A program made the position numbers and the translations under genes. A DNA stretch of 64,000 bases from Chryseomicrobium sp. FSL W7-1435 (lineage in GTDB: Bacteria; Bacillota; Bacilli; Bacillales_A; Planococcaceae). The stretch is from positions 1,488,001 to 1,552,000 of the forward strand of contig NZ_CP151997.1 of NCBI RefSeq assembly GCF_038595005.1. The letters are read 5' to 3'. The notes under the pieces are model-generated. The model searched no databases, was not told the origin of the DNA, and worked only from the letters and a program-made list of their open reading frames with translations. Within the stretch, counting starts at the first letter, position 1. The number at the start of each line of letters is the position of its first letter. This document shows, piece by piece, positions 1 through 64,000 of the stretch.

Positions 1-918
1 GTTGAACTAACTGAGGAAATGACAAAGCAGATGGTCAACGAATTATTGCCGGCAGATAAGCGAGAAGAGTTCGCTGAAAAAGGTGAAACGGATTTCGGAT
101 TTGCTCTTGGCGAAAAATGTCGCTTCCGGATAAATGCCTATCATCAACAAAAACGTATGGCTCTGGCTGCTCGACAAATTTCGAATACCATTCCAACGTT
201 GCAACAACTGAACATGCCAAAGGTATTATATGACTTAGCGGAACGTCCACAAGGCTTGATTTTAGTCACTGGGCCAACTGGTTCTGGGAAATCGACAACA
301 CTTGCAGCAATGATTGACCATATCAATCGCACGACGTCTCGTCATATTTTGACATTGGAAGATCCAATCGAGTATGTACATCCGCACAATCAATCAATCG
401 TGAACCAACGAGAAATCGGTGCAGATTCGATGAGTTTTGCCAATGCGTTGCGTGCAGCTCTTCGTCAAGATCCAGACGTCATTCTAGTTGGAGAGATGCG
501 AGACTTGGAAACCATTTCAACCGCTATCACAGCTGCTGAAACCGGTCACTTAGTAATGGGAACATTACATACAAGTTCGGCCCCAACAACTATCGACAGA
601 ATTATTGATGTGTTTCCGCCGTTTCAACAAGGTCAAATTCGTATTCAACTTGGTAACGTTTTACAGGGAATTGTTTCTCAACGATTATTCGTCAACGCCA
701 CCGGAAATGGGAGGGTAGCAGCTACTGAAATTTTAATTTCAACGCCAGCTGTATCCAACTTGATTCGAAACGAAAAAGTACACCAGATTCAAAACGTCAT
801 GCAGACGAGTCGTGCACTCGGCATGCATACACTTGAAGCGAATATTCAAGAACTCATCACTAAAGGTTCCATCAAGTACGAAGATGCCAAGCCATACTTA
901 CCGGCAGGTGATTACTAA
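1..918 (+). CDS. pilT: PilT twitching-motility ATPase (5' partial)
   Basis: Retraction ATPase of the type IV pilus; a cytoplasmic hexamer that powers pilus disassembly. The reading frame is open from base 1, so the N-terminus lies outside the window. Visible motifs: Walker A GPTGSGKST (271-297), Asp box LEDPIEY, Walker B ILVGEMRD (about 481-504) and His box GHLVMGTLHT (about 544-573). AIRAGRE-like C-terminal retraction signature is not clearly present (the region reads VAATEIL), yet the GEMRD/His-box spacing is PilT-like rather than PilB-like. The stop overlaps the pilC start by one base (TAATG), so the two are translationally coupled. PilB is presumably upstream of the window. Confidence 0.93.
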   Translation, partial: VELTEEMTKQMVNELLPADKREEFAEKGETDFGFALGEKCRFRINAYHQQKRMALAARQISNTIPTLQQLNMPKVLYDLAERPQGLILVTGPTGSGKSTTLAAMIDHINRTTSRHILTLEDPIEYVHPHNQSIVNQREIGADSMSFANALRAALRQDPDVILVGEMRDLETISTAITAAETGHLVMGTLHTSSAPTTIDRIIDVFPPFQQGQIRIQLGNVLQGIVSQRLFVNATGNGRVAATEILISTPAVSNLIRNEKVHQIQNVMQTSRALGMHTLEANIQELITKGSIKYEDAKPYLPAGDY

Positions 919-2123
919 TGGCAGTTTACCGCTATAATGGAAGATCCATCGAAGGAGCCATAAAAAAAGGAACCATCGATGCTTCGACAAAAGCCCAAGC
1001 AATTCAAAAGTTGCGTGATCTGAAAATCAATCCACGCGAAGTGGAAGAGTCGAAATCAATTCTTCACAAAGAACTATCGATTGGTCAAAAAGTAAAAAAT
1101 CAAGATTTTGTTATCTACGTTCGTCAGTTTGCGACTCTGATTCGTGCAGGAGTTTCGATTGTTGAGTCTACTCGTATACTTGCTGATCAAACGAAATCCA
1201 AACCATTGAAAAAAGCACTTAACAACATTGAAGAAGATGTTCGCAGTGGATTAACATTTTCCGATGCAGCAGCAAAATATCCGAATGTGTTTCCGGGAGT
1301 TTTTGTGAACATGATTCGGGCAGGCGAAGCGACAGGGAATTTGGATACGTCGTTAGACAGGTTAGCAATGTCGCTTGAGAAACAATTTGCTATTAAGAAA
1401 AAAGTACAATCTACAATGACTTACCCTGTCATATTATTAATTCTTACTTTCGGAGTGGCTGGTTTCTTAATGTTGACAGTAGTTCCTAATTTCGTCGATA
1501 TGTTTGATGATATGGGAGCTGAACTTCCTACTATCACTAAAGTCGTTATGGCAATGAGTGAGTTCTTACAAACGAGCTGGTATATCATAATAATTGCAAT
1601 TGTAATTTTTGTATCGGTATTTATGTGGCTTTTTAAAAACAATAAAAAGTTTAATTTTGGAGTTTATTACACAATTATGCGAATGCCAGTTTTTGGCCAA
1701 CTTGTTCAGAAATCATCAATTGCTCGTGTAACACGAACATTATCGTCACTCTTTAGTTCATCAGTACCTATACTCCAAGCTTTAACAATTGTCGAAAAAG
1801 TATCGGGAAATCCGGTAATCGGAAATGTGCTTTTGGAGGCAAAACGTAGTTTAGAAAAAGGGAGTACGTTAACAGCTCCCCTACAAGCAAGTTGGATTTT
1901 CCCACCTCTGGTAACGCAGATGACTATGATTGGAGAGCAAACCGGATCACTTGATTACATGCTTGAGAAAGTTGCCATTTTTTATGAAGAAGAGGTAGAC
2001 CGAACAGTTGATACATTGAAATCCTTGATTGAGCCACTAATGATACTTTTTTTGGCGTTTATAGTTGGTGGGATTGTAATGGCAATCATGATACCCATGT
2101 TTAGTCTATATGAACAAATTTAA
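918..2123 (+). CDS. pilC: Type IV pilus inner-membrane platform protein PilC
   Basis: Membrane platform on which the PilB and PilT ATPases act. At 401 aa it has the standard PilC/GspF length, with two T2SSF repeats (about residues 65-190 and 270-395). There are three hydrophobic segments, near residues 165-190, 220-240 and 375-395. The first repeat carries the FVYVRQFATLIRAGVSI-type motif, and the second repeats it as ARVTRTLSSLFSSSVPI. Its start overlaps the pilT stop. The DNA becomes more AT-rich in its second half, leading into pilA. ComGB is a paralogue, but the pil neighbourhood favours PilC. Confidence 0.95.
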   Translation: MAVYRYNGRSIEGAIKKGTIDASTKAQAIQKLRDLKINPREVEESKSILHKELSIGQKVKNQDFVIYVRQFATLIRAGVSIVESTRILADQTKSKPLKKALNNIEEDVRSGLTFSDAAAKYPNVFPGVFVNMIRAGEATGNLDTSLDRLAMSLEKQFAIKKKVQSTMTYPVILLILTFGVAGFLMLTVVPNFVDMFDDMGAELPTITKVVMAMSEFLQTSWYIIIIAIVIFVSVFMWLFKNNKKFNFGVYYTIMRMPVFGQLVQKSSIARVTRTLSSLFSSSVPILQALTIVEKVSGNPVIGNVLLEAKRSLEKGSTLTAPLQASWIFPPLVTQMTMIGEQTGSLDYMLEKVAIFYEEEVDRTVDTLKSLIEPLMILFLAFIVGGIVMAIMIPMFSLYEQI

Positions 2124-2161
2124 GCTTTATATATTCTCTTTTAAGGAGGTGAAAAATAAAA

Positions 2162-2740
2162 ATGAACGAACACATGTACTTAGAAGAAAAAAATGAAACG
2201 ATGGGAGAGAACTCATTCATGAAAAAATTACTCAAAAAACGCTTAAACCAAAAAGGTTTGACACTAATTGAATTACTAGCTGTAATCGTTATTTTGGCTA
2301 TTGTTGCTGCAATTGCAGTGCCTGCGATTGGAAACATTATCGAAAATTCAAGGTATAATGCTGTTAAAGGTGATGCAACAAATGTTTTAAGTGCATCTCA
2401 ACTTTATTTTACTGAAAATGCAGAAGAGGAATATGTTACTGTTGGAGCTTTATTAGGTCTTGGATATCTTGAGTCAGCTGGTGAACTTCCTGCAACTAGT
2501 AATGAAGTTAAATCAGGATCAACTGCACCTACTGCATCAGCTACAGAATCATTTGTAGCAAAAATAAGTGGTGGAAATCAATTAACAACTTCTGCTATTG
2601 AATATAGTGGATCAAAAACTATAACATTTAGTAGTGCTACTTTAGAGGCTATTAATGGAGACACTTTCACTGGTAGTACTGATACTACTAAAGTTATAAA
2701 TACAACAGCAGCAACAAATGCTGAAACGGCAATTCAATAA
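2162..2740 (+). CDS. pilA: Type IV prepilin (major pilin candidate)
   Basis: Structural pilin with a class III signal: a basic leader ending in Gly, then LTLIELLAVIVILAI with Glu at mature position 5. This is cleaved by PilD and packed as the pilus core helix. A very strong SD, AAGGAGGTGA (2143-2152), supports ATG 2162, giving an unusually long 32-residue leader. ATG 2219, preceded by GGGAGAG, would give a typical 13-residue leader, so the start is not settled. The mature C-terminal part is Ser/Thr/Ala-rich and Cys-free, so it lacks the disulphide loop of Gram-negative PilA. Codon use is clearly more AT-rich than in pilM-pilO. It is the only prepilin gene in this window. Confidence 0.9.
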   Translation: MNEHMYLEEKNETMGENSFMKKLLKKRLNQKGLTLIELLAVIVILAIVAAIAVPAIGNIIENSRYNAVKGDATNVLSASQLYFTENAEEEYVTVGALLGLGYLESAGELPATSNEVKSGSTAPTASATESFVAKISGGNQLTTSAIEYSGSKTITFSSATLEAINGDTFTGSTDTTKVINTTAATNAETAIQ

Positions 2741-2755
2741 TACCAACCTTATTTG

Positions 2756-2775
2756 AAGCCGGAGAAATCCGGCTT
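2756..2775 (+). other. Intra-operon hairpin between pilA and pilM
   Basis: Perfect 7-bp inverted repeat AAGCCGG / CCGGCTT around a 6-base loop, 15 bases after the pilA stop. There is no T-tract, so it is not a normal intrinsic terminator. Position and form fit a 3' stabiliser or processing site that could raise pilin mRNA over the downstream assembly genes (inference). Confidence 0.55.
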
Positions 2776-2829
2776 GACATAAGCTTGGCATTCGACAAGC
2801 AGATAGAGAATCGCGAGAGGGGTCATGGG

Positions 2830-3822
2830 ATGTTTCGAAAACGCGGGAGTCGACAGGTTGTGTCGATGGATCTTCACGAAACGGTATTGCGTGCGCTCGT
2901 TCGACCACGAGATGATGGGGACGACTGGTTGTTGTATGAAGCAGCTGTGCCATCGGGTTACGTGGAAGACGATGTGATAAAAGATGAAATTGGTTATTTT
3001 ACATGGTTGAAGGATCAAATTGCGGCGTGGGGATTGAAAAGAGACCAGGTCCGTTATTTTGTGCCAGATAGTGCCGTGATGATGAAAGCGATTGAGCACC
3101 CCGAAGATGTGAAACCTGAAGGATTAAAAGGATATGTGCAAATGGAGCTTGGTCGGTCGATTCAGTTGCCATTTGAAAACCCATTACTTGATGTCTATGA
3201 TCCAGTTCCAGGCGACCAGAAAGCAACATTGTTTGCGGCACCAGCTGAAGAAGTGATGCGCTTTGCGAATGTTTTGGATGATGCAGGAGTGGATCCTGTG
3301 ATTGCCGATCTTCGAGCATTGTCATCTATTCGTTACTTTACAAAACGCAATTATTTTCAAAAAGAAAAATCATACCTTCTCGTGGAGTGGTTGATGACAG
3401 GTGTTGTCGTAACGATCTACCGTGATGGACAAGTAGAATTCCTGCGCTACCAACCTTTTGAAAGAGAAAACGGTATGTACCGTGCATATTCTGAAGGAGA
3501 AGATATTGCCTTTCGCTTAGAGGGAGATGTCGAGAGTTATCGCTACCAACTGTCTGAGCAAGTGACAGAGCTTGAGCGAATGATGACCTTCTACCGCTTC
3601 TCGATTCATAAGGGCGACATTGCAGTAGAAGAAATTATTGCGTTCGGGGAATCGCCGGAACTCGATTATATTGATTCTCTGCTTCAAGACAATCCTTCAT
3701 TCCCGCCAGTCACTATGATACGCGATGAAGATGTGCGCAAGTTCTATAACGGCTTTGGCACGAGTGATGTGTCACTGATCGGTCTGGCGTTAAAGGGGGA
3801 TGTTCATGAATCCGGAGATTAA
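2830..3822 (+). CDS. pilM: PilM, actin-like type IV pilus assembly protein
   Basis: Cytoplasmic actin/FtsA-fold protein that binds the N-terminal tail of PilN and links the pilus platform to the alignment complex. It is 330 aa, with VVSMDLHETVLRAL near the N-terminus resembling the PilM/FtsA first phosphate-binding segment. The PVLDVYDPVPGDQ and LLVEWLMTGVVVTIY segments match PilM family patterns. ATG 2830 is preceded by GAGAGGGG (2814-2821); the longer upstream frame has no ribosome site. It overlaps pilN by 17 bases. Identification rests mainly on position between pilA and pilN plus weak family resemblance. Confidence 0.82.
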   Translation: MFRKRGSRQVVSMDLHETVLRALVRPRDDGDDWLLYEAAVPSGYVEDDVIKDEIGYFTWLKDQIAAWGLKRDQVRYFVPDSAVMMKAIEHPEDVKPEGLKGYVQMELGRSIQLPFENPLLDVYDPVPGDQKATLFAAPAEEVMRFANVLDDAGVDPVIADLRALSSIRYFTKRNYFQKEKSYLLVEWLMTGVVVTIYRDGQVEFLRYQPFERENGMYRAYSEGEDIAFRLEGDVESYRYQLSEQVTELERMMTFYRFSIHKGDIAVEEIIAFGESPELDYIDSLLQDNPSFPPVTMIRDEDVRKFYNGFGTSDVSLIGLALKGDVHESGD

Positions 3823-4402
3823 TTTACTTCCCGTCTTTGAAAAGCGAAAGCCGGAAAGTTTTCTTGGCCTTATTTTATTTATTGTAGTATTGGGTGCACT
3901 TATTGTATTTTTAGCGATTTACTTGATGGGGATTAAACAAGATGCAGCCGATTTAGCTGCTGAGGAACAAAACCTGATTGCCCAGCGAACAGCTCTTCAA
4001 CAGCAAGTGACTTCCACTGATCCTGAACCGGAAATTACGTATGCAGATGCAGTGCTATTTGTCGAAACTAATTCGTATCCTGTTTCTCCACTGTATGAAG
4101 AAATTCAAAACTTAGCCGACGCCAATACATACGTCCGCAACTATAGTTTTAGCCCGGAAGCCATTACGCTAGCAGTCGATTTTGAAACGAAATCGGAAAT
4201 CGCCTTTTTTGTAGAGAATTTGATGAAAAGCAACTACTTTGCTAACGTTCAAGTCGATAGTATTTTAGAATTCGAGCCACTTAGTACAACGGAAGAACCT
4301 GAAGGCATTGTTGAAGAAGAGCAAGTAGCCCCGCGCTACACGGCTTCGATTCGCATTACGCCACTTCCTGAGTTTGTCGCACAGGGGGTGACGCAGCCAT
4401 GA
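3806..4402 (+). CDS. pilN: PilN, type IV pilus alignment-complex protein
   Basis: Bitopic membrane protein of the PilMNO complex. The N-terminal NPEINLLPVFEKR matches the conserved INLLP motif by which PilN docks onto PilM. It is followed by one transmembrane helix (about residues 17-42), a short coiled segment and a ferredoxin-like extracytoplasmic domain, 198 aa in total. ATG 3806 is chosen because AAAGGGGGA (3792-3800) is six bases upstream; ATG 3800 overlaps that site. It overlaps pilM by 17 bases and pilO by 4. Confidence 0.88.
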   Translation: MNPEINLLPVFEKRKPESFLGLILFIVVLGALIVFLAIYLMGIKQDAADLAAEEQNLIAQRTALQQQVTSTDPEPEITYADAVLFVETNSYPVSPLYEEIQNLADANTYVRNYSFSPEAITLAVDFETKSEIAFFVENLMKSNYFANVQVDSILEFEPLSTTEEPEGIVEEEQVAPRYTASIRITPLPEFVAQGVTQP

Positions 4403-5139
4403 TGGATTCTATTCGTGAAAACAAGCGAGCCGCTCTTTTACTGTTAGGTGCTGTGATTGCCTTACTTCTTGCGGGCATTTACTACTTATATATTGTGCCA
4501 CTTCAACAAGAAAATGACGCGAAACGAAATGCCAATGCACTCATCCAATCCGAAATCGTCGTTCTTCAAGAACAAGTGGGAGACGGAGAAGGTGAACTTC
4601 CTTTACAAGATGACCCTTACGAACTGATGAAGAAAGTTCCGAATCAACTGGAGCTGGATAAAATCATTCGGACGATTGAAGAGATTGAATTGATCACCGA
4701 CACAAAAGTTGGCAGCATCAACTTCAATGGCTATGAATCCGAAGGTGTCACTGGTTTTGCCGAAGAAGAAGAGGAAGATGTTGTGAACGAAGAACCAGAA
4801 CAACAAGCCGAAACACCAGAAACGGATGAAGAGACTCCTGAACCAGGCGACTCCTCAACAGAGGCTCGTGAAGAAGCCTCAACGGAAGAAACACCCACTT
4901 CGACAATCTCTGTAGCAGACCTGCCACTCGAGCTTCGTATGATTACGATGACGATTGACGTGACAGCCGAGACAGAAGAGCAACTCGTTGCTATAATGAA
5001 AGAAATCGAAAACTTAGAACGCGTGTACCGTATCGACGCACTTGATACAGGACTTCCTGGAGAAGAGCAGATTGCTTCTGAAGCAGAAGAGCAGATCAGT
5101 GCATCTGTAACCGTGACTACGTTTTATTATATTCAATGA
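4399..5139 (+). CDS. pilO: PilO-like type IV pilus alignment protein
   Basis: Partner of PilN in the extracytoplasmic alignment complex. The 246-aa protein has one N-terminal transmembrane helix (about residues 12-32) and a short coiled coil. A long Glu/Pro/Thr-rich insert (about residues 115-165) follows, then a C-terminal alpha/beta domain. The acidic insert is not typical of Gram-negative PilO and may be an extended linker through the thick wall (inference). ATGA overlap with pilN. No pilP or secretin gene follows, as expected for a cell with a single membrane. Confidence 0.8.
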   Translation: MMDSIRENKRAALLLLGAVIALLLAGIYYLYIVPLQQENDAKRNANALIQSEIVVLQEQVGDGEGELPLQDDPYELMKKVPNQLELDKIIRTIEEIELITDTKVGSINFNGYESEGVTGFAEEEEEDVVNEEPEQQAETPETDEETPEPGDSSTEAREEASTEETPTSTISVADLPLELRMITMTIDVTAETEEQLVAIMKEIENLERVYRIDALDTGLPGEEQIASEAEEQISASVTVTTFYYIQ

Positions 5140-5158
5140 GCCTGAAGGGGTGGTTGTG

Positions 5159-6712
5159 ATGGAAGTTGGACAAACAATCGTTTATATTTTTGTCTATCTT
5201 TTACCTGCAGCCACTCTTTTTATATTGTCTGTTATAGCCCTTCTCTCTAATCCTTCAAACCGTGACAATCAAGTTGTAGCGGCTATCCCCTTCATGTATT
5301 CCACACTATTCTTCTTTGAGTTTATTCGACATCTGCTTCCTATCGATAAGAGCCCTATAATGGTTACTTTCATTTTTGGAAATTTAGGTCTGCTGATGTT
5401 AGGTATTTCACTACATCTATATTTGCAGATCAGTCGCGTCTATTTGCATCGCAAAATCTGGTTATATCCCTTTAGTTTATATTTCATCCCAGCTGTGCTG
5501 ATTTTTATCAACCTTTTCAGTGGAGGGAATATCACCAACAGTGATGTTTTCACCCAACAAGGCGCGTGGATTGTTCCTGAATATAATGCGAAGTATTATG
5601 GAACGATGGCAGGTTCAATATTCCTAATTTTAATATCAGTTTGCATCATGAATTTAGGTATTAAACTTGAAAATGATAGTAGTCGAGTAAAACTATTAAA
5701 ATTTATTCGAAATGGTTCTATCGTGACGCTACTATTGATGTTGATACTAGGATTGGTGAATTTCGGTAGTATCTTACCTCCGCATTCCTATATTTTAATT
5801 GGCCTTATTTTTAGTATGTATTTGGTCATTGCCATCTATAAATTTAATTTAATCCCTTCTCTTGCAGAGAGGTACCTGACGATATTTGATCTGAACCCCA
5901 ATGCACTCGTCATCATCAATGAACGTTTTGAGCTGATTGAATTGAACGACGCAGCGACTAAGCAAATTCATCGGTTTGGTCTAAAAGGGACCAACTTGAA
6001 GGAAATGCTTGGGCAGCTGACGATTGGAGCGCAATTTGCAGATTTTATTGAAACGCTTAAAAAAACGCCAGTCCATCATCAAGATACTTTCTCTTTTAAA
6101 GTGAATGGAGAAAAGATTCATTTACGGATGGATGGTGCGCTGATGAAAATAGATGCGAATACGCTATTTGCCATCATTTTCCGAGATATGACGAAGGAGA
6201 TTGAATCTAGTCGTCTCGTTAATCGATTGGCGTACCGTGATTCTTTGACAGGTCTTGCTAACCGGACTTATTTTATTCAAGAACTTGAAAATGCTATGGT
6301 GCTCCAAAAACCAGTTGGCGTATTGCTGATTGATCTGAACCGTTTTAAACAAGTGAATGATCGGTATGGCCATTTGAGTGGAGATGAAGTGCTGAAAGCT
6401 TTTGCCGAACTGTTGTCTAAATCATTTCCATCGCCTCATTTCGCTGCACGTCTCGGAGGCGACGAGTTCGTCGTTTTACTATTCGGGATTACGCGCCAAC
6501 CACAGCTTGATGAAAATATCCAGTTCATCCGTCAAAAAGGAAAGAACTTTAAAGTTCACCTAGGAGAACATGAGATTCCTGTCGAATACAGTGTAGGTGG
6601 AGCGTATTATCAATATGGCGACACGCTAGACGAACTGTTGATGCGTGCAGATGAACAGATGTACAAAGAAAAATACAAAGATCGTCCCCATGAAAGGAAT
6701 TCATTCAATTGA
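5159..6712 (+). CDS. Membrane sensor with PAS and GGDEF domain (diguanylate cyclase)
   Basis: Predicted diguanylate cyclase making c-di-GMP. Of 517 aa, residues 1-225 hold about seven hydrophobic helices (7TM sensor type). A PAS-like domain follows (about 230-335; LNPNALVIINERFELIELND), then GGDEF (about 345-505). The signature GGDEF at 433-437 is intact, as are LTGLANR and DLNRFKQVND, so it should be active. The RxxD inhibitory site expected just before the signature is absent (PSPH there), suggesting no product inhibition at that site. ATG 5159 follows GAAGGGG. It sits inside the pil operon between pilO and pilD, which suggests control of pilus activity (inference). Confidence 0.9.
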   Translation: MEVGQTIVYIFVYLLPAATLFILSVIALLSNPSNRDNQVVAAIPFMYSTLFFFEFIRHLLPIDKSPIMVTFIFGNLGLLMLGISLHLYLQISRVYLHRKIWLYPFSLYFIPAVLIFINLFSGGNITNSDVFTQQGAWIVPEYNAKYYGTMAGSIFLILISVCIMNLGIKLENDSSRVKLLKFIRNGSIVTLLLMLILGLVNFGSILPPHSYILIGLIFSMYLVIAIYKFNLIPSLAERYLTIFDLNPNALVIINERFELIELNDAATKQIHRFGLKGTNLKEMLGQLTIGAQFADFIETLKKTPVHHQDTFSFKVNGEKIHLRMDGALMKIDANTLFAIIFRDMTKEIESSRLVNRLAYRDSLTGLANRTYFIQELENAMVLQKPVGVLLIDLNRFKQVNDRYGHLSGDEVLKAFAELLSKSFPSPHFAARLGGDEFVVLLFGITRQPQLDENIQFIRQKGKNFKVHLGEHEIPVEYSVGGAYYQYGDTLDELLMRADEQMYKEKYKDRPHERNSFN

Positions 6713-7461
6713 CCGCTGTCGTGACAACCTTCTTTTTTATCTATGGTTTAGTGTTTGGTAGTTTTTATAATGTTGTTGGCCTTCGAGTGCCAGAGGGTGA
6801 ATCCATTGTCCGTCCGCCTTCGCATTGCCCGAAGTGTAATCGACGTTTGACCGTGCTTGACCTTATTCCCGTATTTTCTTATTTATTTTTAAGAGGAGAG
6901 TGTCGTGGATGTGGGTCGAAGATTAGCTTTATTTATCCATTGATGGAACTGATAACAGGTATCTTATTTGCCCTTGCATTTTGGCATTTTGGTTGGTCAT
7001 GGGAACTGGCTGTTGCGTTATTATTCTACTCGTTATTAGTCGTATTGACGGTGTCAGATTTAGCCTATATGTTGATTCCAGACAAGTTTTTGCTGTTTTT
7101 CGGAATCCCGCTCGTCATTTTACGAATTTTCGAACCTCTTGACCCATGGTGGGATAGCTACCTAGGTGCTGCCGTCGGGTTTAGCTTATTGCTGTTGATA
7201 GCCATTGTCTCGCGTGGAGGCATGGGAGGCGGCGACATCAAATTATTTCTAGTGATTGGGATTGTGCTCGGTACAATCAATTCGCTAGTCGTTCTTGCCA
7301 TAGCTTCTGTCATTGGGTTGATTTTTGGTCTAATTTCTCTACGTTTATCGAAACGCGGACGAAAGACACCTATTCCATTTGGTCCGTCGATTGCCATTGC
7401 TGCTGTTGTAGTGCATCTCTATGGTGAACAACTTATTGATTGGTATATGAACCTCTTCTAA
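6709..7461 (+). CDS. pilD: Prepilin leader peptidase/N-methyltransferase
   Basis: Membrane aspartyl protease (A24A) that cleaves prepilins at Gly and methylates the new N-terminus. The N-terminal domain has two CxxC pairs (HCPKCNRR and CRGCGSK), the zinc/methylase part. The catalytic aspartates are in SDLAYMLIPD and GMGGGDIKL. There are about seven membrane helices in 250 aa. TTG 6709 overlaps the preceding stop (TTGA), with AAAGGA ten bases upstream. In B. subtilis the orthologue ComC stands alone at this chromosomal position; here it closes the pil operon and may serve both pilus and competence pseudopilins. Confidence 0.95.
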   Translation: MTAVVTTFFFIYGLVFGSFYNVVGLRVPEGESIVRPPSHCPKCNRRLTVLDLIPVFSYLFLRGECRGCGSKISFIYPLMELITGILFALAFWHFGWSWELAVALLFYSLLVVLTVSDLAYMLIPDKFLLFFGIPLVILRIFEPLDPWWDSYLGAAVGFSLLLLIAIVSRGGMGGGDIKLFLVIGIVLGTINSLVVLAIASVIGLIFGLISLRLSKRGRKTPIPFGPSIAIAAVVVHLYGEQLIDWYMNLF

Positions 7462-7484
7462 AACCGGCGATTGCCGGTTTTTTG
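7461..7484 (+). terminator. Intrinsic terminator of the pil operon
   Basis: AAACCGGC / GCCGGTTT stem with a 4-base loop, followed by a run of six T, immediately after the pilD stop. Confidence 0.9.
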
Positions 7485-7580
7485 TCTTTTAAACTCGAAC
7501 GATTCTTCCTTCTAAATTTCATCCTTCGACTACGTTTGCATCCAGCTTCCCCTAAGCTAACAGAAAAGGAGGCGAACGGC

Positions 7581-8213
7581 TTGATCCGCACCAAACAAAA
7601 AGATTATAGCATTTACTTCATCGCCATTGCGCAGGGGGTCTTGATTGGAATCGTTGGGTTCTTGCTCATTGGCTATCTGATTACCTATCTTGACGAAAAA
7701 GGCGCTCCGTCAGAGATGACGACAGTCCCTGTCAATGCCGCACCAGAAACCGACAAGCCTGCAACGAGTGGTGAGAATGAGAGTGCACTGGACTATTACA
7801 CGGTGCAGTACGGTGTTTTTTCCACGGAAGAAGCAGCGCAAAACTATTTAAAAGGGCTTGAGTTACCAACAGCCCAAATTGTCCAACTGGATAGTTATTT
7901 ATTTATTTGGGAAGGATTTAGTGCAACTGCTGAGGGGCTATCCAAAAAACAAGAGGTCCAATCGTTTACGAAAAATGTAAAAGTCACTACGAAATCATGT
8001 CCAGCTCATGTTCAGTTGTTAGTTGAACAGTTAGCTCAAGTGGATGATCAAAATAAACTTTTGACAGAGGCAGAGCTGCGAAAATTTAAAAGTGAGGAAA
8101 TGCAAAAGCTGCAAACCATATTCGATTCTTTGAAAGATAAAACAGCCAAGTCCTTGTACTTACTCGATACGCTGTTGGTGGCAGAAAGTTGTGTCAAAAT
8201 TGAATTGAATTAA
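7581..8213 (+). CDS. SpoIIB-like SPOR-type membrane protein
   Basis: The 210-aa protein has a short cytoplasmic tail, one transmembrane helix (about residues 10-38) and a Thr/Pro/Glu linker. A SPOR-like segment follows, starting YYTVQYGVFSTEEAAQNYL (glycan-strand-binding fold), then a helical C-terminal part. TTG 7581 is set by AAAAGGAGG (7564-7572). It lies between pilD and radC where B. subtilis has spoIIB. SpoIIB assists septal peptidoglycan thinning during engulfment, so a similar role is likely (inference from position and domain). The maf gene usual after spoIIB is absent. Confidence 0.7.
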   Translation: MIRTKQKDYSIYFIAIAQGVLIGIVGFLLIGYLITYLDEKGAPSEMTTVPVNAAPETDKPATSGENESALDYYTVQYGVFSTEEAAQNYLKGLELPTAQIVQLDSYLFIWEGFSATAEGLSKKQEVQSFTKNVKVTTKSCPAHVQLLVEQLAQVDDQNKLLTEAELRKFKSEEMQKLQTIFDSLKDKTAKSLYLLDTLLVAESCVKIELN

Positions 8214-8301
8214 TCGCCTCTACACAATTTCATTATTGTAATTGCACGCGATTTTTCACCAATTCGATGACCCTGTAGACTGGTTTTAAAGGGGGAATAC
8301 C

Positions 8302-9003
8302 ATGACAAAACTACTAACAGAATCCTTTGAGCTGATTCGAGATGTTAATCACGATGACCGTCCACGAGAACGATTGATCCAACAAGGGGCACAAAGTTTA
8401 TCGAACCAAGAGTTACTTGCAATTCTACTTCGAACAGGGACAAAAGATCGATCGGTTTTATCCTTGTCGAATGAAATATTAAACTACTTTGAACGTATCC
8501 ATTACTTAAAAAATGCCACGATTGAAGAATTAACTCAGATTAAAGGAGTGGGTACTGTTAAAGCCGTTCAATTACTAGCAGCCGTCGAATTCGGCAGAAG
8601 ACTCTCGACGCAAGATGTTCAAGACCGCGTTACCGTAAGATCACCAAAAGATGCAGCCGATTATATTAAACATGACCTGCACCATTTGATGCAGGAGCAT
8701 TTCATCATTTTATTTTTGAACGTAAAAAATCAAATCATTCACAAACAAACCATTTTTATCGGTGGACTGAGTGCTTCAATTGTTCATCCTCGTGAAGTGT
8801 TTCGAGAAGCCATAAAAAAATCTTGCGCCTCAATAATTGCGGTACACAACCATCCAAGTGGGAACCCCACACCGTCTCCTGAAGACATCGCTGTGACCAA
8901 ACGCCTACGAGATGCCGGGCAGATCATGGGTATCGAGTTACTGGATCATTTGATTATCGGTGACCATCAATTCATCAGTCTGAAAGAAAAGGGGTACATG
9001 TGA
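8302..9003 (+). CDS. radC: RadC family JAB1/MPN-fold protein
   Basis: Conserved 233-aa protein with an N-terminal helix-hairpin-helix/UPF0758 part (IKGVGTVKAVQLLAAVEF) and a C-terminal JAMM metalloprotease-like domain. The HNHPSG motif is near residue 182, with the downstream Asp in ITVTKRLRDAGQIMGIELLDH-type context. Its biochemical role is not established; the older link to DNA repair is doubtful. AAAGGGGG precedes ATG 8302. It is upstream of mreB as in other Bacillales. No terminator separates it from the preceding gene. Confidence 0.93.
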   Translation: MTKLLTESFELIRDVNHDDRPRERLIQQGAQSLSNQELLAILLRTGTKDRSVLSLSNEILNYFERIHYLKNATIEELTQIKGVGTVKAVQLLAAVEFGRRLSTQDVQDRVTVRSPKDAADYIKHDLHHLMQEHFIILFLNVKNQIIHKQTIFIGGLSASIVHPREVFREAIKKSCASIIAVHNHPSGNPTPSPEDIAVTKRLRDAGQIMGIELLDHLIIGDHQFISLKEKGYM

Positions 9004-9006
9004 GGC

Positions 9007-9035
9007 TGTATTAATTTCCATCTATCGTCTATAAT
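9007..9035 (+). promoter_or_regulatory. Candidate sigma-A promoter for mreBCD-minCD
   Basis: TATAAT at 9030-9035 with a weak -35 TGTATT 17 bases upstream. It lies in the only gap before the mre-min cluster. Confidence 0.4.
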
Positions 9036-9082
9036 AAAGTTTATGACGCCCAATGTGGCAGCGATAGAAAGGAAGTTGTAAC

Positions 9083-10102
9083 GTGTTTGGATTTGGAGCA
9101 AAAGATATTGGGATTGATTTAGGAACAGCAAATACACTTGTATTTATGAAGGGGAAGGGTATTGTCCTTCGTGAGCCTTCGGTAGTAGCTAAAAATACGC
9201 AAACAAATGACATCGTAGCTGTAGGTAACGATGCACGTAATATGATCGGCCGTACACCAGGGTCAATCGTCGCGATTCGTCCGATGAAAGATGGCGTAAT
9301 TGCTGACTATGAAACTACTTGGAAAATGATTGAGTACTATATGAAAAACGGTTTGAAAGCTGCCGGCACGAGCTGGAGCAAGCCAAATGTAATGATCTGC
9401 GTACCTTACGGAATTACTTCTGTAGAACAACGTGCTGTTATCGATGCAGCTAAACAAGCAGGAGCACGTGATGCAGTTACAATTGAAGAGCCATTTGCAG
9501 CAGCAATTGGAGCAAATCTTCCGGTTTGGGAACCAACTGGTTCAATGGTCGTCGATATTGGTGGAGGTACAACAGAAGTGGCGGTTATTTCACTAGGCGG
9601 TATCGTCACAAGTGAATCTGTTCGTGTTGCAGGTGATTCGATGGATCTAGCGATTGTTAGCTATATCCGCAAAATGTATAACCTAACAATTGGGGAACGT
9701 ACTTCAGAAGCTATTAAGATGGAGATTGGTTCTGCATTAGTTATTGGTGAAGAAGAGAAGATGGAAATTCGTGGACGTGACCTGGTAACGGGCTTACCAA
9801 AAACGATTGAAGTTTCTTCTAAAGAAATTGCCGACGCTTTACGTGAATCTATTTCCGTTATTATTGACGGAGTAAAACGTACGCTTGAAAAAACGCCTCC
9901 AGAATTGTCTGCGGACATCATGGAACGTGGCATTATGCTTACAGGTGGGGGAGCATTGCTGAAAAACTTGGACAAAGTGATCAGTGATGAGACAAACATG
10001 CCTGTATTTATCGCAGAAGAGCCACTGGATTGTGTCGCTATCGGTACAGGTATGGCGCTCGATCACATGAACGATATTCGCAAACAACAACCACGCCGAT
10101 AA
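9083..10102 (+). CDS. mreB: MreB actin-like rod-shape protein
   Basis: Membrane-associated actin homologue that guides the elongasome along the lateral wall. It is 339 aa. Actin-fold phosphate loops are visible: [14 protein letters not shown] near the start and [18 protein letters not shown] about residue 155. The adenosine motif [10 protein letters not shown]-like [14 protein letters not shown] is near residue 288. The start is GTG 9083, preceded by AAAGGAAG. It heads a run mreB-mreC-mreD-minC-minD with short gaps and overlaps, as in B. subtilis. Confidence 0.97.
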
Positions 10103-10114
10103 GGAGACGTTGAC

Positions 10115-11014
10115 ATGCCATCATTATTTTCTGCTAAACGGTTGATCGCATTATTGGTGGGCATGATCGTTCTTGTTGTGTTAATCAGCTTTTCACTCCG
10201 TGACCGGGACAATGCAAACCCGGCGGAGTCATTGATAAAGGATGTCGTTGGTTTTGGTCAATCACTGGTTGCCAAGCCAACGCATTTTGTCGTTGAACGT
10301 TACACGAAAATTGAAAGTTTTCTCCATACATATGAAGAAAATGAGCGTTTGAAGGCACGCATCCAAGATTATGCCTCTGTTCAAGCCGAAGTCCAACAGC
10401 TCCAGCAAGAAAACGCAGAGCTTGAAGAACTTGTCGGGATTGAAGAGGACTTGAGCGATTATGAACCGATTCGCGCAACGGTCATCGCACGAAACCCCGA
10501 TCAGTGGGATGAAAAAATCATCCTCGACCGTGGTACCGTTCATGGCGTCGAAGCCAATATGGCTGTCATGACGGCCAAGGGATTAATTGGGAAAGTAACA
10601 CTCGTCACCAATCGCACAGCCACTGTCGAATTAGTGACGACACAAAATCCAAACAACCGCATCTCTGCTTTTGTGGCAGAAGATGAATCGATTTTTGGAT
10701 TGATTGAAGGCTACGATGAAGAACGCCGCGAGTTAATCTTGCGTCGACTTGATACAAATGCCAAAGTGGAAAAAGGTCAAAAAATCACATCTTCAGGGCT
10801 CGGCGGGATTTTTCCAAAAGGAATTTACATTGGAGAAATCACAGAAGTCACTTCAGATGACCATGGTCTGACCAAGCTTGCTTACGTCAAACCGGCCGAT
10901 GATTTCTTGACATTAAATCAAGTTCTCATAGCCTCTCGCACAGTACCTATGGTTACGGGTGAAGATGGTGACGTAGAAGGAGAGGAAGTAGCGGAAGGAG
11001 AGGACAGTGAATGA
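10115..11014 (+). CDS. mreC: Rod shape-determining protein MreC
   Basis: Extracytoplasmic scaffold of the elongasome. It is 299 aa: an N-terminal transmembrane helix (about residues 8-27), a coiled coil (about 65-105), then the double beta-barrel domain containing NPDQWDEKIILDRG and GLIGKV. The C-terminal tail is strongly acidic. Its stop overlaps mreD by four bases. AAGGAGA precedes ATG 10115. Confidence 0.96.
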   Translation: MPSLFSAKRLIALLVGMIVLVVLISFSLRDRDNANPAESLIKDVVGFGQSLVAKPTHFVVERYTKIESFLHTYEENERLKARIQDYASVQAEVQQLQQENAELEELVGIEEDLSDYEPIRATVIARNPDQWDEKIILDRGTVHGVEANMAVMTAKGLIGKVTLVTNRTATVELVTTQNPNNRISAFVAEDESIFGLIEGYDEERRELILRRLDTNAKVEKGQKITSSGLGGIFPKGIYIGEITEVTSDDHGLTKLAYVKPADDFLTLNQVLIASRTVPMVTGEDGDVEGEEVAEGEDSE

Positions 11015-11535
11015 TTCGTTTTCTTGTCATCTTCATCGCGCTTTTTCTTTTTTATATGGAACCCGTCTTTGGTCTTTTATCCCCCGTTAGCATCGGTCCA
11101 GAATTTTATATTTTAGTCCCACGCTTTTTGATCATTTACTTAGTGTTTGTAGCGATTTATTACAATCGCAAGCGGGCAATCATCCTTGGTGTGATTTTTG
11201 GTCTCTTGTATGATGTGTTTTTCATTGATATTATTGGATTGTATAGCTTTATCTATCCGATACTCATTGCCATCAGTGTATGGGTGATGCGTCACGTGCA
11301 TCTTAACGTACTGACGTTATCGTTACTTCTGCTGATGCTGCTTGCCGGGCTGGAGTCGTTGCTCTTTGTGTTCAATACTATTATTGGCACAAGCAGTCTG
11401 CTATTTGATGAATTTCTACAATTGCGCCTGCTTCCGACGATGCTTGCAAATCTCGTATTTGTGGTTGCCACAGGCTGGTTCTTCAAATGGCTACTCGTCC
11501 AGCGTTACGAACAAAAATATCACGTAAACACATGA
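11011..11535 (+). CDS. mreD: Rod shape-determining protein MreD
   Basis: Integral membrane component of the elongasome. The 174-aa, very hydrophobic protein has five to six helices; IFGLLYDVFFIDIIGLYS matches the conserved GxxYDxxF MreD motif. ATGA overlap with mreC. Confidence 0.93.
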   Translation: MIRFLVIFIALFLFYMEPVFGLLSPVSIGPEFYILVPRFLIIYLVFVAIYYNRKRAIILGVIFGLLYDVFFIDIIGLYSFIYPILIAISVWVMRHVHLNVLTLSLLLLMLLAGLESLLFVFNTIIGTSSLLFDEFLQLRLLPTMLANLVFVVATGWFFKWLLVQRYEQKYHVNT

Positions 11536-11552
11536 TAGATGGGGTGAAGTGT

Positions 11553-12224
11553 TTGTCCAAACAACAAGGAATCACCATCCGAGGAACAAAAGATGGTCTT
11601 GTCATGCGCCTTGATGACCAAATGGGGTATCAAGAGCTGCTTGACGAACTGAGAGATAAAATGAATGAAGAAGCGTTTGACGGTACAGCTGAAATGACGA
11701 TTCAACTGGGTCATCGTTATTTGACGAACGAACAGAAAAAAGACGTGATTCAACTGATTGAAAAAGATCAGAAGATCCGTATCACGAAAGTTCAAAGTGA
11801 AGTTATGTCTGTCGAAGAATTCAACCAACGTCTCATTGAAAAGCAATCTGAAACGTATGTCGGCATTGTTCGCTCTGGGCAAGTCGTTCAAGCTGAAGGA
11901 GATCTTGTGGTGATTGGTGATATCAATCCTAATGGTCGTGTCGTCGCAGGTGGGAACATCTATGTATTAGGCCGTTTAAAAGGGATTGCTCATGCTGGTG
12001 CCAAAGGAAACCGAGGTGCTGTGATTGCAGCTAGCTGGTTAGAAGCCACTCATTTAAAGATTGATGATGTGTTGGAGACCATGACTGATGAGCTGACAGT
12101 CCTTTCCGAACACCCAGAAATGGAATGTGCCTACTTACATACAACAGGGAAGTTGGTCATTGACCGACTTCAAGAATTAAGACGGATTCGTCCGGACATC
12201 TCGACGTTTAAAGGAGGAATCTAA
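11553..12224 (+). CDS. minC: Septum-site determining protein MinC
   Basis: Inhibitor of FtsZ assembly recruited to poles by MinD. It is 223 aa: an N-terminal domain (about residues 1-100) that contacts FtsZ and a C-terminal beta-helix with VVIGDINPNGRVVAGGNIYVLG, the MinC dimer and MinD-binding region. TTG 11553 is chosen because GGGGTGA lies five bases upstream; the longer frame overlaps mreD and lacks a site. Only one base separates it from minD. Confidence 0.95.
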   Translation: MSKQQGITIRGTKDGLVMRLDDQMGYQELLDELRDKMNEEAFDGTAEMTIQLGHRYLTNEQKKDVIQLIEKDQKIRITKVQSEVMSVEEFNQRLIEKQSETYVGIVRSGQVVQAEGDLVVIGDINPNGRVVAGGNIYVLGRLKGIAHAGAKGNRGAVIAASWLEATHLKIDDVLETMTDELTVLSEHPEMECAYLHTTGKLVIDRLQELRRIRPDISTFKGGI

Positions 12225-12225
12225 T

Positions 12226-13026
12226 GTGGGACAAGCAATCGTAATAACTTCAGGTAAAGGGGGCGTTGGTAAGACAACGTCGACAGCTAACCTGGGAACT
12301 GCATTAGCTTTACAAGGCAAGAAAGTATGTCTGGTTGATACCGATATCGGTCTTCGCAACTTAGATGTGGTCCTTGGACTTGAAAACCGTATCATCTATG
12401 ATTTAGTAGACGTAGTGGAAGGGCGTTGTAAAGCGCATCAAGCACTCGTAAAAGATAAACGTTTTGACGATAAATTGTTCTTACTACCAGCTGCACAAAC
12501 GGCTGATAAGCACGCTGTAACACCCGAACAAATGAGAGAATTGATTGGGGAACTGAAGCAAGATTATGACTATATCCTGATCGATTGCCCTGCAGGGATC
12601 GAGCAAGGGTATAAAAATGCCGTCGCAGGTGCTGACCAGGCGATCGTTGTCACAACACCAGAAATTTCTGCCGTGCGCGATGCGGATCGAATCATTGGGC
12701 TTCTTGAACAAGAGCCAAACTTGGCTCCGCCAAAATTGATCATTAACCGCATTCGTCAACATTTGATGGACAGAGGTGAGGCGTTAGATGTGAATGAAAT
12801 CACAACACATCTTTCAATTGATCTATTAGGTATCGTCGCGGATGACGAACGTGTTATCAGTTCATCCAACAAAGGGGAACCAATTGTTATGGACCCAACG
12901 ACGAAAGCTTCACAAGGCTACCGCAACATTGCTCGTCGAATTCTTGGAGAGTCTGTGCCTCTTATGTCCATGACTAATACTAAGGCCGGCATGTTCTCGA
13001 AAATTAAATCTATTTTCAGCAAATAA
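12226..13026 (+). CDS. minD: Septum-site determining ATPase MinD
   Basis: Deviant Walker A ATPase that binds membrane as a dimer and recruits MinC; with DivIVA/MinJ in Bacilli it restricts division to mid-cell. It is 266 aa. SGKGGVGKTT near residue 10 has the signature lysine, with DTDIGLRNLD and ILIDCPAGIEQG following. The C-terminal amphipathic helix AGMFSKIKSIFSK is the membrane anchor. The start is GTG 12226 behind AAAGGAGGAAT. A terminator follows. Confidence 0.97.
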   Translation: MGQAIVITSGKGGVGKTTSTANLGTALALQGKKVCLVDTDIGLRNLDVVLGLENRIIYDLVDVVEGRCKAHQALVKDKRFDDKLFLLPAAQTADKHAVTPEQMRELIGELKQDYDYILIDCPAGIEQGYKNAVAGADQAIVVTTPEISAVRDADRIIGLLEQEPNLAPPKLIINRIRQHLMDRGEALDVNEITTHLSIDLLGIVADDERVISSSNKGEPIVMDPTTKASQGYRNIARRILGESVPLMSMTNTKAGMFSKIKSIFSK

Positions 13027-13055
13027 TTTCTTGGCTAGGCTGAGAAAAATCAATT

Positions 13056-13100
13056 CAGTAGGTTCTCTAGATGAAATTCTAGGGAATCTGCTTTTTTTTT
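13056..13100 (+). terminator. Terminator after minD
   Basis: Imperfect stem CAGTAGGTTCTCTAGA / TCTAGGGAATCTGCT followed by nine T. Confidence 0.88.
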
Positions 13101-13220
13101 ATGTTGAGTTTCGTTCCGAGGTCCCATCGTATTTACAAGTCAACGAAATCAAGTTGCGAACGCTAAATTGTTCTCCACAATCCCCCAGTCGCATAGTTTA
13201 ATACAAAAAGGGGAATTCCC

Positions 13221-13745
13221 ATGCCAAGCTACCAATGGAAACTCGCTATCTACATCACACTCATCTTACTCCTCACGCAGTTTGCTTTCTCTAAAAACTG
13301 GATTTCCTTTTCACCCGGCACCACGCTGTTTGCAGACGCCGAATGGTTTCCGCAGCCGAGTCTTCCCATAGCCACAAAAGATCTTGTGCCCGTCACAGCA
13401 GACATGGACCAGGATCAAACATTCGTCTATACGTCCTATCAACCGTACGAACAAGGTCTTTTAGTTCGAGTAGATGCCCATCAACCCGTGCTTGCTAAAT
13501 CAAGCGGCATGGTATTGTTTACGGGAGAGAAGCGCAAGACAGGGAAGACAATGACGATTGCTTATGACAGTGGAGACACTGTAACCTATGGCTTTTTGCA
13601 TGAGTTTGAAATGCTTCCTTACACGCGATTTGATGCCCAGGCTATCCTTGGCCAATCATCTGAAGATCTTTTCTACATTCATCACGACAATCACCTGCAA
13701 ACGCTTGATCCCGAGTCACTGATGATGTGGCTCACAATGGAATGA
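13221..13745 (+). CDS. spoIVFA: SpoIVFA-like M23-fold regulator
   Basis: In B. subtilis SpoIVFA anchors and inhibits SpoIVFB in the outer forespore membrane until the sigma-G signal arrives. This copy is 174 aa, shorter than the roughly 264 aa B. subtilis protein. It has an N-terminal transmembrane helix (about residues 7-24) and a LytM/M23-like domain (about 85-165; SGMVLFTGEKRKTGKTMTI). The expected HxH metal residues are replaced (GFLHEF; IHHDNH), so it is probably non-catalytic. AAAAGGGGAA precedes ATG 13221. It overlaps spoIVFB by four bases. The call rests on position between minD and spoIVFB plus the domain type. Confidence 0.82.
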   Translation: MPSYQWKLAIYITLILLLTQFAFSKNWISFSPGTTLFADAEWFPQPSLPIATKDLVPVTADMDQDQTFVYTSYQPYEQGLLVRVDAHQPVLAKSSGMVLFTGEKRKTGKTMTIAYDSGDTVTYGFLHEFEMLPYTRFDAQAILGQSSEDLFYIHHDNHLQTLDPESLMMWLTME

Positions 13746-14296
13746 AGCTTCGCATCCATCCAGTGCTAGTCATTTGGTTCGGTCTTCTTGTCATCACGGG
13801 GCAGGCCGGACTTTTTTCTCTTGTCTTCGCTTCCTTACTCATTCATGAACTGGGTCACTTGATGGCGCTCAAGCTCTGCGGCGTCAAATCCATTCACTGC
13901 ACATTGTTGCCGTTTGGCGGTAGGTTGGAATGGCAGGATAGGAGAGAGTGGAAGAAGAGAGACATGCTGTTCGTTTACAGTGGAGGGCCTCTTGCGACCA
14001 GTGCCCTTTTCAGTCTCTTGTTACTAATGCCGTTTCCGATCCCGCATTTAGTGCTTCAAATCCAGCTCATTATTCTTGCGCTTAATCTTCTGCCAATCCC
14101 TCCTCTTGATGGTGGGAATATGTTACGAATCTTACTGAAAGATTCTTCAGTAGCGATTCTTTTAAAACCAATTTATCTTATAACGTTTTGCTGTTTTGGC
14201 TTGTATGCTTACAATCAAATTGCATTTGCCAATCTCTTCCCAGCAATGATTTGGGGAGTGCTCGCATTAGAAAATTATAGGACGATAAAGTCTTGA
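13742..14296 (+). CDS. spoIVFB: SpoIVFB-like intramembrane metalloprotease (no CBS domain)
   Basis: Site-2-type intramembrane protease; the B. subtilis enzyme removes the N-terminal pro-sequence of pro-sigma-K. HELGH (residues 35-39) supplies zinc ligands and the general base, and D123 in the [11 protein letters not shown] segment supplies the third ligand. There are about five to six helices. It is 184 aa against about 288 in B. subtilis; the protein ends after the last helix, with no room for a CBS domain. ATG 13742 overlaps the SpoIVFA stop (ATGA). Its likely substrate gene, sigK, is at the other end of this window. Confidence 0.88.
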
Positions 14297-14322
14297 CTCT
14301 ACTTGCTTAATTATGGTATTCT
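14293..14322 (+). promoter_or_regulatory. Promoter of rplU-prp-rpmA
   Basis: TTGACT (14293-14298), an 18-base spacer and TATTCT (14317-14322), placing the transcript start near 14329 at the beginning of the L21 leader. Confidence 0.65.
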
Positions 14323-14328
14323 ATTTGT

Positions 14329-14438
14329 TGTTAGTCTTTGTAGCACCTGTGGCTGCAACCGCTCTGGGAAGGTTCAAGAATTCCTCCGGGAATCACCTGA
14401 TGGCAGGCGAGTCTAAGTATATGAGGAGGTGCAGGGAT
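14329..14438 (+). ncRNA. L21 leader RNA
   Basis: The 110-base leader before rplU contains the segment CTGTGGCTGCAACCGC and a following hairpin region, then the SD. This corresponds to the L21 leader family of Firmicutes, an autoregulatory mRNA structure proposed to bind L21. I recognise the conserved core but did not model the full structure. Confidence 0.65.
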
Positions 14439-14747
14439 ATGTACGCAATTATTGAAACTGGTGGTAAACAAATCAAAGTTGAGGCTGGTCAAGAAATCTA
14501 CATCGAGAAATTGAATGTAGACGCTGATGAGACTGTAACATTTGATAAAGTTTTATTCGTTGGTGGTAACGATGTGAAAGTTGGAGCTCCATTCGTGGAA
14601 GGCGCAACTGTAACAGCGAAAGCCGTGAAGAATGGTAAAGCTAAGAAAATTACTGTCTTCAAATACAAAGCGAAGAAAAACTACCGCAAAAAGCAAGGTC
14701 ACCGTCAACCGTACACGAAATTAGTAGTTGACGCAATCAACCTATAA
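14439..14747 (+). CDS. rplU: 50S ribosomal protein L21
   Basis: Large-subunit protein, 102 aa, starting [15 protein letters not shown] with the L21 signature near the C-terminus ([20 protein letters not shown]). ATG 14439 lies seven bases after AGGAGGTG. The frame extends further upstream only through the leader RNA and is not coding there. First gene of the rplU-prp-rpmA operon. Confidence 0.98.
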
Positions 14748-14749
14748 TC

Positions 14750-15389
<640 letters not shown>

Positions 15390-15401
15390 GCTTATCTGTT
15401 T

Positions 15402-15431
15402 AAAGGACTGCACTTGCAGTCCTTTTTATTT
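15402..15431 (+). terminator. Terminator of rplU operon
   Basis: AAAGGACTGC / GCAGTCCTTT perfect stem with a 4-base loop, then a T-rich tail. Confidence 0.92.
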
Positions 15432-15450
15432 TGCTACTGTGCACATGGAG

Positions 15451-15480
15451 TGGAATTTATGTGTATGCAGAGGTTATAAT
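15451..15480 (+). promoter_or_regulatory. Candidate promoter of spo0B-obg
   Basis: TATAAT at 15475-15480, with a weak -35 (TGGAAT) 18 bases upstream, after the rpmA terminator and before spo0B. Confidence 0.45.
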
Positions 15481-15510
15481 AGAGACACACTAGCTGTGGA
15501 GTTGACGCAA

Positions 15511-16041
15511 ATGAATGAACAATTGGAAATTAATAAAGTGCTACGCGCTTTCAATCACGATACACTGAATCGGCTTCAGGTGATGCAGATGAATCTGGAC
15601 CTGGGGCGAACGGAAGAAGTACGCCGACTTATCGAAAACTATTCGTTACGTTGCCAATACTTTTTCAAACTAAATAATGCTGGTTTCAAGCAAAGCAATA
15701 ATTGGCTAGAAACGATTCATATGTATCATCCGGAGCTGAAAACCACCTATGAAGTCAAAGGTGACTTAAAAGCAACAGAGTCACAAGACCGTGAAATGGT
15801 TGAAGTGTTCCAAACATTTGTCAGACAGATGAAACAGCGGTTTACCGGCTACCATGACCAATTGATGCACGTCTCGTTTGATATGGAAGAGCCAATGGAA
15901 ATTTGTATTCAATTCGTCGGAAATTGGTCAGATCTCGAAGGCATAACTTGCGAACGCGATGCAGAATTTATTACAGAAGTACAAGAATATACAAAAACCT
16001 CTCTAAAGCTACGACTAGTGGAAAGAAGAGGACAGGAGTGA
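15511..16041 (+). CDS. spo0B: Spo0B-like sporulation phosphotransferase
   Basis: In the phosphorelay Spo0B carries phosphate from Spo0F~P to Spo0A. It is 176 aa. Near the N-terminus [19 protein letters not shown] matches the four-helix-bundle SRHDWMNKLQ motif, making His16 the predicted phosphoacceptor. A degenerate ATPase-like C-terminal part follows. ATG 15511 has GTGGAG nine bases upstream. It lies between rpmA and obg exactly as in B. subtilis; the protein family diverges fast, so position carries weight. It ends five bases before obg. Confidence 0.88.
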
Positions 16042-16045
16042 GAAC

Positions 16046-17335
16046 ATGTTTGTCGATCACGTAAAGATTTACATTAAAGGCGGTGACGGCGGAGATGGCA
16101 TGGTAGCCTTCCGTCGAGAAAAGTATGTACCAAATGGAGGACCTGCAGGTGGAGACGGCGGTCGCGGAGGAAATGTCGTGTTTGTCGTGGACGAAGGTCT
16201 ACGTACATTAATGGATTTCCGATTCAAACGTAACTTTAAAGCAGAACGTGGTGAGCATGGCGCTACAAAAGGCATGCATGGCCGTGGGTCTGGCGATATG
16301 GTTATTAAAGTTCCACCAGGAACGGTTGTTATCGACGAAGCTTCAGGCGATATTCTTGCGGATCTTGTGGAACAAGGTCAGAAAAAGACAATCGCTAAAG
16401 GTGGACGTGGTGGCCGCGGGAACATCCGCTTTGCAACACCAGCTAACCCAGCACCAGAACTCTCTGAAAAAGGAGAGCCAGGTCAAGAATTAAACGTTGT
16501 GCTTGAGCTGAAAGTTCTAGCAGACGCAGGTCTTGTAGGATTCCCAAGTGTTGGGAAGTCAACATTACTATCTGTTGTTTCAGCTGCTAAGCCTAAAATT
16601 GGCGCTTATCACTTCACAACTATCGTGCCAAACCTAGGAATGGTCGATATGGAGAACAACCAAAGCTTCGTTATGGCCGATCTTCCGGGATTGATCGAAG
16701 GCGCGTCTGAAGGCGTTGGACTTGGTCACCAATTCCTCAAGCATATTGAGCGTACTCGTGTTATCGTGCACGTCATCGATATGTCCGGCATGGAGGGTCG
16801 CGACCCGTACGAAGATTATGTAACAATCAACGAAGAGTTGAAAAACTACAACATGCGTTTGACTGAGCGTAAACAAATTATTGTTGCTAACAAAATGGAC
16901 ATGCCAGATGCAGAAGAAAACCTTCAAGCATTTAAAGAAAAAGTGGGCGAAGACGTTCAGATTTATCCAATCTCAGCAGTTTCTCGCCAAGGTTTACAGC
17001 CATTACTGTATGCAATTGCAACAGTTCTTGAAACGGCTCCTGAATATCCATTGCATGAAGTGGTGGAAGAGGCGTCTGACAAGTCTGTTCTTTACAAGCA
17101 TGAAGCATCTCGCGATCACTTTGTAATTACACGCGAAGATGATGGTGCATTTGTCTTATCAGGTGGTACTGTAGAGCGCGTATTCAAAATGACTGATTTC
17201 TCTCGTGAAGAGTCCATCCGTCGTTTTGCACGTCAGCTTCGTGGTATGGGGATCGATGATGCCTTACGCGAACGTGGTGCCAAAGATGGCGACATCGTGC
17301 GTCTTCTTGAATTTGAATTTGAATTTATCGAATAG
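16046..17335 (+). CDS. obgE: Obg family GTPase
   Basis: Essential ribosome-associated GTPase, linked in B. subtilis to 50S assembly, the stress response and sporulation. It is 429 aa. The Gly-rich Obg fold spans residues 1-158 ([16 protein letters not shown]). The G domain has GFPSVGKST (about residue 166), [10 protein letters not shown] and NKMD, and the OCT domain is C-terminal. ATG 16046 follows GGACAGGAGTGA. Confidence 0.98.
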
Positions 17336-17345
17336 TCCTGCGTAG

Positions 17346-17370
17346 AGCACCCCTAACCCGGGTGCTTTGC
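17346..17370 (+). terminator. Weak terminator after obg
   Basis: AGCACCC / GGGTGCT stem with only a short T tail; read-through into pheB is plausible. Confidence 0.5.
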
Positions 17371-17405
17371 CTATACATAGAAACACTAGGAAAGGCGGAG
17401 CCGAT

Positions 17406-17861
17406 GTGAAAGATGTAACCAATCAACATTTTTATTTAGTGCGTGAAGATGTCCTGACCGAAGCGATGCAGAAGACGCTCGAAGCCAAAGCGCTACTGCA
17501 GACGGGGAAAGTAAGCTCCATTTGGGACGCAGTGAAGGAAGTCGATTTGTCGAGAAGTGCATTCTATAAATACCGTGACGCCGTCTTTCCCTTCCATTCC
17601 ATTGTGCAAGAACGTATCTTGACCGTCTTTTTACAGTTAGAAGACAGAGAAGGGACGCTTGCTCGTCTTTTGCAACTTGTAGCCGATAGCCAGTGCAACA
17701 TCTTGACCATTCACCAAACGATTCCGATTCAAGGTCGTGCAAGTGTTACGTTGTCCTTGGATGTCACGACAATGAGCAAAGATATTAACGAATTTTTAGG
17801 GGACATGAAGCGACTTGATTTTGTGGAAGCGGCTGATGTCATCAGTTCAGGTGCATTTTAA
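17406..17861 (+). CDS. pheB: ACT domain protein PheB
   Basis: Small ACT-domain protein encoded next to prephenate dehydratase in Bacillales; a regulatory role in aromatic amino acid synthesis is assumed. It is 151 aa: an N-terminal helical part (about residues 1-60, SRSAFYKYRDAVFPF) and an ACT domain (about 70-145). GTG 17406 follows AAAGGCGGA. A TTG 13 codons upstream lies inside the terminator and is rejected. The stop overlaps the pheA start (TAATG). Confidence 0.9.
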   Translation: MKDVTNQHFYLVREDVLTEAMQKTLEAKALLQTGKVSSIWDAVKEVDLSRSAFYKYRDAVFPFHSIVQERILTVFLQLEDREGTLARLLQLVADSQCNILTIHQTIPIQGRASVTLSLDVTTMSKDINEFLGDMKRLDFVEAADVISSGAF

Positions 17862-18721
17862 TGACGCGAATCGCTTATCTAGGTCCAGAAGCTTCTTTTA
17901 CACACTTAGCGGCAAAATCCATTTTTCCGGCTGACTCACTTGTCCCGATGCGCACGATTCCGGAATGCATTGAGGCTGTATCTCAGCAGAAAGCGAAGTT
18001 GGCGGTCGTTCCAGTTGAAAATGCATTAGAGGGAACGGTGCCGTTAACGATTGATTATTTATTTCATGAAGCCAACGTCTACATACAAGCAGAGGTTCTT
18101 GCGCCGATTGCCCAACATCTGATGGTTCACCCCGACCATTTGCAGGCTTGGGATCAGGTAGAGACAATTTACTCGCATCCTCATGCTTTAGCGCAGTGCC
18201 ATAAATATTTGTCGTACCGGTTGTCTCATGTTCCAACCGAACAGTATTCTTCGACTGCAGCTGCAGCTAAGCTATGTGCTGATCACCCTGAACGGGCGAT
18301 TGCTGCGATTGCTAATGAAACGGCAGCTCATGAATACGGGTTGGTCATTGTAGAACGCGATATCCATGACTTTCATTTTAACCATACACGCTTCTTAGTA
18401 TTGAGCTCTAAAAATGAGCGCATCGAGCGTGCCGATCGACAACCTCAAATCAAAACGACGTGGATGCTTAAGCTACCGCAAGATGATAGACCAGGAATTT
18501 TGCATCAAGTGTTATCAGTTTTCGCTTGGCGCCGTTTGAATTTAAGTAAAATTGAGTCACGACCTTTGAAGACAGGTCTTGGTCATTACTTTTTCATCAT
18601 CGACATTCTCGAGGAAGAAGAGCATATCATGATGAAGGGGGCAGAGGAGGAACTGACTTTTCTTGGCTGCACAGTGAAGACTCTCGGCTCTTATTATACG
18701 TACGAAACGGAAAGTGAATAA
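17861..18721 (+). CDS. pheA: Prephenate dehydratase
   Basis: Converts prephenate to phenylpyruvate in phenylalanine synthesis. It is 286 aa. The N-terminal periplasmic-binding-like PDT domain (residues 1-180) ends with NHTRFLVL, containing the catalytic Thr-Arg-Phe. The C-terminal ACT domain (about 200-280) has ESRPLKTGLGHYFF, the phenylalanine-binding ESRP motif, so feedback inhibition is expected. It is the last gene of the spo0B-obg-pheBA run. Confidence 0.97.
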   Translation: MTRIAYLGPEASFTHLAAKSIFPADSLVPMRTIPECIEAVSQQKAKLAVVPVENALEGTVPLTIDYLFHEANVYIQAEVLAPIAQHLMVHPDHLQAWDQVETIYSHPHALAQCHKYLSYRLSHVPTEQYSSTAAAAKLCADHPERAIAAIANETAAHEYGLVIVERDIHDFHFNHTRFLVLSSKNERIERADRQPQIKTTWMLKLPQDDRPGILHQVLSVFAWRRLNLSKIESRPLKTGLGHYFFIIDILEEEEHIMMKGAEEELTFLGCTVKTLGSYYTYETESE

Positions 18722-18730
18722 TTGTTTGTG

Positions 18731-18758
18731 ACCCAGCCTAGTGCTGGGTTTTTCTTTT
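18731..18758 (+). terminator. Terminator after pheA
   Basis: ACCCAGC / GCTGGGT stem followed by T-rich sequence. Confidence 0.88.
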
Positions 18759-18801
18759 GTTAGGAAGGGGTGGGTATCAAGGGGGGTGGGGTTGGTGGCG
18801 T

Positions 18802-18932
18802 GAAATGGTTTCCATAATATGACTTCGTCTCATTAAAATGCAAGTATGTCGAACAAAATACGTTTTCGTCTAATTAAATTTCAATTTCATCTCATTAAAC
18901 CGCTGTTTCGTCCTATGAACGCTCGCTCGACC
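18802..18932 (+). repeat. Leader plus 21-bp periodic array, locus A
   Basis: The 18-mer GAAATGGTTTCCATAATA (18802-18819) is followed by degenerate units whose anchors fall at 18824, 18845, 18865, 18886 and 18907, with a remnant near 18927. The unit reads about TTCGTCTCATTAAAnnGCnnT. The reverse complement (TAATGAGACGAA) resembles the units of loci B and C. It lies between the convergent pheA and niaR terminators; the rest of the 316-base gap (18933-18991) shows nothing recognisable. Confidence 0.8.
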
Positions 18933-18991
18933 GCCACACAACACAAAACTAGTTCAAATAAATTTATTATGGAAACTAATCCAACCCATAA

Positions 18992-19018
18992 AATAAAAAA
19001 CCAGCCCGAAAGCTGGTC
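18992..19018 (-). terminator. Terminator of niaR
   Basis: On the minus strand, ACCAGC / GCTGGT stem followed by TTTTTTATTTT, 20 bases after the niaR stop. Confidence 0.88.
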
Positions 19019-19037
19019 CATTTCTAGTAACTTCCTC

Positions 19038-19562
19038 TTAATTCTCGATCAAATACCCTTTGTGACGAAGCGCTTCTTTCGCAGCATCGATTTTATCTTG
19101 GCTATCCGCAGTCAACCAGTGCAAATGTGTGCCATCCGTCATCTCGAGCAGGAGAGTCGCGTTGTTTTCTTTGATTTGGGTCATGAACGAGGTGATTTCG
19201 TTGCGATTGGATACCATCACCTGCGCGGAAATTTCGCCGTAGACCGGATGCTCAATAGTGACATCTTCCACAACAACGCCGCAATCGACTATAGTATGCA
19301 GCTCATCCATCGTATTCTCAGGTAAGTGAAAACACACAACCCGTTCCCGCACTTTATTCGATGTCGACTCACTAAATAATACGTAGCCCTGACTAGTAGC
19401 CACTATGGGATGTCCTGCCACTTTTAATAAATTAATGTCGTTGACGATCACTTGACGACTAACATTTGCCGCTTCAGCCAGTTCAGCGCCTTTGACCGCT
19501 ATTCCATTCTCCGCAAGTTTTTGCAAAATCCATTCTCTGCGTTCTTGCCCTTTTTTTCGCAT
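19038..19562 (-). CDS. niaR: NiaR nicotinate-responsive repressor
   Basis: Repressor (YrxA) of NAD synthesis and niacin uptake genes that uses nicotinic acid as co-repressor. It is 174 aa: an N-terminal winged HTH_11 (GAELAEAANVSRQVIVNDINLLKVAG) and a C-terminal 3H domain with the conserved histidines (FHLPENTMDEL; IEHPVYGE; HLHWL). ATG 19562 is chosen for GAGGG six bases upstream; ATG 19577 and 19568 are alternatives. The nad genes that flank it in B. subtilis are absent here. It is transcribed divergently from safA. Confidence 0.9.
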   Translation of the reverse strand: MRKKGQERREWILQKLAENGIAVKGAELAEAANVSRQVIVNDINLLKVAGHPIVATSQGYVLFSESTSNKVRERVVCFHLPENTMDELHTIVDCGVVVEDVTIEHPVYGEISAQVMVSNRNEITSFMTQIKENNATLLLEMTDGTHLHWLTADSQDKIDAAKEALRHKGYLIEN

Positions 19563-19678
19563 GACCATCCCTCGCATCCATCCGTTTGCTCATAGTTTAC
19601 CATGCTCTGTGCAATTTTTCATGTCACAAAATAGAATCTTTCGCATAGGATGTAAAGAAATGATAAAGGAGGCCTTTC

Positions 19679-20401
19679 TTGCAGATTCACACAGTTCAAA
19701 AGGGTGATACCCTCTGGAAAATAGCGAAAATGTATGGTGTAGACTTTGAGGATTTAAAAGCTGCGAATCCCCAACTTGCCAACCCGGATCTCATCATGCC
19801 CGGAATGAAGATCACGATTCCTGGTGCAGCGGATGACCGTCCCTTTTATGTAGTCAAACAAGGCGACACGATGTGGAAAATTGCTCGCATGTATGGCATT
19901 ACACTGCAACAACTAATTGATGAAAACCCGCAGATTCCGGATCCGAATCGAATTACGGTTGGGATGAAAGTGTATTTACCTACGTCGCTCTTCCACAAAC
20001 ATGTGGTGAAAGCGGGAGAGACGATGTGGACGATTGCCCAAAAATACAAAGTGGACTTCCAAGCATTGAAAGCTGCGAATCCGCAAATTACAAATCCGGA
20101 CCAAATCATGCCGGGCGACATCATCTGGGTGCCGAAACGCACAGTATCAGTGAGCCCGTCCTATATGCCAATGCCGGACATGGATCTTCCAGAAATTGAA
20201 CCAGGCTGGCAACTGGACTCACCAGACATGCCGTCGCCAAATTATCCAGCACCGATGCCACATCATCCACAACACCCGCAGCATCCTAACCATCCGCACT
20301 CAGAGCACCAGCATCCGCAACCGTATTTCATCTATCCGTTCATTCCTGTGCATCCGTGGCATGGCGACTGCTGCCCGTATTGCAAAAAACGTTGGACGTA
20401 A
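19679..20401 (+). CDS. safA: SafA-like spore coat morphogenetic LysM protein
   Basis: SafA directs inner-coat assembly at the cortex-coat interface. The 240-aa product has three LysM domains at about residues 3-46, 56-101 and 106-152. A Pro/His-rich tail (His-Pro repeats about 190-215) follows, ending in a CCPYCKK cluster. The start TTG 19679 is fixed by a perfect AAAGGAGG (19665-19672); the LysM begins four residues in. B. subtilis SafA has one LysM and 387 aa, so the layout differs. The gene is next to ysxE, as in B. subtilis. Confidence 0.82.
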   Translation: MQIHTVQKGDTLWKIAKMYGVDFEDLKAANPQLANPDLIMPGMKITIPGAADDRPFYVVKQGDTMWKIARMYGITLQQLIDENPQIPDPNRITVGMKVYLPTSLFHKHVVKAGETMWTIAQKYKVDFQALKAANPQITNPDQIMPGDIIWVPKRTVSVSPSYMPMPDMDLPEIEPGWQLDSPDMPSPNYPAPMPHHPQHPQHPNHPHSEHQHPQPYFIYPFIPVHPWHGDCCPYCKKRWT

Positions 20402-21220
20402 GTGCTCGAGCCAATCAAGCCAAATGTTTGGCGCTTACGAGAGGACGGTCGCGACGTATCCATCAAGGGCTATGAGGAATTATCGCTTTATATCAAAGTG
20501 CGTCAAATTCATAAACAGCTAATGGAATTTTCATTTGATGGGGCACTCCCTGCTGAGTTTGACGATGAAAATCAACTCATCATCCAACCGTTTTACCCAC
20601 GCGTGCAAGAGACAAATTTTGCGTCTCCAGTCATTCGCAAGCAAGTGATTCGTCTTTTAGAAGATCTGCATCAAACCGAAAACATCACCACATGGTGGAA
20701 TCAGACGACATTGCCTGCGTCGAACCTCTATTTAAAATGGCAGATGCGGCTTTCCAGAATTCTGGCTGTGAAAGATTTGCTCCATCAACACTTCGGTGAA
20801 GACCTGGTGACATATGCGATTCATCAAGCTGAGCTTGCGATGGAAGAATACATTCACTACGAGACGAAGCATACGCTGATTCATGGCGATATAGCGCATC
20901 ATAATTTTCTGATTGGCAAAAAAGGCATCAAACTCATTGATTTTGACCTTGCGAGTTATACAGATCCCGATGAAGAATGGATCTTATTAATGCAGCGGCT
21001 ACTGCCGTTTGTCGATTATGACCTGCAACTTCTTGTGGATGAGCATCCTGATTTCTTGCGCATCATTGAAGAGCAACCATCTGGCCTTCGTTATCCCAAT
21101 GAAGTGTTCCGAGAGTGGCTGGCATTTTTGCAGAAACCCCATAAGAAAAAACAAGAACGCTTGTTGGCATTTACAGTGAAAGCAATAGAAAATCACCGTA
21201 AACTATGGTATGATACCTAA
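20402..21220 (+). CDS. ysxE: YsxE/CotS-type spore coat phosphotransferase-fold protein
   Basis: Member of the CotS/YsxE group of aminoglycoside phosphotransferase-like kinases associated with the spore coat. Residues carrying the kinase signature are visible: HGDIAHHNFLIG (Brenner loop, near residue 163) and LIDFDLASY (metal-binding DFD, near residue 179). It is 272 aa. GTG 20402 directly abuts the safA stop, so the genes are probably cotranscribed. Its substrate is unknown. Confidence 0.8.
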   Translation: MLEPIKPNVWRLREDGRDVSIKGYEELSLYIKVRQIHKQLMEFSFDGALPAEFDDENQLIIQPFYPRVQETNFASPVIRKQVIRLLEDLHQTENITTWWNQTTLPASNLYLKWQMRLSRILAVKDLLHQHFGEDLVTYAIHQAELAMEEYIHYETKHTLIHGDIAHHNFLIGKKGIKLIDFDLASYTDPDEEWILLMQRLLPFVDYDLQLLVDEHPDFLRIIEEQPSGLRYPNEVFREWLAFLQKPHKKKQERLLAFTVKAIENHRKLWYDT

Positions 21221-21237
21221 TATGAAAAGCTCGTGAT

Positions 21238-21266
21238 GGCCGCTACTGTTTAGCGGCCTTCTTTGT
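21238..21266 (+). terminator. Terminator between ysxE and ruvA
   Basis: GGCCGCTA / TAGCGGCC perfect stem followed by TTCTTTGTT. Confidence 0.8.
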
Positions 21267-21292
21267 TGAGTGTACGGGAAAGAGGACAGCTA

Positions 21293-21901
21293 ATGTACGA
21301 TTACATAAAAGGCGAGGTTGCTCGTATTACACCTGAATACATCGTCATCGATCGAGACGGTCTCGGCTTTCAGATCATGACACCAAACCCTTTCCGTTTC
21401 CAAGTAGGAGCAAGCGAACTTGTCTACACCTATTTGCAAGTGAGGGAAGACCTGCAACAATTGATTGGATTCAAAACACTGTCTGAACGTGAACTGTTTC
21501 GCAAATTGATCCAAGTGACAGGGATTGGACCAAAAGGAGCTCTTGCCATATTAGCAAGTGGCCAACCTGAGCAAGTAATTGGAGCCATTGAACGCGAAGA
21601 TGACGCCTTTCTTGTTAAATTCCCTGGCGTCGGCAAAAAGACGGCTCGTCAAATTATTTTGGACTTGAAAGGGAAGTTGCATGACCTTGCTGATGTAGAG
21701 TTCGTTGATGGCTTATTCGAAGTGGAGCAAGATGAGACGTCGTCTGGCAACCAATCACTGGATGAAGCGTTGCAAGCTCTGCAAGCACTTGGGTATTCCG
21801 AGCGTGAGTTAAAGAAAATTATGCCTCGCCTAGAAGAATTAGAAGGCGAAACGACCGATACGATTATGAAAAAAGCGCTTCAGTATTTGTTTGGAAGATA
21901 G
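21293..21901 (+). CDS. ruvA: Holliday junction DNA helicase subunit RuvA
   Basis: Tetramer that binds four-way junctions and loads RuvB. It is 202 aa: an OB fold (1-62; MYDYIKGEV), helix-hairpin-helix motifs ([16 protein letters not shown] and [16 protein letters not shown]) and a C-terminal RuvB-binding domain. ATG 21293 follows AAGAGGAC; the longer frame is leader. bofC, which precedes ruvA in B. subtilis, is not here. Confidence 0.97.
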
Positions 21902-21913
21902 GAGGAAGACGCA

Positions 21914-22912
21914 ATGACGGACCGAGTCATTACAAGTGACGCTACCCAGTTTGATGAACCGTTTGAAGAGACATTGCGTCCCGACACACTGAACTCTTAC
22001 ATCGGACAAGCGCAAATAAAAGAAAATCTCAGCATTTTTATACAAGCGGCCAAAATCCGCGAAGAAAGTCTGGATCACGTGCTTCTCTATGGGCCTCCGG
22101 GATTAGGGAAAACGACACTTGCCAACGTTATCGCCAATGAAATGGGCGTTCAAATTCGGATGACAAGTGGCCCGGCCATTGAACGACCGGGAGATCTAGC
22201 GGCCATTGTTAGTGCGCTTGAACCTGGGGATGTTTTGTTTATCGATGAAATCCACCGATTAAACCGGGCGATAGAAGAAGTGTTGTATCCAGCGATGGAG
22301 GATTTTTGTTTAGATATTGTAGTAGGGAAAGGTCCTACAGCGAAGTCTATTCGTCTCGACCTGCCCCCCTTTACTCTGGTTGGTGCAACAACACGAGCCG
22401 GGTCTTTATCGGCACCGCTGCGTGATCGATTTGGCGTTCTCTCTCGACTGGAGTATTATGATGAAACGGCTTTAACGGAAATTGTAACGCGTAGCAGCCG
22501 GTTGTTTCAAGCAGACATTGACCCACAAGCTGCCGTGGAACTAGCAAGACGTTCACGTGGAACGCCGCGAATTGCCAATCGTTTATTGAAACGTGTGCGT
22601 GATTATGCGCAAGTGCGTGGAGACGGCCGTATAACCGAAAGTTTAGCAAGAGAAGCACTCGAGTTGCTGCAAGTCGATAAACGAGGTCTGGATCACATCG
22701 ATCATAAACTTGTACGCGCTATGGCAGAACGTTTTCGAGGCGGACCAGTAGGCTTAGATACACTGGCTGCTAGTGTCGGGGAAGAGTCTGCCACTCTCGA
22801 AGAAGTTTACGAGCCGTATTTATTGCAAATTGGCTTTATCCAACGAACGCCTCGCGGGCGAGTGTTAACAGATCTTGCCTACGAACACCTTGGAATTCCA
22901 GTACCAGAATGA
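21914..22912 (+). CDS. ruvB: Holliday junction DNA helicase motor RuvB
   Basis: AAA+ branch-migration motor, 332 aa. Walker [10 protein letters not shown] near residue 61, Walker B FIDEIHRL, sensor 1 [17 protein letters not shown], and a C-terminal winged helix. AGGAGGAAG precedes ATG 21914. Operon ruvA-ruvB-queA-tgt-yajC. Confidence 0.98.
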
Positions 22913-22930
22913 TAGCAAAGGAAGTTGACT

Positions 22931-25110
<2,180 letters not shown>

Positions 25111-25155
25111 TTCGAGTATAATTAATGAGATGTAACGAAAGGGGGCAATTTAGAG

Positions 25156-25413
25156 ATGGAAACATTAGTGGGCTTATTACCTATTATCGCGATGTTTGCT
25201 GTGATGTGGTTCTTCATAATCCGACCAGCACAGAAGCGTCAAAAATCAACAGCTACGATGCAAAATAGCTTAAAGCGTGGTGACCAAGTAATCACAGTTG
25301 GTGGTTTACACGGGACAATCGATGCACTTGATGATACAACTGTATTCCTTACAGTAGCAGATGGAACGCGTATGCAGTTTGAAAAAGTAGCGGTCGGTCG
25401 CGTAGTCGAATAA
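25156..25413 (+). CDS. yajC: Preprotein translocase accessory subunit YajC
   Basis: Small single-span membrane protein associated with SecDF and the translocon. It is 85 aa: an N-terminal helix (about residues 5-25) with FIIRPAQKRQK and a GDQVITVGGLHG cytoplasmic domain. AAAGGGGG precedes ATG 25156. secDF is 2.7 kb downstream. Confidence 0.96.
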   Translation: METLVGLLPIIAMFAVMWFFIIRPAQKRQKSTATMQNSLKRGDQVITVGGLHGTIDALDDTTVFLTVADGTRMQFEKVAVGRVVE

Positions 25414-25421
25414 TCAAAATG

Positions 25422-25456
25422 AACCCATGAGCACCCGTTTGCTCATGGGTTTTTTC
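25422..25456 (+). terminator. Terminator after yajC
   Basis: AACCCATGAGCA / TGCTCATGGGTT stem with a T-run. Confidence 0.93.
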
Positions 25457-25505
25457 ATGGATAAAAATGTTCTCGCTTGGCCATACTGCAAGCGAGGTGA
25501 TTCAG

Positions 25506-26165
25506 GTGGAGTACATAATCTTAATATGGCGAACCGTGCTATTTTATACAATTTTGTTAATCAGCCTTCGCTTACTTGGAAAACGAGAAGTAGGGAACTT
25601 GAGCGTCTTTGATGTAGTCGTTTTTCTAATGATTGCCGAAGTGGCAGCAGAAACTATCCATAAACCAACCCAATCGGTATGGACAGGTATTTTTCCTGTT
25701 GCCGTGCTTGCAATCATTCAAATCAGTGTAGCGTTACTATCGTTAAAAAATAAACGAGTTCGAGACCTGTTAGAAGGGGAACCGGCACTGATGATACGTG
25801 ATGGTGTTATTCAAGAAACGGTCATGAGAAAACATCGCTACAACTTGGATGACCTGTTTCAACAATTGCGTGAACAACAAGTGGGATCGGTAGAAGAGGT
25901 TGCTTATGCCTATTTAGAAGCATCCGGAAAGCTCGCTATTTTTCAAAAATCACAGTCGCCTCTTACAATACCTGTGATCATGGATGGGGAAATTCAACAA
26001 AGACATTTGCATATTACCGGCCATACAGAACAAGATTTGCTGACAGATCTAGCTGCAAAAGGCATATCGTCAGCGACTACTATTTTTTATGCGACCTATC
26101 TGCAAGGTGAATTGAAGTATCAGCTCAAAGAGAGCGCATGGAGACCTTCAACAGATGCCAGGTAA
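25506..26165 (+). CDS. yrbG: DUF421 membrane protein (YrbG-like)
   Basis: 219 aa. Three hydrophobic helices (about residues 3-75) are followed by the DUF421/YetF-type cytoplasmic domain (about 80-200) with LLEGEPALMIRDGVI and HRYNLDDLFQQLREQQV. Function is unknown. GTG 25506 follows GCGAGGTGA; the 13 upstream codons overlap the yajC terminator side and are rejected. Its 3' end overlaps the convergent spoVB by 41 bases. B. subtilis yrbG is at the same place. Confidence 0.85.
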   Translation: MEYIILIWRTVLFYTILLISLRLLGKREVGNLSVFDVVVFLMIAEVAAETIHKPTQSVWTGIFPVAVLAIIQISVALLSLKNKRVRDLLEGEPALMIRDGVIQETVMRKHRYNLDDLFQQLREQQVGSVEEVAYAYLEASGKLAIFQKSQSPLTIPVIMDGEIQQRHLHITGHTEQDLLTDLAAKGISSATTIFYATYLQGELKYQLKESAWRPSTDAR

Positions 26166-27630
26166 GTAGTACGTCTTTCACTAATAACTGGCGGAATAAG
26201 ATGAGCGCGACGACTAAAATACCTGCGCCAGCCGTGACCTGAAGCAGTAGAGGGAACGATGGGGGTATGATAGCAGGTAATAAGGCGATACCTAACAAGA
26301 AGACGGAATAGGCAGGTAATAAAGTTAAAAAGCCTATATCGAGTGAGCGAATTGAACGAACTGCGGCTATGTGTAAGCAAGAAGTAATGAGAACGCCAAA
26401 ACCAATGGCGAGAATGGCCCCTTGTTCTTGATATCCATGGTCCGCAGTCAACGCTGCGAGAAGGCCAAGTTTTCCGGCTCCGCCGATGACCGAATTTCGG
26501 AAGGCGATATGAGAAGCATCCATTGCTTGTAAGATGGAAAAAAGCGGGCTTTGGATGTAGTAAAAGAAGAATATAGGGCTGAGTAAATGAAAATAGGAAG
26601 TCATTCCTTCGACGTGAAAAAATTGTGTCGCCAATTGATCGCCGTAAATATACAACAATGTTGAGGCCAATACACCGGTCACAGCCGAGACGCGAAGAGC
26701 CAAATGCACGCGTTCTCGCACAAGCTTCATGTTCCCGACAGTTGCTGCGCCGCTCACAGCCGGTATGAGCACGATAGCAAGAGCGTAAGGGATAAATGAA
26801 GGGAATAGTAGCATTGGCACTAAGACGCCTGAAATGACGCCGTAAAGAGCCGTTGCAGTGGCTACCGTCATTCCACTACGAGTTAAGGCATGTAAAAACA
26901 ATACAGGCTCTAAGAACCAAGTGAACGAACCAAATAGTTTACTTCCGCTTGCCGGCAAGGACGGTTTTAACAGATCGCCACTTGGATATCCCGATGAGGA
27001 TTGTTGACGTCGAGTCGCTTTATAACGGAATAACAGGTAGATGACGCCCACAACTTCTGCGCATAACGCGATTCCCATGGCGAACATGGCAAGGGCGTGA
27101 GGGGTCGAAAGAACAGCGTAAGGCAGTAAAAACGTCACAAGTAAAATACGAATGATTTGCTCGAGCACTTGTGAAGTCGCAGTCTCCGTCATTCTAGCAA
27201 GACCTTGGAAATAGGCTCTTAAAAGCGTGGCTATGGCAGTAATTGGCGCCATCACAACTGCCACATAACCTACTTGTATGGCAGCGGATTGCTTGAGTAG
27301 ATCTGTCATAAGCAAAGGAACAATCGTTATGAAGATTGGAACAAAAACAGCGCTACTTACACAAACCCATTTGACAGCTTTTTTGTAGGCAGCGGTCGCA
27401 AGTTCTGCACGGTTCTCTGCTGCATGTGCAGCTACCATCTTCGCTACGCCCACTGGAAGGCCTAGTTGTATGGCAGCTAAGAAGAAAATAAAAGCAGGGT
27501 AGACGGCCATATAGATACCAACAGCCTCTTCACCGGCAATCCGCACAAACTGCATACGAAATACAAACCCAAGAACTTTAGTGATTAAATAGGCAGCCAT
27601 TAAGATCAGCGAGCCTTTGCGAAAAGACAT
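26125..27630 (-). CDS. spoVB: Stage V sporulation protein B (MOP-superfamily flippase)
   Basis: Polytopic membrane protein of the MATE/MurJ-like family, needed for spore cortex synthesis; a lipid II flippase role is proposed. It is 501 aa with about 14 hydrophobic segments and the conserved RMQFVRIAGEEAVGIYMAVYP start region. ATG 27630 is nine bases after GAAGG on the minus strand; ATG 27639 lies too close to that site. It is convergent with yrbG, with the 3' ends overlapping. Confidence 0.93.
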   Translation of the reverse strand: MSFRKGSLILMAAYLITKVLGFVFRMQFVRIAGEEAVGIYMAVYPAFIFFLAAIQLGLPVGVAKMVAAHAAENRAELATAAYKKAVKWVCVSSAVFVPIFITIVPLLMTDLLKQSAAIQVGYVAVVMAPITAIATLLRAYFQGLARMTETATSQVLEQIIRILLVTFLLPYAVLSTPHALAMFAMGIALCAEVVGVIYLLFRYKATRRQQSSSGYPSGDLLKPSLPASGSKLFGSFTWFLEPVLFLHALTRSGMTVATATALYGVISGVLVPMLLFPSFIPYALAIVLIPAVSGAATVGNMKLVRERVHLALRVSAVTGVLASTLLYIYGDQLATQFFHVEGMTSYFHLLSPIFFFYYIQSPLFSILQAMDASHIAFRNSVIGGAGKLGLLAALTADHGYQEQGAILAIGFGVLITSCLHIAAVRSIRSLDIGFLTLLPAYSVFLLGIALLPAIIPPSFPLLLQVTAGAGILVVALILFRQLLVKDVLLTWHLLKVSMRSL

Positions 27631-27717
27631 TTGACACATCCTTCATAAATCGATACGATTTTACCTACTACCACAACGTATGAGCGGATAGACAAATTAT
27701 GCACAGGAGGAAACCGA

Positions 27718-28041
27718 ATGGATAAAGGGGAACAAGCATTGTTCGACAAAGTGGAAATGGTGCTCGACAGCAAATTAAGTGAGTTTGAACTCTACCATTT
27801 TACAACCATCACGAAACAAGATTTATGGGACTTTGCCAAACTAAAGTTTTGGAAGAAAAAGCGATTGGATGAATTGCCGCTGCATCAAATTATTGCAGAT
27901 CTTTATGCAATCTCACCCTCTACTTATATGTCTGTGACACAGATTCAACAATTCAAAAGTGAAAACTGGTTCTCTGAACTAAAGAAAGAAGATTTAGAAC
28001 AATTGCTCAATCCGCGCGATATAGGGTCCAAGGGCATTTGA
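27718..28041 (+). CDS. comN: ComN-type post-transcriptional regulator
   Basis: ComN (YrzD) acts with DivIVA in B. subtilis to promote comE mRNA accumulation. The 107-aa protein carries FWKKKRLDELPLHQIIADLYAISPSTYM, matching the ComN family core. GGAGGAAACCG precedes ATG 27718. It stands alone between spoVB (divergent) and secDF. It has a natural-competence link in a genome that also carries pili. Confidence 0.85.
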   Translation: MDKGEQALFDKVEMVLDSKLSEFELYHFTTITKQDLWDFAKLKFWKKKRLDELPLHQIIADLYAISPSTYMSVTQIQQFKSENWFSELKKEDLEQLLNPRDIGSKGI

Positions 28042-28047
28042 CACACT

Positions 28048-28085
28048 ACACAACGTGATTCATAATAATCATGTTGTGTTTTTTC
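28048..28085 (+). terminator. Terminator after comN
   Basis: ACACAACGTGATT / AATCATGTTGTGT stem and a run of six T. Confidence 0.9.
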
Positions 28086-28143
28086 GGTTTCAGACCGGCG
28101 TCTGTGATTCCCCTTGCTTAGGGGAAAAGAAGGGAGAATGAAA

Positions 28144-30417
28144 ATGAAATCCAGAGGAAGAATAGTAGCGTTCTTGCTACTCCTCGTCATCTTTGCAGGT
28201 ACCATCAGCAGTACTGCAAATGGCATCCTGAAAGATATTAATTTAGGTCTAGATTTACAAGGTGGGTTTGAAGTTTTATATGAACTGGAACCTCTTGACG
28301 GTGGAACGGGTGAAATAAGTGAAACTACCGTAACGGATACGGTAGAAGCTTTAAACAACCGGATTAACGTATTAGGTGTAAGTGAGCCTGTCATTCAAGC
28401 AGAACAAGACAACCGCATTCGAGTCCAGCTCCCAGGAGTGGAAGATCAAGCGGCTGCTCGTGAATTGCTTGCAACAGAAGCCAACTTAACTTTCCGAGAC
28501 GTTAATGATGAAGTCATGCTTGACGGTACAGATTTAGTCGAGGGTGGCGCACAAGCGGCATTTGGCCAAAACGGTCAACCGATTGTAACTTTACAATTAA
28601 AAGATCCAGACAAATTTGCACAAGTGACAGAAGAGTTATCAACACGTCCATTCGGACAAAACTTGCTCGTCATTTGGCTTGATTTTGAAGAAGGCGTCGA
28701 TAGCTACGAAGCTGAAATGATGAAAGCTGATCCAAAGTTTGTCTCAGCTCCTCAAGTTTCTCAAAGAATCGCTTCTTCGAACGTTGAAATTACAGGCGTC
28801 TTTACGTCAGATGAAACACGTAATTTAGCAGGAGTTTTAAATGCTGGTGCATTACCTGTTAAATTAACGGAAATCTTCTCGACATCGGTTGGAGCACAGT
28901 TCGGTGAACAGGCTCTAGAAATGACTATCCTAGCTGGTATCATAGGGATTGCCGTCGTATTACTATTTATGTTGTTCTACTATCGTTTACCGGGACTTGT
29001 AGCAGTAGTGACACTTTCCGTGTTCATTTATTTGATTCTTCTAGTGTTTGAACTGATTAACGGTGTTCTGACATTGCCAGGTATCGCGGCTATCGTTCTT
29101 GGAGTCGGTATGGCAGTTGATGCGAACATCATTACTTACGAACGGATAAAAGAAGAACTACGTGTCGGCAGAACGATAAAAGATGCTTTCCGAATTGGGG
29201 CGAAAAATTCATTTAGCGCCATTCTAGATGCGAATGTGACGTCCTTACTTGCGGCAGCAGTATTGTTCTACTACGGAACAAGCTCAGTTAAAGGATTTGC
29301 AACGACATTAATTATTTCGATTCTTGCCAGCTTTATCACAGCTGTTTGGGGATCGCGTTTATTACTGGGTCTTCTTGTGAACAGTGGTATGTTTGATAAT
29401 AAGCCTTTCTTATTTGGTGTCAGCAAAAAGCGCGTTCACGCACCAGATGAAAATATGGATACGTTAGATTTATCAACACCATTCGATAAGATTGATTTTG
29501 TAGGCAAACGTAAACCATTCTATATCCTGTCAGTCGCTCTACTAGCTGCAGGGATTGCGATGTTGTCCATCTTCCAGTTAAATTTAGGAATTGACTTCTC
29601 TTCTGGTACACGTGTAGAAGTGATGACAGATGGTCCTTTATCAGCTGATGAAGTGAAAGCAACAATTGAGTCAGCCGGTTATGATACAGATGATATCGTT
29701 ATTTCAGGCGACAACAGCAATATCGCAGTTCTTCGTTACGTGGAAGATTTCACTCAGCAAGAGATTGCAGAACTGAAATCAACCTTTATTGAAGAATTCG
29801 GTGTAGAGCCTTCCGTGAGTACGGTTTCTCCAACAGTTGGTCGTGAGTTGGCACAAAACGCCATCTATGCTCTGGCAATTGCTGCATTAGGAATTATTAT
29901 TTACGTGGCCTTCCGATTTGAATGGCGTTTTGGTGTGTCGGCGATTGTCGCGTTATTGCATGATGCTTTCTTTATGATTGCAATCTTCAGCATTTTGCGT
30001 CTTGAAGTCGATATCACGTTCATTGCAGCCGTTCTGACAATCGTCGGGTATTCAATCAATGATACGATTGTTACCTTTGACCGAATTCGTGAGAACATGA
30101 ACCGGACGGGTATTATCGAGTCGGAAGCGCAATTAGCTGATATTGTTAACAAATCATTGCGTCAGACGCTTGTACGCTCTGTGATCACTGTATTGACCGT
30201 CGTATTTGTTGTAGTGTCGCTTATTATTTTCGGAGCACCATCGATTCAAAACTTCTCTATCGCGTTGTTGATTGGATTAGTAGCAGGTACGTATTCATCC
30301 ATATTCATTGCAGCGCAGCTTTGGTTTGATCTAAAGCGTAAGCAGTTGTTCAAAAAAGGAACAATCGATGTAGCAGCAGAGAAGAAACAATGGGGTTCAG
30401 ATGAACCAGTAGTGTAA
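28144..30417 (+). CDS. secDF: Fused SecDF protein translocase subunit
   Basis: Proton-driven membrane protein that pulls secreted proteins through SecYEG. It is 757 aa: the SecD half (about residues 1-430; LGLDLQGGFEVLYEL, then GMAVDANIITYERIKEE) and the SecF half (about 440-757; LGIDFSSGTRVEV and YSINDTIVTFDRIRENM) are fused as in Bacilli, with about 12 helices. ATG 28144 is seven bases after AGGGAG; earlier starts are too close to it. Confidence 0.97.
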   Translation: MKSRGRIVAFLLLLVIFAGTISSTANGILKDINLGLDLQGGFEVLYELEPLDGGTGEISETTVTDTVEALNNRINVLGVSEPVIQAEQDNRIRVQLPGVEDQAAARELLATEANLTFRDVNDEVMLDGTDLVEGGAQAAFGQNGQPIVTLQLKDPDKFAQVTEELSTRPFGQNLLVIWLDFEEGVDSYEAEMMKADPKFVSAPQVSQRIASSNVEITGVFTSDETRNLAGVLNAGALPVKLTEIFSTSVGAQFGEQALEMTILAGIIGIAVVLLFMLFYYRLPGLVAVVTLSVFIYLILLVFELINGVLTLPGIAAIVLGVGMAVDANIITYERIKEELRVGRTIKDAFRIGAKNSFSAILDANVTSLLAAAVLFYYGTSSVKGFATTLIISILASFITAVWGSRLLLGLLVNSGMFDNKPFLFGVSKKRVHAPDENMDTLDLSTPFDKIDFVGKRKPFYILSVALLAAGIAMLSIFQLNLGIDFSSGTRVEVMTDGPLSADEVKATIESAGYDTDDIVISGDNSNIAVLRYVEDFTQQEIAELKSTFIEEFGVEPSVSTVSPTVGRELAQNAIYALAIAALGIIIYVAFRFEWRFGVSAIVALLHDAFFMIAIFSILRLEVDITFIAAVLTIVGYSINDTIVTFDRIRENMNRTGIIESEAQLADIVNKSLRQTLVRSVITVLTVVFVVVSLIIFGAPSIQNFSIALLIGLVAGTYSSIFIAAQLWFDLKRKQLFKKGTIDVAAEKKQWGSDEPVV

Positions 30418-30437
30418 TGCGTTTCAACTTTTTAGTA

Positions 30438-30484
30438 ATCGGGGTATAGTAAATCTATACCTCGATTTTTTGGTATAGATTTAC
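30438..30484 (+). promoter_or_regulatory. Overlapping terminator / alternative hairpin before lapA
   Basis: Hairpin 1: ATCGGGGTATAG (30438-30449) pairs with CTATACCTCGAT (30455-30466) and runs into a T-tract to 30471, a normal terminator. Hairpin 2: GTAAATCTATACC (30449-30461) pairs perfectly over 13 bp with GGTATAGATTTAC (30472-30484). The two share 30455-30461 and cannot coexist. Hairpin 2 ends two bases before the lapA SD. This looks like a transcription attenuator or an RNA switch controlling lapA (inference). Confidence 0.6.
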
Positions 30485-30500
30485 ATAAGGAGATGATTAT

Positions 30501-30845
30501 TTGAAAGCACAATGGGCAATTTTGATCGGTCTTATTTTAGCAATCATCATCGCAATCTTTGCAGTCGTCAATGTGGATTCAGTACCTGTAAACTACTTAT
30601 TTGGTGAAGCACAATGGCCACTCATCCTAGTCATTCTTGGATCGGCGCTTCTAGGAGCATTAGTGAGCGGAATGTTAGCGATGGTCCGTAGTTTTACACT
30701 CAGTCGACAAGTAAAAGCACTTGAAGCTGAAAAATCAAAACAAGATGCTGAACTTCATGCAGCTCAAAATGAGTTAACAGTCTATCGTGAGCGTGAGATG
30801 ACATCACAACCTCAGTATCAAGAAGACATCAAACCTACGATTTAA
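30501..30845 (+). CDS. LapA-domain membrane protein
   Basis: Small (114 aa) LapA/DUF1049 protein with two transmembrane helices (about residues 4-25 and 40-64; VNVDSVPVNYLFGEAQWPLILVILGSALLGAL) and a coiled-coil tail (about 70-100). The family is linked to lipopolysaccharide assembly in Gram-negatives; the role in Firmicutes is unknown. The start TTG 30501 is ten bases after AAGGAGAT. It may be controlled by the hairpin pair just upstream. Confidence 0.82.
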   Translation: MKAQWAILIGLILAIIIAIFAVVNVDSVPVNYLFGEAQWPLILVILGSALLGALVSGMLAMVRSFTLSRQVKALEAEKSKQDAELHAAQNELTVYREREMTSQPQYQEDIKPTI

Positions 30846-30852
30846 ATTCATC

Positions 30853-30879
30853 AACCTGTCCAAATGGGCAGGTTTTTTT
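30853..30879 (+). terminator. Terminator after lapA
   Basis: CCTGTCC / GGGCAGG stem followed by seven T; TATAAT at 30881-30886 immediately after may be the -10 of a recJ promoter. Confidence 0.85.
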
Positions 30880-30910
30880 GTATAATGGAAGTCTGTGAGG
30901 AAGTGAAACT

Positions 30911-33205
30911 ATGATTCAATCTAAGAAAAAATGGACGATGCATACAATTCCGCAAGAGCAGGCGGAGCAACTTGCTGCTGATTTGCAAGTTGACATTCTT
31001 GTTGCCAAATTACTCATTTCACGAGGACTAGACACGGCTGAGAGCGCTAATGAATTTTTGAAGTTAGATGAATCAGCGGTGCATGACCCGTTCTTGTTTA
31101 GTGATATGAAAGGCGCGGTAGAACGCATTCAATCTGCCATCGCACAAAATGAAAAAATACTTGTCTACGGCGACTATGATGCAGACGGGATTACAAGCGT
31201 CACTGTGTTGATGGAAACACTGACGTCTCTTGGAGCCAATGTATCTTTCAAGATTCCTAATCGTTTTACAGATGGGTACGGTCCGAGTGAACGACTTTTC
31301 CGGTTAGCGCATGAAGAAGGTGTCACGTTATTAATTACCGTGGATAACGGAATATCTGGAGTGGAACAAATTAAAGTCGCTAAAGAATTAGGTATGGATG
31401 TTATTCTGACAGATCATCACGAAGCAGGAGAAACTCTTCCACCCGCTGATTTTCTTATCCATCCGCACTTAGAAGAGGCGTATCCATTTTCTGATTTAGC
31501 TGGTGTCGGCGTTGCTTTTAAATTAGCGCAAGCATTGCTAGAACGAATCCCGGAAGAACTGATGTATTTAGTTGCAATAGGGACAATTGCAGATATCGTT
31601 CCGTTAAGAGGCGAAAATCGCTATTTCGTCAAACGGGGATTGGAATTGCTTCGCAAGCAACCGACAGAAGCCATTCGTGCATTAGCGTCCGTTTCAGGAG
31701 TGGAGATTGCTGAAATCAATGAAGAGACGATAGGTTTTGCATTTGGACCACGAATCAATGCGGTCGGAAGACTAGGGGATGCCGATCCCGGTGTGCATTT
31801 CTTCCGCAGTGCGAGTAAGGAAGAAGCTTCTCTTTACGCAAAATTTTTACAGGATAAAAATAAAGAGAGACAAGCGATTGTCAAAGCCCATACCGATGAA
31901 GCCATTGCTCAAGTGGAAGCAGGCCCTATTCCTAGCGTCATTATCGTTGCGCAAGAAGAGTGGAACCCAGGCATCTTAGGAATTGTGGCTTCGCGTCTAG
32001 TGGAGAAGTACACACGCCCAACAATTGTACTAGGAGTTGACCTTGAAAAAGGAATTGCCAAAGGGTCAGCGAGAAGTATTGAAGGATTCCATCTGTACCA
32101 AGAAATCGCCAAGAATCGCGATTTGGTTCCTCATTTTGGGGGTCACCCGATGGCAGCCGGTATGACACTGCCGTTGGATAACTTAGATGAATTTATTGAG
32201 CGGATGCAGGCGCAAGGAGATGCTTCGTTAACTCAGGAGCACTTTACCCCGCAGCTGACGATTGATGTTCCGATAAGTTTGTCTGAAGTAACGGTGGAAG
32301 CTATTGAAAATGCCGCGAAGCTCGGTCCTTTTGGAATGGGCTTCACTAAACCGGTGTATGTGGTCACGGGGGCAGAGGTAAAATCCTTTCGTAAAATTGG
32401 AGCAGCTAGTAACCATGCAAAACTTGAAGTGCAACAAGACGGTCATGTTTTAGATATCATTGGTTTTCATCAAGGAAATCTCGTTGATCAATTGGCACCA
32501 ATGACCGCATTGACGCTTGCCGGAGACTTGCAGATCAATGAATGGAACGGTCGTAAAAAAGCACAAATGATGTTAGAAGACGCCGCTTCAGGTGATTGGC
32601 AGTTGTTTGATGTACGTGGCATTCGACAACTTTACCGTTGGTTGAATCAAGTTCCAGATGGGGATGCTCATTTTGTAGCGTTCCATGATCAAACTATTGA
32701 AACGTATCAAGATCAATTGCCTGTAGCCATTACGAAACTTGAAGATTTTGAGGCACAGCATAGTTCTGTTGTGTTGCTGGATATGCCAGACAACGAGGGA
32801 CAGCTCGATGAAGTGATGAAAAAGTCTCAGTGGAGCAGAGTCTTCGCCCATTTCTTCACACCTTCCCAAGCTTTTTTTGACGGTCTTCCGAGCCGGGATC
32901 AATTCAAATGGTACTACGGTTTCTTGATGAGCAAAGAGAAATTTGCTTTAAAAGAGCAGGGAGCACAACTTGCCCGACACAAAGGGTGGAGCGAGCAAAC
33001 AATTAATTTTATGTCAAAGGTGTTTTTTGAACTGGATTTTGTTAAAATAGACAATGGACATTTAGTGGTGAATAAAGAGAGCCCTAGACGTGATTTAAGC
33101 GAAGCGCCAAGCTATCAACAACAACAGCAACGCATAGAACTTGAGCAAGTCTTACTTTACGCACCCTACCGTGAATTGAAACAGTGGTTTGACGCTAAGC
33201 GTTAA
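30911..33205 (+). CDS. recJ: Single-stranded-DNA-specific exonuclease RecJ
   Basis: 5'-3' ssDNA exonuclease of the DHH superfamily, for recombination and repair. It is 764 aa: DHH motifs [11 protein letters not shown] (near residue 83), [17 protein letters not shown] and HPH, then the DHHA1 domain with GGHPMAAG. A Firmicutes-type C-terminal RecJ_C region (about 560-760) follows. GAGGAAGTG precedes ATG 30911. Confidence 0.96.
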
Positions 33206-33230
33206 CACCGGTCCTGAGGAGGAACAAGCA

Positions 33231-33743
33231 GTGGATTTAAAACAGTACGTAACAATTGTTGAAGATTGGCCTAAAGAAGGTATTCGCTTTAAAGACATTA
33301 CAACGATTATGGACAATGGTCCTGCTTATAAATATGCCGTAGATGAAATCGTCAAATATGCACGAGAAGTAGGGGCTGAGGTAATAGTTGGACCTGAAGC
33401 ACGTGGCTTTATCATTGGTTGCCCTGTAGCTTACGCACTTGAAGTCGGTTTTGCACCTGTTCGTAAACCAGGAAAGCTTCCTCGGGAAGTAATTCAAGCT
33501 GCTTATGATTTGGAATATGGTCAAAACGTTTTAACAATGCACAAAGATGCAATCAAACCAGGTCAAAAAGTGCTAATCGTCGATGATCTTTTAGCAACTG
33601 GTGGAACTGTTGAAGCAACCGTAAAACTGATTCAACAATTGGGCGGCGAAGTTGTCGGCGCTGCATTCATGATTGAATTAACGTATTTGGATGGCCGAGA
33701 TAAATTAAAAGGGATCGACATTCGTACATTAATTAATTATTAA
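33231..33743 (+). CDS. apt: Adenine phosphoribosyltransferase
   Basis: Salvages adenine to AMP with PRPP. It is 170 aa. The PRPP loop [19 protein letters not shown] and KPGKLPREV are typical Apt. GTG 33231 follows GAGGAGGAA; the upstream frame overlaps recJ. The order recJ-apt-relA is conserved in Bacillales. Confidence 0.97.
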
Positions 33744-33753
33744 TAAAATTTCT

Positions 33754-33782
33754 AACACGTGGCCATGGCTGCGTGTTTTTTC
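33754..33782 (+). terminator. Terminator after apt
   Basis: AACACGTGGCC / GGCTGCGTGTT hairpin with a T-run. Confidence 0.8.
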
Positions 33783-33794
33783 TTTAAACCTTAC

Positions 33795-33824
33795 TTTACA
33801 ATGGGGCTATTAGTTTACTACAAT
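33795..33824 (+). promoter_or_regulatory. Candidate promoter of relA
   Basis: TTTACA (33795-33800), 18-base spacer, TACAAT (33819-33824), between the apt terminator and relA. Confidence 0.5.
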
Positions 33825-33871
33825 AGAGATTATAACTTCAGGACGAAAAAAACAGAAACAGGTGAGTGGGT

Positions 33872-36061
33872 ATGGCAAAAGAACAAGTACGGACAGCCGA
33901 AGAAGTCTTTGGCATTACAGCAACCTATATGAATGAAAACAATGTTCAATTTGTAGAGAAAGCCTACCAATTGGCAGAGCATGCCCACAGAAACCAATTT
34001 CGAAATTCGGGTGAGCCTTACATCATTCACCCTATCCAAGTGGCGGGGATTTTAGCAGACTTACAAATGGACCCAGAAACCGTAGCGGCTGGGTTTCTTC
34101 ACGATGTCATTGAAGACACAGAGTATACGCGAGATGATATCGTCAAGGAATTCAGTGAAGAAGTAGCCATGCTGGTAGAAGGCGTTACGAAACTCGGTAA
34201 AATTAAATACATGTCTAAAGAAGAGCAACAAGCCGAAAATCATCGAAAAATGTTTATCGCGATGGCGCAAGATATTCGCATCATCTTAATAAAACTTGCT
34301 GACCGCTTGCACAACATGCGTACGTTGAAACATTTGCCAGAAGAAAAACAGCGACGCATAGCGAACGAAACACTTGAGATATTCGCACCACTTGCGCATC
34401 GTCTTGGTATTTCGACAGTGAAGTGGGAGCTCGAGGATACTTCTTTAAGATACTTAAATCCCCAACAATATTACCGAATCGTCAACTTCATGAAAAAGAA
34501 GCGTACAGAACGAGAAGCTTATTTAAATAATGTCATGAAAGATATTAATGGGCAATTAGACGAAGTTGAGATCCATGCAGATATTTCAGGAAGACCAAAA
34601 CATATCTACAGTATTTACCGCAAAATGGTTATCCAGCAAAAGCAATTTAATGAAATCTATGATTTACTGGCCATGCGTATCATCGTAGATAGCATTAAAG
34701 ATTGTTATGCAGTGCTAGGTATCATCCATACGCTTTGGAAGCCAATGCCAGGTCGTTTTAAAGATTATATTGCGATGCCTAAACAAAATTTGTACCAGTC
34801 TATCCACACAACAGTTATCGGACCAAACGGGGATCCACTTGAAGTGCAAATCCGCACGCAAGAAATGCACAACATTGCCGAGTACGGGGTAGCCGCTCAC
34901 TGGGCATATAAAGAGGGACGAAAAGTAGAAACTACCCACGAATCTGTGGATCAGCGACTGTCTTGGTTCCGTGAAATTCTTGAGTTCCAAAATGAGTCTT
35001 CCAATGCAGAAGAATTTATGGAATCTCTTAAATTTGACCTGTTTTCAGACATGGTTTATGTCTTTACGCCAAAAGGTGATGTTATCGAGTTACCGGCCGG
35101 TTCTGTACCCATTGATTTTGCATACCGCGTCCACTCGGAAGTAGGCAATAAAACCATTGGAGCCAAAGTTAACGGCAAAATGGTCCCGTTAGATATGAAA
35201 TTAAAGACGGGCGATATCATCGAAGTGTTAACTTCTAAACAATCGTTTGGTCCTAGTCGCGATTGGTTAAAAATTGCTCAATCATCTCAAGCGAAAAATA
35301 AAATCAAGCAATACTTTAAAAAGCAACAGCGCGATGAGAATATTGAAAAAGGCAAAGAAGCAATCGACAAAGAAATTCGTGCGCAAGACTTTGAAGTCAA
35401 AGTGGTATTGACCGCTGAAAACTTGAAGCGCGTATGTGAGAAATATGCCTTTTCAAATGAAGAAGATTTATATTCTGCTGTCGGTTTCGGGGGAATTACG
35501 GCGCAACAAGTCGTCAATCGTTTGGCCGAAAAAATGCGCAAAGAGCGCGATCACGAAGAGACGCTTGAAAAAATTTCGAAGACCATGGCCGCACCTCCTG
35601 TTAAAAAATCAACCGAATCTGGCGTTGTGGTGAAAGGAATCGACAACCTGCTCATTCGTTTGTCTCGTTGTTGTAGTCCTGTACCAGGCGATGATATTGT
35701 CGGATTTATCACAAAAGGACGGGGAGTATCTGTTCACAGAGCAGACTGTCCAAACGTGCAAGGAACCGATAGTTCTCAGCGGTTAATTGATGTGGAGTGG
35801 GAACAAGATATAACGGTTCGAAAAGAGTATGCAGTCGATATCGAAGTCGCTGCTTTTGATCGAACGGGCCTATTAAACGAAGTGTTGATGGCTGTCACAG
35901 ATTCCAAGACAACAATTGCTGCAGTGACGGGCAAATCTGAAAAAGATATTGCGACGATCAATTTAACAATCAAAATTACGAATATCACACACTTACATCG
36001 TGTTGTGGATCGCATTAAGCAGTTGCCAAACGTCTATTCCGTTCAACGAATTATCAACTAA
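33872..36061 (+). CDS. relA: Bifunctional (p)ppGpp synthetase/hydrolase Rel
   Basis: Stringent-response enzyme. It is 729 aa. The N-terminal HD hydrolase retains HDVIEDT (near residue 75) and NMRTL. The synthetase has [13 protein letters not shown] and the conserved [11 protein letters not shown] (about 385-445; [15 protein letters not shown]), a zinc-finger/CC region with [11 protein letters not shown], and a C-terminal ACT domain follow, so both activities are expected. ATG 33872 follows AGGTGAG; GTG 33866 is less well placed. It is ten bases upstream of dtd. Confidence 0.97.
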
Positions 36062-36071
36062 GAGGTGTTTT

Positions 36072-36509
36072 ATGCGAATTGTTTTACAGCGAGCTAAACA
36101 AGCTTCTGTCACAGTAGACTCAAAAGTGATAGGTGAAATCTCACATGGATATGTGTTACTTGTTGGTGTGACACATGAGGATACGACTAGTGAAGCCGAT
36201 TGGTTAGCCGCAAAAATCGCCGGTCTTCGTCTGTTCGAAGATGAACAAGGCAAAATGAATCGTTCACTAGAGGATGTTGGGGGCCATATTTTATCGGTCT
36301 CTCAATTCACGCTCTACGGAGATAGTAATAAGGGGAGACGTCCCTCTTTTATCGAAGCAGCAAGGCCTGAGGTAGCAGAACCGCTTTGGCTTCATTTCAA
36401 TGAGGCGCTGCGTTTGCAGGGCCTGAAGGTTGAAACGGGGAAGTTCGGCGCGATGATGGACGTTCAGTTGGTGAATGACGGACCCGTAACTCTTGTTCTG
36501 GAGAAATAG
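36072..36509 (+). CDS. dtd: D-aminoacyl-tRNA deacylase
   Basis: Hydrolyses D-aminoacyl-tRNAs, and Gly mischarged on tRNA-Ala. It is 145 aa with SQFTLYGD (catalytic segment) and the cross-subunit VNDGPVT motif near the C-terminus. ATG 36072 follows AGAGGTG. Directly downstream of relA as in B. subtilis (yrvI). Confidence 0.97.
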
Positions 36510-36548
36510 ACAGGAATAGCAGATTACTTTAAAACACAAATGTTTTGT

Positions 36549-36674
36549 ATGTTGAGTGGAGTGTAGGGGCTGACTCCAGTGGGATCAAAAGTGTTACGTG
36601 AGGCCCCGCAGGAGCTTGCGACGAGGAGACTCACGACGCGCCCACGGAACGCAGCCCCGGAACGGAACTCAAAC
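36549..36674. repeat. Nested palindromic intergenic element (GGGGCTG...CAGCCCC)
   Basis: Outer arms TTGAGT / ACTCAA; next arms GGGGCTG (36567) / CAGCCCC (36652) with CCAGTGGG / CCCACGG inside, and a core containing GTGAGGCCCCGC and GAGGAGACTCAC. It is a multi-tier palindrome of about 125 bp. The text resembles interspersed GC-rich palindromes known from many Bacillales genomes. It is non-coding and lies between dtd and its terminator. Confidence 0.7.
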
Positions 36675-36681
36675 CAAATTA

Positions 36682-36730
36682 AAATCAGCAAGTTCTCTAG
36701 AATTTCTTGAGAACTTGCTGATTTATTTTT
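36682..36730. terminator. Bidirectional terminator between dtd and yrvJ
   Basis: Perfect 16-bp stem AAATCAGCAAGTTCTC / GAGAACTTGCTGATTT with T-rich sequence on the plus strand; it serves the convergent genes. Confidence 0.93.
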
Positions 36731-36735
36731 GTTTT

Positions 36736-38256
36736 CTATTCATCTAATTGACTGTCAAAGAAGGAAATCAAACCCTCATAAATTGCGTGAGCAGCAGTTT
36801 CTCTGAACTGCGCATTAGCAACTGTTCTTTCTTCCGACGCATTGCTTAAATAACCTAGCTCCAGAAGAACGGCATATTGCTGGTTCTCTCGAAGCACTAA
36901 ATAATTTCCTTCTCGCACACCTCGATCGCGCAAGGACAAACGCTTTTGCAGAGCACTATGTAAGTGATCGGCTAGCGGCTTTTGGAAGCCATGCTGGTAG
37001 TACGTCGTAAAACCATGCACGGAAGAATCACTTACCGAATCATAGTGAATACTGACAAATGCATCGGCACTATTCTGGTGGCTGATCGAAACTCGTTTTC
37101 TTAGTCCTACATAGACGTCAGATTCACGAGTGAAGGCAACTTCAGCACCTGCGGCTTCTAACTTAGCAGCAAGTAATTCAGCTGTCGGTAAAGTTAAATC
37201 TTTTTCATTAGTCCCATAATACCCTGAAGTACCGCTATCATTACCGCCGTGACCTGGATCAAGCACAATCGTTAACCCCGCCAACGTACCTGCTTTGCGG
37301 CTCACAACTTCTTGTTGTTCAGCTTCTGGTTGTTCTTCCTCAAGCTCACCTGTCGTCACTACCCAATTTGCCACAAATAGTGATTCCCCTTGATGGGACA
37401 CTTCATACCAATCGTCTACTGCCTGCAAAACCGTTAGTTGTTGGCCAGCATCTAAGCGCGCTCTAACTTCGCCTGAAGTGGAAGGTTGAGAGCGTAAATT
37501 AGTGCCATTATATAAGATGGTCAATGTTGTATCAGAAGAAGCGTTAGCTGCTTGAGAAGCTTGCGTTTGTTGAGCTTGGAAAGTGCCGTAGAAGCTATAG
37601 ACCCATCCACTAGACCCGTCATTTAATTCGATTTCAACCCAAGTGCTTTCTGTTGAAAGAACCGAGAATACTTCATTACGGTAAACAGTAGCCGTACGTT
37701 TCGAATCTAAGGAAGGCTTGTCTCTCACATTGAGAGCATCTACTTGAACGCTGAAGGCATTTTGCTCGATTTGCTCAGGTGCAGCAGAACCACCCTCAAT
37801 TAACTGCACATATTCCTTATGTATCCACCCAGTGGAACCATTGAATGTGATTTCTAGCCAGTCACCTTTGATGGAATTGACTTGGATGGAAGTGCCTTCT
37901 GCCAACTGTCCTAATTTTGAGGAGCTAGTGGAGGCATCTGCCCGAACATTTAAGGTTTTGACTTGAACCACTGCCGATTGATTAGCAACTGCTTCTGTTG
38001 ATCCTGTCGTTAACCAGCTTGCTACCCAGCCATTTTGCCCGTTAAAAGCAATTTGGTACCAATCATTTTCTGTGGCAAGCACTTCTAGAGAATCTCCAGA
38101 TTTCACAGATCCAATAACCTCATAGGTTAAGCCAGGGCCTGATCGCACTTTAAGCGAGTCGGTATTAACGATAACACTCTGTGCAATTGTCGATAATGGA
38201 GCAATAAGTAAAAAGAAAATAAGTATGATGAAGCCATATGTACGAAAATTCTGCAT
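36736..38256 (-). CDS. yrvJ: Secreted SH3b-domain N-acetylmuramoyl-L-alanine amidase
   Basis: Cell-wall hydrolase cutting the MurNAc-L-Ala bond. It is 506 aa: a signal peptide (about residues 1-25), four SH3b repeats (about 28-90, 94-152, 165-222, 240-305, each with the LNVR/LKVRSGP pattern), and Amidase_3 (about 330-505). The amidase has DPGHGGNDSG, the Glu of NEKDL, SIHYDS and the catalytic ELGYLSN, so it should be active. AAGGAGG precedes ATG 38256. The matching B. subtilis gene is yrvJ, at the same locus. Confidence 0.93.
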   Translation of the reverse strand: MQNFRTYGFIILIFFLLIAPLSTIAQSVIVNTDSLKVRSGPGLTYEVIGSVKSGDSLEVLATENDWYQIAFNGQNGWVASWLTTGSTEAVANQSAVVQVKTLNVRADASTSSSKLGQLAEGTSIQVNSIKGDWLEITFNGSTGWIHKEYVQLIEGGSAAPEQIEQNAFSVQVDALNVRDKPSLDSKRTATVYRNEVFSVLSTESTWVEIELNDGSSGWVYSFYGTFQAQQTQASQAANASSDTTLTILYNGTNLRSQPSTSGEVRARLDAGQQLTVLQAVDDWYEVSHQGESLFVANWVVTTGELEEEQPEAEQQEVVSRKAGTLAGLTIVLDPGHGGNDSGTSGYYGTNEKDLTLPTAELLAAKLEAAGAEVAFTRESDVYVGLRKRVSISHQNSADAFVSIHYDSVSDSSVHGFTTYYQHGFQKPLADHLHSALQKRLSLRDRGVREGNYLVLRENQQYAVLLELGYLSNASEERTVANAQFRETAAHAIYEGLISFFDSQLDE

Positions 38257-38326
38257 AAATCGACCTCCTTCTCTCTATACTACCGAGTATAAGACGAAAT
38301 ATCTAGAACCAATTTCAAATTAAGCA

Positions 38327-38355
38327 TTGACTTTAGATAAATACGTCATTAAGAT
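38327..38355 (+). promoter_or_regulatory. Promoter of hisS-aspS
   Basis: TTGACT (38327-38332), 17-base spacer, TAAGAT (38350-38355), upstream of the T-box leader. Confidence 0.65.
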
Positions 38356-38399
38356 AAAGTATATTACATGAACACATTGCCGATGACCGAAAAAGTAGC

Positions 38400-38634
38400 A
38401 GGTACGATAGGCTGACAAGAGAGGAAAAGACGTGGCTGAAATCTTTTCTACAGGCTGTAAATGCGAACAACACTCGAGAGGCGCTTTGTCGAACCTAATA
38501 GGTGTAGGCAAAGACGGAACTGGCCGTTACCCAGTTATGAAGAGGACCCGTCATGGGTCAATCAGGGTGGAACCGCGGAAGCTTACAAGCTCTCGTCCCT
38601 TGCGCATTGTGCGCGAGGGGCGGGGGCTTTTTTA
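38400..38634 (+). ncRNA. T-box leader of hisS-aspS
   Basis: tRNA-sensing leader. The T-box core AGGGTGGAACCGCGG is at 38564-38578. A terminator AGCTCTCGTCCCT...AGGGGCGGGGGCT with a T-run spans 38588-38633. The GACGG...CCGTTA stem III region lies upstream (about 38513-38529). CAC at 38471-38473 is a candidate His specifier, not proven by a folded model. Uncharged tRNA-His should favour antitermination. Confidence 0.9.
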
Positions 38635-38683
38635 TATTTCTTCCACAGTTTAAGGCATTTCCTGAAGTGCTTTGGCGGAGTAG

Positions 38684-38811
38684 GAAATGGTTTCCATAAT
38701 ACTAGGAATGTATGAGTGAGAAGAGCTAATGTCCTAATGGAGCGAGTTAATGTTCTAATGGAAGCCGCTAATGTCACAATCAGCCGAGTTAACGTAAGAA
38801 TGGGCCAGCCG
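38684..38811 (+). repeat. Leader plus 21-bp periodic array, locus B
   Basis: The same 18-mer GAAATGGTTTCCATAATA as locus A (38684-38701), preceded by GGCGGAG. It is followed by five units anchored on AATG/AACG at 38707, 38728, 38749, 38770 and 38791, each exactly 21 bp apart. The unit reads about AATGTnnTAATGGAGCnAGTT. It lies in the transcribed leader of hisS, downstream of the T-box terminator. Confidence 0.82.
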
Positions 38812-38816
38812 ACTAC

Positions 38817-39073
38817 ACATCTAACGTGAAATCGAGTTCCGAACGCCAGAAACACACTGCGGAATCCGTCGCACCCGTAAAGGCTGAAGAGCGCCTTCAC
38901 GGGCACGCCGGATTTCCTCGGAGTTTCTAGAATGGCGTTCTCCACATCTAACGCAATCAAGTTCCAGGCGTTAGAAATACATTCGAAAATCAATCGCACA
39001 CACAGAGGCAAAAGCGCCTCTATGCGCACGCTTGATTCCCGAAGCATTTCTAGGCAAACGCCTTCCACATCTA
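38817..39073. repeat. Two tandem ~125-bp nested palindromes in the hisS leader
   Basis: Boundary word ACATCTA occurs at 38817, 38944 and 39067, delimiting two units of about 127 and 123 bp. Each has an outer stem (GAACGCC / GGCGTTC in copy 1; AGGCGTT / AACGCCT in copy 2). Next comes GAAAC/GTTTC (GAAAT/ATTTC in copy 2), and an inner stem ending in AAGGC / GCGCCT (AGAGGC / GCGCCTCT in copy 2). Stems co-vary between copies, so structure is conserved more than sequence. Confidence 0.8.
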
Positions 39074-39093
39074 CTATTAAGGAGGACAATAAA

Positions 39094-40377
39094 ATGATCA
39101 AAGTACCTAGAGGGACACAAGACATCTTGCCAGAACAGTCGTTCAAGTGGCAAACTGTTGAATCCATCATTCGTGATACATGTAACGTCTACCAATACAA
39201 AGAAATCCGGACACCGATTTTCGAACACACGGAATTGTTCACTAGAGGTGTAGGTGATACGACGGACATCGTGCAAAAAGAAATGTACACGTTTCAAGAC
39301 CGTGGTGAGCGTTCTTTGACACTTCGTCCAGAAGGAACTGCTTCAACTGTACGAGCGTACGTCGAACACAAACTTTTCGGTCTGCCGGATCAACCTGTAA
39401 AACTTTATTACATGGGACCTATGTTCCGTTACGAGCGTCAGCAAGCTGGTCGTTATCGTCAATTCGTTCAATTTGGCATTGAAGCCATCGGGAGCGCAGA
39501 CTCTGCAGTTGATGCTGAAGTAATCGCGCTTGCTATGGATGTTTATAAAAAGGCAGGACTTAAAAATCTCAAACTTGTACTCAACTCTTTGGGAGACACT
39601 GAAAGTCGAACGGCTCACAAAGAAGCACTAGTTGCACACTTTTCGCCGAGAATTGATGAATTTTGTGGGGATTGCCAGAAGCGACTTGAAAAAAATCCAT
39701 TGCGTATTTTAGATTGTAAAAAGGACCGAGACCATGAGTTGATGGGCACTGCGCCGAAACTTACGGATTATCTGAATGAAGAATCAGCTAGTTATTTTGA
39801 GCGCGTCAAAGCGTATCTAGATGCACTGGATATTCCTTATGAATTAGATCCAAATTTAGTACGTGGATTAGATTATTACAACCACACAGCATTTGAAATC
39901 ATGAGTACAGCTAGCGGTTTTGGTGCCATCACGACTCTAGCGGGTGGTGGTCGTTACAACGGCTTAGTTGAAGATTTAGGCGGACCGTCATCTCCTGGTA
40001 TTGGATTCGCAATGAGTATTGAGCGATTGCTCCTTGCGCTTGAAGCTGAAGGAGTGACACTTGAAGATTCATCTGCAAGTGACGCGTATGTCATTGCTCT
40101 CGGAGATTCTCCGAAACTTGAGGCAATGCGAATCGTGAAAAACCTTCGGGATGAAGGCATTAGTGCCGAGATGGATTATGCAGATCGCAAATTGAAAGCA
40201 CAAATGAAATCTGCAGACCGCAAAAAAGCCAAGTTTGTTTTGATTTTAGGTGAAGATGAACTTTCGAACCAAACTATCCAAATCAAAGAAATGGCAACAG
40301 GGGAGCAAAAGCTCGTTGGATTGTCAGAGACGGTTTCATATATGCAACAAAAGATGAACAAGGAGGAATCACGATGA
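39094..40377 (+). CDS. hisS: Histidyl-tRNA synthetase
   Basis: Class II synthetase, 427 aa. Motif 1 is in [12 protein letters not shown], motif 2 in [19 protein letters not shown], motif 3 in [12 protein letters not shown], plus [15 protein letters not shown]. The C-terminal anticodon-binding domain is about residues 330-420. ATG 39094 follows AAGGAGG. The frame runs upstream through the palindromes but is not coding there. It overlaps aspS by four bases; both are under the T-box. Confidence 0.98.
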
Positions 40378-42146
40378 AACGAACGCATGAATGTGGGAAA
40401 GTAGAAAAACAAGCCATCGGACAACAGGTGGAATTAATAGGATGGGTACAAAAACGTCGTGATTTAGGTGGACTTATTTTCGTAGATTTACGTGATCGCA
40501 CAGGAATCGTTCAGGTCGTCTTCAATCCTGATTTTTCGCAAGAAGCTATCATCAAAGCTGAAAAACTGCGCAGCGAGTTCTTAATTACTGTAAAAGGTAC
40601 AGTCGTAGCTCGTGACGAAAGACAAATCAATAAGAACATGGAAACTGGAGAAGTGGAAGTCCAAGTGACGGAGCTCGAAGTGATCAACGAAGCTAAGACA
40701 CCTCCTTTCGCAATTGAAAATCAAACGGATGTGAATGAAGACGTTCGCTTAAAACATCGCTACTTGGACCTGCGTCGTCCGGTTATGTACGACACGTTCA
40801 AAATGCGTTCGGATATCACTAAGACGGTTCGTAATTTCTTAGCTGACGAAGACTTCTTAGAAGTTGAGACACCAATTTTAACGAAATCAACTCCAGAAGG
40901 AGCGCGTGATTATTTAGTTCCTAGCCGTGTTCATGAAGGTGAATTTTACGCCTTGCCGCAATCTCCGCAACTATTCAAACAAATGTTGATGGTTTCAGGA
41001 TTTGAGCGTTACTTCCAAATCGCACGTTGTTTCCGTGATGAAGATTTGCGAGCAGATCGCCAGCCTGAATTTACGCAAATTGACATGGAAATGAGTTTTA
41101 TGTCAATGGATGAAATCATTGAATTGAACGAGCGTCTAATGAAGCAAGTCATGAAAGACGTGAAGGGAATCGATGTGACCACACCATTCCAACGTATGGA
41201 CTACCAAGAAGCTATGGCACGTTTTGGTTCAGATAAGCCGGATGTACGCTTTGGACTAGAATTGCAAGATCTAGAAGCGATTGCAAAAGACTCAGAGTTT
41301 GGCGTCTTTAAAAATGCAATTGCTGGTGGTGGACAAGTGAAAGGGATTGCGGTTAAAGGTGCAGCCGCAGACTACTCACGTAAAGATATTGATGCTCTTG
41401 GTGAATTTGCTGCACGTTACGGAGCAAAAGGACTTGCTTGGTTGAAAGTTGAAGAAGATGGCGTGAAAGGCCCTATTGCTAAATTCTTCCCAGAGGAAAA
41501 AGGCACTGCGCTAATTGAGGCGATGCAAGCAGAAGCTGGTGACTTATTGCTATTTGTTGCAGATAAATCGAACGTCATAGCTGACGCACTTGGCGCACTG
41601 CGTATGAAGTTTGGAAAAGAACGTAACTTGATTGACCATTCTCAGTTTGCTTTTTTATGGGTCATCAACTGGCCGTTATTTGAATACGATGCTGAATTAG
41701 GTCGCTATTTCGCAGCTCACCATCCATTCACTCGCCCGTTTGACGAAGATGCTGACAAACTAGAGACTGACCCTGCTTCAGTTCGTGCACAGGCATATGA
41801 TCTTGTGTTAAATGGTTTTGAGTTAGGTGGCGGTTCTCTTCGAATTTACGAGCGTGAGATGCAAGAAAAGATGTTCCGCACACTTGGCTTTAGTGACGAG
41901 GAAGCTAAAGAGCAATTTGGTTTCTTACTCGAAGCCTTTGAGTACGGCACACCTCCACACGGTGGCGTTGCATTCGGTCTAGACCGATTGGTTATGTTAC
42001 TCGCAGGACGGACAAATCTACGCGATACGATTGCGTTCCCTAAAACAGCTAGCGCAAGCTGCGTATTAACGGATGCACCGAGTCCTGTTTCCGAAAGCCA
42101 ATTAAAAGATTTACATGTTTCGGTTATATCACAGAATACTCAGTGA
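40374..42146 (+). CDS. aspS: Aspartyl-tRNA synthetase
   Basis: Class II synthetase of the bacterial type, 590 aa. N-terminal OB anticodon domain ([26 protein letters not shown]), motif 2 [18 protein letters not shown], the inserted GAD domain (about 290-420), and motif 3 [13 protein letters not shown]. The start overlaps hisS (ATGA). The order hisS-aspS-6S RNA is conserved with B. subtilis. Confidence 0.98.
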
Positions 42147-42163
42147 ATAATTTTTCCTAACAG

Positions 42164-42192
42164 TTGCACATCTAAAAATGATGTGCTACTAT
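42164..42192 (+). promoter_or_regulatory. Promoter of 6S RNA
   Basis: TTGCAC (42164-42169), 17-base spacer, TACTAT (42187-42192) with a TGC extended -10; predicted start matches the 5' end of the 6S closing stem. Confidence 0.7.
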
Positions 42193-42201
42193 AACGGTAA
42201 T

Positions 42202-42389
42202 ACGAATCCTGATGTGTTCGTGACTTGTTAATCGATTTTGACCGAACATATTATCGTCGGGAGTCTAACTTTCATTATTAAGATCATGCCACTCCGGTGG
42301 ACGTATCGGCGTAGTGAAGAGGACACCCACCTGCTAAGTGCGGGTTCAAAACGATAGCACTACAGAGACGGCACGATTGGGATTCGTCT
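42202..42389 (+). ncRNA. bsrA: 6S RNA (6S-1/BsrA type)
   Basis: A ~188-nt RNA closed by ACGAATCC (42202-42209) pairing with GGATTCGT (42380-42387). The 5' segment TCCTGATGTGTTCGTGACTT matches the 6S-1 start, and a long bulged hairpin lies between. It mimics an open promoter and sequesters sigma-A RNA polymerase. Its place directly after aspS and before tcdA is that of B. subtilis bsrA. Confidence 0.88.
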
Positions 42390-42404
42390 TACTTTTTCAA
42401 TTCA

Positions 42405-42433
42405 CCCTTCAGTTTCGGCTGAAGGGTTTTTTA
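42405..42433 (+). terminator. Terminator after 6S RNA
   Basis: CCCTTCAG / CTGAAGGG stem, six-base loop, run of T. Confidence 0.93.
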
Positions 42434-42478
42434 ACGAAATAATTCCGACTAAACAACTAACTTTTGGAGTGAATCTAT

Positions 42479-43255
42479 ATGTTGCATCAATTTTCAAGAA
42501 ACGAATTAGCGATAGGAACAGAGGGTCTCGATCTTTTAAAAAACACGACGGTAGCCATTCTTGGCATCGGTGGGGTAGGATCTTTTGCGGCTGAAGCGTG
42601 TGCGCGGAGTGGGGTCGGCAGAATCATTCTCGTCGACAAAGACAACGTCGACATCACCAATATCAATCGCCAGCTTGTCGCGTATCTATCGACAGTAGGG
42701 AAAAGCAAATCGGCTGTCATGAAAGATCGCATCGCCGACATCAATGCCGACTGTGAAGTCATCGACATGCATATGTTCTATACAGAAGAAACGTATGAGC
42801 AGTTTTTTGATCTAGGAATCGATTATGTAATTGATGCATCCGACACAATCATTTACAAATTGCATCTGATGAAAGAATGCTTAAAGCGCGATATTAAAAT
42901 CATTTCAAGTATGGGTGCGGCAAACAAAATGGACCCTACTCGTTTCCGGATTGCGGATATTTCAAAAACGCACACGGACCCAATTGCAAAAGTGATTCGT
43001 ACTAAATTAAGAAAAGAAGGCATCCATAAAGGGATTCCGGTCATTTTCTCGGATGAGAGTCCTATTGTAGTGCGTCAAGATGTCGTGAAAACTGTAGGGA
43101 AGCCAGAAGCAGAAATTCGGAAGGCTAAATTGCCACCAAGTTCAAATGCATTTGTACCTTCAGCAGCAGGTCTAATTGCGGCTAGTTGGGTCATTCGTGA
43201 CATTCTAGAGCCGGTTGAAATTCAGACGGTTATGGATGTAAAATCGAAGAAGTAA
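42479..43255 (+). CDS. tcdA: tRNA threonylcarbamoyladenosine dehydratase
   Basis: E1-like enzyme that cyclises t6A37 to ct6A in tRNA. It is 258 aa with the nucleotide-binding GIGGVGSFAAEACARSG (near residue 26), DKDNVDITNINRQ, and SMGAANKMDPTRFRIADISKTHTDP typical of the TcdA/YgdL/YrvM family. No SD better than TTTGGAGTGAAT precedes ATG 42479. Single-gene unit with its own terminator. Confidence 0.94.
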   Translation: MLHQFSRNELAIGTEGLDLLKNTTVAILGIGGVGSFAAEACARSGVGRIILVDKDNVDITNINRQLVAYLSTVGKSKSAVMKDRIADINADCEVIDMHMFYTEETYEQFFDLGIDYVIDASDTIIYKLHLMKECLKRDIKIISSMGAANKMDPTRFRIADISKTHTDPIAKVIRTKLRKEGIHKGIPVIFSDESPIVVRQDVVKTVGKPEAEIRKAKLPPSSNAFVPSAAGLIAASWVIRDILEPVEIQTVMDVKSKK

Positions 43256-43260
43256 GCAGG

Positions 43261-43287
43261 AGTCAGCCTTTGTGGTTGGCTTTTTTC
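43261..43287 (+). terminator. Terminator after tcdA
   Basis: AGTCAGCC / GGTTGGCT stem (two wobble pairs) with six T. Confidence 0.85.
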
Positions 43288-43340
43288 ATTGCTGACGCTG
43301 ATTTATATAGTGTTAGCTTTCAAGTACAGGTTAATGAAAG

Positions 43341-43490
43341 TTGAAATCCTTCCAACCAGAACGCCATTTCCTAGGTGAGTTTCTGCGAGCCTCCCCACGT
43401 CAGCCGAAAGAACAGCACTTTCGGATGCGTTGCCGGGTCTCGGTAAAACTCAGCTGGCCTGGGAAATGGCAACCTGGATTACAGGATTTC
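43341..43490. repeat. Nested palindromic intergenic element (GCCATTTCC...GGAAATGGC)
   Basis: Outer arms GAAATCC / GGATTTC; then GCCATTTCCTAGG (about 43362) / CCTGGGAAATGGC (about 43458); then TGAGTTT / AAACTCA; a core hairpin CCGAAAG / CTTTCGG. The 150-bp element is non-coding, just after tcdA and directly before array C. It resembles GC-rich palindromes scattered in Bacillales genomes. Confidence 0.75.
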
Positions 43491-43524
43491 AAATCGATTG
43501 AGGTATTGGATTTAAAATTTTATG

Positions 43525-43765
43525 GGCGGAGAAATATTGTGATGAGCGATAAATCAGTTCTGATGAGCGATAAATTGCTTGTGATGAAGGATTAAACCGT
43601 TCTGATGATCGTGTAAAATCGTGATGAGCGATAATTCGAATCTGATGAGCGATAATTCGAATCTGATGAGCGATAAACTGGTTGTGATGAAGGATTCCAC
43701 CGTTCTGATGATCGAATATAACTTTGATAGCGAGAAGACAGCTTCGATGTTCGCCAAATTAGACT
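43525..43765 (+). repeat. 21-bp periodic array, locus C (11 units)
   Basis: GGCGGAG (43525-43531, as at locus B), then units starting GATGA/GATAG/GATGT at 43541, 43562, 43583, 43604, 43623, 43644, 43665, 43686, 43707, 43726 and 43746. Spacing is 21 bp except three steps of 19-20. The core is about GATGAGCGATAA-TCG-nTCT. Units 5 and 6 are identical; units 2-4 resemble 7-9, pointing to block duplication. It lies between convergent tcdA and rarA. Confidence 0.88.
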
Positions 43766-43783
43766 AAACTACTTTAAATGGTC

Positions 43784-43805
43784 AAGATCTTACTAGTAAG
43801 GTCTT
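43784..43805. repeat. 22-bp near-perfect palindrome
   Basis: AAGATCTTACT / AGTAAGGTCTT, self-complementary except one base pair. It may be a hairpin or a dimeric-protein site; no neighbour identifies a regulator. Confidence 0.5.
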
Positions 43806-43828
43806 TAAGTAATAAAGAATTGGTCTGT

Positions 43829-43936
43829 AAAGTAGCAATGTTCAGCAATCTCGCTTACCCATACGGTGAATGTCCACGCAAGTAATCAGGCCTTGCGTTA
43901 GCACAGCCTGCCACCTACTGGTCAAGTTCTAAGAAA
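43829..43936. repeat. Palindromic element with ACGCAAG/CTTGCGT core
   Basis: Nested arms AGTAG / CTACT, GGTG / CACC and ACGCAAG / CTTGCGT enclose a 9-base loop. It is non-coding and built like the other intergenic palindromes, but with different sequence. Confidence 0.5.
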
Positions 43937-44108
43937 ATGATTCTATATACATTCGAATAGAGGCAGAGCCGACTCACAATCATTGCGAGTCACCACTTCC
44001 TGAAAAAAAGAACTTCAACCAGCAAGATGCAACTGGAGAAGCTTGTGTGAGCTCGAACTAAAAAGATTCGCGCCGAGGCCCGCTCTAAAAGAGCGGGCCA
44101 CGGTCCTT
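43937..44108. other. Hairpin-rich non-coding stretch, possible small RNA end
   Basis: Contains GACTCACAATCATTGCGAGTC-like palindrome arms (about 43974-43994), a CTTC-ACCAG / CTGG-GAAG hairpin (about 44012-44041), and a strong stem GGCCCGCTC / GAGCGGGCC (44077-44099) followed by T-rich sequence. The last could terminate a plus-strand transcript. No convincing promoter or known RNA family was recognised. Confidence 0.4.
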
Positions 44109-44248
44109 TTCGTTCTTAATTTGAACTTAAAAACAAGCTTCGGAAGATGCGTCAGCATTAGTAGAAGTTCATGACTGGATTCTATTCGTTCTTAATTTGA
44201 ACTTAAAAACAAGTTTCGTATGTTACACCTGGATTAGAAGAAGTTCGT
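44109..44248. repeat. Direct ~76-bp duplication downstream of rarA
   Basis: The word TTCGTTCTTAATTTGAACTT starts at 44109 and again at 44185, and both continue as TAAAAACAAG. The following bases are also alike (GTAGAAGTTCATG versus GAAGAAGTTCGTG). Each copy contains a TTAA...TTAA inverted repeat. The rest up to 44268 shows nothing more, and I see no clear rarA terminator. Confidence 0.75.
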
Positions 44249-44268
44249 GTTTTATTTCTTTTCATTAC

Positions 44269-45555
44269 TTATTTCTTCTTAAAACTCTCAAGCTTCCGAT
44301 AAATAGAAGCCAACCGCTTTTCCTCACCGGCATCAATCGGCTCATAATACTTTGTGCCCTTGAGGGAATCAGGAAGATAGCTTTGATCTACCCAGCCGCC
44401 GAAAGAACCAATTTTCGTATCGTGCGGATACTGGTAACCAACATGGCCAAGTTTTGCAGCCCCAGCGTAATGAGCATCTCGAAGATGGGACGGGATGTCT
44501 CCCGTTTTTCCAGCATGAATACTGGCAATCGCTTGGTCGAGAGCAACGTACGCAGAATTGGATTTTTCAGATAGGCAGAGCAGTACAACCGCATTCGCTA
44601 GTGGAATACGTGCTTCGGGAAGTCCAAGTCTCTCTGCCGATTGAATCGCTGCTAACACTTGAGGGCCGACGCTTGGATTGGCAAGTCCAATGTCCTCATA
44701 AGCAATAACAAGAAGTCGTCTTGATAATGCTACGAGGTCACCACTTTCCAGTAAATGAGCGGTGTAGTAAAGAGCTGCATCCGTGTCGCTGCCTCTAATG
44801 GACTTTTGTAGAGCCGACAACAAATTGTAAAAGTGACTCCCTTTTTTATCTCCAAAAACGCCAATTCGCGATACAAGCTGTTGAACCAGTGCATCTTCAA
44901 CCATGATTTGACCGTTCTCTTCATCTGACGCTTCGACAATTGACTCAAGTAGAGTGAGTGCTTTTCTGGCATCTCCATTAGACGCATTGGCCATCAATGC
45001 CAACTGTTCATCCGTAATCGCAATAGAGAGCTTTCCTAAGCCGCGTTCTTCATCATGCAGAGCACGATGAAGCAGTTGTTCCATATCGTCCTGCTCAATC
45101 CGCTTCAACTGCTTGATTTCTCCACAGCGGGATCGAATGGCAGGATTGACATCGTGATAAGGATTTTCGGTTGTTGCACCAATCAATACGATCGAGCCAT
45201 TTTCGACGTGAGGGAGAAGTGTATCTTGTTGAAGTTTATTAAAGCGGTGAATTTCATCTAAGAACAACAACACTTTCCCTGTTAATCGTGATTCCTTTAC
45301 GACATCTTCAATATCTTTTTTACCAGAAGTTGTGGCGTTTAATGCAATGAATGGTAAGTCTGAAGAGCCTGCGATGGCATAAGCCAGAGACGTCTTGCCA
45401 ATACCGGGTTCTCCGTACAACAGCATGGAGGGTACATGACCATTTCGAATCATTTGATACAAGCCGGTAGTTGGACCGATTGTTTCTTGTTGCCCGACAA
45501 CTTCTTCTAGTTTGCGCGGTCGCATCCGATATGCGAGTGGTTCTCCATTTGGCAT
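44269..45555 (-). CDS. rarA: Replication-associated recombination ATPase RarA
   Basis: AAA+ ATPase (MgsA/YrvN) acting at stalled forks. It is 428 aa: Walker A GEPGIGKTS (near residue 47), Walker B LFLDEIHRF, sensor 1 GATTENPYHDVNPAIRSR. The C-terminal MgsA tetramerisation domain includes KGTKYYEP and GSFGGWVDQSYLP. ATG 45555 follows AAGGAGGG on the minus strand. Divergent from cymR. Confidence 0.96.
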   Translation of the reverse strand: MPNGEPLAYRMRPRKLEEVVGQQETIGPTTGLYQMIRNGHVPSMLLYGEPGIGKTSLAYAIAGSSDLPFIALNATTSGKKDIEDVVKESRLTGKVLLFLDEIHRFNKLQQDTLLPHVENGSIVLIGATTENPYHDVNPAIRSRCGEIKQLKRIEQDDMEQLLHRALHDEERGLGKLSIAITDEQLALMANASNGDARKALTLLESIVEASDEENGQIMVEDALVQQLVSRIGVFGDKKGSHFYNLLSALQKSIRGSDTDAALYYTAHLLESGDLVALSRRLLVIAYEDIGLANPSVGPQVLAAIQSAERLGLPEARIPLANAVVLLCLSEKSNSAYVALDQAIASIHAGKTGDIPSHLRDAHYAGAAKLGHVGYQYPHDTKIGSFGGWVDQSYLPDSLKGTKYYEPIDAGEEKRLASIYRKLESFKKK

Positions 45556-45690
45556 AATAAGCCCTCCTTAATCGAACATCTGTACTTTTTAGTGTACCAG
45601 ACACAGCAGGTCATTTCATCGAATATCCCTTTGTAAATATGCTATACTTGTAGCGGAAAAGTTTAACTCATGAACGGACGGTGTAGTGAG

Positions 45691-46113
45691 ATGAAAATCT
45701 CGACAAAAGGCCGCTATGGTCTCACAATAATGATTGAATTAGCAAAAAATGAAGGCGAAAAGCCTCTTTCTCTGCGACAAATCGCAGCAGATAATGATTT
45801 GTCTGAAGCTTATCTTGAACAAATTGTCTCCCCACTTCGAAACTCGGGTCTTGTGAAGAGTGTTCGTGGTGCTTATGGAGGTTACAAACTTGCGAGACCT
45901 TCTGAAGAAATAACAGCAGGTGACGTGATTCGTGTATTAGAGGGACCAATTCAGCCTGTTGAGGGCATTGAAGATGAAGCGCCAGCGCAACGAGAATTAT
46001 GGATTCGCATTCGTGATGCGGTGAAGAATGTATTGGATACAACAACTATTCGTGACTTAGCAGATCACTCAGAAGATCCATTTACGTCAGATGCTTACAT
46101 GTTTTATATTTAG
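45691..46113 (+). CDS. cymR: Rrf2-family cysteine metabolism repressor CymR
   Basis: Rrf2-type winged HTH regulator; B. subtilis CymR binds CysK and represses cysteine and sulfur genes. It is 140 aa, starting MKISTKGRYGLTIMIELA. The wing/helix LRNSGLVKSVRGAYGGYKLARP is present. There is no Fe-S cysteine triad in the C-terminal part, so it is not IscR. ATG 45691; upstream SD is weak (GTGAG). TATACT at 45643-45648 may be its -10. Eleven bases before iscS. Confidence 0.92.
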   Translation: MKISTKGRYGLTIMIELAKNEGEKPLSLRQIAADNDLSEAYLEQIVSPLRNSGLVKSVRGAYGGYKLARPSEEITAGDVIRVLEGPIQPVEGIEDEAPAQRELWIRIRDAVKNVLDTTTIRDLADHSEDPFTSDAYMFYI

Positions 46114-46124
46114 GAGATGTAGAT

Positions 46125-48394
<2,270 letters not shown>

Positions 48395-48398
48395 GATA

Positions 48399-49058
48399 AT
48401 GATGAATTGGAATGAAACAGGCATCCATGCGATGCATACAGGTGACTATGAAGACGCGGCTAAATCCTTCACACAAGCGATTGAAGAAGAGCCTGAAAAT
48501 GAAGTAGGGTACATCAACTTCGGTAATCTATTAGCTATCATGAATGATGTGGAACGCTCTGAACGATTTTTTCAAAAAGCGTTAACTTTAAACGATAAGG
48601 CGGCGACTGCTTATTATGGTTTAGCCAATCTTTATTACAATACAGAACGATTTGAAGAGGCAGCTAAACTTTATGAGAGAGCCATTCGCAACAATCTAGA
48701 AGGAGCAGATGGCCACTATATGCTATCTAAGTCTCTTCAAATGACAGACCAATTAAAGTTAGCGTTACCATACGCGCAACGGGCTTATGAATTAGCTGAA
48801 AGTGATGAAGAAATCACACTTCATTATGCCATTCTATTGGCATCAAACGAGCTGTTTGACCAAGCGAAACCATTGCTTGAGGAATTGCTTGAAGCCAATT
48901 CACAGCATGCAGATGCCCATTACAATTTAGGGGTTCTCTATGCACTCACACAAGAAGATCCTGCTCCTGCTTTGAAGCATTTGGATGCAGCACTCGAAAT
49001 AGAACCGAATTATGATCAAGCGCGTTACATGGCAGATATGATTCGATTACGAAACTAA
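48399..49058 (+). CDS. yrrB: TPR-repeat protein YrrB
   Basis: 219 aa composed of about six tetratricopeptide repeats (NFGNLLAIMNDVERSERFFQKAL, YGLANLYYNTERFEEAAKLYERAI, and others). It is a protein-interaction scaffold of unknown partner. Conserved between mnmA and recD2, as in B. subtilis yrrB. Weak SD (GTAGGAT) before ATG 48399. Confidence 0.9.
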   Translation: MMNWNETGIHAMHTGDYEDAAKSFTQAIEEEPENEVGYINFGNLLAIMNDVERSERFFQKALTLNDKAATAYYGLANLYYNTERFEEAAKLYERAIRNNLEGADGHYMLSKSLQMTDQLKLALPYAQRAYELAESDEEITLHYAILLASNELFDQAKPLLEELLEANSQHADAHYNLGVLYALTQEDPAPALKHLDAALEIEPNYDQARYMADMIRLRN

Positions 49059-49074
49059 TACCGGAGGCGATCGG

Positions 49075-51456
49075 ATGACGGAACGAAATGAGGACAAGAT
49101 GTTTATTTCGGGTCGGCCGATTGTCTCCATTTTTCATAATGAAGATAATCTCTACTCGATTGTGAAAGTCAAAATTAAATCCACTAATACCACCTATACC
49201 GACAAAGAAGGGATTATTGTCGGCTATCTTCCCAAACTATCCACTGATGAAAGCTATACATTTTATGGTCAGCTTAAAAATCATGCTCGCTACGGCCAAC
49301 AATTTGCTGTCGAAACTTTCGTGCGCGATAAGCCCGATTCAGTCAAAGGCGTTGTGCATTATTTGTCGTCGGATCTGTTTCCGGGTATTGGCCCCAAAAC
49401 AGCACAAACTATAGTGAAGAAACTTGGCGAAAATGCCCTTCAAACCATTTTGGATCGACCAGACGTCCTAAAAACGGTCCCGAGACTGACAAAAGAAAAG
49501 CAAGACGTTATTTTGAAAGGTCTTCAGGAAAATCATGGGATGGAGCGCATCATGGTGCAACTCAATGAATGGGGTTTTGGTCCTCAACTTTCCATGAAAA
49601 TCTATCAGATTTACAGAGAGCAAACTCTTGAAAAATTAAACGACAATCCCTACCGCTTAATCGAGGATGTAGAAGGTGTTGGATTTGGGAGAGCCGATGA
49701 ACTTGGTGCCCAGCTAGGTATTGAAGGCGTGCACAGTGATAGGCTTAAAGCAGGCATTCTGTACTTAGTTAACCAAGCTTCTCTGTCAGAAGGTCATATT
49801 TTTGTTCCGACCGAGCGTCTAATTGAAGATGTGAAGCAATTACTTGAGAAATCACAGGCTATGGAAATTCCCTATGATTCATTAGCCCAAGCTGTCATTG
49901 AACTGGGAGAAGAAAGTAAAATTGTCGTCGAGCAAAATCGTGTCTACATGCCATCTCTCTACTTTTCAGAAGTCGGTATTGCCACGAAAACCGAGCGTCT
50001 CATGCAGACAAAGTTCAAAGGTTTTAAGAAAAAGTTAATTAACGAATCTCTTGCAGCAGTTGAAACTGACTTTGGCGTTACCTATGCCGCCACACAACGA
50101 AAAGCAATTGAAATGGCGTTGAATAATCAAATCTCGATTTTAACAGGTGGACCAGGTACCGGAAAAACGACCGTGGTTCGAGCCATTGTAGAATTATACG
50201 CCGACTTGAATGGTCTCTCCTTAGATCCGAAAGAGTGGTCAAAGGAAGGGAAGCCATTTCCGATTGCATTAGCAGCGCCTACTGGGCGTGCAGCCAAGCG
50301 ATTAAGTGAATCAACGGGGTTACCAGCAATGACCATTCACCGTCTTTTAGGTTTTACGGGTCAAGATACGGACGATGTAGAAGGCAAAGCTATTGAGGCC
50401 AGTTTAATCATTATTGATGAGACGTCCATGCTAGATTGTTGGCTTGCCCACCAATTGTTGAAAGCCATTCCAGAGACCTCGCAAGTGGTACTTGTGGGTG
50501 ACCAGGATCAGCTTCCGCCCGTCGGACCAGGACAGGTATTAAAAGATTTGTTGGCAAGTGGCCGCTTACCGGTCGTTGAACTTCAAGATATATACCGACA
50601 GGCAGATGGTTCGTCTATCATCGAACTTGCCCATGCCATGAAATCAGGTAAAACGACGCAAGACCTCTTGGCTAAGACGAAGGATCGCTCATTCATCCCG
50701 GCATCTGCTGACCAAATCCCTAAAGTAGTAGAACAAGTTGTCACTAGTGCATTAGCAAAAGGCTTTAAAATAAAAGATCTACAAGTACTCGCCCCGATGT
50801 ATAGAGGGCCGGCAGGGATTGACGCTTTAAATAAGATGATTCAAGAAATGGTCAATGCAAATCCTGATGGCAGTCGAAAAGAGATGGTATTTGGAGATGC
50901 GGTGTACCGAATTGGCGACAAGGTTCTTCAACTAGTTAACCAGCCAGAATCCAATGTCTTTAACGGAGATATGGGAGAAGTCATCAGTATTTTCAAAGCG
51001 AATGAAAACGTCGAGAAGAAAGAATTGATGATTGTATCGTTTGATGGCATCGAAGTGACCTATGAAAAGTCAGATTTGAATCAAGTGACGCTTGCATATT
51101 GTTGTTCGGTCCATAAGTCACAAGGTAGTGAATTTTCCATGGTCATTCTACCCGTCACGAAAGGCTACATGAAAATGTTGCGACGGAATTTATTGTATAC
51201 GGCTATCACGCGTGCCAAACATTATTTAATTCTAGTTGGCGATCCTCAAGCATTTCAGATAGGCATTGAACGGAACGACGACAACCTTCGTTTCACGACA
51301 TTGATTGAACGTCTTTCTCCGCAAGCTGAAATAATAGAAGTTGCCAGTCCAGAAGAGTATAGGCTTACGGAAGACACTGTGATGCAAATCAATCCTATGA
51401 TTGGCATGGACGGCGTGACGCCTGAACAATTTATGGTCCAAGACGTTGACAGGTAG
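49075..51456 (+). CDS. recD2: RecD2-type 5'-3' DNA helicase
   Basis: SF1B helicase not joined to RecBC; acts in replication fork and mismatch-related repair. It is 793 aa: an N-terminal OB/HhH extension (about 1-340; LFPGIGPKTAQTIV, VEGVGFGRAD), Walker A TGGPGTGKTT near residue 357, IIDETSMLD, and motif VI with TAITRAKHYLILVGD. ATG 49075 follows GGAGGCGA. The -35 of the alaS promoter falls in its last codons. Confidence 0.97.
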   Translation: MTERNEDKMFISGRPIVSIFHNEDNLYSIVKVKIKSTNTTYTDKEGIIVGYLPKLSTDESYTFYGQLKNHARYGQQFAVETFVRDKPDSVKGVVHYLSSDLFPGIGPKTAQTIVKKLGENALQTILDRPDVLKTVPRLTKEKQDVILKGLQENHGMERIMVQLNEWGFGPQLSMKIYQIYREQTLEKLNDNPYRLIEDVEGVGFGRADELGAQLGIEGVHSDRLKAGILYLVNQASLSEGHIFVPTERLIEDVKQLLEKSQAMEIPYDSLAQAVIELGEESKIVVEQNRVYMPSLYFSEVGIATKTERLMQTKFKGFKKKLINESLAAVETDFGVTYAATQRKAIEMALNNQISILTGGPGTGKTTVVRAIVELYADLNGLSLDPKEWSKEGKPFPIALAAPTGRAAKRLSESTGLPAMTIHRLLGFTGQDTDDVEGKAIEASLIIIDETSMLDCWLAHQLLKAIPETSQVVLVGDQDQLPPVGPGQVLKDLLASGRLPVVELQDIYRQADGSSIIELAHAMKSGKTTQDLLAKTKDRSFIPASADQIPKVVEQVVTSALAKGFKIKDLQVLAPMYRGPAGIDALNKMIQEMVNANPDGSRKEMVFGDAVYRIGDKVLQLVNQPESNVFNGDMGEVISIFKANENVEKKELMIVSFDGIEVTYEKSDLNQVTLAYCCSVHKSQGSEFSMVILPVTKGYMKMLRRNLLYTAITRAKHYLILVGDPQAFQIGIERNDDNLRFTTLIERLSPQAEIIEVASPEEYRLTEDTVMQINPMIGMDGVTPEQFMVQDVDR

Positions 51457-51475
51457 AGCCATCATTTTGTATGAT
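51446..51475 (+). promoter_or_regulatory. Promoter of alaS
   Basis: TTGACA (51446-51451, inside recD2), 18-base spacer, TATGAT (51470-51475). Confidence 0.65.
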
Positions 51476-51486
51476 GAACTCATAAT

Positions 51487-51725
51487 GAACAAATCGATGA
51501 CGAAAAGAGTACTAGCCATTCCGGATTTAGAAAAAAGCTCCTTGGCTGAAAGAGCTTTCGAACGAATGACTAGGAAAGCTACTTCCGAGTGCAGGCCAAA
51601 ACCTGCCGTTACGCCACGTTACGGCACGTTGAGATGCAAGGACTAGTTTCTTGCAACTTAGGGTGGTACCGCGAATGCAAAGCTTTCGTCCCTTTGGGGA
51701 TGAGGGCTTTTTCTTTTTTTTATCT
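51487..51725 (+). ncRNA. T-box leader of alaS
   Basis: T-box core AGGGTGGTACCGCG at 51660-51673. Terminator AAAGCTTTCGTCCC / GGGATGAGGGCTTT plus long T-run at 51680-51721. Stem I begins with GACGAAAAGAGTAC (about 51497). Several GCT/GCC triplets lie in stem I, but I could not fix the alanine specifier without folding. Confidence 0.93.
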
Positions 51726-51749
51726 GGAAAATACAAGGAGGAATACAAC

Positions 51750-54377
51750 ATGAAACAATTAACTGGTAACGAGATTCGTCAATTGTATCTAGAATTTTTT
51801 ATTGAAAAAGGTCACCAGGTAGAGCCAAGTGCGCCTTTGGTTCCTATCAATGACCCGTCACTACTTTGGATCAATTCTGGCGTTGCTACGCTAAAGAAAT
51901 ATTTTGATGGTCGTGTGATTCCTCAAAATCCACGTATTACAAATGCACAAAAATCGATTCGCACAAATGACATTGAAAATGTAGGGAAGACAGCGCGTCA
52001 CCATACTTTCTTTGAAATGCTTGGGAATTTTTCAATTGGGGACTACTTCAAAAAAGAAGCCATTCATTTTGCATGGGAATTTTTGACGGACAAAAAGTGG
52101 ATGGGCTTTGACCCAGAGTTACTTTCTGTTACCGTTCATCCGGAAGATGAAGAAGCATACACAATCTGGAAAGAAGAAGTAGGTATTCCGGAATCACGTA
52201 TTATTCGATTAGAAGGTAACTTCTGGGATATCGGTGAAGGCCCAAGTGGTCCAAACTCAGAAATTTTCTATGACCGTGGAGAAAAATATGGGAACGATCT
52301 AAACGATCCAGAATTGTACCCAGGTGGGGAAAATGAACGGTATTTAGAGATTTGGAACTTGGTGTTCTCTCAATTCAATCACAATCCAGACCATACTTAC
52401 ACACCTCTACCAAAACAAAACATTGATACAGGGATGGGGCTTGAGCGTATGGCATCAGTCGTTCAAGACGTTCCTACAAATTTTGATACAGACTTGTTCA
52501 TGCCAATTATTGAGCAGACGCAACAAATCTCAGGACAAAAGTACGGCGAGTCTAAAGACAAAGATGTAGCATTCAAAGTAATCGCTGACCACATCCGTAC
52601 GGTAGCATTTGCCATTGGTGACGGTGCACTTCCTTCAAACGAAGGACGTGGGTACGTATTACGCCGCTTGCTTCGACGTGCTGTTAGATTTGCAAAACAG
52701 TTAGGCGTGGAAAAACCATTCCTATTTGAGCTAGTACCAGTTGTCGGTGAACTAATGGAAGTATTCTATCCTGAAGTGAAGCAAAAAGAAGCTTTTATCA
52801 TGCGTGTCATTAAGACTGAAGAAGAACGCTTCCATGAAACACTTGCAGATGGATTGAGCATCTTATCTCGTGCAGTTGAAGAGCAAAAAGCACAAGGGTC
52901 TACTGTAGTCCCTGGTACAACTGTATTTACATTGTATGATACGTATGGTTTCCCGGTTGAATTAACAGAAGAATTTGCAGAAGAGGCGAACATGACGATT
53001 GACCGTCAAGGGTTTGATTCTGCTATGGATGGCCAACGTACGCGTGCTCGTGCAGCTCGCCAAAACGTAGATTCGATGCAAGTTCAATCTGAGGTATTTG
53101 CTTCGATTCAAGACGACAGCGAGTTCATGGGGTATGACCAATTAAAGACAGTAGGAAAAGTGACAACATTGATCATCGGTGCTGTAAAAGTGGAGACTGC
53201 TACTGAAGGTGACGAAGTGAAAATCGTCCTGGATCGCACACCTTTCTATGCAGAGAGTGGTGGACAAATTGCAGATATCGGGACTGTTTCAAACGATCAT
53301 TTCTCGGGCCGTGTAAAAGATGTTCAAAAAGCTCCGAATGGTCAGAATTTGCACTCTGTCGTGATTGAATCGGGTGAGCTACATGTTGGAATGGACGTAA
53401 CAGCGCAAGTCGATGCTGAGCTCCGTTCGAAAACAATTAAAAATCACTCAGCAACTCATTTGTTACATCAAGCACTTAAAGATATTTTAGGTACTCACGT
53501 CAATCAAGCTGGTTCTTATGTAGGTCCAGATCGTTTACGATTTGATTTCTCTCACTTTGGTCAGGCGACGAAAGAAGAACTTGAACAAGTAGAACGAATC
53601 GTTAACGAAAAAATTTGGGCATCCACACCAGTTGTCACTGGTTTCCATTCAATTGACGAAGCAAAACAACGTGGCGCTATGGCGCTATTCGGTGAAAAAT
53701 ACGGAGATATCGTTCGCGTTGTAGAAATGGGCGACTATTCTTTAGAGTTGTGCGGAGGTTGTCACGTAAGCACAACTGCTGAGATTGGCGTCTTCAAGAT
53801 TGTATCAGAAGGTGGAATTGGCGCAGGAACACGTCGTATCGAGGCAGTTACTGGTCAATCGGCTTATGAGCTTATGAAAGAAGAAGAGGCGCGTTTAGCA
53901 CAAGCTGCTTCCCTATTAAAAGCACAACCACGTGAAATTGTTGCGAAAACAGAAGCACTTCTAGCAGAGCTGAAACAATTGCAAAAAGAAAATACTTCAC
54001 TGTCTGCTAAACTTTCTAGCAATCAAGCAGGTGATCTGGTTGCAGCTGCACATGACGTCAATGGCATCTCTGTCCTCACCGCAAAAGTTGAAGCGCAGGA
54101 CAACAATCAGCTTCGTCAGTTAGTGGACGATCTGAAACAAAAATTAGGTTCTGGTGTAGTTGTTCTTGGCGCTGTAGCAGGTGAAAAAGTAATGATTGCA
54201 GCAGGTGTTACAAAAGATCTTGCAGGAGAGCGTGCACATGCAGGGAACCTTGCTAAACATGTTGCCGAACAATGTGGCGGTAAAGGTGGCGGTCGTCCAG
54301 ACTTCGCGATGGCGGGGGCGAAAGACGGATCTAAGTTAGAAGAAGCACTGAAATCAGTTGACGAACTAGTGAAATAA
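51750..54377 (+). CDS. alaS: Alanyl-tRNA synthetase
   Basis: Class II synthetase, 875 aa. Catalytic core [17 protein letters not shown] and [18 protein letters not shown]; editing domain with [11 protein letters not shown] and CGGCHV zinc-site residues; C-terminal C-Ala domain with a Gly-rich region. ATG 51750 follows AAGGAGGAA. The reading frame extends upstream through the T-box and is not coding there. Confidence 0.98.
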
Positions 54378-54451
54378 GTTCCTTCTTTTTCAGTCATGGG
54401 GTATACTAGAACTACAGTTCCATGAGTTGGACAGGAAGGGTGTTGGTAACA

Positions 54452-54727
54452 ATGGATTCCTTTGACAAAACAATGAAATTCAACGTACAAGATGAATCGA
54501 TGGAAGAGGAAGTCAAACATGTCATGGTACATGTGCACGACGCGCTGGAAGAGAAAGGGTACAACGCTGTTAACCAGATCGTTGGCTACTTGCTTTCAGG
54601 AGATCCTGCTTACATCCCACGCCATCAAGACGCCCGAAACGTCATCCGCAAATTAGAGCGTGATGAAATTCTGGAAGAGCTTGTTAAATTTTACATTCGA
54701 CATACACAAGAGGGCAAAGATGCGTAA
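54452..54727 (+). CDS. ireB: IreB family regulatory phosphoprotein
   Basis: 91-aa DUF965/UPF0297 protein (B. subtilis YrzL). In Enterococcus, IreB is a substrate of the Ser/Thr kinase IreK and regulates envelope stress. Conserved core [33 protein letters not shown] 54452; GGAAGGG lies 11 bases upstream, a loose spacing. Overlaps ruvX by eight bases. Confidence 0.94.
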
Positions 54728-55139
54728 AATGGGTTTAGATGTTGGGACACGCACGGTTGGTGTTGCTATTAGTGACGCCCTCGGCTGGACCGCACAAGGA
54801 ATCGAGACAATCAAAATTCACGAAGAAAATGGAGAATTCGGCTTGAAGCGTCTAGCAGAATTGATTCAAGAGTATACTGTGACCGAGGTTGTCATCGGCT
54901 ATCCGAAGAATATGAATAATACGATTGGACCTCGTGCTGAGGCAAGTGAACGTTTTGCTCAGTTGATACAAGATACATTCAATCTTCCAATCGTGTTGTG
55001 GGATGAACGTCTCACAACAATGGCTGCAGATCGTATGTTAATCGATGCAGATGTTAGTCGTAAGAAGCGTAAGCTAGTCATTGATAAGATGGCGGCTGTT
55101 ATGATACTACAAGGGTATCTAGACAGTAAAAACAGATGA
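54720..55139 (+). CDS. ruvX: RuvX/YqgF-type nuclease-fold protein
   Basis: RNase H-like fold protein, 139 aa, implicated in 16S rRNA 5' processing or Holliday junction resolution. Motifs [16 protein letters not shown] and LWDERLTT; catalytic acids Asp6 and the later DE/D pair are present. ATG 54720 lies inside the end of ireB, after AGAGGGC. Confidence 0.95.
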
Positions 55140-55150
55140 GGTGAAGTGAA

Positions 55151-55462
55151 ATGGAACACGGACAAGAGCATATCACAATCGTAGATGAAAGCGGCAATGA
55201 GCAACTTTGCAACGTACTTTTAACGTTTGAATCTGAAGAGTTTGGCAAGTCATACGTTTTGTACTACCCAGTAGGTGCTGACGCTGAGGATGAAAATGAA
55301 GAGATTGAAATTCATGCATCTTCATTCGTTCCTTCTGAAGATGGAACAGACGGAGAATTACTTCCAATCGAAACAGAAGAAGAGTGGGATATGATCGAAG
55401 AAACACTTGGCGCGTTCATGGACGAGCAAGAAGACGACGATTACGGTATCCAAGAACAATAA
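55151..55462 (+). CDS. yrzB: DUF1292 protein YrzB
   Basis: 103-aa very acidic protein of the UPF0473/DUF1292 family, function unknown. Contains [20 protein letters not shown]. The ireB-ruvX-yrzB trio is conserved across Firmicutes. GAGGTGAAGTGAA precedes ATG 55151. Confidence 0.94.
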
Positions 55463-55473
55463 GACACTATTTG

Positions 55474-55503
55474 CCGTCCCTTTATAGTAGGGACGGTTTT
55501 TTC
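55474..55503 (+). terminator. Terminator after yrzB
   Basis: CCGTCCC / GGGACGG stem and six T. Confidence 0.88.
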
Positions 55504-55564
55504 ATGTGTGGACGTCCCTGCGACTTTTCTAGTATACTATTTGAAGATAAAGGGGGAAGCCCAA

Positions 55565-56683
55565 TTGGAAAAAGGCTCGAAAAAAGAGATTATGTTTGAA
55601 AAAATGAAAGAAAAAAAGAAAGAAGTGAAAATCGTGCGACGAATCGTACTTGCAATAGTGTTAATCCTTCTAGTTGTTGTGGGGATTGGCGGTTATTCTG
55701 CCTATAACTATGTCACAGGAGGCCTAGCCCCTTACGACGACAGCAACGATGAACCAATTGCTGTGACAATCCCGATTGGATCAGGAATCGATACGATTTC
55801 TCAAACACTTGAAGACAACAACGTAATTCGAGATGCACGTATTTTTAAATATTACGTCAAGTTTAAAAATGAGTCGGATTTTCAAGCCGGTGATTATACA
55901 TTGACGCAATCTATGACATTAGACGAGCTTATTGAAAGTCTTAAATCTGGTCGAATCTATAGAGAACCTGTCTTTACGATGAACATTCCAGAAGGCTTAA
56001 CGTTAGAACAAATTGCCGATGTCATCGCCAGCAGAACCAATCATTCTGCAGAAGACTTCTTTAATTTAGTGACAAGCGAAGAGTTTGTGCAATTGGCTCG
56101 CCAACAATACCCAGACTTACTAACGGATGAAATTTTAGCTGAAAACGTTCGTTATGCGTTAGAGGGTTATTTGTATCCGGCAACCTATCCGTTCTATGAA
56201 GAGGCTCCTTCTATGGAGACGATAGCTTTTACAATGCTGCAAGGGACACAAGATAATGTGCAGCCGTATCGTCAGATTTTAACGGACCAAGGAAAGTCTG
56301 TTCACTGGTTACTAACATTTGCGTCCTTATTGGAAGAAGAAGCAACTGCTCAAACAGACCGCAAGACCATTGCTTCGGTGTTTAATAACCGCTTGGCAAT
56401 CGACATGCCACTTCAAACGGATCCTACAGTTCTTTATGCTTTAGGTGAACATAAGGATCGTGTACTCTATGCAGATTTAGAAGTTCAAGATCCTTACAAC
56501 ACCTATATCAATCAAGGCTTACCACCTGGACCGATCTCAGGAGCTGGAAAAGTATCTCTAGAAGCGGCGATGGATCCATCCACTTCTGAGTATCTGTATT
56601 TCTTAGCTGATCCTTCAGGGACGAATCACTTTGCTGTCACCTACGATGAACACTTGGCGAACATTCAAGAATATTTACGTTAA
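55565..56683 (+). CDS. mltG: Endolytic murein transglycosylase MltG
   Basis: Membrane-anchored lytic transglycosylase that may terminate glycan strands during elongation. It is 372 aa: a basic cytoplasmic N-terminus, one helix (about residues 25-48), a LysM-like subdomain (VTIPIGSGIDTISQTLEDNNVI) and the YceG domain with the catalytic Glu in ASLLEEEA. TTG 55565 is chosen for AAAGGGGG nine bases upstream; ATG 55592 is an alternative with a poor site. Confidence 0.93.
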   Translation: MEKGSKKEIMFEKMKEKKKEVKIVRRIVLAIVLILLVVVGIGGYSAYNYVTGGLAPYDDSNDEPIAVTIPIGSGIDTISQTLEDNNVIRDARIFKYYVKFKNESDFQAGDYTLTQSMTLDELIESLKSGRIYREPVFTMNIPEGLTLEQIADVIASRTNHSAEDFFNLVTSEEFVQLARQQYPDLLTDEILAENVRYALEGYLYPATYPFYEEAPSMETIAFTMLQGTQDNVQPYRQILTDQGKSVHWLLTFASLLEEEATAQTDRKTIASVFNNRLAIDMPLQTDPTVLYALGEHKDRVLYADLEVQDPYNTYINQGLPPGPISGAGKVSLEAAMDPSTSEYLYFLADPSGTNHFAVTYDEHLANIQEYLR

Positions 56684-56687
56684 GGTC

Positions 56688-56719
56688 AACTATCCCCTTT
56701 GTTTCGGGGATAGTTTTTT
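56688..56719 (+). terminator. Terminator after mltG
   Basis: AACTATCCCC / GGGGATAGTT stem followed by T-run. Confidence 0.93.
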
Positions 56720-56754
56720 AGTTGTGAGCAACTGTTGACATTTTATGCAAAGGC

Positions 56755-56784
56755 TTGCCCAACGGGAAAATCTAATGATATGAT
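56755..56784 (+). promoter_or_regulatory. Candidate promoter of trmR-trhP1-trhP2-udk
   Basis: TTGCCC (56755-56760), 18-base spacer, TATGAT (56779-56784). Confidence 0.42.
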
Positions 56785-56829
56785 TACAGGTGACTTTTTG
56801 AAACAGCCTCGTAGAAAGAGGGACAATCT

Positions 56830-57462
56830 ATGACAACGAACGACATCCAACAGCTGTTCAGCTCAGAACGAACAGCGTTTTTTCATGAAATGGAGCACTA
56901 TGCTGAAGCTCATCATATTCCGATAATGAGACCAGAAGGAATGGACACATTGCTTCACCTCCTGTCTATTCAAAATGCAGAGTCGGTACTGGAGATAGGG
57001 TCAGCTATCGGTTATTCAGCCTTGCGCATGGCGGCACTCAGTCCCACGCGACAAATAGCGACTCTTGAGCGCGATGAGGACCGCTTTTTAAAAGCAACTG
57101 ACTATATTCGTCGAAGTGACTTTAAAGATCAAGTCACTATCTTTCAAGCTGATGCCCTGACTTTTGATCCTCACAGTCTGCCATTAGCTCATTACGATGC
57201 ACTCTTTATAGATGCGGCTAAAGGCCAATATCAACAGTTCTTTGATCGCTACGCACCTTTAGTAAAAACAGGTGGTGTCATTTATAGCGACAATATTTTC
57301 TTGAACGGATTAACAACAGTTCCAATTGAAGAAGTGCCGAGAAGAAAACGAACAATGGTACGTAAATTGCATTTATTTGCGGAGCAATTGCGCAATAACC
57401 AGCAATACGAAAGCCATTTTTATCCTATTGGAGACGGTTTGTTAGTAAGTAAAAAGAGGTGA
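56830..57462 (+). CDS. trmR: tRNA 5-hydroxyuridine methyltransferase TrmR (YrrM)
   Basis: SAM-dependent O-methyltransferase, which in B. subtilis makes 5-methoxyuridine at position 34. It is 210 aa of the catechol-O-methyltransferase-like fold: motif I LEIGSAIGYSALRMA, DALFIDAAKGQY metal/SAM site, and YSDNIFLNG. AAGAGGGACA precedes ATG 56830. The two U32 proteins downstream supply its hydroxylated substrate. Confidence 0.92.
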   Translation: MTTNDIQQLFSSERTAFFHEMEHYAEAHHIPIMRPEGMDTLLHLLSIQNAESVLEIGSAIGYSALRMAALSPTRQIATLERDEDRFLKATDYIRRSDFKDQVTIFQADALTFDPHSLPLAHYDALFIDAAKGQYQQFFDRYAPLVKTGGVIYSDNIFLNGLTTVPIEEVPRRKRTMVRKLHLFAEQLRNNQQYESHFYPIGDGLLVSKKR

Positions 57463-57467
57463 AAGTA

Positions 57468-58394
57468 ATGACAACTGAGTTAATTGTGACGCCAAAAAAC
57501 GCCGCACATGCACTGGCACTTTTTGATGCAGGAGCAGATGCGGTTTTGGTGGGTGAACAAAAATTTGGGCTTCGATTAGCAGGAGAGTTCTCCTTAGAAG
57601 AAATTGCTACTTTGACAACAACTGCTCACAAGCAAAATAAAAAAGTATATGTGGCAATGAATGCTCTTTATCATAACGACCGTGTAGAGGCGCTAGCACC
57701 TTATATGAAAGCCTTGAACGACTATCATGTAGATGGTATTTATTTTGGTGATCCAGCCGTTATCATGACCCATCGTGAAATAGGCAATGAGGTTCCACTC
57801 TTTTGGAATACGGAACAGACAGCCACCAATTATTTCACAGCAAACTACTGGGGAGAACGTGGCGCTAGCCGCGCTTATTTGGCGCGGGAACTCAGCATGG
57901 ATGAACTAATTGAAATCAAAGAAAATGCAGACGTCCAAGTGGAAGTACAAGTTCATGGGATGACGTGTATGTTTCAATCAAAGAGACCGTTGTTAGGTCA
58001 CTATTATTTATACCAAGGAAAAGCTTTGCAAGTTGAGGGGCGCGATGCCCAAGGCTCTATGGTTCTCTATGACAAAGAACGCGATAATCGCTATCCCATC
58101 TATGAAGATGGCAACGGCACACATATCTTTTCACCGAACGACATGTGCATGATTGATGAACTGGAAGAATTGCTAGAAGCAGGTATTGATGCTATTCGAG
58201 TAGAGGGAATTTTTCAAGAAGATACATACACTCTAGAAGTGACTCGTCTTTACAAGCAAGCCATGGAACTGTATGCAAGCTCTCCAAAGGAATACCGCAC
58301 AGAAAAGAACAACTTATTTAAGGCGATTGAAGAACTCCAACCAAAGCACAGGCCTCTTGACACAGGATTTTTCTTCAAGGAATCAGTCTATTAA
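57468..58394 (+). CDS. trhP1: U32-family tRNA hydroxylation protein P1 (YrrN)
   Basis: Peptidase U32-family protein required with TrhP2 for U34 hydroxylation in B. subtilis tRNA. It is 308 aa, TIM-barrel-like, with ALALFDAGADAVLVGEQKFGLRLAGEFSLEEI. It lacks the four-cysteine cluster of the P2 partner. ATG 57468 is five bases after AGAGGTGA. Confidence 0.92.
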   Translation: MTTELIVTPKNAAHALALFDAGADAVLVGEQKFGLRLAGEFSLEEIATLTTTAHKQNKKVYVAMNALYHNDRVEALAPYMKALNDYHVDGIYFGDPAVIMTHREIGNEVPLFWNTEQTATNYFTANYWGERGASRAYLARELSMDELIEIKENADVQVEVQVHGMTCMFQSKRPLLGHYYLYQGKALQVEGRDAQGSMVLYDKERDNRYPIYEDGNGTHIFSPNDMCMIDELEELLEAGIDAIRVEGIFQEDTYTLEVTRLYKQAMELYASSPKEYRTEKNNLFKAIEELQPKHRPLDTGFFFKESVY

Positions 58395-58411
58395 GAGGGG
58401 GAAAGATCTAC

Positions 58412-59686
58412 ATGCCAGCAGTTGCAGATAAAATTAGTCAAATCATCGATGGCAAACGGGTGATTACAAAAAAACCAGAATTGCTTGCTCCAGCCGGTAA
58501 CTTGGAAAAATTAAAGATTGCTGTCGAATACGGTGCAGATGCTGTTTTCATAGGTGGGCAAGAATATGGATTGCGTTCAAATGCAGGCAATTTCACCATT
58601 GATGAAATGAGACAAGGCGTTGAATTTGCGAGTCGTTTTGGCGCGAAAATTTATGTCACAACAAACATTTTTGCCCATAATGAGAACTGGGAAGGCCTAA
58701 TTGAGTATTTACAAGCTGTCGAGGGTGCAGGAGTGACCGGTATTATCGTAGCAGACCCGTTAATTATCGAAACTTGTCGAGAATATGCTCCAAAACTGGA
58801 ACTCCACCTCAGCACGCAGCAGTCTTTATCGAATTGGAAAGCAGTCGATTATTGGAAGGCAGAAGGACTGGATCGAGTCGTTCTGGCGAGAGAAACCACA
58901 GCAGAAGAGATAGCACTCATGAAAGAAAAAGTGGATATCGAGATTGAAGCCTTTATTCACGGGGCTATGTGCATTGCTTATAGCGGTCGCTGTACACTCT
59001 CTAATCATATGACAGCACGCGACTCGAATCGTGGGGGCTGTTGTCAATCCTGCAGGTGGGATTACACGCTGTTTAGTCAGTCAGAACAGGGAGAGCAGCC
59101 CGTTTTTGCTGATACTGAAACACCTTTTGCAATGAGTCCCAAGGATTTAAAATTACTAGAAGCCATCCCGCGTATGATTGAGTTGGGAATTGACTCTTTG
59201 AAAATCGAAGGCCGAATGAAATCCATTCATTATGTTGCTACGGTAGTCCAAGTCTACCGCAAAGTAATAGATGCCTATTGCCAAGATCCTGATAACTTTA
59301 AGATGGATCCAGAATGGCTTTACGAGCTCGATAAATGTGCCAATCGCCCATCGGCTCCTGCATTCTTTGAAGGAGAGCCAGGCTATGAACAACAACTATT
59401 TGGTGAACATAGTCGTAAAGTTACGCACGATTTTGCAGGTCTTGTGTTAGACTATAACGATACCACTCAGATTGTGACACTTGAGCAGCGCAATTATTTT
59501 AAGCCAGGTGATGAGATCGAGTTCTTCGGTCCACAAATAAACAATGTTAAATTACTTGTACCTGAGATTTATGATAGTAAAGGAAATGAGCTAGAGACTG
59601 CGCGGCACCCGTTGCAGATTATTCACTTTCATTGCCCTATCAAGGTATACCCGAATAATATGATGCGGAAGAGGTTAGTAGATTGA
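58412..59686 (+). CDS. trhP2: U32-family tRNA hydroxylation protein P2 (YrrO)
   Basis: Partner of TrhP1, 424 aa. [35 protein letters not shown] is typical of U32 proteins. Conserved cysteines in [18 protein letters not shown] and [11 protein letters not shown] are likely Fe-S ligands. The C-terminal domain is about 330-420. Stop overlaps udk (TTGA). Confidence 0.94.
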
Positions 59687-60315
59687 AAAGACCATTAGTT
59701 ATCGGAATTGCTGGCGGTTCCGGTTCTGGAAAGACAAGTGTTACAAATGCCATTTATGATGCTTTTAAAGATCATTCAGTAGTAGTGATTCAGCAAGACT
59801 TTTACTATAAAGATCAATCGCATCTTGAATACGAGGAACGTCTTCAGACCAATTATGATCACCCGTTGGCATTTGACAACGATTTATTGATTGAGCATGT
59901 CAATCTCTTACTAGAGCGCAAGGGAATTGAAAAGCCTGTTTATGATTATGCGCGTCATACTCGTTCAGATGAATCAATTGTTATTGATCCAAAAGACGTT
60001 ATCATATTAGAAGGTATTCTAGTTCTAGAAGACGCACGATTACGCGACTTGATGAATATTAAGTTATATGTGGATACCGATGCTGATTTACGCATCATTC
60101 GTCGTATTTTACGAGATATCAGTGAACGTGGACGCACAGTAGAGTCTGTTGTGGAGCAATACTTAAATGTTGTTCGACCAATGCACAATCAATTTATTGA
60201 ACCAACTAAACGCTATGCAGATGTCATCATTCCAGAGGGCGGCCAAAATGAAGTAGCAATTGATTTAATGGTTACGAAAATTAAGGCTATTCTTGAAAGT
60301 AATGGAATTGTATAA
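59683..60315 (+). CDS. udk: Uridine kinase
   Basis: Phosphorylates uridine and cytidine. It is 210 aa with P-loop [13 protein letters not shown] at the N-terminus and [23 protein letters not shown]. The start is TTG 59683 after GGAAGAGG, overlapping trhP2 by four bases. Confidence 0.97.
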
Positions 60316-60351
60316 TATGATGATACGAGTGGCTAAAGACTAAAGGAGTGT

Positions 60352-60831
60352 ATGGGATTGGTTAATGAAAAACAATATCCAATGACGCTTGCTGGTAAGC
60401 AAAAGTTAGAGGACGAATTAGATCTATTAAAAAACGTTAAGCGCAAAGAAGTAGTAGAGCGCATTAAAGTGGCACGTGATTTTGGTGATTTATCCGAGAA
60501 CTCTGAATACGATGCAGCTAAAGAAGACCAAGCTTTCGTTGAAGGGCGCATTTCTTTATTGGAATCAATGATTCGCAACTCGGTCATGATCGAAGAAGAT
60601 GTAAATGATGACAAGGTTTCATTAGGGAAAACGGTTACATTTATCGAAACTCCTGATGGCGATGAAGAGACTTACACGATTGTGGGCTCAGCAGAAGCTG
60701 ATCCACTTGAAGGTTTGATTTCAAATGATTCTCCGATTGCTCGAGGTCTACTCGGCCGTACCATTGGAGAAAATGTAAGAATCATGACTCCTGGTGGAGA
60801 AATGGACGTTAAAATCGTATCAATTTCATAA
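60352..60831 (+). CDS. greA: Transcription elongation factor GreA
   Basis: Stimulates transcript cleavage by backtracked RNA polymerase. It is 159 aa: an N-terminal coiled coil with the acidic tip ([18 protein letters not shown]) and a C-terminal FKBP-like domain ([18 protein letters not shown]). AAAGGAGTG precedes ATG 60352. Confidence 0.98.
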
Positions 60832-60841
60832 ACCAATCTAG

Positions 60842-60885
60842 AACTGCTTGGCAGCTAATTTGCTGTCAGGCAGTTTTCATTTTGT
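60842..60885 (+). terminator. Terminator after greA
   Basis: AACTGCTTGGCAGC / GCTGTCAGGCAGTT stem followed by T-rich tail. Confidence 0.85.
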
Positions 60886-60905
60886 TTACAAAACCGAGTG
60901 CTCAG

Positions 60906-60934
60906 TTGATTCTCACTTACTTTCCTAGTAAGAT
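60906..60934 (+). promoter_or_regulatory. Promoter of yrrS-mtnN
   Basis: TTGATT (60906-60911), 17-base spacer, TAAGAT (60929-60934). Confidence 0.62.
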
Positions 60935-60970
60935 GAGGTGAGGTTTACTCATTGTAAAGGAGTGCTTTAG

Positions 60971-61645
60971 ATGAACCAAGAGATGTCACGAACAGAACAA
61001 ATGAAAAAAAAGAAACGAGCAAACTTACTCATCAATTCGTTAATTGCTGTAGTTGGACTACTCATTATTATTACACTTGTAAATTTACTGTCTTCAAATG
61101 ATGACACAACAGCTCAGCCGGAACCTGCTGATACAGAGGCTACTGAAGAAGAGGGTGTAGATGAAGGGCAGCAAGAAGTAGAATCAGAAGATATTACAGG
61201 TAGTGAAGCACAAGAAGATACAGAGGCTGAAGAGAATGCAGCGAGTTCAGAAGAAACTGACTCAGCCACTACAGATGAAGAAGATACAGAAGAACCTGTA
61301 ACTGAAGAAATCGTATCTGAACCATCAGATGATCCGATTGTAGAGGAAGTCATTACCAATCCTAACTGGGAGCCGATTGGGACAACTCAGACTGGCGCCC
61401 ATGCGTCTAGCTATACTGAAGGGACAGTGGATTGGAACGAAAAAATAAAAGCTCTACAGTACGCATCTGGATTATCAGCAGACAATATGTATATAATTTT
61501 TGTTGGTAATGGCGGTTCCCCGCAGAAATCAATCGGAACAGTCACATCGAAAGATCAGACAGAAAAATACCGTATCTATTTAGAGTGGGTTGACGGTCAA
61601 GGTTGGAAACCGACTCAAATGGACGTCTTAAACCAATTACCATAA
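60971..61645 (+). CDS. yrrS: YrrS-like DUF1510 membrane protein
   Basis: 224 aa: a basic cytoplasmic N-terminus, one transmembrane helix (about residues 17-38), a very acidic Glu/Asp/Thr linker (about 40-125) and a C-terminal DUF1510 domain (about 130-222; [24 protein letters not shown]). Function unknown. In B. subtilis yrrS is cotranscribed with pbpI; pbpI is missing here and mtnN follows directly. AAAGGAGTG precedes ATG 60971. Confidence 0.88.
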
Positions 61646-61658
61646 CGGAGGAATCGGC

Positions 61659-62348
61659 ATGAAAATAGCAGTCATTGGTGCAATGGAGCAAGAAGTAGAA
61701 CATTTACGAGAAGCTTTAACAGAACCTACTACAGATACCATTGCAAATAGTGAATTTACCTCAGGTCATTACGGGGGACATGAGTTGATTTTAGTGAAAA
61801 GTGGAATTGGTAAAGTGAATGCCGCTATGACCACTTCGATCTTGCTCGAAAAATACCGCCCAGATGTAGTCATCAATACAGGTTCGGCGGGAGGCTACGA
61901 CCCTTCTCTAAAAGTGGGGGACATCGTAGTTTCCACTGAAGTTCGACACCATGACGTGGATGTCCGTGCCTTTGGCTATGAAATGGGCCAAGTCCCAGGA
62001 ATGCCTGCGGCTTTTGCGGCAGATGCATTGTTGATTGAAAAGGCACAAGAAGCAATCCAAGCAGTGGGTTTAAATGCAGCAACAGGATTGATTGCTACAG
62101 GAGATTCGTTTATGCACATTCCACAGCGCGTACAAGAAACGCGTGAGCATTTTCCAACAATGGCTGCTTGTGAAATGGAAGCAGCTGCAGTGGCTCAAGT
62201 GTGTCATCAATTTGAGACGCCGTTTGTTGTGATACGTGCACTGTCAGACATTGCTGGCCAAGAATCACCAATGAGCTTTGATGAATTTTTACCGACAGCT
62301 GCTAAAAACTCGACCCAAGTAGTTCTTCATGTTGTAAACAGTTTATAA
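61659..62348 (+). CDS. mtnN: 5'-methylthioadenosine/S-adenosylhomocysteine nucleosidase
   Basis: Cleaves MTA and SAH in the SAM salvage cycle. It is 229 aa with [32 protein letters not shown], and [12 protein letters not shown] (catalytic Glu region) and ALSDIAG. CGGAGGAA precedes ATG 61659. Confidence 0.97.
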
Positions 62349-62361
62349 AGAACAACAAAAA

Positions 62362-62420
62362 TTGGCTGACACTTTCTCGAGGGTCTGAGACAACTCCTCT
62401 TAAAGTGCAGCCATTTTTTA
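62362..62420. terminator. Bidirectional terminator between mtnN and sigK
   Basis: TTGGCTGACACTTT / AAAGTGCAGCCA long-loop stem, T-run on the plus strand and A-run context on the minus strand; the genes converge. Confidence 0.75.
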
Positions 62421-62426
62421 ATAAGA

Positions 62427-63128
62427 TTACTCTACTGTTGTTTTCGTTTTCATTAATTGATAGAGCTTTACTAAGGCTCGCTTTTCAATGCGTGACACAT
62501 AGCTTCTTGAAATCCCTAACTTTTCAGCTAAAGCTACTTGTGTTAGTGGTGTGTATTGAAAGAGGCCGTAGCGGTGTTGAATGATTTCAGCTTCACGATC
62601 ATCTAAGATGTGCAACCAAGCGTATAAGTGGTGAGTGAGTTCTTTATACGCCATCTGTTCATCAACTGGTGGGTCTGAGCTAGGAATCAAATCTGCGAGT
62701 GTCAATGTACCGCCTTCAATGTCTTGACCAACTTGTTCATGCAGCGATGTCTCTTGTTTTTGCTTTTTTATCTTTCGCAAATGCATCAGTATTTCATTTT
62801 CGATGCACCGGGCTGCATAAGTGGAGAGTTTCGTCTTCTTATCAGGCGTATAGCTGCTAACGGCTTTCAATAACCCGATGGACCCGATGGATATATAGTC
62901 TTCGAGATCATCTGGGCGAGAGGTGTATTTTTTCGCAATGTGCGCAACAAGACGCATATTATGTTCAATTAACAAATGACGTGCTTGGACATCACCTGTA
63001 TGCATCTGTTGGAAAAGTTGTTGTTCTTTTTCTGGAGGAAGTGGTTGTTCAAATGCCTGGCTTCTAATGTAACCAAGGGCTAGGGGAATGTGCGCGAGGG
63101 TGCTGACCAACAGGGAGAACCAATGAAT
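62427..63128 (-). CDS. sigK: RNA polymerase sigma-K factor (pro-protein), probable ATT start
   Basis: Late mother-cell sigma factor, 233 aa with this start. Region 2: LIEHNMRLVAHIAKKY, DLEDYISIGSIGLLKAV, KLSTYAARCIENEILMHLR; region 4 HTH with LAEKLGISRSYVSRIEKRAL. A hydrophobic pro-sequence (about 20 residues) precedes SQAFEQPLP. A perfect AAGGAGG (63142-63136) lies in frame, seven bases before ATT 63128, with no ATG/GTG/TTG in place. ATT gives a pro-sequence matching B. subtilis in length. ATG 63152 has no SD and would translate through it. The gene is contiguous, without a skin-type insertion. Confidence 0.93.
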   Translation of the reverse strand: MHWFSLLVSTLAHIPLALGYIRSQAFEQPLPPEKEQQLFQQMHTGDVQARHLLIEHNMRLVAHIAKKYTSRPDDLEDYISIGSIGLLKAVSSYTPDKKTKLSTYAARCIENEILMHLRKIKKQKQETSLHEQVGQDIEGGTLTLADLIPSSDPPVDEQMAYKELTHHLYAWLHILDDREAEIIQHRYGLFQYTPLTQVALAEKLGISRSYVSRIEKRALVKLYQLMKTKTTVE

Positions 63129-63135
63129 GTGTTTA

Positions 63136-63142
63136 CCTCCTT
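63136..63142 (-). promoter_or_regulatory. sigK ribosome binding site that decides the start
   Basis: AAGGAGG on the minus strand, seven bases upstream of ATT (63128-63126). Confidence 0.75.
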
Positions 63143-63176
63143 GTAAGAGCATATGCGGACGTCTATCTAGTCATAA

Positions 63177-63205
63177 CAAAACCCGCTACAAATGAGCGGG
63201 TTATA
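63177..63205 (-). terminator. Terminator of pssA
   Basis: On the minus strand AACCCGCT / AGCGGGTT stem and T-rich tail, overlapping the pssA stop codon. Confidence 0.88.
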
Positions 63206-63740
63206 TCTTGCGTAATGAGAATGTAGAGATCATCATGAAGGACAACATCAACATGAAGAAAAGGTGGACTACTGGTGATACATAAGGCACTGCAAAATAG
63301 CTAAGTGTTAGTACAACACCGGCAGCCGTGATTGGCAAGCCTGTAAAAAAGCCATTTGCTTCAGAAATATTAAAGCGTGCAAGACGAAATGCACCAGATG
63401 CGATATAGATTACGGTACTCACCATTGCTACTGTACCGAGTTCGTTCGTTGCATAAGCATAGATTAGTAGAGCAGGTGCAATACCAAATGAGATGACATC
63501 ACTCATCGAATCTAGCTGTTTTCCAAGTTCGGATTCAATACCTAATTTGCGGGCCGTCATCCCGTCAAAACGATCTAAAAGTCCAGCAATAAAAATAAAT
63601 AGGACGGCTAGTGCAAAATGGTCGTTCATGGTCACCATGATTGCTGCGCCACCAAAAGCCAGGTTTAGTATGGTCAATAGGTTAGCAGCCTGGCTTTTAA
63701 GCCGCGACAAACGTTCAATTGTAGATTCTAAAAAGAACAA
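63201..63740 (-). CDS. pssA: CDP-diacylglycerol-serine O-phosphatidyltransferase
   Basis: Makes phosphatidylserine from CDP-diacylglycerol and serine in the membrane. It is 179 aa with about six helices; the CDP-alcohol phosphatidyltransferase motif DG-x2-AR-x8-G-x3-D-x3-D is complete (FDGMTARKLG...GKQLDSMSD). The start is TTG 63740 after GAGGGGAAA. It is divergent from psd, the next enzyme in phosphatidylethanolamine synthesis. Confidence 0.93.
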   Translation of the reverse strand: MFFLESTIERLSRLKSQAANLLTILNLAFGGAAIMVTMNDHFALAVLFIFIAGLLDRFDGMTARKLGIESELGKQLDSMSDVISFGIAPALLIYAYATNELGTVAMVSTVIYIASGAFRLARFNISEANGFFTGLPITAAGVVLTLSYFAVPYVSPVVHLFFMLMLSFMMISTFSLRKI

Positions 63741-63822
63741 TATGGTTTCCCCTCACGTATAGTTTATCCTAGTATTATACTCCAAAATGATGGAAATTGA
63801 TAGAGTGAAAGGAACGAATTCA

Positions 63823-64000
63823 GTGAAAAAGCAAATCTATCAGCGAATGATTGAGCTGACAAATCGACCGACTACTTCTCAGTTACTTAAAAGATTTACC
63901 ATGTCTCCAGTCAGTAAATTTATTGTTCCTTCGTTTCAGAAGACATTTCAAATTGATACAACTGTCGCTTCTAAGAAACAACATGAATACACTTCTTTAC
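63823..64000 (+). CDS. psd: Phosphatidylserine decarboxylase (3' partial)
   Basis: The first 59 codons, ending at the window edge. KKQIYQRMIELTNRPTTSQLL and FTMSPVSKFIVPSFQKTFQID resemble the N-terminus of Bacillus Psd (LIELTNHRLSSYLI...SKPVIPLFSKHF). Converts phosphatidylserine to phosphatidylethanolamine. GTG 63823 follows AAAGGAACG. The catalytic LGST/GST region is outside the window, so the call rests on the N-terminus and on pairing with pssA. Confidence 0.8.
   Translation, partial: MKKQIYQRMIELTNRPTTSQLLKRFTMSPVSKFIVPSFQKTFQIDTTVASKKQHEYTSL

Follow-up and report, generated by a model that had tools for sequence, protein, structure and literature searches.

The sigK gene, encoding pro-sigma-K, lies next to pssA in Chryseomicrobium sp. 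FSL W7-1435, within the 64,000-nucleotide stretch of contig NZ_CP151997.1 that was analysed as a whole (the window). Its product was identified as SigK by NCBIfam NF004471 (275.6 bits; cut-off, 252), the second-best match being TIGR02846, which remained under its own cut-off (255.8 versus 298.65). Along the minus strand, the end of pssA is followed by its terminator, the element CATATGCT, CTTAC, the Shine–Dalgarno (SD) sequence AAGGAGG, the 7 nt spacer TAAACAC and the codon ATT (...CGCATATGCTCTTACAAGGAGGTAAACACATTCATTGG...), from which the frame stays open to the stop at 62427. The pssA terminator insulates sigK from read-through.

Table 1. Features of the sigK locus and of the associated sporulation genes in the window
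Feature	Position	Strand	Remark
sigK (pro-sigma-K) CDS, re-called	62427..63128	-	ATT start, 233 codons and stop; start column placed by alignment with 127 members of the family
ATT start codon of sigK	63126..63128	-	At the conserved start column
SD of sigK, AAGGAGG	63136..63142	-	7 nt 5' of ATT
Sigma-E-type -10 element of sigK, CATATGCT	63148..63155	-	Conserved motif
In-frame ATG upstream of sigK	63150..63152	-	Assigned to the -10 element rather than taken as a start
sigK pro-sequence	63072..63128	-	19 codons, ending just before the conserved Tyr
pssA terminator, upstream of sigK	63180..63202	-	Stem kept in G001 and G003
pssA, upstream neighbour of sigK	63201..63740	-	TIGR00473 match
spoIVFA- and spoIVFB-like genes	13221..14296	+	ORFs; Peptidase_M50 match over cut-off

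An earlier note had placed the start of sigK at this ATT, seven bases behind AAGGAGG. The SD and its spacing were confirmed, and ATT is very likely the true start codon as judged from the sequence, in which no other usable start is apparent; the conserved start column and the sister comparison described below lend it strong support. The further statement that no standard start codon is near held only in part, because the same frame contains an ATG 24 nt upstream of the ATT and a TTG as codon 7, although no SD is suitably placed for either. The pro-sequence had been likened to that of Bacillus subtilis pro-sigma-K. SigK proteins carry a hydrophobic pro-sequence of approximately 20 residues before a conserved (S/G)Y, and 19 residues were found between ATT and GY, one fewer than in the GTG-started orthologue of Bacillus velezensis (L120).

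Each of the 128 family sigK genes examined is preceded by CATANNNT, which we take to be a sigma-E-type -10 element from its resemblance to the consensus; the -35 element was not resolved in the sequence. In this genus, the -10 element (CATATGCT, CATAGACT or CATACACT) is always at -27 and 5 nt before the SD, approximately 10 nt nearer the start than in other genera. Since the -10 box is so close to the start, the sigK leader probably spans no more than about 15 nt, and the ATG at 63152 falls within the promoter. Translation from this ATG would yield a pro-protein eight residues longer, and this codon, which precedes all other standard starts of the frame, is the likely choice of automatic annotation. 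However, it lies inside a box that is itself conserved over 128 genes, has no SD and is upstream of the likely transcript start; genus g2 also carries CATATGCT with the ATG inside, yet its sigK starts at a downstream ATG. Together with its absence from sister species, these observations make initiation at 63152 very improbable.

We compared this locus with three other genomes of the genus (G001, G002 and G003), in which sigK is present only in eroded form, as the 5' end in G001 and G003 and as the 3' half in G002 (remnants L035/L043 in G001, L041 in G003 and L040 in G002). Splitting of the sister genes by a skin-like element was considered and rejected, the copies being eroded remnants with deletions and stops rather than precise splits. 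Both retained 5' ends share the footprint CATANNCT-N5-AAGGAGG-N7, followed by ATG in G001 (L043; CATAGACT-CTTTC-AAGGAGG-CAATTCT-ATG) and by ATT in G003 (L041; CATACACT-TTTTT-AAGGAGG-TACGTCT-ATT). Thus, the -10 box, the 5 nt gap, the SD and the 7 nt spacing have been kept, whereas the intervening bases have diverged. The ATT start would have been contradicted by conservation of the ATG at 63152 together with the coding sequence upstream of it, but the equivalent ATG is missing from both of these sisters, and an in-frame TAA overlaps the SD of G003 sigK, leaving ATT as the only sigK start in that genome.

Between our sigK and the sister copies, pS was saturated (0.76–0.89) and pN was low (0.11–0.14), indicating that purifying selection acted on the sigK frame during most of the divergence. 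The losses of sporulation genes in the sisters are therefore probably recent. On comparison of rseP and infC, G002 and G003 were closer to one another than to G000 or G001; either the ancestor of the genus already had the sigK ATT, or it arose on two occasions.

The same comparison bears on the two weakest alternatives. The codon-7 TTG is of a type that serves as a normal sigK start in Planococcaceae, but it lies 25 nt from the SD, is replaced by CTT in G003 and by GTC in G001, and would leave a pro-sequence of only 13 residues, so that translation from it is hardly credible. A sequencing error converting ATG to ATT, for which the ATG of G001 at the same position could be cited, has a negligible probability, because the independent assembly of G003 also has ATT and many other family members carry ATT, ATC, ATA or CTG at the start column, including ATT, ATC and ATA in genera g4 and g17.

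The earlier note had proposed an alignment of sigK 5' regions in related species, and this was carried out for 128 sigK 5' ends from 13 genera of Planococcaceae, with the conserved (G)Y of the pro-sequence as the anchor. The family was assigned from the relatives that similarity pointed to by name, Bhargavaea and Lysinibacillus. At the start column, defined as 20 codons before the Tyr (19 in genera g1 and g19), all 128 codons were ATG or one base away from it, which was not the case for neighbouring columns. The codons were ATG (65), TTG (27), ATT (15), GTG (9), ATC (7), CTG (4) and ATA (1), giving near-cognate starts (ATT, ATC, ATA or CTG) in 27 of 128 genes. Genus g4 has ATT or ATC in 17 of its 18 members and ATG in the remaining one (L205), which differs from L011 by a direct swap between ATG and ATT in an otherwise near-identical context; g17 includes ATT, ATC and ATA; and four genomes of g10 have CTG. 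The sigK genes of g4, g17 and g10 are intact. For g4 and g17, initiation could instead occur at an in-frame ATG that lies upstream and overlaps the SD. An in-frame TAA directly precedes the CTG in three of the four g10 genomes (L254, L261 and L262), where it closes an ATG-NNN-TAA mini-frame overlapping the SD, and termination–reinitiation at these CTG starts is conceivable.

The minimum number of changes between canonical and near-cognate starts on the sigK tree, by a quick method, was four; near-cognate sigK starts were thus gained at least three times. In 20 matched genomes, the start of sigE was canonical (ATG or TTG) in every case and that of sigK near-cognate in five (one-sided Fisher P=0.024, with relatedness ignored). 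Outside the family, no near-cognate start was found in a set of 41 sigK genes from named genome records (two being Lysinibacillus and Bhargavaea relatives), which start with ATG (18), GTG (13) or TTG (10). This makes 56% of the 41 non-ATG, compared with roughly 22% of B. subtilis genes overall.

The motif itself is no rarer than chance allows, and its rarity was rejected as evidence. The pattern AAGGAGGN{6,8}ATT is expected 0.33 times per window and occurred at least once in 28 of 100 shuffles; in the genome, AAGGAGGN6-8ATT was found 18 times, fewer than a reversed control pattern (47), and only five of the 18 sites open long frames able to use the ATT. It is the position of the sigK ATT at a conserved start column, together with the comparative data, that raises it above chance. 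A TspO-like gene (L087 1515) also has ATT 7 nt after AAGGAGG, the next ATG being codon 7.

Based on these features, the sigma-E-type promoter, whose -10 element ends approximately 5–6 bases before the SD, would transcribe sigK with a very short leader; AAGGAGG would position the ribosome, and initiator fMet-tRNA would start at AUU to give pro-sigma-K with its 19-residue pro-sequence. Because IF3 rejects AUU, which pairs imperfectly with the initiator tRNA (at the third position), translation should proceed at a fraction of the AUG level, perhaps a tenth by analogy with Staphylococcus aureus, in which AUU and AUA starts give about 10% of AUG expression (PMC13009471). In Listeria, start strength follows the order ATG > ATA > ATT (PMC13068326), and IF3 represses the GTC-started sigR of Streptomyces (PMC5472188). 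The infC gene of our Chryseomicrobium sp. (L230) itself has an ATT start behind GGAGG, so that AUU initiation should be possible in this organism.

Throttling of sigK by AUU is plausible by analogy, and a throttle maintained by selection is somewhat less likely than not. Compensation by a stronger SD was rejected, since SD duplex energies did not differ between near-cognate and canonical sigK starts. The ATG starts with a strong SD in genus g2 indicate that such a throttle is not universal. A broader proposal, in which the sigK start codon is an evolutionary dial across Planococcaceae, moved independently at least three times to ATT, ATC, ATA or CTG and holding pro-sigma-K synthesis low and coupled to IF3 late in sporulation, is a doubtful extension.

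Another explanation, which accepts ATT as a real start and competes only with the throttle, is relaxed selection: as sporulation is being lost in the genus, slightly harmful weak starts would have drifted to fixation, with no regulatory device involved. We regard this as nearly evenly balanced between right and wrong. Sporulation is lost or being lost within the genus, as judged from the sisters, which have no matches for spoIIGA, sigE, sigF or sigG and only a broken sigK; together with the state of spoIIP, these losses make relaxed selection a serious alternative here. The only spoIIP match in our genome (L082 1514 onward and L344; genome C1 about 1563836–1564600, outside the window) has an ATT start behind AAGGAGG, no canonical alternative before codon 57, and an in-frame TAG in an otherwise open frame; an N-terminal spoIIP remnant was looked for in the sisters and not found. 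In spoIVB, encoding the SpoIVB peptidase S55 (L084 1516; genome C1 about 1649094), ATT is directly followed by TTG at SD distance. Relatives have canonical starts in both genes. The sigK of Chryseomicrobium sp. sits on a very long branch of the sigK tree, which, like the spoIIP TAG, points to weakened selection on sporulation, and start codons change more in fast-evolving genes (PMC5622118). On the other hand, the sigK ATT is common to G003 across saturated synonymous divergence with the frame constrained, its -10 box, SD and spacing are fully preserved, and near-cognate starts recur in the three genera with intact sigK, for which relaxed selection offers no explanation. Our genome also retains sigE, sigF, sigG and spoIIGA. 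The repeated swaps to weak starts in relatives suggest that low sigma-K output is tolerated or even favoured; we consider it tolerated throughout and, in some of the family's sporulating lineages, probably favoured.

For the sigK ATT, the nearest precedents come from infC and from Streptomyces sigR, with its GTC start under IF3 control. Like sigK, sigR is a sigma-factor gene with a non-canonical start that automatic annotation places wrongly at an upstream canonical codon, and its translation is IF3-sensitive, which for sigK is only expected (PMC5472188). In contrast, the sigma factor encoded by sigR responds to oxidative stress, has an anti-sigma partner and is made by coupled translation; its start is GTC rather than AUU and has been proven experimentally, whereas that of sigK is predicted from sequence. 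The infC gene, encoding IF3, starts with AUU or AUA and shares with sigK an AUU behind a strong SD in the same genome, but infC regulates itself, and the wide conservation of its rare start contrasts with the scattered and variable near-cognate starts of sigK. The cvfC1 (AUU) and ccpN (AUA) genes of S. aureus, also a member of Bacillota, resemble sigK in start codon and extended SD (PMC13009471); their codon identity is conserved, unlike that of sigK, which wanders among ATG, GTG, TTG, CTG, ATT, ATC and ATA. The Bacillus orthologue of sigK (spoIVCB) also has a weak start, with a 20-residue pro-sequence, but its GTG is a standard alternative start codon. As in other near-cognate-start genes, sigK has no usable AUG, GUG or UUG at its start and its initiation context is conserved. 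It therefore represents a good and recurrent new case of a near-cognate start, not a new kind of system.

Changes to near-cognate starts have been reported about once per 30,000–60,000 genes, with one AUG-to-AUU switch (about 1.6e-5) and two AUG-to-CUG switches in 61,358 genes (PMC5622118). Our literature search found no published account of near-cognate sigK starts, and the starts of sigK in these genera are probably misannotated. Near-cognate starts are generally regarded as restricted to infC and a handful of other genes. If a single developmental sigma factor has repeatedly changed to such starts, its translation would stand out as a point at which sporulation is controlled; for sigK, this level of control has received little attention relative to DNA excision and proteolysis.

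Finally, our genome holds spoIVFA/spoIVFB-like, spo0B-like and spoVB-like genes, the name spoIVFA being our presumption. The spoIVFB-like product is likely the pro-sigma-K protease. Its ORF (13727–14296) encodes only 189 aa, compared with about 288 aa for SpoIVFB of B. subtilis, and the protease motifs, HELGH and a further motif of 11 residues, are intact.
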